Below are positions 1 to 36,227 of a DNA stretch of 36,227 bases, one piece after another. The stretch's first letter is position 1; every line of letters starts with the position of its first letter. Below the pieces are notes generated by a model, which saw only the letters and a list, made by a program, of their open reading frames with translations, had not been told where the DNA came from and did no database searches. A program made the translations under genes and the position numbers. The DNA comes from Bhargavaea cecembensis (GTDB lineage Bacteria > Bacillota > Bacilli > Bacillales_A > Planococcaceae), in the NCBI RefSeq assembly GCF_000826125.2, contig NZ_LN651373.1, positions 939,167 through 975,393 of the forward strand, written 5' to 3'.

Positions 1-75
1 GGCTCCATGTTCGTCCTCATCGTCATCCTGTTCATCCTGCTGATCATCGTCGGGAGAAGCTATTCCAATTGCTAA
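1..75 (+). CDS. YjcZ-type small sporulation protein, C-terminal part
   Basis: The frame is open from the window edge to TAA at 73-75 and gives the last 24 residues of a small hydrophobic protein. The visible part is almost one membrane segment (FVLIVILFILLIIVG) followed by a short tail ending in Cys. YjcZ-family sporulation proteins have a Gly/Tyr-rich head and a C-terminal segment of just this FxLIVxLFILLIIVG type, so the family call is fair from the tail alone. The head lies outside the window. The next gene, spoVIF, starts 12 bases later with its Shine-Dalgarno overlapping this stop codon, which suggests co-transcription late in sporulation (inference). Confidence 0.7.
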   Translation, partial: GSMFVLIVILFILLIIVGRSYSNC

Positions 76-87
76 GGAGGAAAACGG

Positions 88-345
88 ATGAACGAGTCGC
101 TTTTCCGGAAAATCGAAAATAAGACCGGTGTTGCGATGGATGAATTGTTCGCCCTTGCCAATGCGATCCAGCACGCCAACTTTCAGGATGAGCGGCAAGT
201 AAGAAAAATCATCCGGAAGGTCGGCAGGCTGGCGAAGAAAGATGTATCCAAGCAGCTTGAAGACCAGATTGCCGAATCGATCATGAAAAGCGGGAGCTCC
301 CTGAATGTCGGGGACATCCAGCGCATGATCGACAAAAAGGGCTGA
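88..345 (+). CDS. spoVIF: Stage VI sporulation protein F
   Basis: An 85-residue hydrophilic protein without membrane segments. Its sequence (LFRKIENKTGV near the N-terminus, QVRKIIRKVGRLAKK in the middle, IMKSGSSLNVGDIQRMI at the end) matches what I recall of SpoVIF (formerly YjcC). In B. subtilis this is a mother-cell protein needed for proper spore coat assembly. The start ATG at 88 has a strong AAGGAGG at 74-80. Both the upstream YjcZ-like fragment and this gene fit late mother-cell expression, but no SigK or GerE site is visible because the operon start lies outside the window. A hairpin at 350-388 ends the unit. Confidence 0.88.
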   Translation: MNESLFRKIENKTGVAMDELFALANAIQHANFQDERQVRKIIRKVGRLAKKDVSKQLEDQIAESIMKSGSSLNVGDIQRMIDKKG

Positions 346-349
346 ATCA

Positions 350-388
350 AAAAACTCGCAGAAGACTTTTCGTCTCCTGCGAGTTTTC
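350..388. terminator. Bidirectional terminator between spoVIF and yjcF
   Basis: A ten-base perfect stem (AAAACTCGCA at 351-360 with its complement at 378-387) is extended inward with one mismatch. A-rich and T-rich flanks on the two sides make it usable from both directions. It lies between convergent genes and should end both the spoVIF transcript and the minus-strand yjcHGF transcript. Confidence 0.85.
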
Positions 389-391
389 TAT

Positions 392-862
392 TTACTGCTC
401 CTCGGCTGTTGCGCGGTCGGCATGGCCGGCCGGTTCTAGCGACTTTTCCATCGCCCGGTGCGGGATGCCGGCGTCCAGGAACTCCGGCGACGTGACCGTA
501 TAGCCGATTTTCTTGTAAAAATCCTGCGCATGGGACTGGGCATTCAGCCGGATCTTGCTGAGGCCTGCACCGCGTGCATGTTCCTCGAGCATGACCATCA
601 TCCGCTGCCCCAGCCTCTGGCCCCGGTATTCGGGCAACACACACACCCGTTCCACCTTGCCCGTGCCTTCTCCGACATCCCGGATCCGGCCGGCGGCGAT
701 CGGCTGCTCGCCGTCATAGGCGATGAAGTGGACGGCCGTTTCATCCAGCTCATCCAGCTCGATATGGAGCGGCACTCTCTGCTCTTCGACGAAAACAGTG
801 CGCCGGACGGCGAAGGCATCCTCCCGCTCCCGGTCGGTCGATGCCAGCTTCAGGCGGACCAA
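392..862 (-). CDS. yjcF: GNAT family N-acetyltransferase, YjcF type
   Basis: A 156-residue single-domain GNAT protein. The acetyl-CoA-binding stretch is visible as VERVCVLPEYRGQRLGQRMM (about residues 70-89, with the R/Q-x-x-G-x-G/A loop), followed by the C-terminal NAQSHAQDFYKKIGY and FLDAGIPH segments typical of the YjcF/ElaA-like group. The substrate is unknown. The only usable start is TTG at 862, with GGGAG about 11 bases upstream; no in-frame ATG or GTG precedes the conserved domain. It is the last gene of yjcH-yjcG-yjcF, starting 3 bases after the yjcG stop, so translational coupling is likely. The 20-odd C-terminal residues after the conserved domain are Ala/Glu-rich and look like a tail. 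Confidence 0.85.
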   Translation of the reverse strand: MVRLKLASTDREREDAFAVRRTVFVEEQRVPLHIELDELDETAVHFIAYDGEQPIAAGRIRDVGEGTGKVERVCVLPEYRGQRLGQRMMVMLEEHARGAGLSKIRLNAQSHAQDFYKKIGYTVTSPEFLDAGIPHRAMEKSLEPAGHADRATAEEQ

Positions 863-865
863 CGC

Positions 866-1381
866 TTACTCATCTCCCGAAAGAGTGAAGGTTTCGTAGG
901 CGGACCACATGCCGTTCTCGAGCTGGTAGAGAAGGTGGACGCGGTCGATCGTTTCGGTATGCTCCATCCCGGCCATCTTGATCTGCCCGATGATGTCATC
1001 GTGTTCGCCTGAAGACATCTTCTGTGCAATCGTGATGTGCGGCACATACTGATGCTTGGAATCTTCCTTGATGAAGTCGAGGTCGAGTGCCTCACGGAGT
1101 GCGAGGATCCCTTCGTTCGGCTCGACTTTATAGTAGATCGCGTTCGTGACCGGGGCGAATGTGCTCACCTTCGTCACATTCAGTTCAAACGGCTTGTGTT
1201 TCGCCGCGACTTTGAGGAGTTCATCCGATGCTTCCTTCATGGACTTATTCTCGATCTCGAAAGGTCCGAGAATCGTCATATGCGGCGGAATAAGCGCGTA
1301 GTGTGGATCATAGCGCTTCCGGTAGGCGTTGGCCTGATCCTGCAGTTCTCTTGATGGAAATGCGACGATGCCGTATTTCAT
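866..1381 (-). CDS. yjcG: YjcG family 2H phosphoesterase (2'-5' RNA ligase-like)
   Basis: A 171-residue protein with the two H-x-T/S-x motifs of the 2H phosphoesterase superfamily: HMTI at residues 34-37 and HITI at 115-118. Its length and sequence match B. subtilis YjcG. Members act on 2'-5' or cyclic phosphodiester bonds; the physiological substrate of YjcG is not known to me. The reading frame extends nine codons further upstream, but I place the start at ATG 1381 because GGGAGG lies seven bases upstream. It is the middle gene of the minus-strand yjcH-yjcG-yjcF operon, 66 bases after yjcH. Confidence 0.88.
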   Translation of the reverse strand: MKYGIVAFPSRELQDQANAYRKRYDPHYALIPPHMTILGPFEIENKSMKEASDELLKVAAKHKPFELNVTKVSTFAPVTNAIYYKVEPNEGILALREALDLDFIKEDSKHQYVPHITIAQKMSSGEHDDIIGQIKMAGMEHTETIDRVHLLYQLENGMWSAYETFTLSGDE

Positions 1382-1447
1382 GCGATAACCTCCCTGTGAT
1401 GTTTTCACTATTAAGAATATCAGAAAGCGGCCGGATAGTGTACCCGA

Positions 1448-2170
1448 TCACTTTCCGAAAGCGAACCGGATGGCCCGGTCCATGTCCTGTTGCCAATACT
1501 TCCAGGTGTGCTCTCCGCTAAATTCTTCATAGAACGAGGAAAACCCTTTTTTCTCGATCACTTTCCTCAATTCCCGGTTCGGCGTGAGGAAATCCCGGAC
1601 GCCGTCAACAGTGGTTTTCACTTCAGTTTCGCCTGTTCCGATCACCTGGTAGATGTCGAAACAGGTCGGATCCGCAACATTTTCGACGGCCGCCAGCACC
1701 GAATCGTCCACGTACGGCGAGTGGCAGACGGCCTTCCCGAAAGTGTGCGGATATTTGCAGGCGGTCACGAGGGAGACGGTCGCGGCAAGGGAATCGCCGA
1801 TGAGCGCCCGGCCGGCACCGACCTGGTATGTCGGAAATTCCGCATCGATGAACGGGACGAGCTCATGGGCGAGGAAACGGATGTAGTCGCTGTTCCGGTC
1901 CCCCTCTGGATGATACATCCGGCGGCGTTCGCTGACGCTTTTATACGGGACGCCGACGACGATGGTCCGGTCGATGGCATCCTCTTCCCGCAGCCGCTCA
2001 AGAAGCCGCGGAAGGCGTCCGAACTGGAAGTAGTCCTTGCCGTCGGAAGCGATCAGGACGGAATATTTGTAGAGCGGGGTATACTGTTCGGGCAGGTAGA
2101 CGAGCAGTTCCATCTCTTCCCCGAGCGCCTTGCTGTATAAAGTCAATTCATTGATGCGTCCATTTTTCAA
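1448..2170 (-). CDS. yjcH: YjcH family alpha/beta-hydrolase (esterase)
   Basis: A 240-residue esterase of the Esterase-D/enterochelin esterase fold. Visible parts are VLIASDGKDYF near the N-terminus, the nucleophile-elbow-like segment GDSLAA, and a late GEHTWKYW that supplies a candidate catalytic His. The frame stays open far upstream (to 2881) but that part is antisense to the PgpA-like gene and is not protein. TTG at 2170 is preceded by GAGGAGG with eight bases of spacing and gives the same 240-residue length as B. subtilis YjcH. It is first of the yjcHGF operon. The natural substrate is unknown. Confidence 0.87.
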   Translation of the reverse strand: MKNGRINELTLYSKALGEEMELLVYLPEQYTPLYKYSVLIASDGKDYFQFGRLPRLLERLREEDAIDRTIVVGVPYKSVSERRRMYHPEGDRNSDYIRFLAHELVPFIDAEFPTYQVGAGRALIGDSLAATVSLVTACKYPHTFGKAVCHSPYVDDSVLAAVENVADPTCFDIYQVIGTGETEVKTTVDGVRDFLTPNRELRKVIEKKGFSSFYEEFSGEHTWKYWQQDMDRAIRFAFGK

Positions 2171-2207
2171 AATGAGGACCTCCTCGTAAATCATTGGCTG
2201 TATCCGA

Positions 2208-2238
2208 ATTGTAGCACAACGGTCTGTATGGTTATAAT
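2208..2238 (+). promoter_or_regulatory. Overlapping divergent promoters (yutG-like gene and yjcHGF)
   Basis: On the plus strand TTGTAG (2209-2214) is followed after 18 bases by a consensus TATAAT (2233-2238), reading toward the PgpA-like gene. On the minus strand a -10-like TACAAT occupies 2213-2208, overlapping that -35 box, and reads toward yjcH; its -35 is poor. The two polymerases would compete for the same DNA. Confidence 0.6.
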
Positions 2239-2273
2239 GTGGGCATCCGTTCTTAAACGAAAGGGGAATCATC

Positions 2274-2858
2274 ATGTTTGATAAAACAAAGGTCGTTCCA
2301 TCCGATGTGGTCACGAAAGCAGCGAAGGAAGCACTTGAACGCCGCGGAGTCACGATAGAAGCGATCGCGAAGATCGTATATGAAATGCAGGCGCCGTACA
2401 ACGACGGGCTGGAGCTGGCCCATTGCACGGAATCGGTCGAAAGCGTACTGAAAAAGCGGGAAGTCCAGCACGCGCTCCTCGTCGGCATCGAACTCGATGT
2501 GCTGGCCGAAAAGAACATGCTGTCCGAGCCGCTGCAGCAGATCGTCACATCCGATGAAGGCCTGTTCGGCGTCGATGAAACGATCGCGCTCGGTGCCGTC
2601 TTCACGTACGGCAGCATCGCCGTCACGACGTTCGGCCACCTCGACAAAAACAAAATCGGCGTGATCAATGACCTGGACACGAAAAAAGGGATCGGTGTGC
2701 ATACGTTCCTGGATGACCTCGTCGCAAGTGTTGCCGCCTGTGCCTCGTCCCGGATTGCGCACCGGACCCGTGACCTGGAAGAGCAGGGTGAAACATTCCG
2801 GAGCATCCCGCCTGAAGAGACGGCGCCCGAAACGGACATCGACGGAGCCAAATACTGA
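2274..2858 (+). CDS. Phosphatidylglycerophosphatase A family protein (YutG-like)
   Basis: A 194-residue protein of the PgpA/YutG family. Recognisable segments are RRGVTIEAIAKIVYEMQ near residues 24-40, EVQHALLVGIELDVLAE (about 63-79), GVDETIALG, VTTFGHLDKNKIG, and the conserved VHTFLDDLVASVAACASSR near 142-160. PgpA enzymes remove phosphate from phosphatidylglycerophosphate, but the Bacillus paralogue YutG lacks the long membrane portion and its substrate is not established, so a phospholipid role is inference. About 35 residues after the conserved core are acidic and poorly conserved. ATG at 2274 follows AAAGGGG with suitable spacing. The gene is probably monocistronic from the promoter at 2209-2238. 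Confidence 0.8.
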   Translation: MFDKTKVVPSDVVTKAAKEALERRGVTIEAIAKIVYEMQAPYNDGLELAHCTESVESVLKKREVQHALLVGIELDVLAEKNMLSEPLQQIVTSDEGLFGVDETIALGAVFTYGSIAVTTFGHLDKNKIGVINDLDTKKGIGVHTFLDDLVASVAACASSRIAHRTRDLEEQGETFRSIPPEETAPETDIDGAKY

Positions 2859-2874
2859 CTGTTTTCAAAAAACA

Positions 2875-2905
2875 TTGACACTTGGGTGAATAGTCATGGT
2901 AGAAT
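2875..2905 (+). promoter_or_regulatory. SigA promoter of the TRAP transporter operon
   Basis: TTGACA (2875-2880, perfect -35) is followed by TAGAAT (2900-2905) with a rather long 19-base spacer. It lies 48 bases upstream of the lipoprotein start. A candidate CcpA site immediately follows the -10. Confidence 0.65.
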
Positions 2906-2908
2906 AGG

Positions 2909-2922
2909 AGGAAGCGTTTGCA
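2909..2922 (+). promoter_or_regulatory. Candidate cre (CcpA) operator
   Basis: AGGAAGCGTTTGCA agrees with the cre consensus TGWAARCGYTWNCW at 12 of 14 positions by eye, including the central AAGCG core. It sits directly downstream of the -10 box, about +4 to +17, where bound CcpA would repress by blocking initiation or elongation. The identification is by pattern only. Confidence 0.5.
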
Positions 2923-2952
2923 AAACAATAGAGAAAAGGGGAGAATCAATCG

Positions 2953-3963
2953 ATGAAAAAACGATTCCGCTTCCTCGCCATCCTTGGCATCCTGGCTCTC
3001 TTCGCATTGGCGGCCTGCGGCAGCAGCGGCGGCGACGACAACAATGCGGGCGGAGACACAGGCGGCGACGACAAAGGCAAAACTGAAAGCGAACCCAAGT
3101 TCCTCAGTATTCTGACAGGCGGAACGCAGGGGACTTACTACCCGCTCGGCGGTTCGTTTGCCGAGTTCATCACGGATGAAACCGGCATCAAGACGACGGC
3201 TGAGAGCTCCCAGGCATCCGCTGCCAACATGACCGCGCTTGCGGACGGCACGGCGGAGATCGCCTTCGTCCAGACGGACATCGCTTACTATGCGAACAAA
3301 GGCGAGCTCATGTTTGACGGAGATGCGATCGACACGGTCTCCGCGCTCGGATCGCTCTACCCGGAGACGATCCAGCTCGTTACAACCGAGAAATCCGGCA
3401 TCAAGACATTTGACGACCTGAAGGGCAAGAAAGTATCCGTAGGGGCTCCGGGCTCCGGCACATACGCAAACGCCGAGCAGCTTCTCGAGATCCACGGACT
3501 TTCCCTCAAAGACGACATCAAGGCGCAGAACCTTGACTTCGGCGAATCCCAGGAAAGCCTTCAGTCCGGCCAGATCGATGCGGCATTCATCACTTCCGGA
3601 ACGCCGACGGGCGCGGTTGAGGCCCTCAACGCGGTTGCAAAGGTCAACATCGTCCCTGTCGAAGACGACAAGGCCGATGAGCTGATCGAGAAGTACCCTT
3701 ACTACGCGAAAGACACGATCGAAGAAGGCACATACGGACTCGAGCAGGATGTACCGACTGTTTCGGTCGGCGCGATGCTCGTCATCCAGAACGACCTTTC
3801 GGAAGACGTCGTCTACGACATCACGAAGGCGATCTACGAGAACACGGACAAGATCACACACGCCAAAGGCCAGCTCATCAGTGCAGAGAAGGGCCTTGAC
3901 GGCATCGGGATTCCGGTCCACCCGGGCGCCCAGCGCTATTTTGATGAAGTAAACGGCAAGTGA
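2953..3963 (+). CDS. TAXI family TRAP transporter substrate-binding lipoprotein
   Basis: A 336-residue exported binding protein. The signal peptide (MKKRFRF then a hydrophobic core) ends in a lipobox LAAC with the lipid-attachment Cys at residue 22, followed by a Gly/Asp-rich linker. The mature part begins FLSILTGGTQGTYYPLGG, the TAXI family signature, and carries MTALADGTAEIAFVQTDIAYYA, LKGKKVSVGAPGSGTYANAE and a C-terminal HPGAQRYFDE. It delivers a ligand, in this family often glutamate or a dicarboxylate (not determinable here), to the fused TRAP permease two genes downstream. AAAAGGGGAG precedes ATG at 2953. A stable hairpin separates it from the next genes and probably keeps the binding protein in excess. 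Confidence 0.92.
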   Translation: MKKRFRFLAILGILALFALAACGSSGGDDNNAGGDTGGDDKGKTESEPKFLSILTGGTQGTYYPLGGSFAEFITDETGIKTTAESSQASAANMTALADGTAEIAFVQTDIAYYANKGELMFDGDAIDTVSALGSLYPETIQLVTTEKSGIKTFDDLKGKKVSVGAPGSGTYANAEQLLEIHGLSLKDDIKAQNLDFGESQESLQSGQIDAAFITSGTPTGAVEALNAVAKVNIVPVEDDKADELIEKYPYYAKDTIEEGTYGLEQDVPTVSVGAMLVIQNDLSEDVVYDITKAIYENTDKITHAKGQLISAEKGLDGIGIPVHPGAQRYFDEVNGK

Positions 3964-3985
3964 TCCAGCGCCGTCAACAGGAAGT

Positions 3986-4020
3986 GGAGCGATGAAGCCG
4001 TGCTTCGTCGCTTCATTTCT
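3986..4020 (+). other. Intra-operon hairpin after the binding-protein gene
   Basis: A 13-base-pair stem with wobbles pairs GGAGCGATGAAGC (3986-3998) with GCTTCGTCGCTTC (4002-4014) across a three-base loop. The sequence after it (ATTTCTCTTT) is only moderately T-rich. It is best read as a partial terminator or 3'-end stabiliser that sets expression of the binding protein above the permease. Confidence 0.55.
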
Positions 4021-4055
4021 CTTTGTGCGGAGACTGAACCGGGAGGGGAGGCTCC

Positions 4056-4568
4056 ATGCGGAAATTCGCTCTGGCGGCCGGTGCGGGCATTCTGCTCCTT
4101 TGTTTCCTGCTGCTGCCCGTCTTCACGGCGTTCACTTTCACGGAAACGAGGACGGAGCATCCGGCCGTCCACTACATACGCAAGACCGGCGAAGACCGGT
4201 TCGCCATCCGGTACACCCATTCCATCCATCTGACCGATGTGCTGGAATCGTACAGGGTGACCGGGGACGGACGGATCCGGCTTCTCCGGATGGAGTATGA
4301 AGACCTGGCGATCGGATTGCCGGGCCACGCCGAAGCGGGGGAGACATTCACCGAACGCGACGGCAAATACATCCTGGAATATGAAGACAAGACATTGGAC
4401 TCGTTTAACTTGTTCGTGGCCGACATCGATGCGGATCTCGAATTCCGCTACGACGGCCGCAGACACGACTTGAAAAAAGAATTGGAGCGGGGAGCTTCTT
4501 ATTTATTTGAAGTGAAGAGGCTGTCCCTGCTCGGCATGCTGAAAGGAGTGAACATGAATGGCGGATAA
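4056..4568 (+). CDS. DUF1850 domain protein of the TRAP operon
   Basis: A 170-residue protein with one N-terminal hydrophobic segment (about residues 5-27, a membrane anchor or signal peptide) and a DUF1850-type body. The recognisable motif is RYTHSIHLTDVLESY near residues 49-63, then MEYEDLAIGLPG near 79-90. DUF1850 genes commonly sit between TAXI binding proteins and fused 4TM/12TM TRAP permeases, exactly as here; their molecular role is unknown, and an accessory role in transport is inference. GGGAGGGGAGG precedes ATG 4056. The last codons overlap the permease start by 11 bases, so the two are translationally coupled. Confidence 0.82.
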   Translation: MRKFALAAGAGILLLCFLLLPVFTAFTFTETRTEHPAVHYIRKTGEDRFAIRYTHSIHLTDVLESYRVTGDGRIRLLRMEYEDLAIGLPGHAEAGETFTERDGKYILEYEDKTLDSFNLFVADIDADLEFRYDGRRHDLKKELERGASYLFEVKRLSLLGMLKGVNMNGG

Positions 4569-6573
4569 CAAAGAGCCGGTGAAAGGACCGGGGGAGGGCC
4601 AGCTCTCCGAAGAAGAACAACAGGAACTGCTGAAGAAGTATGACCCGGAGGCCAACACCCGGGACCTCGGCGGCATCATGAAGAAAGTCGTGTTCTTCGG
4701 CCTGCTCGCCTTCTCGCTGTTCCAGCTGTATACGGCGATTTTCGGCCAGTACACGGCCTATATCCAGCGCTCCATCCACCTCGGATTTGCGCTCTCGCTC
4801 ATTTTCCTGCTGTTCCCGTTCCGGAGGAAATCACCGAAGAAGGGCAAAGTGCCGTTTTATGACATGATCCTGGCGCTGCTGTCGGTGGGCGTCGGCCTGT
4901 ATTGGCCGCTGAATTACGGAGACCTCGTTCTCCGGGTCGGCCGGATGACGGAACTGGATATGGTCGTCGCCATCATTGCCGTGCTGCTCACGCTTGAAGC
5001 TGCAAGGCGGGCGGTCGGCCTGCCGATCACCATCATCTCGGTCGCGTTTCTTGTGTATGCGTTCTTCGGCCCGTACTTCCCCGGATTCCTCGCACACCGG
5101 GGACAGGACCTGTCGGCGCTCAGTCAGCTGATGTTCTTTACGACGGACGGGATACTCGGAACGCCGATCAGCGTATCCGCCACGTTCATCTTCGTGTTCC
5201 TGCTGTTCGGGGCGTTCCTCGTCAAGACCGGCGTCGGCCAGTATTTCAATGACTTGGCCGTGGCGCTTGCAGGCAAGCTGACGGGCGGTCCGGCAAAGGT
5301 CGCCATCTTCTCGAGCGCGCTTCAGGGGACGATCTCGGGAAGCTCGGTCGCTAACGTCGTTACATCGGGATCCTACACGATCCCGATGATGAAAAAACTC
5401 GGCTACCGGCGGGAATTCGCGGGTGCGGTCGAAGCGGCTGCGTCCACCGGCGGCCAGCTCATGCCGCCGATCATGGGGGCCGCCGCGTTCCTCATGGTCG
5501 AGTTCATCGGCGGAATCACTTACTGGGAGATCGCTAAGGCGGCAGCCATCCCGGCGCTCCTGTACTTCGCCGGCATCTGGATCATGACCCATTTCGAAGC
5601 GAAGCGGATCGGCCTGTCCGGCCTGTCGGACGACGAAATGCCGGACCGGCGCGAAGTGTTCAAGAAAATTTACCTGCTTCTCCCGATCGTCGGGATCATC
5701 GTGTTCCTTCTGATCGGCATTCCGACGATGCAGGCGGCACTCTGGGGCATCGTCCTCACCGTCGTCGTCAGCGCATTCGACAAGGAGACCCGCCTCGGCT
5801 TCATGGACATGATCAACGCACTCGTCGACGGGGCGCGGACGGCCCTCGCCGTCGCTGCAGCGACCGCCTGTGCGGGGATCATCGTCGGGGTCGTCGTGAA
5901 GACCGGCCTCGGCCTCAGCCTGGCAAACGGCCTCATCTCCGCTTCCGGCGGCCACCTCATCCTGACCCTGTTCTTCACGATGCTGGCGGCCATCGTGCTC
6001 GGCATGGGCTCGCCAACAACGGCGAACTATGTCATCACGTCGACGATCGCCGCGCCGGCGGTCATCACGCTCCTCATGCTCGGTGAGCCGGCGGGCGCGG
6101 CCGTTCCGGTCGTCGTCGCGCTTTCTGCACACTTGTTCGTCTTCTACTTCGGTATCATCGCGGACATCACGCCGCCGGTCGCCCTCGCAGCGTTCGCGGC
6201 ATCCGGCATTTCCGGCGGTGACCCGATCAAGACGGGCGTCAACGCGGCGAAGCTCGCGATTGCCGCGTTCATCATCCCGTATATGTTCGTCTACAACCCG
6301 GCCATGCTCATGATCGATGCGAGCATCCTGGAAATCGTCTGGGTGACCGCCACCGCCCTCGCCGGCATGCTCGCCATCGGAGCCGGATTCGTCGGCTTCT
6401 GGTACCGCAAGCTGAACTGGCTCGAGCGGCTCGGCGCCCTCGCAGCGGGCATCATGCTCATCTTCCCTGAGAACATGACCGACATCATCGGCATCGCTCT
6501 CTTCGTCATCCTGCTCGCCATCCAGTTGATGACCAAAAACAAAGGCGGCAAAGGAAAAGTGGCCACCGCCTGA
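4558..6573 (+). CDS. TRAP transporter fused permease (4TM/12TM)
   Basis: A 671-residue integral membrane protein in which the small (DctQ-like) and large (DctM-like) TRAP subunits are fused, the form used with TAXI binding proteins. After an acidic cytoplasmic head of about 40 residues come many hydrophobic segments. DctM hallmarks are visible: GTISGSSVANVVTSGSYTIP, AASTGGQLMPPIMGAAAFLM and, in the second half, LGMGSPTTANYVI and ADITPPVALAAFAASGI. It should couple ligand uptake to a Na+ or H+ gradient. AAAGGAG (4542-4548) serves ATG 4558; the gene overlaps the DUF1850 gene by 11 bases. A strong terminator follows. Confidence 0.93.
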   Translation: MADNKEPVKGPGEGQLSEEEQQELLKKYDPEANTRDLGGIMKKVVFFGLLAFSLFQLYTAIFGQYTAYIQRSIHLGFALSLIFLLFPFRRKSPKKGKVPFYDMILALLSVGVGLYWPLNYGDLVLRVGRMTELDMVVAIIAVLLTLEAARRAVGLPITIISVAFLVYAFFGPYFPGFLAHRGQDLSALSQLMFFTTDGILGTPISVSATFIFVFLLFGAFLVKTGVGQYFNDLAVALAGKLTGGPAKVAIFSSALQGTISGSSVANVVTSGSYTIPMMKKLGYRREFAGAVEAAASTGGQLMPPIMGAAAFLMVEFIGGITYWEIAKAAAIPALLYFAGIWIMTHFEAKRIGLSGLSDDEMPDRREVFKKIYLLLPIVGIIVFLLIGIPTMQAALWGIVLTVVVSAFDKETRLGFMDMINALVDGARTALAVAAATACAGIIVGVVVKTGLGLSLANGLISASGGHLILTLFFTMLAAIVLGMGSPTTANYVITSTIAAPAVITLLMLGEPAGAAVPVVVALSAHLFVFYFGIIADITPPVALAAFAASGISGGDPIKTGVNAAKLAIAAFIIPYMFVYNPAMLMIDASILEIVWVTATALAGMLAIGAGFVGFWYRKLNWLERLGALAAGIMLIFPENMTDIIGIALFVILLAIQLMTKNKGGKGKVATA

Positions 6574-6579
6574 ATAGAG

Positions 6580-6618
6580 AAATCCCCGGCAGAGCAGAAG
6601 CTCTCCGGGGATTTTTTT
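6580..6618 (+). terminator. Terminator of the TRAP operon
   Basis: A long hairpin: AATCCCCGG (6581-6589) and AGAGC (6591-6595) pair with GCTCT and CCGGGGATT (6600-6613), with one bulged base, followed by a run of T. Confidence 0.92.
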
Positions 6619-6640
6619 CGTCAAAGGGGAGGAGAAGATC

Positions 6641-6724
6641 GAAGTGGAAGAGTTGGGTCGCGAAGTGGAAGAGTTGCATCGCGAAGTGGAAGAGTTGGGC
6701 CACGAGATGGAAGAGTTCAACATC
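6641..6724 (+). repeat. Four-copy 21-bp tandem repeat
   Basis: Four consecutive 21-base units, each starting GARRTGGAAGAGTT, occupy 6641-6661, 6662-6682, 6683-6703 and 6704-6724. Units 1-3 share 15 leading bases and differ only in the last six; unit 4 is more divergent. Because 21 is a multiple of three, the plus strand reads as a heptad-like EVEELxR series, but that frame runs through the tRNA promoter and is probably not a gene. It lies between the TRAP terminator and the tRNA-Val promoter. Confidence 0.9.
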
Positions 6725-6770
6725 GCCAGCAGGAAAATCGCACTCTCCAAAAACTTTTTTAAAATACCTG

Positions 6771-6799
6771 TTGACTTTATACCTGAAGCCCTTTATTAT
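6771..6799 (+). promoter_or_regulatory. SigA promoter of tRNA-Val
   Basis: TTGACT (6771-6776), a 17-base spacer and TATTAT (6794-6799) form a near-consensus promoter 49 bases upstream of the mature tRNA 5' end, within an AT-rich stretch typical of stable RNA promoters. Confidence 0.85.
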
Positions 6800-6847
6800 A
6801 GTAAATGTGCTTGAGAGAGAAACACGCCAAGCCAACATCCCAGATTT

Positions 6848-6920
6848 GATTCCGTAGCTCAGCTGGGAGAGCGCTACCTTGACAGGGTAGAGGTCGCTGG
6901 TTCGAGCCCAGTCGGAATCA
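6848..6920 (+). tRNA. tRNA-Val (anticodon GAC)
   Basis: A complete 73-base cloverleaf. The acceptor stem GATTCCG (6848-6854) pairs with CGGAATC (6913-6919) and the discriminator is A (6920). The D-arm has AGCTCAGCTGGGAGAGC; the anticodon stem CTACC/GGTAG encloses the loop TTGACAG with anticodon GAC; the T-arm is CTGGTTCGAGCCCAG. CCA is not encoded. It appears to be a single tRNA unit with its own promoter and a downstream terminator. Confidence 0.97.
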
Positions 6921-6927
6921 TCATAGA

Positions 6928-6986
6928 AACCCTTGATGTATAAGGGTTTGAGAAGAACGCCACTTCATTACGAGGTGGCGTTTTTG
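6928..6986 (+). terminator. Terminator region of the tRNA-Val unit
   Basis: A first hairpin, AAACCCTT (from 6928) with AAGGGTTT (to about 6949), is followed by a typical intrinsic terminator: AACGCCAC (6956-6963) pairs with GTGGCGTT (6975-6982), then a T run. Confidence 0.85.
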
Positions 6987-7129
6987 CTTTCTTGGGGAGA
7001 AGTTGGGGCAAATGGATTTAATACGGAATGATAATAGGCGGAGACCATTGGTGTGATAACCTCGCCACAGGAACCCCTTCATTGGAGGATCGATCAAGTC
7101 TGATATTATTAGAGAGAAAGAGTGATTAG

Positions 7130-7564
7130 ATGGAAATTTTGCGTGCTTGGCAACCCATCACATCAATGAAGGGTCGCAGTCTCGGAGATTTAGGGTTCTT
7201 TGAAGTGATCACTCACTTTGATTACCTAAAGCTTAAGTTTAATGATATAGAAGGTAACAAATTTGAAGTGATTTATGATCAACCCATTTCTCCTGTCGAG
7301 TATTATGTATGGTCCTACAGATTCTCAACTGAATACGGAAGATTTGATTTAAATAGCTTGCAAGATGATTTGTCAGGAGTCATTGACGAGAATTCCTTGT
7401 ATTTCTATAAGGTAGTGAACTCAGAATACATCAAGTGGTTTGATCGAAACCCTTTGATTAATAGTAAGACCCACCCTAAATTGGAACATCATCTCTACTT
7501 GAACGGCTCTCAGGTCTTTGAGGTTTTGTCAGAATACGAACCAAGGTTTTTGAAGATTTCATGA
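7130..7564 (+). CDS. AT-rich orphan gene, hypothetical protein
   Basis: A 144-residue soluble protein, acidic to neutral, rich in aromatic residues (Tyr, Phe, Trp) with no membrane segment, signal peptide or cysteine. I do not recognise a named family. Segments such as HFDYLKLKFND, QPISPVEYYVWSYRF and YGRFDLNSLQDDL look like a small beta-rich domain of the size common among immunity-type or orphan accessory proteins, but that is impression only. Base composition is far below the GC-rich neighbours and codon use is A/T-ending, which suggests recent transfer. It lies directly downstream of a tRNA gene, a usual integration point. ATG 7130 has only a weak purine-rich site (GAGAGAAAGAG). It ends in its own terminator. 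Confidence 0.7.
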   Translation: MEILRAWQPITSMKGRSLGDLGFFEVITHFDYLKLKFNDIEGNKFEVIYDQPISPVEYYVWSYRFSTEYGRFDLNSLQDDLSGVIDENSLYFYKVVNSEYIKWFDRNPLINSKTHPKLEHHLYLNGSQVFEVLSEYEPRFLKIS

Positions 7565-7578
7565 TACCTCCTTTTTCT

Positions 7579-7616
7579 GGTTCTCTCCTATCCAAGGAAG
7601 AGAGCCCTTTTTAATT
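7579..7616 (+). terminator. Terminator of the AT-rich orphan gene
   Basis: GGTTCTCTCC (7579-7588) pairs with GGAAGAGAGCC (7596-7606) with a G-T wobble and one bulged A, followed by CTTTTTAATTTTTT. Confidence 0.8.
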
Positions 7617-7627
7617 TTTTCAATGTA

Positions 7628-7675
7628 ATAAGGACCGCATCCACTCCGGTTTTCCGTGAGGGTTGCGGTCCTTAT
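7628..7675. repeat. 12-bp perfect inverted repeat, large hairpin
   Basis: ATAAGGACCGCA (7628-7639) and TGCGGTCCTTAT (7664-7675) are perfectly complementary around a 24-base loop that can pair further in part. Neither side has a clear T run, so it is not a standard intrinsic terminator. It lies 50 bases past the end of the minus-strand small gene and could stabilise or end that transcript. Confidence 0.75.
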
Positions 7676-7725
7676 GTATTGCCAAATCGCAGTTCGGCGG
7701 TCAGCGATTGTCGCTTGTTCAATCG

Positions 7726-7869
7726 TTATTGCTCCTGCGGGACGTTTTCTTGTTCTTCGGAGAAGTAGAGGAAGTTTTCCTGCTCCAGTTCAGCGAGCCG
7801 TTCCTTGTTGATCCCGAGTTCCAGGTTCCCTGTAAACATTTCATCCCACCAGTTTTCTTGTTTCATCAT
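7726..7869 (-). CDS. Small acidic protein of unknown function
   Basis: A 47-residue protein beginning MMKQENWWDEMFTGN and rich in Glu, Gln and aromatic residues; no membrane segment. I do not recognise the family. The upstream frame continues but AAGGAGG lies seven bases before the first of two adjacent ATG codons (7869 and 7866), which decides the start. A candidate SigB-type promoter reads toward it from 7935-7909. It stands alone, divergent from the Gfo/Idh/MocA gene. A role in the general stress response is inference from the promoter only. Confidence 0.6.
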   Translation of the reverse strand: MMKQENWWDEMFTGNLELGINKERLAELEQENFLYFSEEQENVPQEQ

Positions 7870-7908
7870 GACATTTCCTCCTTGATCTTTTCGTTGTTTG
7901 ACTTCTAT

Positions 7909-7935
7909 ATACCCGTCGGTGTTACAATCCGAAAC
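7909..7935 (-). promoter_or_regulatory. Candidate SigB promoter
   Basis: Reading the minus strand, GTTTCG (7935-7930), a 15-base spacer and GGGTAT (7914-7909) resemble the SigB consensus GTTTAA-N12-15-GGGTAT. It is 40 bases upstream of the small-protein start. A SigA -10 (TATATA) overlaps the same place, so dual control is possible. Confidence 0.5.
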
Positions 7936-8000
7936 AGAGTTAGATGCAAAACAAGCCGGAAGACCTATATTTCTATTTATGAAGAGGAGCTGGTTTTCAG

Positions 8001-8936
8001 ATGAACAAGACGACAATCGCTGTGATCGGTGCCGGAATCGTCGGCGAGCGCATTCTCCGCATGATTTCTGCACACCCTGAGGCTGAGGCTTCGGTCCTGT
8101 ATGACGCGGATCCTGTCCGGCGCGATCAGATGAGCCGGGAGTTTTCAGTGCCGGCCGCAGGCTCCCTGGAGGAAGTGTTAGACCAAGCCCCGGATTGGGT
8201 GTACATCGGCACGCCGCCCCGCCATCATGCACCAATCGCGGAAGCGGCTTTTAAGGCGGGGCTTGATGTCCTTTGTGAAAAGCCGCTTGCCCATGATGCC
8301 GAGACGGCCGGCCGGATGGCGGAGGCTGCGCTTCGGCACGGCCGGCGGACCGCCATGCATTTTCCGCTTCTGTATGATCCGTCTGTGCGGATGCTGCTTT
8401 CTGAAGCAGGGAGCGGGAGCATCGGACAGATCAGGCGGATCGAACTGCAGGCTCATTTTCCGCAGTGGCCGCGGCCGTGGCAGCAGAACCCGTGGATCGG
8501 CACCCGTGAGCAGGGCGGGTTCATAAGAGAAGTGTTCCCGCATTTCCTTCAGATTATGAGCCGGCTCTCCGGAGGACTGCAAATTCTGTCGAAACGCACC
8601 GACTATCCGGAAGATCCCGGCCTGTCGGAAACGGGCGTCCTGGCGATCGGGCGGACGGAAGATGACATTCCGGTTCTCATCAACGGGCTGGCAGGCGCGG
8701 CTGCCGAAGAGCGGATCGAGTTTACCGTGTTCGGATCCGACGCGGTTCTGAAGCTCGTCAACTGGTCCGGCCTTTACCGGGCGGTTGGCGGCGGACCGTT
8801 CGAAAAAATCGAGCCGTCGGCAACGGTCCCGGGGCTGCTGGATGAACTGCTCCGGCTGAAGAGCGGGGAAGACGCCGAGGTCGTCCCGTTCAGCGAAGGG
8901 GCAATCATCCAGCGTTCCATTGATGCGCTCCTTTGA
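8001..8936 (+). CDS. Gfo/Idh/MocA family oxidoreductase
   Basis: A 311-residue NAD(P)-dependent dehydrogenase. The N-terminal Rossmann domain has AVIGAGIVGERI (residues about 7-18) and the family signature CEKPLAH near residue 92, where the Lys is catalytic. The C-terminal domain carries the conserved alpha/beta segment GGFIREVFPHFLQ with a candidate catalytic His. Substrates of this family are sugars, inositols or related polyols and cannot be fixed here; no sugar gene is nearby. GAGGAG at 7984-7989 gives an 11-base spacing to ATG 8001. No terminator separates it from the catalase gene 77 bases downstream, so read-through is likely. Confidence 0.88.
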   Translation: MNKTTIAVIGAGIVGERILRMISAHPEAEASVLYDADPVRRDQMSREFSVPAAGSLEEVLDQAPDWVYIGTPPRHHAPIAEAAFKAGLDVLCEKPLAHDAETAGRMAEAALRHGRRTAMHFPLLYDPSVRMLLSEAGSGSIGQIRRIELQAHFPQWPRPWQQNPWIGTREQGGFIREVFPHFLQIMSRLSGGLQILSKRTDYPEDPGLSETGVLAIGRTEDDIPVLINGLAGAAAEERIEFTVFGSDAVLKLVNWSGLYRAVGGGPFEKIEPSATVPGLLDELLRLKSGEDAEVVPFSEGAIIQRSIDALL

Positions 8937-9013
8937 TTGCCGAAGCGTGATCATAGAATAATGATTTCATGCGAGGCATATGGTCCCTTAGAAGTGAAGG
9001 AAGAGGTGACCGA

Positions 9014-11077
9014 TTGGATCAGCACGAACACGGAAAGCCGTCCAGGCGTGACGAAAAAGACGAACAGCTTGAACCGCTCCGGGAGCAAAACACCGGTCCG
9101 GGAGAGAAAATGACGAGCGATTCAGGGTTCAAGGTGTCGAACGACCGCTGGACATTGAGGGCCGGCAAGCGCGGGCCGCTTTTATTGCACGATATCCATT
9201 TTTATAGGAAACAATCCCATTTCAACCGGGAGCGGATCCCCGAGAAAGTGGTGCACGCGAGAGGGTTCGGCCTATACGGGGAATTTGAACTGACGAAGTC
9301 GCTTAAACCATACACGGTGGCCAAATTCCTTCAGGAACCGGGGACCCGGACACCGGTGTTTTGCCGGTTTTCGAATTTCATCGGAAGCAAGGGGTCCAAG
9401 GACACGGCGGTGGATATCCGGGGATTTGCGGTGAAGTTCTATACGGAGGAAGGGAACTATGATTCGCTTTCGCTGCAGTTCCCGGTGTTCATTCTGGCGG
9501 ATGCGATGAAGTTTGCGGATGTGACGCATGCCGTCAAGCCGAATCCGATCACGGACATCCCGCAGGCGACGGTCGCGCATGACCGGTTCTGGGACTACGT
9601 CGTGAGCAATCCGGAGTCGGCCCATATGGTGATGTGGCTCATGTCGATGAGAGGGCGGCCGAGAAGCTGGCGGATGATGGCCGGCTGGCCGATCAACACG
9701 TTCCGGCTGATCAACTCGGAGGGGCGTTCGACGTTCGTCCGGTTCACGTGGAAGCCGAGGCTCGGCGTCCATTCGCTGCTGCTGGATGAAGCGAACATCA
9801 TCGGCGGCGTCGACCCGGACTTCCACCGCCGGGACATCGTCGAGGCGGTGCAAAAAGGGGCGTATCCGGAATACGATTTCGGCGTGCAGCTCATCGCCGA
9901 AGAAGATGAGCACCGGTTCGGATTTGATATATTGGACGACACGAAGCTCTGGCCGGAGGAAGTGGTCCCCGTTGAGATTGTCGGGAAGCTGACATTGAAC
10001 CGGCTTGTGGACAATTTCTTTGCGGAAGAGGAACAGTCCTCCTTCGATCCGGCTTCGCTCGTGCCGGGCATCGACTTTACGAACGATCCGGTCCTTCAGG
10101 GGCGGTCGTTTGCCTACCGGGATACGGACTACCACCGGCTCGGCACCGGGAACATCAATGAAATTCCGGTCAACCGGCCGATCGTGGAAACGAACTATAA
10201 CTTGAGGGACAGCTATTCGAAATACCGGATCGACACCGACTACGTCACTTACCATGAAAACACGCTTGCGGGCAACACGCCGGCGGAGACGCCGCCGGAA
10301 GAGGGCGGGTTCGTTCATTACCCCGAAAAGGTGGAGGGGCGGATCACGAGGGAACGTCCGGGCGAATCGTACTTCGACTACTTCTCCCAGGCAAGGCTCT
10401 TCTGGAACAGCCTGTCGCAAGTGGAGAAGCAGGATCTGACAGACACGTTCATCTACCATCTCGGGTACGCGAAATCCGAGGAGATCCGCCAGCTGAACGT
10501 GGAATTCTGGGCGAATGTCGACCGGGAGATGGCCTGCGTGATCGCCGATCATATCGGGGTCGACCGGCCGACCGGCACGCACGTTCCCGTGACGGAGAGC
10601 TCTCCCTCGATCAGCCAGGCGAACACCCCGCACTATGCGTATACGCAGAAAGTGGCCGTGCTGATCGGCGACGGCTTTGACGGCGGAGAAGTGAAGAGGA
10701 CGCTGGATGCCCTTCGGCAGGCCGGCGTGTTCATCGATATCATCAGTGACCGGTTGGGCCATGTGACCGGATCGGACGGCATGAAACTAAAGGTTGAAGA
10801 GACGTTCACCACGAAATATCCGGTGCTGTACGACTCGTTCTACGTGGTCGGAGGGAACGCGCACAATCAGGTGCTGTTCGACCAGAGCGTCCGCGAGTTC
10901 GTCCACGATGCCTACAAGCGGTATAAGCCGATCGGCGTCGCGGCGGCAGGGCGGCCGTATATCGAGGCGGCCCCGGACAACAATCTGGCGGGCGTGGTGT
11001 TCGCTTCCGGCAATGCCGGTTTCCAGGAAGATTTCGTCGCCGCAATCGCCCAGCAACGGTTCTGGAACCGGACTTGA
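9014..11077 (+). CDS. Large-subunit (KatE/HPII-type) haem catalase with altered distal pocket
   Basis: A 687-residue clade-2 catalase: catalase core, then a flavodoxin/class I amidotransferase-like C-terminal domain from about residue 520 (VAVLIGDGFDGGE). The proximal haem ligand motif RSFAY is intact (Tyr368, Arg364) and the distal His81 is present in KVVHARGF. However, the distal Asn of the usual VGNN-x-P motif is replaced: the segment reads YDSLSLQFPVF, so the aligned residues are Leu154-Gln155. The haem-propionate Arg of T-V-R-D is Val133, and the Arg before VVHA is Lys78. Activity may therefore be reduced or changed. The start is TTG 9014, with GAGG seven bases upstream, giving the length of B. 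subtilis KatE; an ATG at 8969 has no ribosome site. No SigB promoter is visible nearby. Confidence 0.88.
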   Translation: MDQHEHGKPSRRDEKDEQLEPLREQNTGPGEKMTSDSGFKVSNDRWTLRAGKRGPLLLHDIHFYRKQSHFNRERIPEKVVHARGFGLYGEFELTKSLKPYTVAKFLQEPGTRTPVFCRFSNFIGSKGSKDTAVDIRGFAVKFYTEEGNYDSLSLQFPVFILADAMKFADVTHAVKPNPITDIPQATVAHDRFWDYVVSNPESAHMVMWLMSMRGRPRSWRMMAGWPINTFRLINSEGRSTFVRFTWKPRLGVHSLLLDEANIIGGVDPDFHRRDIVEAVQKGAYPEYDFGVQLIAEEDEHRFGFDILDDTKLWPEEVVPVEIVGKLTLNRLVDNFFAEEEQSSFDPASLVPGIDFTNDPVLQGRSFAYRDTDYHRLGTGNINEIPVNRPIVETNYNLRDSYSKYRIDTDYVTYHENTLAGNTPAETPPEEGGFVHYPEKVEGRITRERPGESYFDYFSQARLFWNSLSQVEKQDLTDTFIYHLGYAKSEEIRQLNVEFWANVDREMACVIADHIGVDRPTGTHVPVTESSPSISQANTPHYAYTQKVAVLIGDGFDGGEVKRTLDALRQAGVFIDIISDRLGHVTGSDGMKLKVEETFTTKYPVLYDSFYVVGGNAHNQVLFDQSVREFVHDAYKRYKPIGVAAAGRPYIEAAPDNNLAGVVFASGNAGFQEDFVAAIAQQRFWNRT

Positions 11078-11116
11078 TTTCCGGCTGAATGAAGCCCTGA
11101 TCGACACTCTTCAGGA

Positions 11117-11166
11117 GGACGCACGGCACCGGGACTTCACGGTCCCAGTCCGGATGCGTCCTTTTC
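11117..11166 (+). terminator. Terminator after the catalase gene
   Basis: GGACGCA (11117-11123) pairs with TGCGTCC (11155-11161), enclosing an inner GGGAC/GTCCC hairpin, and is followed by CTTTT. The T run is short. Confidence 0.65.
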
Positions 11167-11250
11167 CATTGGGCGGAAACCGCCAACATTGGCATCCGGC
11201 CTGCGGATGATGTCATAATCAATAGTAAGAAGAGAGAAGGGGTGGGACTG

Positions 11251-12639
11251 ATGGGATCCATTGAAAAGACGGCGGAACGGATTGCGGCGCATCAGAAACA
11301 GTTTTTCCGGTCGGGCAGGACGAAGCCGGCTTCATTTAGGAAAGAACGGCTGCTTGCCCTTCATGAAGCCATCCGGCAACGGGAACAGGCCATCCTGGAT
11401 GCGCTCCGGGCGGACCTCGGCAAAAGTGCGTTTGAAGCGTATTCCACGGAAGTCGGTTTTGTCCTGTCGAGCATCCGGGACACCGTGTCGAAGCTCGACG
11501 GCTGGATGGAACCGGAGCCCCGCAAGACGCCGGTTTTCCTGCAGCCCGCAAAAAGCTTCGTCATCCGGGAACCGTGGGGGGCGGCGCTCATCATCGGGCC
11601 GTTCAACTACCCGTTCCAGCTGCTGATCGAGCCGCTCGCCGCGGCGATTGCAGGCGGCAACACGGCTGTCCTGAAGCCGTCGGAGACGACGCCGCGAACG
11701 GCTGCGGTCGTGCGGGAGCTGATCGCTTCGACGTTTGAGCCCGGGCATGTGGCGGTCGTCGAAGGCGGCAAGGAAGAGACGGCGGCTCTGCTGGCCGCGC
11801 CGTTTGACTTCATTTTCTTCACCGGCAGCGCAAAGGTCGGCCGGATTGTCATGAAAGCGGCCGCGGAACGGCTCGTGCCGGTCGTCCTCGAACTCGGCGG
11901 AAAAAGCCCGGCGATCGTCGACCAGACGGCGGATCTCCGGCTCGCGGCGGAACGCATCGCCTGGGGGAAATTCACGAATACGGGGCAGACGTGCGTGGCG
12001 CCCGACTTTCTGCTGGTCCATCATTCGGTGAAGGCTCGGTTCATGGAGGAGCTGGTCGCGGCAATCCGGCGCTTCTACGGCGACGATGCCCGGGAAAGTC
12101 CGGACTACGGCCGGATCGTCGATGCCCGGCAGTTTGACCGCCTGCGTGAAATGATCGATGCGGCGCGGCCGGCCGTCGTGCTCGGCGGGAGGATGAACCG
12201 GGACGAGCTGTTCATCGAGCCAACCCTCCTCGACAGCCCTCCGGAACAGAGCCCGGTCATGGAAGAGGAGATCTTCGGCCCGGTCCTTCCGGTGTACGGC
12301 TACGGCAGCCTGACCGGCACGGTGCGGAAACTCCGGGAGCAACCGAAGCCGCTCGCGGCGTATCTGTTCTCCGAAAACCGGCAGGCGATGGACTTCTTCC
12401 TGTCCGAGCTGCCGTTCGGGGGCGGCTGCATCAACGACACGATGTCGCACGTCGGCAACACCGATCTGCCGTTCGGCGGGGCGGGGCCGTCGGGCATCGG
12501 CAGCTATCACGGCAGGGAAGGGTTCGAGGCCTTCACGCATGCGAAGGGGATCCTGAAGCGCGGCACCGCGTTCCCCGTCCGCCTCGCGTATCCGCCGTAC
12601 GGCAACCGGCTGAAACTCGTCCGCCGGTTCATGAAATGA
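11251..12639 (+). CDS. Aldehyde dehydrogenase family protein (YwdH-like)
   Basis: A 462-residue NAD(P)-dependent aldehyde dehydrogenase of the short class-3-like group (no mitochondrial or long N-terminal extension), similar in size to B. subtilis YwdH. Catalytic features are visible: GPFNYPF with the oxyanion Asn near residue 113, FFTGSAKVGR for the cofactor, LELGGKSP with the general-base Glu, and NTGQTCVAPDF with the nucleophilic Cys near residue 247. The C-terminal LPFGGAGPSGIGSYHG is standard. GTG 11242 is in frame but too close to the Shine-Dalgarno; AAGGGGTG serves ATG 11251. It probably oxidises medium- or long-chain fatty aldehydes, by analogy with the class. Confidence 0.9.
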   Translation: MGSIEKTAERIAAHQKQFFRSGRTKPASFRKERLLALHEAIRQREQAILDALRADLGKSAFEAYSTEVGFVLSSIRDTVSKLDGWMEPEPRKTPVFLQPAKSFVIREPWGAALIIGPFNYPFQLLIEPLAAAIAGGNTAVLKPSETTPRTAAVVRELIASTFEPGHVAVVEGGKEETAALLAAPFDFIFFTGSAKVGRIVMKAAAERLVPVVLELGGKSPAIVDQTADLRLAAERIAWGKFTNTGQTCVAPDFLLVHHSVKARFMEELVAAIRRFYGDDARESPDYGRIVDARQFDRLREMIDAARPAVVLGGRMNRDELFIEPTLLDSPPEQSPVMEEEIFGPVLPVYGYGSLTGTVRKLREQPKPLAAYLFSENRQAMDFFLSELPFGGGCINDTMSHVGNTDLPFGGAGPSGIGSYHGREGFEAFTHAKGILKRGTAFPVRLAYPPYGNRLKLVRRFMK

Positions 12640-12649
12640 CCGGCGCTCC

Positions 12650-12678
12650 GTGACGACCGCCCGGTGAAGGCGTATAAT
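12650..12678 (+). promoter_or_regulatory. SigA promoter of the M42 peptidase-murE unit
   Basis: GTGACG (12650-12655), a 17-base spacer and a perfect TATAAT (12673-12678), 40 bases upstream of the peptidase start. Confidence 0.65.
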
Positions 12679-12717
12679 GAAATAAGAATTTTTCCGATCT
12701 GGGAGGAACGAACTCAT

Positions 12718-13773
12718 ATGACGATACCATTCGATCTCGAACGATCCATCCGCATTCTCGATCAGCTCGTCCACACCCCGAGCCCGTCGGGATACACGAT
12801 GGATGTGATGCGGAAAGTGGCCGGCATTCTCGAAGAAGCCGGGCTGGACATCCAAACAACAAACAAAGGCGCCGTAATCGCCTCGATCAAAGGCGAAGAC
12901 GACAGCCGGCACCGGCTCATTACGGCTCATGTCGATACGCTCGGCGGCATCGTCAAGGAAGTGAAGCCGTCCGGCCGCCTGAAGCTCGATAAAATCGGCG
13001 GATTCAACTGGAACGCGGCCGAAGGGGAGTATTGCCTCGTCCACACTGCGGACGGGCGCAAGATCCGCGGCACGATCCTCATGCACCAGACGACCGTGCA
13101 TGTGTACCGGGATGCCGGGACGGCGGAGCGGAGCAGCGACAACATCGAAGTCCGCCTCGATGAAAAAGTGATGAATGTGGAAGAGACCCGGAAGCTCGGC
13201 ATCGAAGTGGGCGATTTTGTCTCTTTTGACCCGAGATTCGAGCGCACGGACAACGGGTTCATCAAATCCCGCCATCTCGACGACAAGGCGAGCACCGCGC
13301 TTCTCCTTGAACTGGCGGCGTCGATCGCCGGGTCGGGCGAGAAACTCCCGCACACCGTCCACTTCTACATTTCGAACAATGAAGAGATCGGGTTCGGCGG
13401 CAACGCGTCGGTTCCGGACGAGACGGTCGAGTACATCGCGTTCGACATGGGCGCGATCGGCGACGGCCAGTCGTCGGACGAGTACACGGTATCGATCTGC
13501 GTGAAAGATTCGAGCGGCCCGTATCACTACGGGCTCACCCGCCATCTGGCGGACCTGTGCAAGAGAGACGGGATCCCGCACAAACTGGACATCTATCCGT
13601 ACTACGGTTCGGATGCCTCGGCCGCCATCCGGGCAGGCTATGATGTGAAGCATGCGCTCTTCGGCCCGGGGATCGAATCGTCCCATGCGCTTGAGCGCAC
13701 CCACACGGAATCGATGGAAGCGGCGGCCCGGCTTCTCCGTGCCTACGTCATGTCGCCGCTCTCGGAGGATTGA
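12718..13773 (+). CDS. M42 family metallo-aminopeptidase
   Basis: A 351-residue dinuclear metallopeptidase of the M42 (glutamyl aminopeptidase/deblocking aminopeptidase) family, cytosolic and usually an oligomeric cage. Metal and catalytic residues are readable: AHVDTLGG (His71, Asp73), HLDDKAS (bridging Asp near 188), SNNEEIGFGG (catalytic Glu222 and metal ligand Glu223), AFDMGAIGDG (Asp243) and ERTH (His329). The start is ATG 12718 after GGGAGGA; an upstream ATG at 12664 has no ribosome site and lies in the promoter. The murE start follows five bases after the stop, so the two genes form an operon; a role in peptide turnover is the safe reading. Confidence 0.9.
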   Translation: MTIPFDLERSIRILDQLVHTPSPSGYTMDVMRKVAGILEEAGLDIQTTNKGAVIASIKGEDDSRHRLITAHVDTLGGIVKEVKPSGRLKLDKIGGFNWNAAEGEYCLVHTADGRKIRGTILMHQTTVHVYRDAGTAERSSDNIEVRLDEKVMNVEETRKLGIEVGDFVSFDPRFERTDNGFIKSRHLDDKASTALLLELAASIAGSGEKLPHTVHFYISNNEEIGFGGNASVPDETVEYIAFDMGAIGDGQSSDEYTVSICVKDSSGPYHYGLTRHLADLCKRDGIPHKLDIYPYYGSDASAAIRAGYDVKHALFGPGIESSHALERTHTESMEAAARLLRAYVMSPLSED

Positions 13774-13777
13774 TCAT

Positions 13778-15265
13778 ATGGAAACGAAAAAACTGCTTGA
13801 ACAGCTGCCCGTCCGGAAAGTGACCGGCACCATCCCTGCGGAAGTGACCGACCTGGCCGTCGATTCCCGGGCGGTCCAGCCGGGAGGGGCATTCCTCTGC
13901 GTCAAAGGCTACACGGTCGACGGCCATGAATTTGCAGGGCAGGCGCTGAAGGCAGGTGCCCGCCTGATCATCGCGGAACGCCCGGTCGACATCGATCCGG
14001 AAAAGGCCGCGCTCGTCCTCGTCGACGACACTGCACGCGCCGAAGGGCTTCTCGCCGCGGCGTTCTTCGGCCATCCTTCCCGCTCGATCCGAATGATCGG
14101 CGTCACGGGAACGAACGGCAAGACGAGCGTGACCGGCATCATCCACGGCATCCTCCGGTCGGCCGGCCGGAAGTCCGCCGCTTCGGGGACGATCGGATTT
14201 GACCTGGACGGGACACTCTATGAGTCGGCCAACACGACGAACGACGCCGTCACGACGCAGCGGATGATCCGTCAGGCCGTCTTGGAAGGGTGCGACACGA
14301 TGACGATGGAAGTGTCCTCGCACGGGCTCGTCGAAGGGCGGATGTCCGGCACCGATTTCGACATCGCCGTATTCACGAACCTGACGCACGACCATCTCGA
14401 CTTCCACGGCACGATGGAGCATTACGGCTATGCAAAGGGGCTGCTGTTCGCCCAGCTCGGACAAGATGTCTCCCGCCGGAAAGCCGCCGTGCTCAATGCG
14501 GATGATCCGTGGTCGGAGCGCTACCGGCAGATGACCCCGTTCCCGGTCTACAGCTACGGGCTGTCTGAAGAAGCGATGTTCCGGGCGTCGGATATCCGCC
14601 TCGGGGCCGGCTCGACCTCGTTCCTCATGGAGACGCCGGAAGGCCGGGAAGAAGTCCGGATGAACCTGCTCGGCGAATTCAACGTGTCGAACGCGCTGGC
14701 CGCAACCGCGGCGCTTTACGCGTCGGGCATGCCGCTCGGAGAAATCCTGGACGGCCTCCGGTCGCTCCAGCCTGTGAAGGGCCGGATGGAGAAAGTCGAG
14801 ACGGATTTGCCGGTCACGATGTATGTGGACTACGCCCATACGCCGGACGCGATTGAAAAGGCGATCGCCACCGTGCTTCCGTACAAGACGAACAAACTGA
14901 TTTTCCTGATCGGGACGGGGGGCAACCGGGACCGTTCGAAGCGGCCGACGATGGCCGAAAAGGCATCGGTCGCGGACTATGTCGTCCTGACGACCGATGA
15001 CCCGCGGGACGAGCCGTACGACTCGATCACTTCGGAGCTCGCCGCCGGGATGACGCATGACGGATTTGCGTGCATCGGCGACCGGGAAGAGGCGGTCCGG
15101 CACGCCGTGTCGGTCGCCGAAGAAGGGGACATCATCATCTTCGCCGGCAAAGGGCACGAAGATTTCCAGATCATCGGCCGGACGAAATATCCGCACAGCG
15201 ACGCCGAGATCGCACTCGACGAAGCCGAGCGCAAATTCGGCCGCAAAGCAGGAGTGCACGACTGA
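13778..15265 (+). CDS. murE: MurE, UDP-MurNAc-L-Ala-D-Glu:diamino acid ligase (probably L-lysine-adding)
   Basis: A 495-residue Mur ligase that adds the third residue of the peptidoglycan stem peptide in the cytoplasm. The ATP loop GVTGTNGKTSVTG is at residues 108-120, the carbamylated-Lys region follows, DYAHTPDAIE is at 351-360 and GTGGNRDRSKR at 379-389. The amino-acid specificity motif, DNPR in meso-DAP enzymes, reads DDPR here (407-410). Together with the following prfC gene, an order I recall from Staphylococcus aureus (Lys-type), this suggests an L-Lys enzyme; the motif alone does not prove it. CGGAGGA (13763-13769) serves ATG 13778, five bases after the M42 gene. A strong terminator follows. 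Confidence 0.93.
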   Translation: METKKLLEQLPVRKVTGTIPAEVTDLAVDSRAVQPGGAFLCVKGYTVDGHEFAGQALKAGARLIIAERPVDIDPEKAALVLVDDTARAEGLLAAAFFGHPSRSIRMIGVTGTNGKTSVTGIIHGILRSAGRKSAASGTIGFDLDGTLYESANTTNDAVTTQRMIRQAVLEGCDTMTMEVSSHGLVEGRMSGTDFDIAVFTNLTHDHLDFHGTMEHYGYAKGLLFAQLGQDVSRRKAAVLNADDPWSERYRQMTPFPVYSYGLSEEAMFRASDIRLGAGSTSFLMETPEGREEVRMNLLGEFNVSNALAATAALYASGMPLGEILDGLRSLQPVKGRMEKVETDLPVTMYVDYAHTPDAIEKAIATVLPYKTNKLIFLIGTGGNRDRSKRPTMAEKASVADYVVLTTDDPRDEPYDSITSELAAGMTHDGFACIGDREEAVRHAVSVAEEGDIIIFAGKGHEDFQIIGRTKYPHSDAEIALDEAERKFGRKAGVHD

Positions 15266-15270
15266 CGGGA

Positions 15271-15304
15271 CGGCCGGAAAGGGGACTCCTTTCCGGCCTC
15301 TTCC
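15271..15304 (+). terminator. Terminator after murE
   Basis: A perfect 11-bp stem: GGCCGGAAAGG (15272-15282) with CCTTTCCGGCC (15288-15298) and a 5-base loop; a weak T-rich tail (TCTT) follows. Confidence 0.8.
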
Positions 15305-15378
15305 GTTGATCATGCTTGATTTCCCCGCCCATCGTCTCTATGATGAGAAAAGCTGAAAACATGAGGAGAAATGGAAAA

Positions 15379-16953
15379 ATGGATCAACAACTGAAAAACG
15401 AAATCGCCTCGAGGCGCACGTTCGCGATCATCTCGCACCCGGATGCCGGGAAGACGACGATCACCGAAAAGCTGCTCCTGTTCGGAGGCGCCATCCGGGA
15501 TGCCGGGACGGTCAAAGGGAAAAAATCCGGCAAATTCGCGACATCCGACTGGATGGAAATCGAAAAGCAGCGCGGCATCTCCGTCACCAGCTCGGTGCTG
15601 CAGTTCGACTATGACGGAAAACGGGTCAACATCCTCGACACGCCGGGCCACGAAGACTTCAGTGAAGACACGTACCGGACGCTCATGGCGGTCGACTCGG
15701 CGGTCATGATGATCGACTCCGCCAAAGGGATCGAACCCCAGACGATCAAGCTGTTCAAAGTGTGCCGGATGCGCGGGATCCCGATCTTCACTTTCATGAA
15801 CAAGATGGACCGCATGGGGAAAGAGCCTCTCGAATTGATGGAAGAACTCGAGGAAGTGCTCGGGATCGAGTCCTACGCGATGAACTGGCCGATCGGCATG
15901 GGGAAAGAATTCATGGGCATCTACGACCGGCATAACCGCCGCGTGGAACTCGCCCGCCCTGATGGGGACAAGCGGTTCCTCGAAGTCGGCGAAGACGGCG
16001 ACCTTGCCGAATCTCACCCGATTCAGGAGACTTCCTATTACGAGCAGGCGCTCGGGGACGTTCTCCTGCTCGACGAAGCGGGCAACGACTTTGACCGGGA
16101 GCGGGTGGAGAAGGGCGAACTCACGCCGGTCTTCTTCGGTTCGGCCTTGACGAACTTCGGCGTTCAGACTTTCCTTGAGACGTACCTCCAGTTCGCTCCG
16201 CCGCCGCAGCCGAGGAAAACGTCCGGCGACGAGGAAGTGGATCCGTTCGATGATGAATTCACCGGATTCATCTTCAAGATCCAGGCGAACATGAACCCGG
16301 CCCACCGTGACCGGATCGCCTTCGTCCGCATCGTCTCGGGCGAATTCGACCGGGGCATGCAGGTGACCGTCCCGAGGATTCCGAAGACGTTCAAAGTGAG
16401 CCAGTCGACGCAGTTCCTCGCGGACGACCGGGAAACCGTCAATATGGCCGTCGCCGGCGACATCATCGGCTTGTACGACACCGGGAACTACCAGATCGGC
16501 GACACGATCACCGGCGGCAAAGGAAGGTTCGCGTTCGAGGCACTGCCGCAGTTCACCCCGGAACTGTTCGTCAAAGTAACGCCAAAAAACGTCATGAAGT
16601 CAAAACACTTCCACAAGGGCATCCTCCAGCTTGTCCAGGAAGGCGCCATCCAATACTACAAGACGCTTCATACAGAGGAAGTCATCCTTGGGGCGGTCGG
16701 ACAGCTCCAGTTCGAAGTGTTCGAACACCGGATGAAAAACGAGTACAACTCCGAAGTGAACATGGAGCACATCGGCTCGAAGGTCGCCCGCTGGATCGAA
16801 AACGAAGGCGACGTCAAAGAATCGATGACCGGCCCGCGCAGCATGCTCGTGAAAGACCGCCACGACCGGCTTGTCTTCCTGTTCGAGAACGACTTCGCCC
16901 TCCGCTGGTTCCAGGACAAGTACCCGGACATCAAATTGTATAGCCTGCTTTAA
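15379..16953 (+). CDS. prfC: Peptide chain release factor 3
   Basis: A 524-residue translational GTPase that recycles RF1/RF2 from the ribosome. G motifs: [16 protein letters not shown] (G1, from residue 18), RGIS (G2), [14 protein letters not shown] (G3, 87-100) and NKMDR (G4, 141-145). The RF3-specific C-terminal part includes [12 protein letters not shown] and [19 protein letters not shown]. The frame opens 21 codons earlier, but ATG 15379 is preceded by GAGGAG at a 10-base spacing and gives the family length. prfC is absent from B. subtilis 168 as I recall, while the murE-prfC order is known from staphylococci. A hairpin terminator follows. Confidence 0.95.
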
Positions 16954-16961
16954 GCCAGACC

Positions 16962-17004
16962 GGTCCCGGCGCTGCACGAATCGTGCGGTGCCGGGGCTTT
17001 TTTG
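16962..17004 (+). terminator. Terminator after prfC
   Basis: A long GC-rich hairpin: CCCGGC...GCACGA (16965-16979) with TCGTGC...GCCGGGG (16981-16996), followed by CTTTTTTTG. Confidence 0.9.
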
Positions 17005-17038
17005 TGTTTGATTGGGGGGCGGCCGTCTTTTTGGGCGA

Positions 17039-17124
17039 ACCGTCCGCATCCGGCCTTGGACGGTCCGGGTTTTATTTCGCAATAAAAAGAAGAGACTGGC
17101 GGTTTTTGGAGTGCCGCCGTCTCT
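17039..17124. repeat. Two further inverted repeats between prfC and the RND gene
   Basis: ACCGTCC (17039-17045) pairs with GGACGGT (17058-17064) and is followed by CCGGGTTTTATTT, so it can act as a second plus-strand terminator. AGAGAC-GGCGG (17091-17102) pairs with CCGCC-GTCTCT (17114-17124); read on the minus strand it is followed by TTCTTTTTATT, a terminator shape facing away from the RND gene, although no minus-strand gene is visible there. Confidence 0.6.
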
Positions 17125-17130
17125 CCGCCG

Positions 17131-17160
17131 TTGATGGAACCGTGTCGGATTAGGTATGAT
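17131..17160 (+). promoter_or_regulatory. SigA promoter of the RND exporter
   Basis: TTGATG (17131-17136), an 18-base spacer and TATGAT (17155-17160), 32 bases upstream of the start codon. Confidence 0.65.
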
Positions 17161-17192
17161 GGGAGTATGCTTTTGGAAGTGGGGTCAGTCCA

Positions 17193-20100
17193 ATGAAAAT
17201 CAGTGAATTCTCCATCAGGCGTCCGGTCTTCACGATCGTCACGATGCTCCTTGTCCTCATACTCGGGGTTGTGTCGTTCATGAAGATCCCCCTGACGCTC
17301 ATCCCGGAGCTGAATCCGCCGGTCGCGGTCGTCGTGACGAACTATCCGGGGGCGGGCCCGGAAGAAGTGAGTGAAAAGGTCACCAAGCCGCTTGAGAACA
17401 GCTTGTCGACGCTGCCGGGGCTGAAGCGGATCCAGTCGATGTCGCAGGAAGGGGCGAACCTGCTGTTCCTGGAGTTCGACTGGTCCACGGAAATCGATGA
17501 TGTCCAGATGGATGTGCTGCAGAGCATCGATCAGACCCAGATTCCCGATGACGCCGCCAAGCCGCAGTTCCTGAAGTTCGACCCGTCCCAGTTCCCGGTC
17601 ATCCAGCTGTCGCTACGTGCCGATGAAAAATCCGGCGATATTCGGGGTATTGCGGAACGGCTGGAAAAGGAATTGAGGCGGACCGAGGGCGTGGCGAGCG
17701 TCACGGTGTCTGCGTCGCTGATCGACGACATTGCCGTCACGCTGGATCCCGACAAACTGCAGGAGCATGGACTCGCCCAGGCCGACGTCGTGCAGGCGAT
17801 GCGCGCGAACAATATTTCACTGCCCGGTGAGCCGGTCAACACAGAGGAAGGGCAGCGCCTCACCACCCGTGTGATGAGCACGCTCACCTCGATCGATGAA
17901 ATACGCGATCTTGTTCTCACCGTCGACCCGCTGGACGGCAGCGAAGTGAAAGTGGGCGATGTGGCGGAAGTGGCATCGGCCAAGAACGAGGAGATGACGA
18001 CCCGGACGGACGATGAGCCGTCCGTCATCATGTCCGTCCTGCAGGAATCCGGCGCCAATACGGCGGATGTCTCGAAGTCGTTCAAAGACTCGCTGGACAA
18101 GCTGCTGAAAAAGGATGAGTTCAAGGATGTCCGGGCCGATATCCTGTTTGATCAGGGAGATTATATCCGTCTCGCCATCGGCAATATCGGACAGTCGCTC
18201 ATCCTCGGCGGAATCTTCGCGATGATTGTCCTGTTCCTGTTCCTGAAGACGGTTAAGAGCCCGGCGATCATCGGCGTGGCCATTCCGTATTCGGTCATCG
18301 TCACGTTCGTCCTCATGTATTTTGCGGATTTCGCACTCAACATCCTGACGCTCGGGGCACTCGCGCTCGGCATCGGGATGCTCGTGGACAACGCGATCGT
18401 CGTCATCGAGAACATCGAACGGCATCTCGCGCTCGGCAAGAGGCCGCGCCAGGCGGCGATCGACGGGACGAAGGAAGTCGGCGGCGCCATCACGGCATCG
18501 ACTTTGACGACAATCGCCGTGTTCGTGCCGGTCATCTTCATTTCCGGACTGATCGGGAGGATCTTCACCGAATTTGCGATGACGATCTCCTTCAGCCTGA
18601 TCGCCTCGCTCGTCGTGGCGCTCACGGTCATTCCGATGATGGCATCCCGGATGCTCGATAAGCCGCGTCACAACCTCGAAGCGAGGCGCAGGCGGTCCAA
18701 GACATACCGGAACTTCGAACGGTCGGTCGTCTGGTCGCTCCGCCACCGCAAAACGGTGCTCGGCCTGACAGTGTTCCTGCTTGCCGCAGGGTTGCTCGGG
18801 CTCTGGCGCGTCGGCACGGAATTCCTTCCGGCGACCGACGAAGGGTTCGTCAGCATCGCGGTCAACCTGCCGGACGAGGCCTCACTTGAGGCGACCGACC
18901 GGGTGATCCGCAAGATCGAGGACCGGCTCCGAGATGAAAAGGATGTCGATGTCTACGTGAGCCTGACGGGCGGCACCCAGCAGGGGCTCGCCCAGGGGAC
19001 GGGGGAGGCGGACAAGGGAGAGCTGTATGTGAAGCTCAAGCCGCTGAAGGAACGTTCCCGGTCGGTGTTTGAATTCGTCGATGAGGTGCAGCCGGACGTG
19101 AAAGAGGCGGTCGGGGACGAGGCGGAAGTGACGTTCAACCTGCAGACGGCCGCCGGCTCCACTCCGAACACCCTGACCTTCACGATGACGGATATCGACA
19201 GCGCCCGTCTCGACAAGGCGGCGGATTCGATGATGGCAGAACTTCCGAAGATCAAGGGCGTCACGGAAGTGTCCAACGACCTCGTGGAATCCGTGGAGGA
19301 AATCAAGATCACGGTCAACCGGGAAGCGGCCGCCTCCAACGGCATGGCTCCCGCCCAGATCGCCGACACGGTCAATAACATGACACGCGGAGTCCTCGCC
19401 ACACAGGTCGTAGAAGAGGAAGGCGACGTCCGTACGGTCCGAGTCGCACTCGGCGGGGATTCAAGCAAGAGTCTCGACGGTCTGAAGGCGATGAAGCTCC
19501 GTACGCCGTCCGGCTCGTTCATCCCGCTGGAACAGCTCGCCGACATCGAAATCGCCGAAGGGCCGGCTGCCATACGTCGGGTCGACCAGGCGGATGCCGT
19601 CCGCTTCACCGTTCATTACGGATCGGCCTATTCCCTCGGCGAAATGACGAAGCAGGTGAATCAGAAAATGGCCGATGCGGATATTTCAGACGAAACGGCC
19701 GTCACATTCGGAGGGGACCGGGAACTGTTTGAAAATGCGATCCCGGATATGCTGCTGGCAGTCATATTGGCGGTTGTCCTCGTGTATATTGTGATGGCGG
19801 CCCAGTTCGAATCATTCAAGTATCCGCTCGTCATCATGTTCACCGTCCCGCTCATGATCATCGGGGTTTCGATTGCACTGTTCGTGACGAATTCCCCGAT
19901 CAGCGTGTCGGCGATCATCGGCATCCTCATCCTTGTCGGGATCGTCGTCAACAACGGAATCGTCCTCGTCGATTACATCAACCAGCGGAAAGCCCAGGGC
20001 ATGCCGTCTGCCGAAGCGATCATCGTTTCGGTGAAGGACCGCGCCCGACCGATTCTCATGACCGCGCTGACGACCATCCTCGGCCTTCTGCCCCTGGCGC

Positions 20101-20264
20101 TCGGTATCGGGGAGGGCACGGAGATCAACCAGCCGATGGGAATCGCCGTAATCGGCGGGCTGATCAGCTCCACTGCGCTGACGCTGTTCGTCGTTCCGGT
20201 CATCTACAGCCTGTTTGATCCGGAAACGCGAAAAAAAATCAGGACATCCGAACGGGATTCGTGA
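17193..20264 (+). CDS. RND family efflux permease (AcrB/SwrC-like)
   Basis: A 1023-residue RND transporter with the usual duplicated layout: N-terminal segment FSIRRPVFTIVTMLLVLIL, a first large external loop, six membrane segments around residues 330-550, a second loop, and six more segments to the end. The proton-relay Asp lies in GALALGIGMLVDNAIVVIENIERHL. The gene stands alone, without a membrane-fusion partner, as for the Gram-positive SwrC (YerP) group, which confers surfactin and drug resistance in B. subtilis; the substrate here is unknown. The ribosome site before ATG 17193 is weak (GTGGGG). It has its own promoter. The following promoter for the riboswitch overlaps its last codons. 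Confidence 0.92.
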   Translation: MKISEFSIRRPVFTIVTMLLVLILGVVSFMKIPLTLIPELNPPVAVVVTNYPGAGPEEVSEKVTKPLENSLSTLPGLKRIQSMSQEGANLLFLEFDWSTEIDDVQMDVLQSIDQTQIPDDAAKPQFLKFDPSQFPVIQLSLRADEKSGDIRGIAERLEKELRRTEGVASVTVSASLIDDIAVTLDPDKLQEHGLAQADVVQAMRANNISLPGEPVNTEEGQRLTTRVMSTLTSIDEIRDLVLTVDPLDGSEVKVGDVAEVASAKNEEMTTRTDDEPSVIMSVLQESGANTADVSKSFKDSLDKLLKKDEFKDVRADILFDQGDYIRLAIGNIGQSLILGGIFAMIVLFLFLKTVKSPAIIGVAIPYSVIVTFVLMYFADFALNILTLGALALGIGMLVDNAIVVIENIERHLALGKRPRQAAIDGTKEVGGAITASTLTTIAVFVPVIFISGLIGRIFTEFAMTISFSLIASLVVALTVIPMMASRMLDKPRHNLEARRRRSKTYRNFERSVVWSLRHRKTVLGLTVFLLAAGLLGLWRVGTEFLPATDEGFVSIAVNLPDEASLEATDRVIRKIEDRLRDEKDVDVYVSLTGGTQQGLAQGTGEADKGELYVKLKPLKERSRSVFEFVDEVQPDVKEAVGDEAEVTFNLQTAAGSTPNTLTFTMTDIDSARLDKAADSMMAELPKIKGVTEVSNDLVESVEEIKITVNREAAASNGMAPAQIADTVNNMTRGVLATQVVEEEGDVRTVRVALGGDSSKSLDGLKAMKLRTPSGSFIPLEQLADIEIAEGPAAIRRVDQADAVRFTVHYGSAYSLGEMTKQVNQKMADADISDETAVTFGGDRELFENAIPDMLLAVILAVVLVYIVMAAQFESFKYPLVIMFTVPLMIIGVSIALFVTNSPISVSAIIGILILVGIVVNNGIVLVDYINQRKAQGMPSAEAIIVSVKDRARPILMTALTTILGLLPLALGIGEGTEINQPMGIAVIGGLISSTALTLFVVPVIYSLFDPETRKKIRTSERDS

Positions 20265-20270
20265 TATAAT
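20241..20270 (+). promoter_or_regulatory. Promoter of the riboswitch-terC transcript
   Basis: AGGACA (20241-20246), an 18-base spacer and perfect TATAAT (20265-20270). The -35 and spacer lie inside the last codons of the RND gene. Transcription should begin near 20277. Confidence 0.65.
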
Positions 20271-20294
20271 GACCACAACGGAAAACTGAATCAT

Positions 20295-20423
20295 CTTTGA
20301 CATTGTGTCAAAGGGGAGTAGCTATAGGGAAACCTATTTCATAATCGTCATTACATGGCTTCGGCCATCGGTTATGATAGAGCCGCCTCGCATGAGAAGC
20401 GGCGCTTAGCGAGACCTTTGCCC
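20295..20423 (+). promoter_or_regulatory. yybP-ykoY manganese riboswitch
   Basis: The leader shows the conserved yybP-ykoY features: AAGGGGAGTAGC (20311-20322), the distal AGAGCCGCCTCG segment, and GCGCTTAGCGAGACCTTTG (to 20420). P1 is CAAAGG (20309-20314) with CCTTTG (20415-20420). The 3' strand of P1 is also part of the 5' arm of the terminator (20412-20423). So Mn2+-stabilised P1 would block the terminator and switch the gene on, as known for this class. An extra hairpin, CTTTGACA (20295-20302) with TGTCAAAG (20306-20313), can sequester the 5' strand of P1. The downstream gene is a TerC-family protein, the typical partner. Confidence 0.9.
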
Positions 20424-20446
20424 GCTTTTTGGGCAGAGGTCTTTTT
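20412..20446 (+). terminator. Riboswitch-controlled terminator
   Basis: AGACCTTTGCCC (20412-20423) pairs with GGGCAGAGGTCT (20431-20442) with one mismatch and is followed by TTTTTGTTTT. Its 5' arm overlaps the P1 stem of the manganese aptamer. Confidence 0.92.
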
Positions 20447-20473
20447 GTTTTCCTAAAAGTGGGAGGGAATCGA

Positions 20474-21238
20474 ATGGAATCAATTTTACTGGAATATGGA
20501 TGGGTGCTTATCGTGCTCGTCGTCCTGGAGGGACTGCTCGCTGCGGACAACGCAGTCGTCATGGCCGTGATGGTCAAGCACCTGCCGCCCGCGCAGCGGA
20601 AGAAGGCGCTGTTCTACGGACTGCTCGGTGCGTTCGTCTTCCGGTTCGCCGCCTTGTTCATGATCACCATCCTCGTGGACATCTGGCAGATCCAGGCGAT
20701 CGGCGCCGCGTATCTTCTGTTCATCTCGGCGAAGAACTTGTACGACTTGAAAAAACATAAAAATGACGGCGCTGAACACGTCAAAGCGCCGAAGAAACAG
20801 TCCGGTTTCTGGATGACCGTCGTGAAAGTCGAACTGGCGGACATTGCGTTTGCCATCGACTCGATGCTCGCGGCGGTCGCCATCGCCGTCACTTTGCCGG
20901 AACTCGGCGATTTCCACATCGGGGGCATCAACGGCGGCCAGTTCTCCGTCATGTTCCTCGGAGGGGTGATCGGCCTGATCATCATGCGGTTCGCCGCGAC
21001 GTGGTTCGTCCGGCTGCTCGATAAATATCCGGCACTGGAGAGCGCCGCATTCGCCATCGTCGGCTGGGTGGGGGTCAAGCTCGTCGTCCTGACGCTCGGA
21101 CACGAGGACCTCGCGATCATCGACCCGTCCTTCCCGCACTCGACAATCTGGAAAACAATCTTCTGGTCCGTCCTTCTCCTCATCGCAGTGCTCGGCGTCG
21201 TGATCGGCATCCGCAACAACCGCAAAGAGACGGCCTGA
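20474..21238 (+). CDS. TerC family membrane protein (YkoY/MeeY-like manganese exporter)
   Basis: A 254-residue membrane protein of the TerC family, same length as B. subtilis YkoY. About seven hydrophobic segments are visible, with the two characteristic acidic motifs: EGLLAADNAVVMAVM (residues 19-33) and VELADIAFAIDSMLAAV in the second half, which probably form the metal path. TerC proteins of Bacillus (YkoY, YceF) export Mn2+ and supply it to secreted enzymes; this agrees with the manganese riboswitch in the leader. An upstream in-frame ATG at 20429 lies within the terminator hairpin; GGGAGGG (20461-20467) fixes the start at ATG 20474. Confidence 0.92.
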   Translation: MESILLEYGWVLIVLVVLEGLLAADNAVVMAVMVKHLPPAQRKKALFYGLLGAFVFRFAALFMITILVDIWQIQAIGAAYLLFISAKNLYDLKKHKNDGAEHVKAPKKQSGFWMTVVKVELADIAFAIDSMLAAVAIAVTLPELGDFHIGGINGGQFSVMFLGGVIGLIIMRFAATWFVRLLDKYPALESAAFAIVGWVGVKLVVLTLGHEDLAIIDPSFPHSTIWKTIFWSVLLLIAVLGVVIGIRNNRKETA

Positions 21239-21285
21239 CGGTGTAACGGATCCCTTTGGCTGACGGATTTGCGAGATGTTAATTA

Positions 21286-21477
21286 TATAAGTTGAGATAA
21301 ATAATCTTCATCCCGTCGATTTCCGTTGCAGGCGGACGCTTTCCGTGGGCACGGCTTCAGCCTCCTCGTCACTTCGCTCCTGCGGGGTCTTCAGCTCGTG
21401 CTGTTCCCACTGGAGTCGCCGCCTTCCACTCCAATCGGCCAGAATAATGAATGCACAGAATTTAATTTCAACTTATA
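21286..21477. mobile_element. MITE-like element, 192 bp, with TA target duplication
   Basis: TATAAGTTGA at 21286-21295 is repeated in inverted orientation as TCAACTTATA at 21468-21477, with further similarity inward (AGATAAAT against ATTTAATTT). TA flanks both ends (21284-21285 and 21478-21479). Removing the element and one TA restores GTTAATTAGCTAAGG, which equals a normal junction of the 21-bp repeat array in which it lies. The GC-rich interior (GGCGGACGCTTTCCGTGGGC ... GGAGTCGCCGCC) has partial self-complementarity and resembles an intergenic repeat that I recall as common in Bacillales genomes. It has no open reading frame. Confidence 0.7.
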
Positions 21478-21478
21478 T

Positions 21479-21562
21479 AGCTAAGGTGAGACGTTAATTA
21501 GCTGAAGCGAGACGTTAATTAGCCAAGGCGAAACGTTAATTATCCAAGGCGAAACGTTCATG
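21479..21562. repeat. Second 21-bp tandem repeat array (interrupted)
   Basis: Four 21-base units, consensus AGCNAAGGCGARACGTTAATT, occupy 21479-21499, 21500-21520, 21521-21541 and 21542-21562. A further unit end (GCGAGATGTTAATT, 21271-21284) lies on the other side of the MITE-like element, showing that the array is older than the insertion. No function is visible. Confidence 0.88.
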
Positions 21563-21588
21563 ATCCCTCAAGCAGCTTTATAAAGAAT

Positions 21589-21632
21589 CGGCAACGGACG
21601 CCCGGGCGTTTTCCGTTGCCGCTTTCTTTTTT
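21589..21632 (+). terminator. Hairpin terminator upstream of the K+ transporter gene
   Basis: CGGCAACGGA (21589-21598) pairs with TCCGTTGCCG (21612-21621), followed by CTTTCTTTTTTC. It may be the original terC terminator, now 350 bases away because of the repeat array and the inserted element. Confidence 0.8.
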
Positions 21633-21700
21633 CGGGAAGTTTCTTTAGAATGGGGGATATTCTTCATCATCGGTCCATCTTGAAAGGATCTGGGAAAGAC

Positions 21701-23053
21701 ATGCATCTTAAACAACGCCTTAAATTTCAGCGGATGACGCCGGCGAGAGTGATTGTCGTTTATTACTTTATCGCGATTACGGTATCGGCCATCCTGCTGA
21801 ATCTGCCGGGGGTCCATCGTCCGGGGGTTCATATCAGCTTCATGGACAGCTTGTTCACCGCAGTCAGTGCGGTGAGCGTGACCGGTCTTTCGGTCATCGA
21901 TGTCGGATCGACCTATACAACATTCGGCCTAATTATGTTCATGGTCGTCCTGCATTTCGGCGGGATCGGCGTCATGTCGATCGGCACATTTTTCTGGTTG
22001 ATCGTCAGGCGGAAAATCGGTCTCAGGGAGCGGCAGCTCATCATGGTCGACCACAACCAGTACAGCATGGCGGGTGCGGTGAAGCTCATCCGGGAGATCA
22101 TGAAGATCATGATTCTGATCGAACTGATCGGCGGAAGCGTACTGACGCTCTACTTCACGAAGTTTTATGATTCGTTCAGCGAAGCCCTGCTGCATGGCAT
22201 GTTCCACGCCGTCACCTCGACGACGAATGCCGGATTTACAATCCAGTCGGATTCGCTTCATTTCTACTTCAATGACTACTTCGTGCAGTTGATCACGATG
22301 GCGCTTATCATCCTCGGGGCGATCGGTTTTCCTGTCCTCATCGAGGTGAAGCGGTTCCTTTCAAGCAAGGAGCCGGCGTTCAGGTTTTCCTTGTTCGCCA
22401 AGATCACGTCGGCGACGTTCGGCATCCTGTTGCTAGTCGGAGCCGGGATTGTCCTGTTGCTGGAGGCATTCCATGGCTTCAGGGGAATGGCGTGGCATGA
22501 AGCGATCTTCGCTGCCTTGTTCCATTCGGTTTCAGCCCGTTCGGCCGGGTTGACGACGATGGACATCACCCAGTTCAGTGAAGCGACCGATATATTCATC
22601 AGTGCGCTCATGTTCATCGGGGCCTCTCCGAGTTCGGTCGGGGGCGGAATCCGGACGACGACCTTCGCGATCGCCATTCTGTTCCTCATCAGTTTCGCAA
22701 GGGGCAAGAGCGTCATTCAGATATTCGGAAGAGAAATTGAGCTGGTCGATGTCTTCCGCTCGTATGCGGTCATTCTGATCGCCATCCTGATGGTGCTGGC
22801 GGCGACGATGATCATGACGATCACCGAGCAGGGCGTGCCGGCAACCGCCCTCCTGTTTGAAATCACTTCGGCGTTCGGTACGTGCGGCATGTCGCTCGGC
22901 ATCACCCCCGACCTGAGCGGGATCGGAAAAGTCGTCCTCATGTTCCTCATGTTCGTCGGACGCGTCGGGCTCATCTCCTTCCTGTTCACACTCGGCGGAA
23001 AGCCTCAGAAACTGAACTATCACTATCCGAAAGAACGGGTCATCATTGGCTGA
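21701..23053 (+). CDS. TrkH/KtrB-type potassium transporter membrane subunit
   Basis: A 450-residue membrane protein with the fourfold M1-P-M2 architecture of the Trk/Ktr/HKT superfamily. The four selectivity-filter loops are readable, each with its conserved Gly: AVSVTGLSV (first), TSTTNAGFT (second), SVSARSAGLTT (third) and TSAFGTCGMSLG (fourth). LHFGGIGVMSIGTFFW and GRVGLISFLFTLGG are typical of KtrB/KtrD. It would form a K+ uptake channel gated by a cytosolic KtrA/KtrC ring; no such gene lies in the window. The frame is open from 21650, but ATG 21701 fits the family N-terminus and follows GGGAAAG. A terminator follows at once. KtrB or KtrD cannot be decided. Confidence 0.9.
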   Translation: MHLKQRLKFQRMTPARVIVVYYFIAITVSAILLNLPGVHRPGVHISFMDSLFTAVSAVSVTGLSVIDVGSTYTTFGLIMFMVVLHFGGIGVMSIGTFFWLIVRRKIGLRERQLIMVDHNQYSMAGAVKLIREIMKIMILIELIGGSVLTLYFTKFYDSFSEALLHGMFHAVTSTTNAGFTIQSDSLHFYFNDYFVQLITMALIILGAIGFPVLIEVKRFLSSKEPAFRFSLFAKITSATFGILLLVGAGIVLLLEAFHGFRGMAWHEAIFAALFHSVSARSAGLTTMDITQFSEATDIFISALMFIGASPSSVGGGIRTTTFAIAILFLISFARGKSVIQIFGREIELVDVFRSYAVILIAILMVLAATMIMTITEQGVPATALLFEITSAFGTCGMSLGITPDLSGIGKVVLMFLMFVGRVGLISFLFTLGGKPQKLNYHYPKERVIIG

Positions 23054-23065
23054 TCCGCCGCAGAA

Positions 23066-23098
23066 GATCCGGAGATGATCATCTCTCCGGGTCTTTTT
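23066..23098 (+). terminator. Terminator after the K+ transporter gene
   Basis: GATCCGGAGATGA (from 23066) pairs with TCATCTCTCCGGGTC (to 23093), with a small bulge, followed by TTTTTG. Confidence 0.88.
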
Positions 23099-23429
23099 GC
23101 CGTTCCGGGAAGCCGGTTCGGTCTGTTTGCCCAAGCAGGATGCCCGGCTCCTTAGCGCAAATTTTTTTCTTCGGGACGAAAGTTGCAGCGAACGGCGGTT
23201 CTATCGCATTTTTATCCCAATCCATCCGGTTTCCGGGCGAATGCGTTCAGATGTTCGCCTTGACCTGTTGTCGGCAAAATGAGTAAATAGGCTTATACCA
23301 AGATAACCCCGGACATGAAACAATCATAATAATCGATCTATTTAAATTACTTCTTGCACAGCCAGGTTCATGTCCAGCCGACCGCATTCATAGAGTGGGA
23401 TTAAAACCGAGGAAGGGCCGGTGTAAGCA
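23099..23429. other. Intergenic region before the histidine kinase
   Basis: About 330 bases without a convincing gene. A nine-base inverted repeat, GGACATGAA (23311-23319) and TTCATGTCC (23367-23375), spans an AT-rich stretch (AATCATAATAATCGATCTATTTAAATTA) that is the likeliest promoter area for the kinase, but no clear SigA or SigH boxes can be assigned. A T-rich run at 23160-23170 follows weakly paired sequence. Confidence 0.4.
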
Positions 23430-24854
23430 TTGCCGCTTAAATCGATGTTGGAAACATTTGAGTTTTTATTTGAGGATACTGATGACGCCATTATCATGGT
23501 CAGGCAGGACGGCGAATGCCTGAGAGCCAATTCCTCCGCGGCAGCCCTGTTCGACATTTCTCCAGGGGGGAAGGTCGACGGTCTCTTCCCGGCCGTCGAA
23601 CGAGGGCTCTGGGTTCAGTTTCTTGCCTCGGTCAAGCCCGGCAAAAAAGTCACTTCCCTGTTCAGCCTGAGCCTCGGGGAAGGGGGACGGCTGTCGGGTG
23701 TGGAAGCCACCGGGTCTTATTTCCGCCAGAACAACTCGGTCATCGTCAGATTCCGGCCTGCCAAGAGAGGTCAGCCCGCCAGGCGGGCTGCAGGATATTC
23801 GGGGATTTTCCGCCATGCGCTGAACTGTTTCATCCTCATCGACAGGGAAGGGATGATCCGAGACGCCAATAACCGGACAGGCTTCTTCTTCGGGTTGCCG
23901 CCCGAATCCGTCATCGGCCGGGAATCGCGGGAATTCTTCCGCGGGCTGTTCAATGACACAGAAAGCGAACGGTATGCCGATTCGCTTCTTCGGCTGGGCA
24001 AGACAGAGATGAAGCATAAGTATGTGGCGGAAGACGGCGAGAAGCGCTACTATCACTTTTACACGATCTTCGACGAGGACTCGGACACGTATGTCATGAC
24101 CGTCCGCGACGACACGGAAAAAGTGGAGATGAAGCGTCAGATGGAACGGAGCGGCAATCTGTCGGCGCTCGGCCAGCTGGCGGCCAGCATTGCGCATGAA
24201 ATGAAGAATGGCATGACGTCCATCCGGGGGTTCACCGAACTCATGAAGCTTTCCGCGGATGAGAAGGCGATGAGCTATATCCAGGTGATCGACAGCGAGA
24301 TGGGGCGGATGGAGTCGCTCATGAAAGAGTTCCTGATGCTGTCCAAGCCGACGGGCAAGGAAGACGTCCCGTTTCCGCTGTTCCGGTGCATGTGCGAAGT
24401 GGCCGTCATCATGGAGCCCCAGAGCATGCAGCGGGGGATGACCATCTACAAAGACAACCATATCGGAAAAGAAGTGACGGTCACCGGCAATCCGCAGCGG
24501 ATGAAACAGTCGCTCATCAACCTGGTGAAAAACGCGATCGAGGCTTCCGAACCGGGAACCCGCCTCATGCTGTCGATCGAAAACTATGATGACCGGCATG
24601 TTCTCATGGTCGTGAGTGACGAGGGCAAAGGAATGTCCGAACTGCAGTTGAAGCAGGTGTTCATGCCGTTTTTCACGACAAAGAGGGAAGGCACCGGCCT
24701 CGGGCTGCCATTCGCGTTGGAGACGGCCGAATTGATGGGCGGGCATCTATTCGTCAAATCGGTTCCCGGAAAAGGGACGAGGATCGAAATGCTGCTGCCG
24801 ACCGTCCCGGAAAAGGAAGTGGCAGCAAAAGTCGGAACCGGCGTCTGCCGTTGA
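23430..24854 (+). CDS. PAS-domain sensor histidine kinase (sporulation kinase-like)
   Basis: A 474-residue cytosolic kinase with no membrane segment. A PAS-like domain covers about residues 8-110, a second about 125-235, then the dimerisation/phosphoacceptor helix with SIAHEMKNGMTSIRGF (His256), N-box LINLVKNAIEA, G1 VSDEGKGMS, F-box MPFFTTKREG and G2 GTGLGLPFALE. The H-box usually reads HEIRNPLT; here the Pro is replaced (KNGMT). No response regulator is adjacent, as is normal for kinases feeding the Spo0 phosphorelay. The kinase-mhqR order matches kinD-mhqR of B. subtilis, although KinD is membrane-bound. Start: TTG 23430 has GAGGAAGGG 12 bases upstream; ATG 23445 is the alternative. Confidence 0.85.
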   Translation: MPLKSMLETFEFLFEDTDDAIIMVRQDGECLRANSSAAALFDISPGGKVDGLFPAVERGLWVQFLASVKPGKKVTSLFSLSLGEGGRLSGVEATGSYFRQNNSVIVRFRPAKRGQPARRAAGYSGIFRHALNCFILIDREGMIRDANNRTGFFFGLPPESVIGRESREFFRGLFNDTESERYADSLLRLGKTEMKHKYVAEDGEKRYYHFYTIFDEDSDTYVMTVRDDTEKVEMKRQMERSGNLSALGQLAASIAHEMKNGMTSIRGFTELMKLSADEKAMSYIQVIDSEMGRMESLMKEFLMLSKPTGKEDVPFPLFRCMCEVAVIMEPQSMQRGMTIYKDNHIGKEVTVTGNPQRMKQSLINLVKNAIEASEPGTRLMLSIENYDDRHVLMVVSDEGKGMSELQLKQVFMPFFTTKREGTGLGLPFALETAELMGGHLFVKSVPGKGTRIEMLLPTVPEKEVAAKVGTGVCR

Positions 24855-24866
24855 GGCCCGGCCGTT

Positions 24867-24895
24867 TTGACATCACTCTTCCCCCGCTCTATAAT
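24867..24895 (+). promoter_or_regulatory. Perfect-consensus SigA promoter of the MarR-family gene
   Basis: TTGACA (24867-24872), exactly 17 bases, TATAAT (24890-24895). Such a strong promoter before a repressor gene suggests autoregulation, but I see no clear MhqR-type palindrome. Confidence 0.9.
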
Positions 24896-24938
24896 GGATG
24901 AATGATTCCTGGAGAAAAAGAAAACAGGGGATGAAGAG

Positions 24939-25382
24939 ATGGACAAAACAGGCAGCGGCCTCTCGCTGAAGCTATTCATCGTCCTGTCAAGGGCGCATAA
25001 AGTGATTTCCGAAAAGACAAACCGCCTGCTGGCCGATCATGGGCTCAATCCGACCGAGTTTGCCGTACTGGAACTTCTTTATCACAAAGGAGCGCAGCCC
25101 ATTCAGAAGATCGGGGGCAAGATCCTCCTTGCGAGCGGTTCCATGACCTATGTGATCGACAAGCTGGAGCGGCGAGGATATCTCGTCCGGAATGTGTTCG
25201 ATGCCGACAGGCGGGTCACCTTCGTCGACATTACGGATGAAGGGAAAGCGCTGATCGCGGAAATTTTCCCTCTCCACGAGCAAAACCTGCATGAACTGAT
25301 GTCGGCGCTGGACGATGAGGAAAAGGAAACCGCCATCGGACTCATGAAAAAACTCGGACTGTCAATCAAAGATCTATCATAA
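24939..25382 (+). CDS. mhqR: MarR family regulator, MhqR-like
   Basis: A 147-residue winged-helix repressor of the MarR family. LSLKLFIVLSRAHKVISE at the N-terminus, LNPTEFAVLELLYHKGAQPIQKIG (DNA-binding domain entry), LASGSMTYVIDKLERRGYLVR (recognition helix and start of wing) and DRRVTFVDITDEGK (wing) match MhqR (YkvE) as I remember it. In B. subtilis MhqR represses quinone-detoxifying dioxygenases and azoreductase and responds to methylhydroquinone. No target gene of that kind is in the window. It has a perfect SigA promoter and a bidirectional terminator. ATG 24939 follows AGGGGATGAAGAG. Position after a kinase gene matches the kinD-mhqR order. Confidence 0.8.
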   Translation: MDKTGSGLSLKLFIVLSRAHKVISEKTNRLLADHGLNPTEFAVLELLYHKGAQPIQKIGGKILLASGSMTYVIDKLERRGYLVRNVFDADRRVTFVDITDEGKALIAEIFPLHEQNLHELMSALDDEEKETAIGLMKKLGLSIKDLS

Positions 25383-25389
25383 GGACAGA

Positions 25390-25417
25390 AAAAAAGACCG
25401 GAGCTCCGGTCTTTTTT
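25390..25417. terminator. Perfectly palindromic bidirectional terminator
   Basis: A 28-base perfect palindrome: six A, GACCGGAG, its complement, then six T. It lies between the convergent mhqR and lipoprotein genes and serves both. Confidence 0.95.
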
Positions 25418-25426
25418 CTTGTCTGT

Positions 25427-26146
25427 TTATTTCGGCCCGACGGTCGCCCCCATCTTCAGGAAGGCATCGGTCAAGGCGCCGTCCGGCTGGTCGAAGACCG
25501 TCAGCCGGACGATCTTTCCGGATGTGACGAAGACCGCGCCCGTCATGAGCACTTCATCGGACTTGGCTTCCTTCACGACGAGCTCCTCGACGGTGGAGTC
25601 ATCTGCCAGGTTATACTTCCCGAGGGCATCCTGCGGTTCATCCTCAGTAGTGGCCAGAAGGTTTTCCATCCCGACGACGGTTTCCGTGTAATCCGTCTCG
25701 TCTTCATTAAACACTTCAATGCGCATGAAGTTCTTGGAGTCTTCCGAATGATAGAGGGAATCCCTGCCCGGCTCCTCGGAAGTCAGCTCATACCCGTCCA
25801 GGACGTAGATGGAATAATCCTGCTCGTCACTTTCGGTGAGCACGGCTTTTCCGGTCTCTTCGCCGCCATCCTTCTTGAAGGTCAGTTCACGGTCCGGCCC
25901 CCGTTCTTCATCGGCATCCGCTTCCTGCTGGTCTTCCGTTCCGGCATCTTCCTCGGCATCTTCGCTTTCGGAGGAATCGGTGTCGGTGTCCGTGCCGGTG
26001 TCTTCTGTTGTTTCCGTCTGGTCGGTCTGGCCGGTATCCGGCGCATCTGCACCTTCGCCGGCGTTTGAGTCGCCTGACGTATTGCAGGCGGCCAGCATCA
26101 TGGCGGCCATGACGGAAACGGAAAGAATTTTCCACTTTGCTGTCAT
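25427..26146 (-). CDS. Acidic lipoprotein of unknown function
   Basis: A 239-residue secreted lipoprotein. The signal peptide (MTAKWKIL, hydrophobic core) ends in lipobox LAAC with the lipid Cys near residue 21. A long Asp/Glu/Thr/Ser-rich linker follows (to about residue 85), then a compact domain of about 150 residues with ELTFKKDGGEETGKAVL and a terminal beta-rich part. I do not recognise a named family. The linker should hold the domain away from the membrane within the wall. TTG 26152 is in frame but only three bases from the Shine-Dalgarno; GGAGG with nine bases of spacing favours ATG 26146. It is probably monocistronic. Confidence 0.8.
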   Translation of the reverse strand: MTAKWKILSVSVMAAMMLAACNTSGDSNAGEGADAPDTGQTDQTETTEDTGTDTDTDSSESEDAEEDAGTEDQQEADADEERGPDRELTFKKDGGEETGKAVLTESDEQDYSIYVLDGYELTSEEPGRDSLYHSEDSKNFMRIEVFNEDETDYTETVVGMENLLATTEDEPQDALGKYNLADDSTVEELVVKEAKSDEVLMTGAVFVTSGKIVRLTVFDQPDGALTDAFLKMGATVGPK

Positions 26147-26292
26147 ATTCAATCTCCTCCTTCAATATAGTGGACGGCCGGATGCCGGAATGGTTTCCCG
26201 GTTTTCCGTTTCTGCCGCATATATAAAGGGTTTTCCCGCCCCGGCAGCGAATCAGTCATCGACCGGAACGGACCCTTTGTTTCGGATAGAGA

Positions 26293-26478
26293 TCAGTCGT
26301 TGCCGTAGAGGATTTTGTACCGTTTATGGTTGACGACGGTCTTTTCCTCCATCTCGAGCTCGTCGAAGTTTTCCATGAACGTCAGGTCTACGATGACCGA
26401 GTTTTCATTGACCTTCTCGACGATTCCCTGAAGGCCATCCCTGAATTCGATAATATTGCCCACTTCCGCAACTTTCAT
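26293..26478 (-). CDS. ykvS: YkvS family protein (DUF2187)
   Basis: A 61-residue protein with a KOW/SH3-like pattern: VGNIIEFRDGLQGIVEKVNENSVIVDL, then ENFDELEMEEKTVVNHKRYKIL. This matches the small DUF2187 family (YkvS), whose function is unknown. AAGGGG lies about eight bases upstream of ATG 26478. It is divergent from the Spo0E-like gene, with 116 bases between the starts. Confidence 0.85.
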   Translation of the reverse strand: MKVAEVGNIIEFRDGLQGIVEKVNENSVIVDLTFMENFDELEMEEKTVVNHKRYKILYGND

Positions 26479-26594
26479 TGCATACAGCCCCTTCCGGTGG
26501 ATTATCTAACAGTTTGCCTTATATTCTCTTGAGAGTAAAGAATTTTCCCCGGCTTTCCGTCATGGCGACGGGGAAGGGGAAAGGGGGATTTCCG

Positions 26595-26843
26595 GTGAAT
26601 GTTTCTTTGCTTGGCCTGATTGAAGAGACCCGCCGCAAGATGATCGAAACGGCCTGTTTGCGGGGGCTGAATGATGAGGAAACGATCGGTCTCAGCAAGC
26701 GGCTCGACCGCCTGATGAACCTGCACCGCAGGAATCCTGTCCTGCGCCGGGCGTGTGCGCCGGATCCGAAAAGTTCTTCCATGGAGCGTGCGAATGCCGA
26801 TTCACCGGCGCGGCCTTCTGCCAAAACTGAAGGCCGTCGATAG
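26595..26843 (+). CDS. Spo0E-like aspartyl-phosphate phosphatase
   Basis: An 82-residue protein whose first 45 residues form the Spo0E-family two-helix hairpin: LLGLIEETRRKMIETACLRG then NDEETIGLSKRLDRLMNLH. The SxxLDxLM element (here SKRLDRLM) carries the residues that act on phosphorylated Spo0A. Such proteins dephosphorylate Spo0A~P and delay sporulation. The tail after residue 50 is basic and probably disordered. The frame opens at 26478, but GTG 26595 has AAGGGGG seven bases upstream and gives the expected N-terminus. It opposes the presumed input from the nearby histidine kinase. Confidence 0.82.
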   Translation: MNVSLLGLIEETRRKMIETACLRGLNDEETIGLSKRLDRLMNLHRRNPVLRRACAPDPKSSSMERANADSPARPSAKTEGRR

Positions 26844-26971
26844 AAAAAGTGCGGGACAATAGAAAAAATATCGGATTCGATCGATTTTAGAGGATTAAAC
26901 AGGTTTAACCCGTCCAAAATGTGGCTATAGTACTTCTGAACACAGCAACATTCTCATTTCCCCCTTTATTT

Positions 26972-27006
26972 GGCGGTGCTGCTCAGCGGTGCCGTCCTTT
27001 TTTTTT
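26972..27006 (+). terminator. Terminator after the Spo0E-like gene
   Basis: GGCGGTGCTGC (26972-26982) pairs with GCGGTGCCGTC (26986-26996) through several G-T wobbles, followed by a run of nine T. It is about 130 bases past the Spo0E-like stop codon. Confidence 0.8.
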
Positions 27007-27071
27007 GTTCTCTTGGACTTTGGGCGATTCCAAGCCAAAGCAGCCTGGACAGGGCCGCCCCTCAAGTTGTC

Positions 27072-27080
27072 TGGTACAAT
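27072..27080 (+). promoter_or_regulatory. Extended -10 promoter of ykwC
   Basis: TGG-TACAAT (extended -10, TGN-TACAAT) lies 28 bases upstream of the start codon. No good -35 box is present at the proper distance, as often with extended -10 promoters. Confidence 0.5.
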
Positions 27081-27108
27081 GAAAAAAACGAAATGGGGGG
27101 GAACGGAA

Positions 27109-27975
27109 ATGAATCAGAAGAGGATTGAGTTCATCGGTACAGGGGTCATGGGGGCGAGCATCGTCCGTCATTTTCTCGGGGCCGGCCACCAGGTGACGGT
27201 TTTCACCCGAACGAAAGAGAAGGCGGAGCCGTTGCTGAGTGAAGGGGCAAGCTGGGCGGAAAGCCCCGGGGAAGCTGCGGGGGAAGCGGAGATCATCATG
27301 ACAATGGTCGGCTATCCGGCGGATGTGGAGCAGGTCTATTTCGGGGAGTCGGGAATCTTTTCGGCGGTCCGGCCGGGGACGATCGTGACGGACATGACGA
27401 CATCTTCTCCGCAGCTCGCGATCCGGATCGCCGAAGAAGCGGAAAAGCTCGGCTGCCGGTCCGTCGATGCACCGGTTTCCGGGGGAGACGTCGGCGCGCG
27501 GAACGGAACGCTGTCGATCATGTGCGGAGGGCCGGAAGAGGCATTCCGTGAGCTTGAGCCGCTGTTCGGCCTGATCGGCTCAAACGTAATCCACCATGGC
27601 CCTGCCGGTTCGGGTCAGCATGTTAAAATGTCGAATCAGATTGCGATTGCGACCAACATGATCGGGGTCTGCGAGTCGCTTGCCTATGCGGTGAGGGCCG
27701 GCCTGGATCCGGAGCGGGTGCTCGAATCGATTTCCACCGGGGCGGCGGGTTCCTGGTCGCTCAGCAACCTGGCGCCGCGCATGCTGAAAGGGGACTTTGC
27801 GCCCGGTTTCTTCGTGAAGCATTTCATCAAGGACCTCCGGATCGCGCTCGATGAGGCGAAGGCGATGGATCTTGATCTTCCGGGTGTCCGGCTGGCGGAA
27901 GAGATGTATTCGGAGCTCGCGGGGCGCGGTTCTGCGGATGACGGGACACAGGCGCTTTATAAGCTCTACAGCTGA
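27109..27975 (+). CDS. ykwC: NAD(P)-dependent beta-hydroxyacid dehydrogenase, YkwC-like
   Basis: A 288-residue dehydrogenase of the 3-hydroxyisobutyrate/tartronate-semialdehyde family, same length as B. subtilis YkwC. The Rossmann motif FIGTGVMGASIVRHFL is at residues 8-23, the substrate-binding segment DAPVSGGDVGARNGTLSIMCGG near 120-141 and the catalytic-Lys helix GQHVKMSNQIAI near 168-179. The true substrate is not known. The frame opens further upstream, but GGGGGG before ATG 27109 fixes the start. The convergent kre gene ends ten bases away and no terminator fits between them. The ykwC-kre neighbourhood matches B. subtilis as I recall it. Confidence 0.88.
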   Translation: MNQKRIEFIGTGVMGASIVRHFLGAGHQVTVFTRTKEKAEPLLSEGASWAESPGEAAGEAEIIMTMVGYPADVEQVYFGESGIFSAVRPGTIVTDMTTSSPQLAIRIAEEAEKLGCRSVDAPVSGGDVGARNGTLSIMCGGPEEAFRELEPLFGLIGSNVIHHGPAGSGQHVKMSNQIAIATNMIGVCESLAYAVRAGLDPERVLESISTGAAGSWSLSNLAPRMLKGDFAPGFFVKHFIKDLRIALDEAKAMDLDLPGVRLAEEMYSELAGRGSADDGTQALYKLYS

Positions 27976-27984
27976 ACTGCCGGC

Positions 27985-28470
27985 TCAGAGCGGATCAAAC
28001 CACGATTTGTGGCCTGACTGCGTTCGATTCCGGCCTGCCGGTTTGCCGGGGGCCGGATGCTTTTTCCCGGATCCGGGCCCCGGACCGGACCGCTGATCTT
28101 GGCCGGTTTCCTTGAATCCGGTGTATTCGGCGAGCAATTGTTTGGCTGCCCGCAGTCCGATCTGGCCTTTCGGATTCCGGATTTCCAGGTCCTGCTGACC
28201 GAGATGCGGAAGGGTCCGGAAGTCGTCCTTGGACGGGGGCAGATGAAATAGATAGTCGCCGCAAGTGATCAGGACGGCGGACTGCTGCCGGCTGAACCGC
28301 GGATTCTGGATAAAGTGGAGGCCGGTCTTTTCGGCAAAACCGTCCGAGATCATTTTTTCGAGTGCCGCTTTTTTCAGGCTATAGAGATAGCGGTTGTCGG
28401 GAGCTGTTTTGGCGTGCCGGTTGACGGCATGGACGGCGGCAGCCAGACGGCCGGGCTCAAATTTTTCCAT
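27985..28470 (-). CDS. kre: Kre (YkyB) family regulator of ComK
   Basis: A 161-residue protein with the YkyB signature: HAVNRHAKTAPDNRYLYSLKK at the N-terminus, GLHFIQNPRFSRQQSAVLI, and CGDYLFHLPPSKDDFRTLPHLG. In B. subtilis YkyB was renamed Kre and lowers comK expression at the mRNA level, shaping competence bimodality. The last 40 residues are basic, Gly/Pro-rich and probably disordered. GGAGGG with a good spacing serves ATG 28470. It is divergent from the small membrane protein gene. Whether this organism uses the same competence circuit is not shown by the window. Confidence 0.87.
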   Translation of the reverse strand: MEKFEPGRLAAAVHAVNRHAKTAPDNRYLYSLKKAALEKMISDGFAEKTGLHFIQNPRFSRQQSAVLITCGDYLFHLPPSKDDFRTLPHLGQQDLEIRNPKGQIGLRAAKQLLAEYTGFKETGQDQRSGPGPGSGKKHPAPGKPAGRNRTQSGHKSWFDPL

Positions 28471-28604
28471 TCCGGTGACCCTCCTTCACACTGTATTGAC
28501 GCCATTTTATCATGCCGGGAACTGCCATGGGTGAAATCGCCTGCGATATCCGAATCAGTCACCCGGCGCCGGGCATACTATGTAAAACTGGGCCGGGAGG
28601 GTTC

Positions 28605-28832
28605 ATGATGGAAATTTGGCTTTGGCCGCTGGCCGGCGTGATTTTGCTGATCGTTGCAATCGGAATCGGCATGAGCAGGAAAATGGAAGGCATGATTCCC
28701 GAAGACGGGCAGGACGAGATTCCCGCAGAGGTGCGGGAGCATCCGTTCAAATTCAATCCGATCCTGCTCGTCATCGGGATCGCCGCACTCTTCATGGCGA
28801 TCGTCATCTTTTATTATGCGCTGATCTGGTAA
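28605..28832 (+). CDS. Small membrane protein, two transmembrane segments
   Basis: A 75-residue protein with a hydrophobic segment at about residues 5-23 and another at 54-73, separated by a hydrophilic loop rich in acidic residues (EDGQDEIPAEVREHP). I do not recognise a characterised family. GGGAGG lies just before two adjacent ATG codons (28605 and 28608); the second has the better spacing, giving 74 residues. It has its own terminator and sits between kre and the DarB gene. Confidence 0.75.
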   Translation: MMEIWLWPLAGVILLIVAIGIGMSRKMEGMIPEDGQDEIPAEVREHPFKFNPILLVIGIAALFMAIVIFYYALIW

Positions 28833-28835
28833 CGG

Positions 28836-28859
28836 CCGCCGGTTTTCCGGCGGTTTTTT
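28836..28859 (+). terminator. Terminator of the small membrane protein gene
   Basis: CCGCCGG (28836-28842), a TTTT loop, CCGGCGG (28847-28853), then six T. Confidence 0.92.
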
Positions 28860-28954
28860 CTGTCAATGGATCCTCGCGGGGAGCAGGCGGATTATGGTAT
28901 GATGGAAATACAGGGATTCCTGGAAATGAGGTTTGGCAAAGGGGACGGATTTTT

Positions 28955-29398
28955 ATGATTTCCGTAAACAGCACTGAGTTTCTTCACGACTCCATCAGAG
29001 ACCATCTCATCTCTTCCGAGAAGGTGGCGCACGTCCAGATCGGAAACAACGCCGAGCACGCGCTGCTTGTTTTGACGAAAACGGGGTACTCGTCCATTCC
29101 GGTGCTTGATCCGCAGTACCGGCTGAAAGGTCTGCTTAGCATGGGGATGATCACTGAAGCGATTCTCGGGCTCGAACGCATCGAGTACGAACGGCTTTCC
29201 GGGATGAAGGTGGATGAGCTGATGCAGACCGATGTTCCGATCGTCGCGATCGATACAGAGTTCAGGAGAGTGTTCGACCTTCTCATCAATCACCCTTTCC
29301 TCTGCGTGGAAGACGAGGAAGGGATGTTCGCCGGCATCATGACACGCCGCGTTCTCATGAAAAAACTGAAAAAAGCAGTTTACACGATGCCGAGTTGA
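28955..29398 (+). CDS. cbpB: c-di-AMP-binding CBS domain protein DarB/CbpB (YkuL)
   Basis: A 147-residue protein made of two CBS motifs, the same length as B. subtilis YkuL. The first CBS unit is visible as ALLVLTKTGYSSIPVLDPQYRLKGLLS, the second as IDTEFRRVFDLLINHPFLCVEDEEGMFAGIMTRR. In B. subtilis, free DarB stimulates Rel-dependent (p)ppGpp synthesis and pyruvate carboxylase, and c-di-AMP binding relieves this. The gene is followed by ccpC as in B. subtilis (ykuL-ccpC). AAAGGGGA serves ATG 28955; an extended -10-like TGG-TATGAT lies at 28895-28903. The K+ transporter elsewhere in the window belongs to the same c-di-AMP/potassium network (inference). Confidence 0.9.
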   Translation: MISVNSTEFLHDSIRDHLISSEKVAHVQIGNNAEHALLVLTKTGYSSIPVLDPQYRLKGLLSMGMITEAILGLERIEYERLSGMKVDELMQTDVPIVAIDTEFRRVFDLLINHPFLCVEDEEGMFAGIMTRRVLMKKLKKAVYTMPS

Positions 29399-29410
29399 GC
29401 GTCGTTTTGA

Positions 29411-29436
29411 AAGGTCTCGTTGCGGGGCCTTTTTTT
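29411..29436 (+). terminator. Terminator between the DarB and ccpC genes
   Basis: AAGGTCTCG (29411-29419) pairs with CGGGGCCTT (29423-29431) with two wobbles and continues into a seven-T run. Confidence 0.88.
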
Positions 29437-29494
29437 GTTCATACGGCAACGTCCGGCCGGTTTTGCAGGACGGCAGAAAGGAGAAGGGACACTT

Positions 29495-30373
29495 ATGAAC
29501 GTAAACGAATTCCAGATCATCAAGGCACTCGCCGAAGAGGGGAACATGCGGAAAGCCTCGGACCGGCTGTTCATCTCGCAGCCGGCCCTGTCGCAGAGGC
29601 TCCGCTCGATTGAGAAAGAGTGGGGTGCCCAGCTGTTCATCCGCTCGCCGAAGGGAATGGCGCCGACCCCGGCGGGCGAGCATGTCATCCAATTTGCGAG
29701 GGAAACGCTCATGCGATATGAAGAAGTGAGCGAGACCCTCCAGACGATGGCGAATAAAGTACACGGCACGCTGAAGGTCGCCTGTGCTTCGATTGTCGGG
29801 CAGACGTGGCTGCCGAAAGTGCTGAAGGAGTTCGTCACCGACCATCCGGACGCGAAAGTGTCGCTCATGACCGGCTGGAGCTCGGAGATCGTCCGTGCGC
29901 TCCATGACGGGGAAGCGCACATCGGCATCGTCCGGGGTCACTCCGACTGGAAAGGCTCGAAAATCCATCTGTTCCGCGACCACCTGTTCCTCGTCGACAA
30001 AGTGATCCGGTCGGTGGAGGAGATTCCGGGGACCGACCGTCCGTTCATCCAGTTCAAGAGCGACTCGGACTATTATGAGGAGATCCGCGAATGGTGGCAA
30101 CGTCATTTTTCCACGAATCCCAACCGGCAGATCACGGTCGATCAGATCGAGACGTGCCGCCAGCTCGCCCTGAACGGCATCGGGTATGCGGTGTTGCCGT
30201 CGATCACGCTCACTGACGTGGAAGGCGTGAATAAAATTCCACTCACCGACAGCGACGACCGGTTCGAATTGTCGAGGGACACGTGGCTCATCGGGTATGA
30301 GCCGGCCTTTTCGCTTCCGCAGGTTGATGCGTTCCGGAGAATCGCCCTGCAGCATGCCAAAAAAGTGATCTGA
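29495..30373 (+). CDS. ccpC: LysR family regulator CcpC
   Basis: A 292-residue LysR-type regulator. The helix-turn-helix is at residues about 8-45 (ALAEEGNMRKASDRLFISQPALSQRLRSIE), followed by the linker helix and a periplasmic-binding-protein-like effector domain (LKVACASIVGQTWLPKVLKEF, then GIGYAVLPS near the end). Length and position after the ykuL homologue fit CcpC, the citrate-responsive regulator of aconitase and citrate synthase genes in Bacillus and Listeria; no citrate-cycle gene is in the window. AAAGGAGA precedes ATG 29495 by ten bases. An earlier in-frame start at 29420 is inside the terminator. Confidence 0.87.
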   Translation: MNVNEFQIIKALAEEGNMRKASDRLFISQPALSQRLRSIEKEWGAQLFIRSPKGMAPTPAGEHVIQFARETLMRYEEVSETLQTMANKVHGTLKVACASIVGQTWLPKVLKEFVTDHPDAKVSLMTGWSSEIVRALHDGEAHIGIVRGHSDWKGSKIHLFRDHLFLVDKVIRSVEEIPGTDRPFIQFKSDSDYYEEIREWWQRHFSTNPNRQITVDQIETCRQLALNGIGYAVLPSITLTDVEGVNKIPLTDSDDRFELSRDTWLIGYEPAFSLPQVDAFRRIALQHAKKVI

Positions 30374-30446
30374 ACGGGAGGCGGTCGGGGAACCAAACCT
30401 TTCCGTCCGCGTACTAATGGTTAGATGCATGAAGGGAAGGGATGAG

Positions 30447-32810
30447 ATGGGGAAGTGGAAAATCGGGCTCGCAGCCCTCGGATTGCTGGCCATGCTGGCC
30501 GGTACCGGAACCGCCGAGGCCGCGCCTCAGCTGGAGGTGAAGGCGACTGGCGGAATCGACGGAAAAGTGAAGGAAGGAGCCGGTTTTCCGCTGGCCATCG
30601 AAGTACATAACAGCGGCGATCCGTTCTCGGGGGACCTGATCCTCGACTTCCGGTCAGGTTACATGTCAGGCACCGCCGAAGCGGTTCCGGTGGAAGTCGG
30701 CGAAGGAGAGACCGTGACGGTGCGCACTACCGCCGACGGGGCGGACTCCTACTCGTACCGGCAAAACAGCTTCAAATTCTTTGAGGGCGGCTGGGAAAAC
30801 GGGAAGGAAGTGCCGTATAAAGGCGACCGCTACCCGCAGCTCAATTTCTATTTCGAGGACGCCGGGTTCATCATCGCCCTTTCGGAGAGCGGTGACCGCC
30901 TTGCCTCGCTTAAAGACGCACAGCTCGGTTCCACGTCAGAGACGGTGCTGCTCAGTCCGCTCCAGGACCCCGAATTCCGTCCGCCGACCGATAAAAACGG
31001 CTGGGGGTCTGCAGATGTCATCATTGCGGACGAAGCGGTCCTGCCGGCATTTTCCGCAGCCGAACAGACCGCGCTCGGGGAATGGGTGGAGGCGGGGGGC
31101 ACGCTCCTGATCGGCATGACGGACGATCCTGACGCCGAGGCCGGCCCGTTTGCCGGCCGGCTTCCGCTCAAAGGCAAAGGCCGGGAAGATATACCGGGAT
31201 CCGCTTTTTCGGTGTATGCGAAAGGGGCCGAACTGCCCGATTCTGTTCCGGGCTTTTCAACAGAGCTTACCGAAGGGGCGTCAAGCCTGGCAAGTGCCGG
31301 CGGCCTGACCCTGGCGGCGTGGAAGCCGTACGGGGCAGGGGAAATCATCCAGACCGCCTTTTCGCTCGGCGACCGGCCGTTTGCGGGGACGCCGGCCCAT
31401 ACGCTTTTTGTCCAGAATATTTTGTCGGCCCTTTCTGCCGGGCAGCAAACCGGCCAGGGGATGTACGCCGATCTGGACGAGGGCTTTGTTGACCTCGGAC
31501 GCCGGGCGAGCGAACGGTTCGAGACGTTTCGTATCCCGGTGCCGGCCATCTTGGTTGTTGTCCTCGTTTACATCGCGGTGATCGGGCCGCTCCTGTATGT
31601 CGTGCTGAAGCGGAAGGACAAGCGGGAGCAGGCATGGTGGATCATTCCCGCCATTTCGCTCGTCGTGTCGGCGGCACTGTTCGGCTACGGGGCGAAGGAC
31701 CGATTGTTCCATCCCCAGCTCCGGCAGGCCGCGATGCTGATCGATGACGGGTCCGGAAGCTTGTCCGGAAAGTACGTTGGGTCCGTCCTGACGAACCGCG
31801 GAGGGGACGTGGAGTTCCATGCGCCGTCCGGCATGACCCTGACGGCCGCCGGAACATCGAATCCGTTCACGGGGTCATCGCCTGACAGCTTCCGCCATGC
31901 GGTTGCCGAAAAGCGCGCGGACGGCACCCGTCTCGTCCTGAGGGAGCTGCCGTTCTGGTCGGTCGGGACTGTCCACGGCGACTTCCGGATGGAGGAAGCC
32001 GGCACGATCAAGGCTGAATTGAAAACGCAGGACGGAAAAGTGAGCGGGACGATCACGAACGGCTTTGGCTTCAGATTGAAAGATGTGGCCATCTGGAGCG
32101 GAACCGGTTTTACGCAGATCGGCGACATGGAGGCCGGCAGCAAGATCCAGGTTGAAGAAAAGCTTGCCGGCGGTCTGCTCCTGCCTGCAGTCCAGCCGAA
32201 CACTTTGGCAATGGGCGGACCGGTGCTGGCGAACGGCTACGGCGGGACGGACGATCCGCGTGCTTCCGCCATGATGGATGCGGCCGGCCTGTTCATGGAC
32301 GGCAAACGCCCGGCGATCGTGGCGAGGACGGATTCATCGGTCGTCCCGCTTGAGATGAAAGGGAAGCCGAAGTACTCGTCCGTCGCGGTCATCGTCCGTC
32401 CGTTCGAGCCGGAAATGCGGCTTTCCGGGCCGTTCACCGTTCCGTCGGAGCTTCTGGAGACGAACCTGCAGCCGGAAGATCCGAACTTGTATCATGAGGA
32501 ATTACCGGCCGGCGAAGTGTATTTGGAGCCGGGACGGTATTCCTTCGAAGCGACGGTCCCGGCAACATTCAACGAAATCGCTGAGGGCTGGGAACAGATC
32601 CGGATCGGTGCCGGTGAAGGGATTGACGATATCGAGATCCTGAACACCGAAACCGGGGAATACGAGCCGATCTCACTCCCGGCGGAGCTGAAGGAGACGG
32701 AACTGTATTTGTCGGAAGCCGGTACGGTCAGCCTCCGCTTCGTGAAGACGCCGGACGGAGAAGCGGCCGGACTGCCGGAAATCACGATTGAGGGGGTGGC
32801 CGGACGATGA
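30447..32810 (+). CDS. Large exported membrane protein of an ABC/MoxR operon
   Basis: A 787-residue protein of no named family that I can assign. It has a signal peptide (MGKWKIGLAALGLLAMLAG...AEA, about 1-25), an external region of about 335 residues, two membrane helices (about 362-385 and 395-412) joined by a short basic loop KRKDKREQA, and a second external region of about 370 residues. The first external region starts with a beta-sandwich-like part and has a Rossmann-like ASADVIIADE...GEWVEAGGTLLIG pattern similar to amidotransferase-like domains of GldG/DUF4350-type proteins. ABC-linked GldG proteins have a comparable external domain. ATG 30447 follows GGGAAGGGATGAG. It overlaps the ABC ATPase gene by four bases (ATGA) and likely works with it. 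Confidence 0.8.
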   Translation: MGKWKIGLAALGLLAMLAGTGTAEAAPQLEVKATGGIDGKVKEGAGFPLAIEVHNSGDPFSGDLILDFRSGYMSGTAEAVPVEVGEGETVTVRTTADGADSYSYRQNSFKFFEGGWENGKEVPYKGDRYPQLNFYFEDAGFIIALSESGDRLASLKDAQLGSTSETVLLSPLQDPEFRPPTDKNGWGSADVIIADEAVLPAFSAAEQTALGEWVEAGGTLLIGMTDDPDAEAGPFAGRLPLKGKGREDIPGSAFSVYAKGAELPDSVPGFSTELTEGASSLASAGGLTLAAWKPYGAGEIIQTAFSLGDRPFAGTPAHTLFVQNILSALSAGQQTGQGMYADLDEGFVDLGRRASERFETFRIPVPAILVVVLVYIAVIGPLLYVVLKRKDKREQAWWIIPAISLVVSAALFGYGAKDRLFHPQLRQAAMLIDDGSGSLSGKYVGSVLTNRGGDVEFHAPSGMTLTAAGTSNPFTGSSPDSFRHAVAEKRADGTRLVLRELPFWSVGTVHGDFRMEEAGTIKAELKTQDGKVSGTITNGFGFRLKDVAIWSGTGFTQIGDMEAGSKIQVEEKLAGGLLLPAVQPNTLAMGGPVLANGYGGTDDPRASAMMDAAGLFMDGKRPAIVARTDSSVVPLEMKGKPKYSSVAVIVRPFEPEMRLSGPFTVPSELLETNLQPEDPNLYHEELPAGEVYLEPGRYSFEATVPATFNEIAEGWEQIRIGAGEGIDDIEILNTETGEYEPISLPAELKETELYLSEAGTVSLRFVKTPDGEAAGLPEITIEGVAGR

Positions 32811-33739
32811 TCGATATCCGGAAACTATCAAAGTCATACGGGTCGTTCCAGGCGCTCCGGGAACTGGACCTTGAAATAGCGGGAGGCACGGTGTTCGGAG
32901 TCGTCGGGGCGAACGGCGCGGGGAAGTCGACCGCGTTCTCCATCTTGGCGACGCTCCTTCCGCCGACGTCGGGCGATGCGTTCATCGGGGGATCGAGCGT
33001 GCGGACCGCCGCCGCCGACGTACGGAAGAAAATCGGCTATATGCCGGACTTTTTCGGCGTCTATGATCAGTTGAAGACGGATGAGTACCTCGATTTTTAT
33101 GCAGCCAGCTACGGAATCGATGTGCGGCAGCGGCAGGTCCTGATCGGGCAGCTGCTCGAACTCGTCAATCTCGAACAAAAGCATGACGCCTATGTCGACT
33201 CCCTTTCAAGGGGGATGAAACAGCGCCTCTGCCTTGCGCGGAGCCTCATCCACGATCCGGAAGTGCTCATACTCGATGAGCCGGCCTCCGGACTGGATCC
33301 TCGGGCACGGGTGGAAATGCGGGAAATCATGAAGCGGCTGAAAGGGATGGACAAGACGGTGCTGATCTCCTCGCATATCCTGCCGGAACTGGCGGAGATG
33401 TGCGATGAGATCGGCGTGCTCGACAGGGGCCGTCTCGTCGCCCGCAACTCGGTCAGGGAAATCCATACGAGGCTGAAAGGCGACCGTGTCATCACGGTGA
33501 AGCTGAACGGGAGCCCGGATTTGGCCGTCCGGTTTTTCGAGGAGCGGCCGTTCATATCGGCGATCCGGCCGGATTCCGCCGGTGAGATCACCTTTTCCTT
33601 CAGCGGCGGCGAAGCGGACCAGGCGGAACTCCTGTCGGCCGCGGTCTCCCGGGGCCTCGGCATCCGGTCGTTCTCCGAGGAGGAGACGGACCTGGAAGAC
33701 GTTTTCATGGCCATCACGAAAGAGGGGGCAGAACAGTGA
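32807..33739 (+). CDS. ABC transporter ATP-binding protein
   Basis: A 310-residue ABC ATPase of the ABC-2/DRA (drug, antibiotic, gliding) class. Walker A GANGAGKST is at residues about 35-43, the signature LSRGMKQRLCLARSL near 130-144, Walker B VLILDEPASGLDP near 152-164, the H-loop in SSHILPE. The C-terminal 100 residues are the extra domain common in GldA/NatA-type proteins. Its four-base overlaps with both neighbours (ATGA upstream, GTGA downstream) make translational coupling very likely. It should power the permease encoded next; export of a peptide, lipid or wall precursor is possible but not shown. Confidence 0.93.
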   Translation: MIDIRKLSKSYGSFQALRELDLEIAGGTVFGVVGANGAGKSTAFSILATLLPPTSGDAFIGGSSVRTAAADVRKKIGYMPDFFGVYDQLKTDEYLDFYAASYGIDVRQRQVLIGQLLELVNLEQKHDAYVDSLSRGMKQRLCLARSLIHDPEVLILDEPASGLDPRARVEMREIMKRLKGMDKTVLISSHILPELAEMCDEIGVLDRGRLVARNSVREIHTRLKGDRVITVKLNGSPDLAVRFFEERPFISAIRPDSAGEITFSFSGGEADQAELLSAAVSRGLGIRSFSEEETDLEDVFMAITKEGAEQ

Positions 33740-34581
33740 ATCTCAAATTCTCAAATCCCGTCCTCCTGAAGGAGATCAAGCTGAGGTTCAGGTCGCCGAG
33801 AAGTTTCATCGGCATCCTGTTTTATCTGGCCGCGATGAGCCTGTTCGTGTTCGGGTTCCTCTATATCATGACGTCGTTCGATCCGGCGGGGACGGGCGCC
33901 CTCAATCCGGAACAGAGCTTCATGATGTTCACGATGCTCACTTATATCCAGCTTGCGCTCGTCCTGTTCATCACGCCGGGGCTGACGGCGGGTGCGATCA
34001 GCTCGGAAAGGGAAAAGCAGACACTGAACATGCTGCTCACGACGACCCAGTCGTCATTCCAGATCATCACGGGAAAACTGCTGTCATCGATTGCGTTCCT
34101 GCTCCTCATGATCGTCTCGGGACTGCCGATCTACAGCCTCGTCTTCTTGTACGGGGGCATTTCGCCCGGGCAGATCGGGCTGATCCTGTTTTATTTCCTG
34201 CTGACGACAGTGGCGATCGGAAGCACCGGCATCCTGTTTTCGACGCTGATCCGAAAGACGGTCATTTCCATGATCGCCACTTACGGGACGATGCTTGCCC
34301 TGACGGCCGTGACCGGCTTCCTCGCCGTGTTCTCCGCTTCGCTGAACCAGATCGGCCAGGCGGCGGGAACTTCTCCGATGGCCCATTTCTGGGCATCGAT
34401 CAACCCGGCGGTCCTCGTCGCCTCGCTGCTCGCGCCGGGTTCGGGGAACATCCTTTCCGACATGACGGGAATCGGGCTTCCGGTATGGGTCACTTATCTG
34501 CTGTTCTACATCGTGCTGACCGCCGGGTCGGTTTGGCTCGCCGTCATGAAGCTCCGTCCCAATATGAACGCTGGAAAGTGA
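33736..34581 (+). CDS. ABC-2 type permease subunit
   Basis: A 281-residue membrane protein with six hydrophobic segments (first at about 25-48). PVLLKEIKLRFRSPRSF at the N-terminus and GLTAGAISSEREKQTLNMLLTT after the second segment are the classic ABC-2/GldF-like features. The start is GTG 33736, overlapping the ATPase stop codon by four bases, with GAGGGGG upstream. It probably forms a homodimer with two ATPase subunits. A DUF4175-like or MoxR-operon type protein follows after 12 bases. Confidence 0.9.
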   Translation: MNLKFSNPVLLKEIKLRFRSPRSFIGILFYLAAMSLFVFGFLYIMTSFDPAGTGALNPEQSFMMFTMLTYIQLALVLFITPGLTAGAISSEREKQTLNMLLTTTQSSFQIITGKLLSSIAFLLLMIVSGLPIYSLVFLYGGISPGQIGLILFYFLLTTVAIGSTGILFSTLIRKTVISMIATYGTMLALTAVTGFLAVFSASLNQIGQAAGTSPMAHFWASINPAVLVASLLAPGSGNILSDMTGIGLPVWVTYLLFYIVLTAGSVWLAVMKLRPNMNAGK

Positions 34582-34593
34582 GGGGGACCGCCG

Positions 34594-36078
34594 ATGGACA
34601 GCAGACAAATCCTTGAACGGACAATCCGGAGAGCACTCTTCCGGCTGGCGCTCCAGTGGACGTCCCGGCAGCTGGTGAAGGGACTTGCCGCCGGCATCTG
34701 GACGGCCGTCCTGTTCCTGATCGTCACCCGGTTTTTCATCATGCCGGGCTACTCGTTCTATGCGCTCGCCGCGGGAATCATCGCCGTCCTGGCAGTTCCC
34801 GCCGTCTCATTCGGCAACAGGCCGAAAAGGAGAGATGCGCTGCGGGTGCTCGACCGGCATGCGCCGGACAATCTGATACTGGCCGCCGGCACGCTCCCTC
34901 CGGATGCCGGACCGCTTGCCGACGATCTGGCGGAGGAGGCGGCGCAGCATTCCGGTGATGCATTTGCCTCGTTCAGAAAGACGAAGGGCCGGTGGGCGGA
35001 CCGGCGAAGTGCCGCGGTATCGGCGGCGGGGCTTGCTGTTCTCCTTCTGACGATGTTGTATCCGTCTCCGGCACAGCTGGAAGCGAAAGAGGAAGAGGCG
35101 GAGCGGGAGATTGTGACCTCGATCCGGAAGGAAGTGGAGAAGCTCCGGGAGAAAGCCGCCGATGAAGTGGTGGCGGAGCGGCTCGCCGATCTGGAAGAGG
35201 CCGTCGGGAAAGCCGCCGTGCCGGAAGAGGCGATCGGCGAAACCGTGAAACTGCAGCGCGAACTGAACCTGCAGGAGCGGCTCGAAAACGGAGCCGGCAG
35301 CCCGGAGAACGGTGATGCAGGCACGCTGACCGGGAAAGAAGCCGCGGAAGCCCTGGCGGCGATCGCCGGGAATGCGGACGAGAAACTCGCGAAGCTCGGC
35401 CGGTCTGCCGGCGGCAGCCTCGCTTCAGGTGAACCGGCCGGGGAGAACGGGACTGGCGGCAGTGAAAAAACCGGCGGAGACCCGCCGCCGGGGAGCGACG
35501 GCGGGCCTGCCGGGTCGGATGCTGCTCCGGGAAGCGACGGGAACAGTAGCGGAAACGCCGGCGGCCCGGGCAACGGGACGGATCAAGCCGGCGGCCAGGG
35601 CGGTTCTGGCCAGAACGGTGTTGGCCAGGACGGGGCAGGCCGGGACGGAAGCGCCGGAAACGGTACGGGCCAGGGAGGTTCGGGCCAGGGAGGCTCAGGC
35701 CAGGGAGACTCGGGCCAGAATGGCTCCGGCCAGGGAGGCTCCGGCCAGGGAGGCTCGGGCCAGAATGGCTCCGGCAAAGGCGGCGACGGAACAACCGGCA
35801 GCGGGGCGGGAATGGGGCAGGGCAGCCGTGACCTCGTCAGCACGCCTCCGCCCGGATTCGATCCGCGCGCACCCGTCCAGGACACGGGGAAACAAGAAGA
35901 CGGCGGCCGGACGGAAAAAGGGACCGTCCCTGCCGGAAAAGGGACCGTCCGCCCGTACGGCGAGGCAACCGGCGACTATCGGGATGCCTACATGGAAGAT
36001 GCCGGCCGTCTCGGACTGCCCGAAGACCTGCAGCGGATCTTGTCCGACTATTTCTCCTCGATCGAAAACAGAGACTAA
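34594..36078 (+). CDS. Membrane/coiled-coil protein with repetitive Gly-rich region
   Basis: A 494-residue protein without a named family. Two adjacent membrane helices (about 31-50 and 53-73) and a third (about 139-157) precede a charged coiled coil (about 162-232: EAKEEEAEREIV... LREKAADEVVAERLADLEE). Residues 283-410 are low complexity, rich in Gly, Ser, Gln, Asn, with pentapeptides of the type SGQGG. The end (YGEATGDYRDAYMEDA... LPEDLQRILSDYF) resembles the conserved C-terminal motif of proteins encoded beside MoxR/DUF58 genes. The charged middle and tail would lie outside the cell if the third helix exits outward. AGGGGG serves ATG 34594; stop TAA at 36076-36078 overlaps the next ribosome site. 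Confidence 0.82.
   Translation: MDSRQILERTIRRALFRLALQWTSRQLVKGLAAGIWTAVLFLIVTRFFIMPGYSFYALAAGIIAVLAVPAVSFGNRPKRRDALRVLDRHAPDNLILAAGTLPPDAGPLADDLAEEAAQHSGDAFASFRKTKGRWADRRSAAVSAAGLAVLLLTMLYPSPAQLEAKEEEAEREIVTSIRKEVEKLREKAADEVVAERLADLEEAVGKAAVPEEAIGETVKLQRELNLQERLENGAGSPENGDAGTLTGKEAAEALAAIAGNADEKLAKLGRSAGGSLASGEPAGENGTGGSEKTGGDPPPGSDGGPAGSDAAPGSDGNSSGNAGGPGNGTDQAGGQGGSGQNGVGQDGAGRDGSAGNGTGQGGSGQGGSGQGDSGQNGSGQGGSGQGGSGQNGSGKGGDGTTGSGAGMGQGSRDLVSTPPPGFDPRAPVQDTGKQEDGGRTEKGTVPAGKGTVRPYGEATGDYRDAYMEDAGRLGLPEDLQRILSDYFSSIENRD
35601..35780 (+). repeat. 15-bp coding minisatellite
   Basis: Within the preceding gene, a 15-base unit of the form GGCTCSGGCCAGRRW is repeated about nine to twelve times with variation, encoding SGQGG-, SGQNG- and SGQGD-type pentapeptides. 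Changes in copy number would keep the reading frame. Confidence 0.85.
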
Positions 36079-36092
36079 GGAGGCGGAATGCC

Positions 36093-36227
36093 TTGGATAA
36101 AGCAGAATTCAGCGAAATGGGACGGAAGATCGGTGAAGTGCGCGCCGAAGTCGGGAAGTTCATCGTCGGTCAGGAAGAGGCGGTCGATTTTATTTTGTAT
36201 GCGATCATCGGCGGCGGCCACGCCCTG
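36093..36227 (+). CDS. MoxR family AAA+ ATPase, N-terminal part
   Basis: The first 45 residues only; the gene runs off the window. The sequence ends EVGKFIVGQEEAVDFILYAIIGGGHAL, the standard MoxR entry just before Walker A, which lies outside. The start is TTG 36093, with AGGAGG nine bases upstream. The ATG at 36088 is in another frame. MoxR ATPases are chaperone-like and usually stand with DUF58 and von Willebrand A proteins; such genes may continue beyond the edge. Confidence 0.88.
   Translation, partial: MDKAEFSEMGRKIGEVRAEVGKFIVGQEEAVDFILYAIIGGGHAL

Follow-up and report, generated by a model that had tools for sequence, protein, structure and literature searches.

The question raised by this locus is whether a protein that has the domains of a large catalase, and lacks the distal Asn of the active site, still carries out the catalase reaction. 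The distal Asn is counted, together with His and Ser, among the conserved residues of the haem catalase active site (PMC9687031), and its replacement in the protein encoded here was analysed by alignments, phylogenetic trees and a survey of the genomes in which related genes are found.

The gene and its protein

The window, i.e. the whole 36,227-nucleotide stretch of DNA analysed, harbours an open reading frame spanning positions 8969–11077, which when read from an internal TTG gives a protein of 687 residues (Table 1). The preliminary description had placed the start at this TTG, a sound choice as it is preceded by GAAGAGGTGA. Searches with Pfam revealed matches to Catalase, Catalase-rel, Catalase_C and DJ-1_PfpI, the catalase cut-off being exceeded by a wide margin, and the domain order PF00199, PF06628 and PF18011 is that of clade 2 large-subunit catalases. 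Scored against NF008422, the NCBIfam equivalog for HPII, the window protein (the only protein so scored) reached 753.5 bits, which is below the curated cut-off of 1102.

Among solved structures, HPII (KatE) of E. coli and its variants come closest in sequence, with a top PDB score of 585 bits. HPII shares with the window protein the domain order, ~43% identity in the fold alignment, the distal His and Ser, the proximal Arg and Tyr and two of the three propionate arginines. An AlphaFold2 model of the window protein has a mean pLDDT of 67.9, falling below 50 at residues 1–83, 123–134 and 157–162, and when used in a fold search HPII entries ranked first with an rmsd near 18 across the whole chain. 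Because of this rmsd and the moderate pLDDT the model is not certain enough for the geometry of the pocket to be read from it. The protein groups inside the large-subunit catalases in both trees described below and, judged from its sequence, the gene is by descent a clade 2 (large-subunit) catalase homologue.

Table 1. Features of the catalase homologue gene, in positions of the window
Feature	Position	Strand	Remarks
Shine-Dalgarno-like GAAGAGGTGA	9000..9009	+	just 5' of the TTG start; from sequence
Type A Asn-less large-subunit catalase homologue	9014..11077	+	687 aa, TTG start
Catalase core domain PF00199	9113..10267	+	493 bits
Lys78 for propionate Arg (HPII R125)	9245..9247	+	type A rows: K 56/59, R 2, gap 1
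Distal His81 (HPII H128)	9254..9256	+	His in all rows covering the site
Phe122 for main-channel Val (HPII V169)	9377..9379	+	F in 56/59 type A rows
Val133 for main-channel Arg (HPII R180)	9410..9412	+	type A rows (n=59): V 35, I 20, Q 2, R 1, gap 1
Leu154-Gln155 for catalytic Asn201 and Asn202	9473..9478	+	alignments
Ile160 for gate-valve Phe (HPII F207; CAT-1 F171)	9491..9493	+	alignment; role according to PMC9687031
Val187 for gate Ser (HPII S234)	9572..9574	+	alignment; role according to PMC10836395 and PMC9687031
Arg364 to Tyr368, proximal Arg and haem-ligand Tyr kept (HPII R411, Y415)	10103..10117	+	Ala367 for Ser414
His482 for gate Glu (HPII E530)	10457..10459	+	type A rows: H 58/59, Q 1; role according to PMC10836395
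DJ-1/PfpI-like C-terminal domain of large catalases, PF18011	10643..11071	+	51 bits

Active site and access channel

Residue equivalences were taken from a phmmer alignment to E. coli HPII together with an alignment of 169 catalase sequences. The loop around the catalytic Asn aligns ungapped with HPII and, as had been described beforehand, places Leu154 at Asn201 and Gln155 at Asn202. A search of the loop for a displaced conserved Asn gave none, and as the loop lengths are equal both a displaced Asn and a gapped alignment are ruled out. The retention of His81, Arg364 and Tyr368, equivalent to His128, Arg411 and Tyr415 of HPII, was likewise borne out; the distal His81 is accompanied by Ser120 and the proximal ligand Tyr368 by Arg364. 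In HPII numbering H128, R165, S167, D181, D197, F206, F214, R411, Y415 and R422 are unchanged, as is the CAT-1 channel-model residue Met221, while the replacements are R125K, V169F, R180V, N201L, N202Q, F207I, S234V, H392D, S414A, Q419D and E530H. Among these V169F, F207I, S234V and E530H come in addition to the changes listed in the preliminary description.

Two haem-pocket arginines had also been reported as lost, and the residues found in their places, Lys78 (HPII Arg125) before VVHA and Val133 (HPII Arg180) in the TVRD motif, are as given there. The haem-coordinating arginines of the catalase fold are R64, R102 and R360 in coral cAOS (PMC5617202), which, judged by how far they lie from the distal His and the proximal Tyr, probably correspond to R125, R165 and R422 of HPII. 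In CATPO Arg134 is grouped with the gate residues, and the constant offset given by E530/Glu484 and S234/Thr188 makes the TVRD Arg, HPII R180, equivalent to this Arg134 (PMC10836395). The offset to CAT-1 is constant as well (H128/His92, N201/Asn165, on our reading of His92 and Asn165 in PMC9687031 as the equivalents of the HPII residues), which makes R180 equivalent to CAT-1 Arg144, a residue that the model reviewed in that paper assigns to the low-affinity H2O2 site. From the cAOS spacing and the numbering offsets it follows that one propionate Arg has become Lys (Lys78) and two are kept (R118 and R375), and that Val133 replaces a residue of the main channel; the claim of a changed haem-pocket Arg thus holds for Lys78 and not for Val133.

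The gate loop of canonical large catalases reads cis-P, Q, A/G, Q/A, S/T, A, H and is joined by a gate Glu (PMC9687031, PMC10836395), with Gly in 4/42 and Ala in 1/42 of the canonical large rows of our alignment at the S/T place. In the window protein the loop is PQATVAH, with His482 at the gate Glu, and falls outside this pattern. CATPO (Scytalidium/Mycothermus), a large catalase whose gate residues have been studied for a second, oxidase activity, has Glu484 and Arg134 (PMC10836395), both of which are replaced in the window protein; the specificity of this oxidase activity has been doubted (PMC9687031). The channel model of CAT-1 names Arg144, Phe170/171, Val133, Ser198 and Asn165 (PMC9687031), and since the replacements hit elements named in this model they support a rebuilt H2O2 path. 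By its aligned active site the window protein falls outside the canonical definition of a haem catalase.

A single Asn-less clade of two types

The alignment holds 169 distinct catalase sequences, enriched for relatives of the window gene; besides the own genome they come from related loci (the best 80 of 128), further genomes, plasmids and E. coli, and 194 rows were reduced to 169 by merging identical cores. At the position of HPII 201 Leu is found in 59 rows, Ile in 39 and Asn in 70 including HPII, while the fragment L119 lacks the loop. The preliminary description had proposed looking for other clade-2 catalases with SLQ in this place, and the window protein shares its Leu at the Asn with the other rows of the first group. 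The Asn-less rows (98/169) make up type A with Leu (n=59, the window gene included) and type B with Ile (n=39); the canonical rows were classed as large (n=42 including HPII) and small (n=28). As the related loci were found with the peptide patterns DAMKF[AM]D and HD[RN]FWDY, derived from the window protein and L002 of the same genome, which exclude the Asn loop but favour types A and B, the counts are not frequencies. The canonical rows come mostly from the genome, plasmid and E. coli searches outside these loci.

The changes are coupled. The gate Glu530 and the valve Phe207 are lost in 98/98 Asn-less rows, and the distal His and Ser are invariant across all rows covering them. Type A is characterised by K125 and F169 (56 of 59 rows each), V or I at 180 (55), H530 (58) and D or E at 419 (57), and type B by I201, Q530, C184, G234, R125 and R180 in all 39 rows together with L206, I207 and V169 in 38 each. 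The canonical large rows have N201, R125, R180, V169, F206 and E530 in 42/42 cases and F207 in 41/42, and positions 111, 199, 208, 272, 304, 407 and 414, constant or near-constant among them, are replaced in nearly all rows of both Asn-less types. Canonical KatE-like large catalases of Bacillota, e.g. L169–L178, are of the same length and among the nearest canonical relatives of the window protein in the tree, but differ from it in keeping Asn201, Arg125, Arg180, Val169 and Glu530.

In a midpoint-rooted tree of 166 rows, without the fragments L116, L119 and L154, the Asn-less rows form one clade among these canonical KatE-like Bacillota catalases with an SH-aLRT of 99. The single clade holds at 100/100 when 37 trait positions are removed in a tree of 82 rows (42 canonical, 24 of 58 type A and 16 of 39 type B). 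Several independent losses of the Asn are needed by neither tree. The suggestion that the coupled changes mark a diverged subgroup and not a random mutation is strongly supported by these tallies and trees, and a one-off mutation, a pseudogene or a sequencing error is ruled out. The dN/dS ratio was 0.015–0.12 in nine of the ten within-type pairs tested, the synonymous sites being saturated in the tenth, the window gene with L006; purifying selection evidently acts on the relatives of the window gene.

Two genes combine features of the types. The Evansella clarkii gene (L058:5001-7052) has L201 and Q530 yet keeps R125, V169 and R180, and L033 of Amphibacillus sp. MSJ-3 has L201 and H530 with R125, L169 and Q180. 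These intermediates suggest that Asn201, F207 and E530 were lost first, and that the changes at R125, V169 and R180 in type A followed. At the level of sequence the window gene can be placed in type A, within a branch of clade 2 that has a single origin and in which the H2O2 path appears rebuilt and the haem site kept.

Catalases of the genome and the genus

The genome of 3.16 Mb contains four PF00199 genes, the window gene, L001, L002 and L003. A second, normal catalase, which the preliminary description proposed to look for, is present as L001, a canonical small catalase of 551 aa. L002 (687 aa) is of type A with 65% identity to the window protein, and L003 (L003:697-2754; 686 aa, 57% identity) is of type B, the type in which Ile replaces Asn201, Cys replaces Gly184 and the two valve Phe have mostly given way to Leu and Ile. 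No PF00141 peroxidase was found in the genome. Among eight genomes of the genus type A is found in 7/8, type B in 8/8, canonical small catalases in 8/8 and canonical large ones in 6/8, and in the family sample type A genes, identified among matches of at least 63% identity to the window protein, occur in at least 6/61 genomes. In the 166-row tree the window gene groups with those of Melghirimyces, Lentibacillus and others, apart from L002 and the type A genes of the genus, and from this placement it is an additional old paralogue or an acquired gene. In one genome of the genus (G006) a canonical large gene, L154, reads as split between two frames, with a TGA in the second piece, unlike the Asn-less genes found there, which are open.

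A proposed reaction

A different activity of the window protein, as proposed beforehand, is plausible from these changes. The best explanation, in which our confidence is evenly balanced, is a haem protein that would still react with peroxide and has been rebuilt away from the fast dismutation of H2O2, perhaps towards a peroxidatic reaction. Haem would be bound through the Tyr, and the distal His and Ser would still let peroxide cleave to form compound I. With the Asn gone and replacements in the low-affinity site, the gate and the valve, compound I would be expected to be reduced only poorly by a second H2O2; H2O2 as reductant would be neither concentrated nor oriented and dismutation would be slow, so that the main reaction could become a slower one, in which another reductant or another hydroperoxide is turned over peroxidatically or oxidatively. 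Haem b is expected in the protein, as catalase activity is reportedly required for haem d and the Tyr cross-link to form. No measured activity, spectrum or structure of any Asn-less member was found in the PDB sequences and the literature searched.

Mutants of yeast catalase A bear on this reading in both directions. Exchange of the F206 equivalent for Val (F148V) leaves 10% catalatic and no peroxidase activity (PMC9687031), and the low catalatic activity speaks for the best explanation as regards type B. V111A, at the equivalent of Val169, widens the channel and raises the peroxidatic activity (PMC9687031); the Phe at 169 in type A should by the opposite effect narrow it, which argues against easy entry of a bulky substrate, with the possible exception that the lost Phe207 would open the other wall and offset the narrowing. 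Taken together the two mutants tell against an easy peroxidatic reading, and our confidence has been lowered for this reason to the even level given above.

A bolder proposal, tentative though to be taken seriously, is that types A and B represent two new kinds of haem enzyme and not catalases, each using a specific organic peroxide or reductant of its own. A single duplication of a KatE-like gene in Bacillota would have been followed by dismantling of the path that selects H2O2 and by formation of two new pockets around a preserved core of His, haem and Tyr. The pocket of type A would have its Phe on the opposite channel wall (V169F, with F207 lost), and that of type B would have lost both valve Phe and gained a Cys (F206L, F207I, G184C). 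A known catalase-fold haem protein turned from H2O2 to an organic hydroperoxide is the coral cAOS/hydroperoxide lyase, which keeps the Asn (N137) and has a Thr beside the distal His (PMC5617202), whereas the window protein has Leu154 and Val80 and does not show this signature.

If peroxide chemistry had been lost altogether the protein might serve as a haem store, a haem sensor or a chaperone. The C-terminal DJ-1-like domain is retained, and chaperone activity of this domain of large catalases is reported in PMC9687031 and, by its title, in PMC9137513. A pure store or chaperone would have no need of the invariant distal His and Ser, and the replaced positions are themselves conserved, all of which makes this alternative improbable compared with a protein that still reacts with peroxide.

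Company of other catalases

To tell the types apart in genome searches PF00199 scores were used, which for proteins of known type are at least 558 bits in full-length canonical and at most 540 in Asn-less ones. Canonical-range matches were present in 27/28 searched host genomes (from 30 of the best 80 of 128 loci), the sole exception being Amphibacillus sp. MSJ-3; together with the canonical catalases of the own genome and of the genus this speaks for the reaction proposed above. In 11/15 further genomes, mostly metagenome bins and again including Amphibacillus, all PF00199 matches are in the Asn-less range, and in those 11 the Asn-less genes may have to serve as catalase, which counts against it.

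These counts bear on the reading that the Asn-less proteins are still true catalases, slower or tuned to salt, alkali or low peroxide, in which a remodelled channel offsets the missing Asn. It accords with the genomes holding Asn-less genes only, with the intact distal His, Ser and proximal Tyr and Arg, and with the many host names that suggest salt- or alkali-tolerant Bacillaceae (among the best 80 of 128 loci). The HPII variants N201H, V169C, E530A/D/I and S234A/D/I/N fold and crystallise, as seen from PDB titles, and exchange of the Asn by itself may still allow appreciable catalase activity. In a study of 2008 by Gao, Boeglin and Brash mutations of the distal Asn in human catalase and cAOS reportedly affect the rate and not the essential chemistry, which speaks for the reaction proposed above. 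N137 of cAOS is described, with reference to the same study, as not important in catalysis per se (PMC5617202). The view in the preliminary description that changes of the Asn lower and do not abolish activity, put forward there for HPII, agrees with the title of that study and with this statement on cAOS; for HPII itself the evidence covered comprises the PDB titles given above. Against a true catalase, several features for the selection of H2O2 have been replaced jointly and in a conserved fashion, and nearly all of the 28 host genomes possess a canonical catalase besides; we regard this reading as possible though doubtful.

Genomic neighbourhood and promoter regions

The catalase gene of the window is flanked by a GFO/IDH/MocA oxidoreductase upstream and an aldehyde dehydrogenase downstream. 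A conserved neighbour was sought in the window and 80 related loci (the best 80 of 128, with flanks of at most 5 kb and a greedy choice of open reading frames), and the commonest non-catalase cluster occurred in only 9/81 stretches, by which a conserved partner gene is ruled out. The gene looks like a stand-alone gene, and the lack of a neighbour pointing to a substrate counts against the peroxide-reactive haem protein favoured above. Type A and type B genes are close to one another in L005, L020 and L075, as are two type B genes in L082. Elsewhere in the window a murE-like open reading frame (13652–15265) overlaps the end of an M42 peptidase frame on the same strand, the starts being provisional; next comes a frame resembling peptide release factor 3 (15316–16953). 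Two frames of 797 and 494 aa (30417–32810 and 34594–36078), without Pfam match at E 1e-10, lie near an ABC transporter ATPase gene (32807–33739).

When analysing the upstream regions SigB-like sites were identified in 4/56 type A, 0/38 type B and 8/37 canonical large genes, with means in shuffled sequences of 0.59, 0.32 and 0.45, respectively, which is at most a hint of a putative difference in regulation between the types. Scans for other sigma factors gave nothing clear, with SigG-like sites in 6/38 type B genes vs a mean of 2.2.

Haem supply

Neither ferrochelatase (0/11) nor ChdC (0/11) was found in the genomes having Asn-less PF00199 genes only, while 5/5 genomes with a canonical catalase, the own genome included, have both, a pattern that would be expected if the Asn-less proteins worked without haem or with another tetrapyrrole. 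In a control outside the class of the window, screened for ferrochelatase alone, 6/6 genomes with a canonical catalase (G045, G049, G091, G102, G111 and G127) also lack an above-cut-off ferrochelatase, G102 holding an 18.8-bit piece below the cut-off, and this weakens the haem-free reading. Two genomes with Asn-less genes or pieces (G092 and G123) are likewise without ferrochelatase over the cut-off. The kind of host may explain the missing ferrochelatase, and 10 of the 11 genomes are metagenome bins with short catalase contigs. As the haem-binding residues are retained too, work without haem or with another tetrapyrrole is very improbable, and we keep to a haem protein that would still react with peroxide.

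The Asn-less catalases of metagenome bins without ferrochelatase (L011, L013, L014, L028, L036, L037, L040, L045, L048, L050 and L053) form two small clades on contigs of 4.7 to 34 kb, for which mis-binning is possible. In Amphibacillus sp. MSJ-3, an isolate by its record name, the intermediate-type Asn-less gene (L033:5001-7019) is the sole PF00199 match, and no ferrochelatase or ChdC match was found in this genome. Another species of the genus, A. xylanus, is described as being without haem synthesis genes and haem catalase (PMC5986008).

Implications

A search of the literature, in which subscription papers are thinly covered, gave no mention of an Asn-less catalase clade, which is weak evidence of absence. 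What is new is a conserved Asn-less variant within the known descent of clade 2, and it would amount to more only with proof of a new reaction. In HPII the residues Asn201, Val169, Ser234 and Glu530 have been varied by protein engineering, according to PDB titles, and the same positions have been changed together in nature, apparently once, and are kept so in at least 98 distinct sequences with two solutions. The clade therefore makes it possible to test the channel and gate-valve model on natural variants.

For the family the consequence concerns annotation. One type B gene, L191 on a plasmid of Paenibacillus larvae, bears the plain name "catalase" in the public record, and the window protein scores far above the Pfam catalase cut-off, so that catalase gene counts in Bacillota may overstate the capacity to remove peroxide; proteins that are catalase-like to sequence models may run a slower or a different chemistry.
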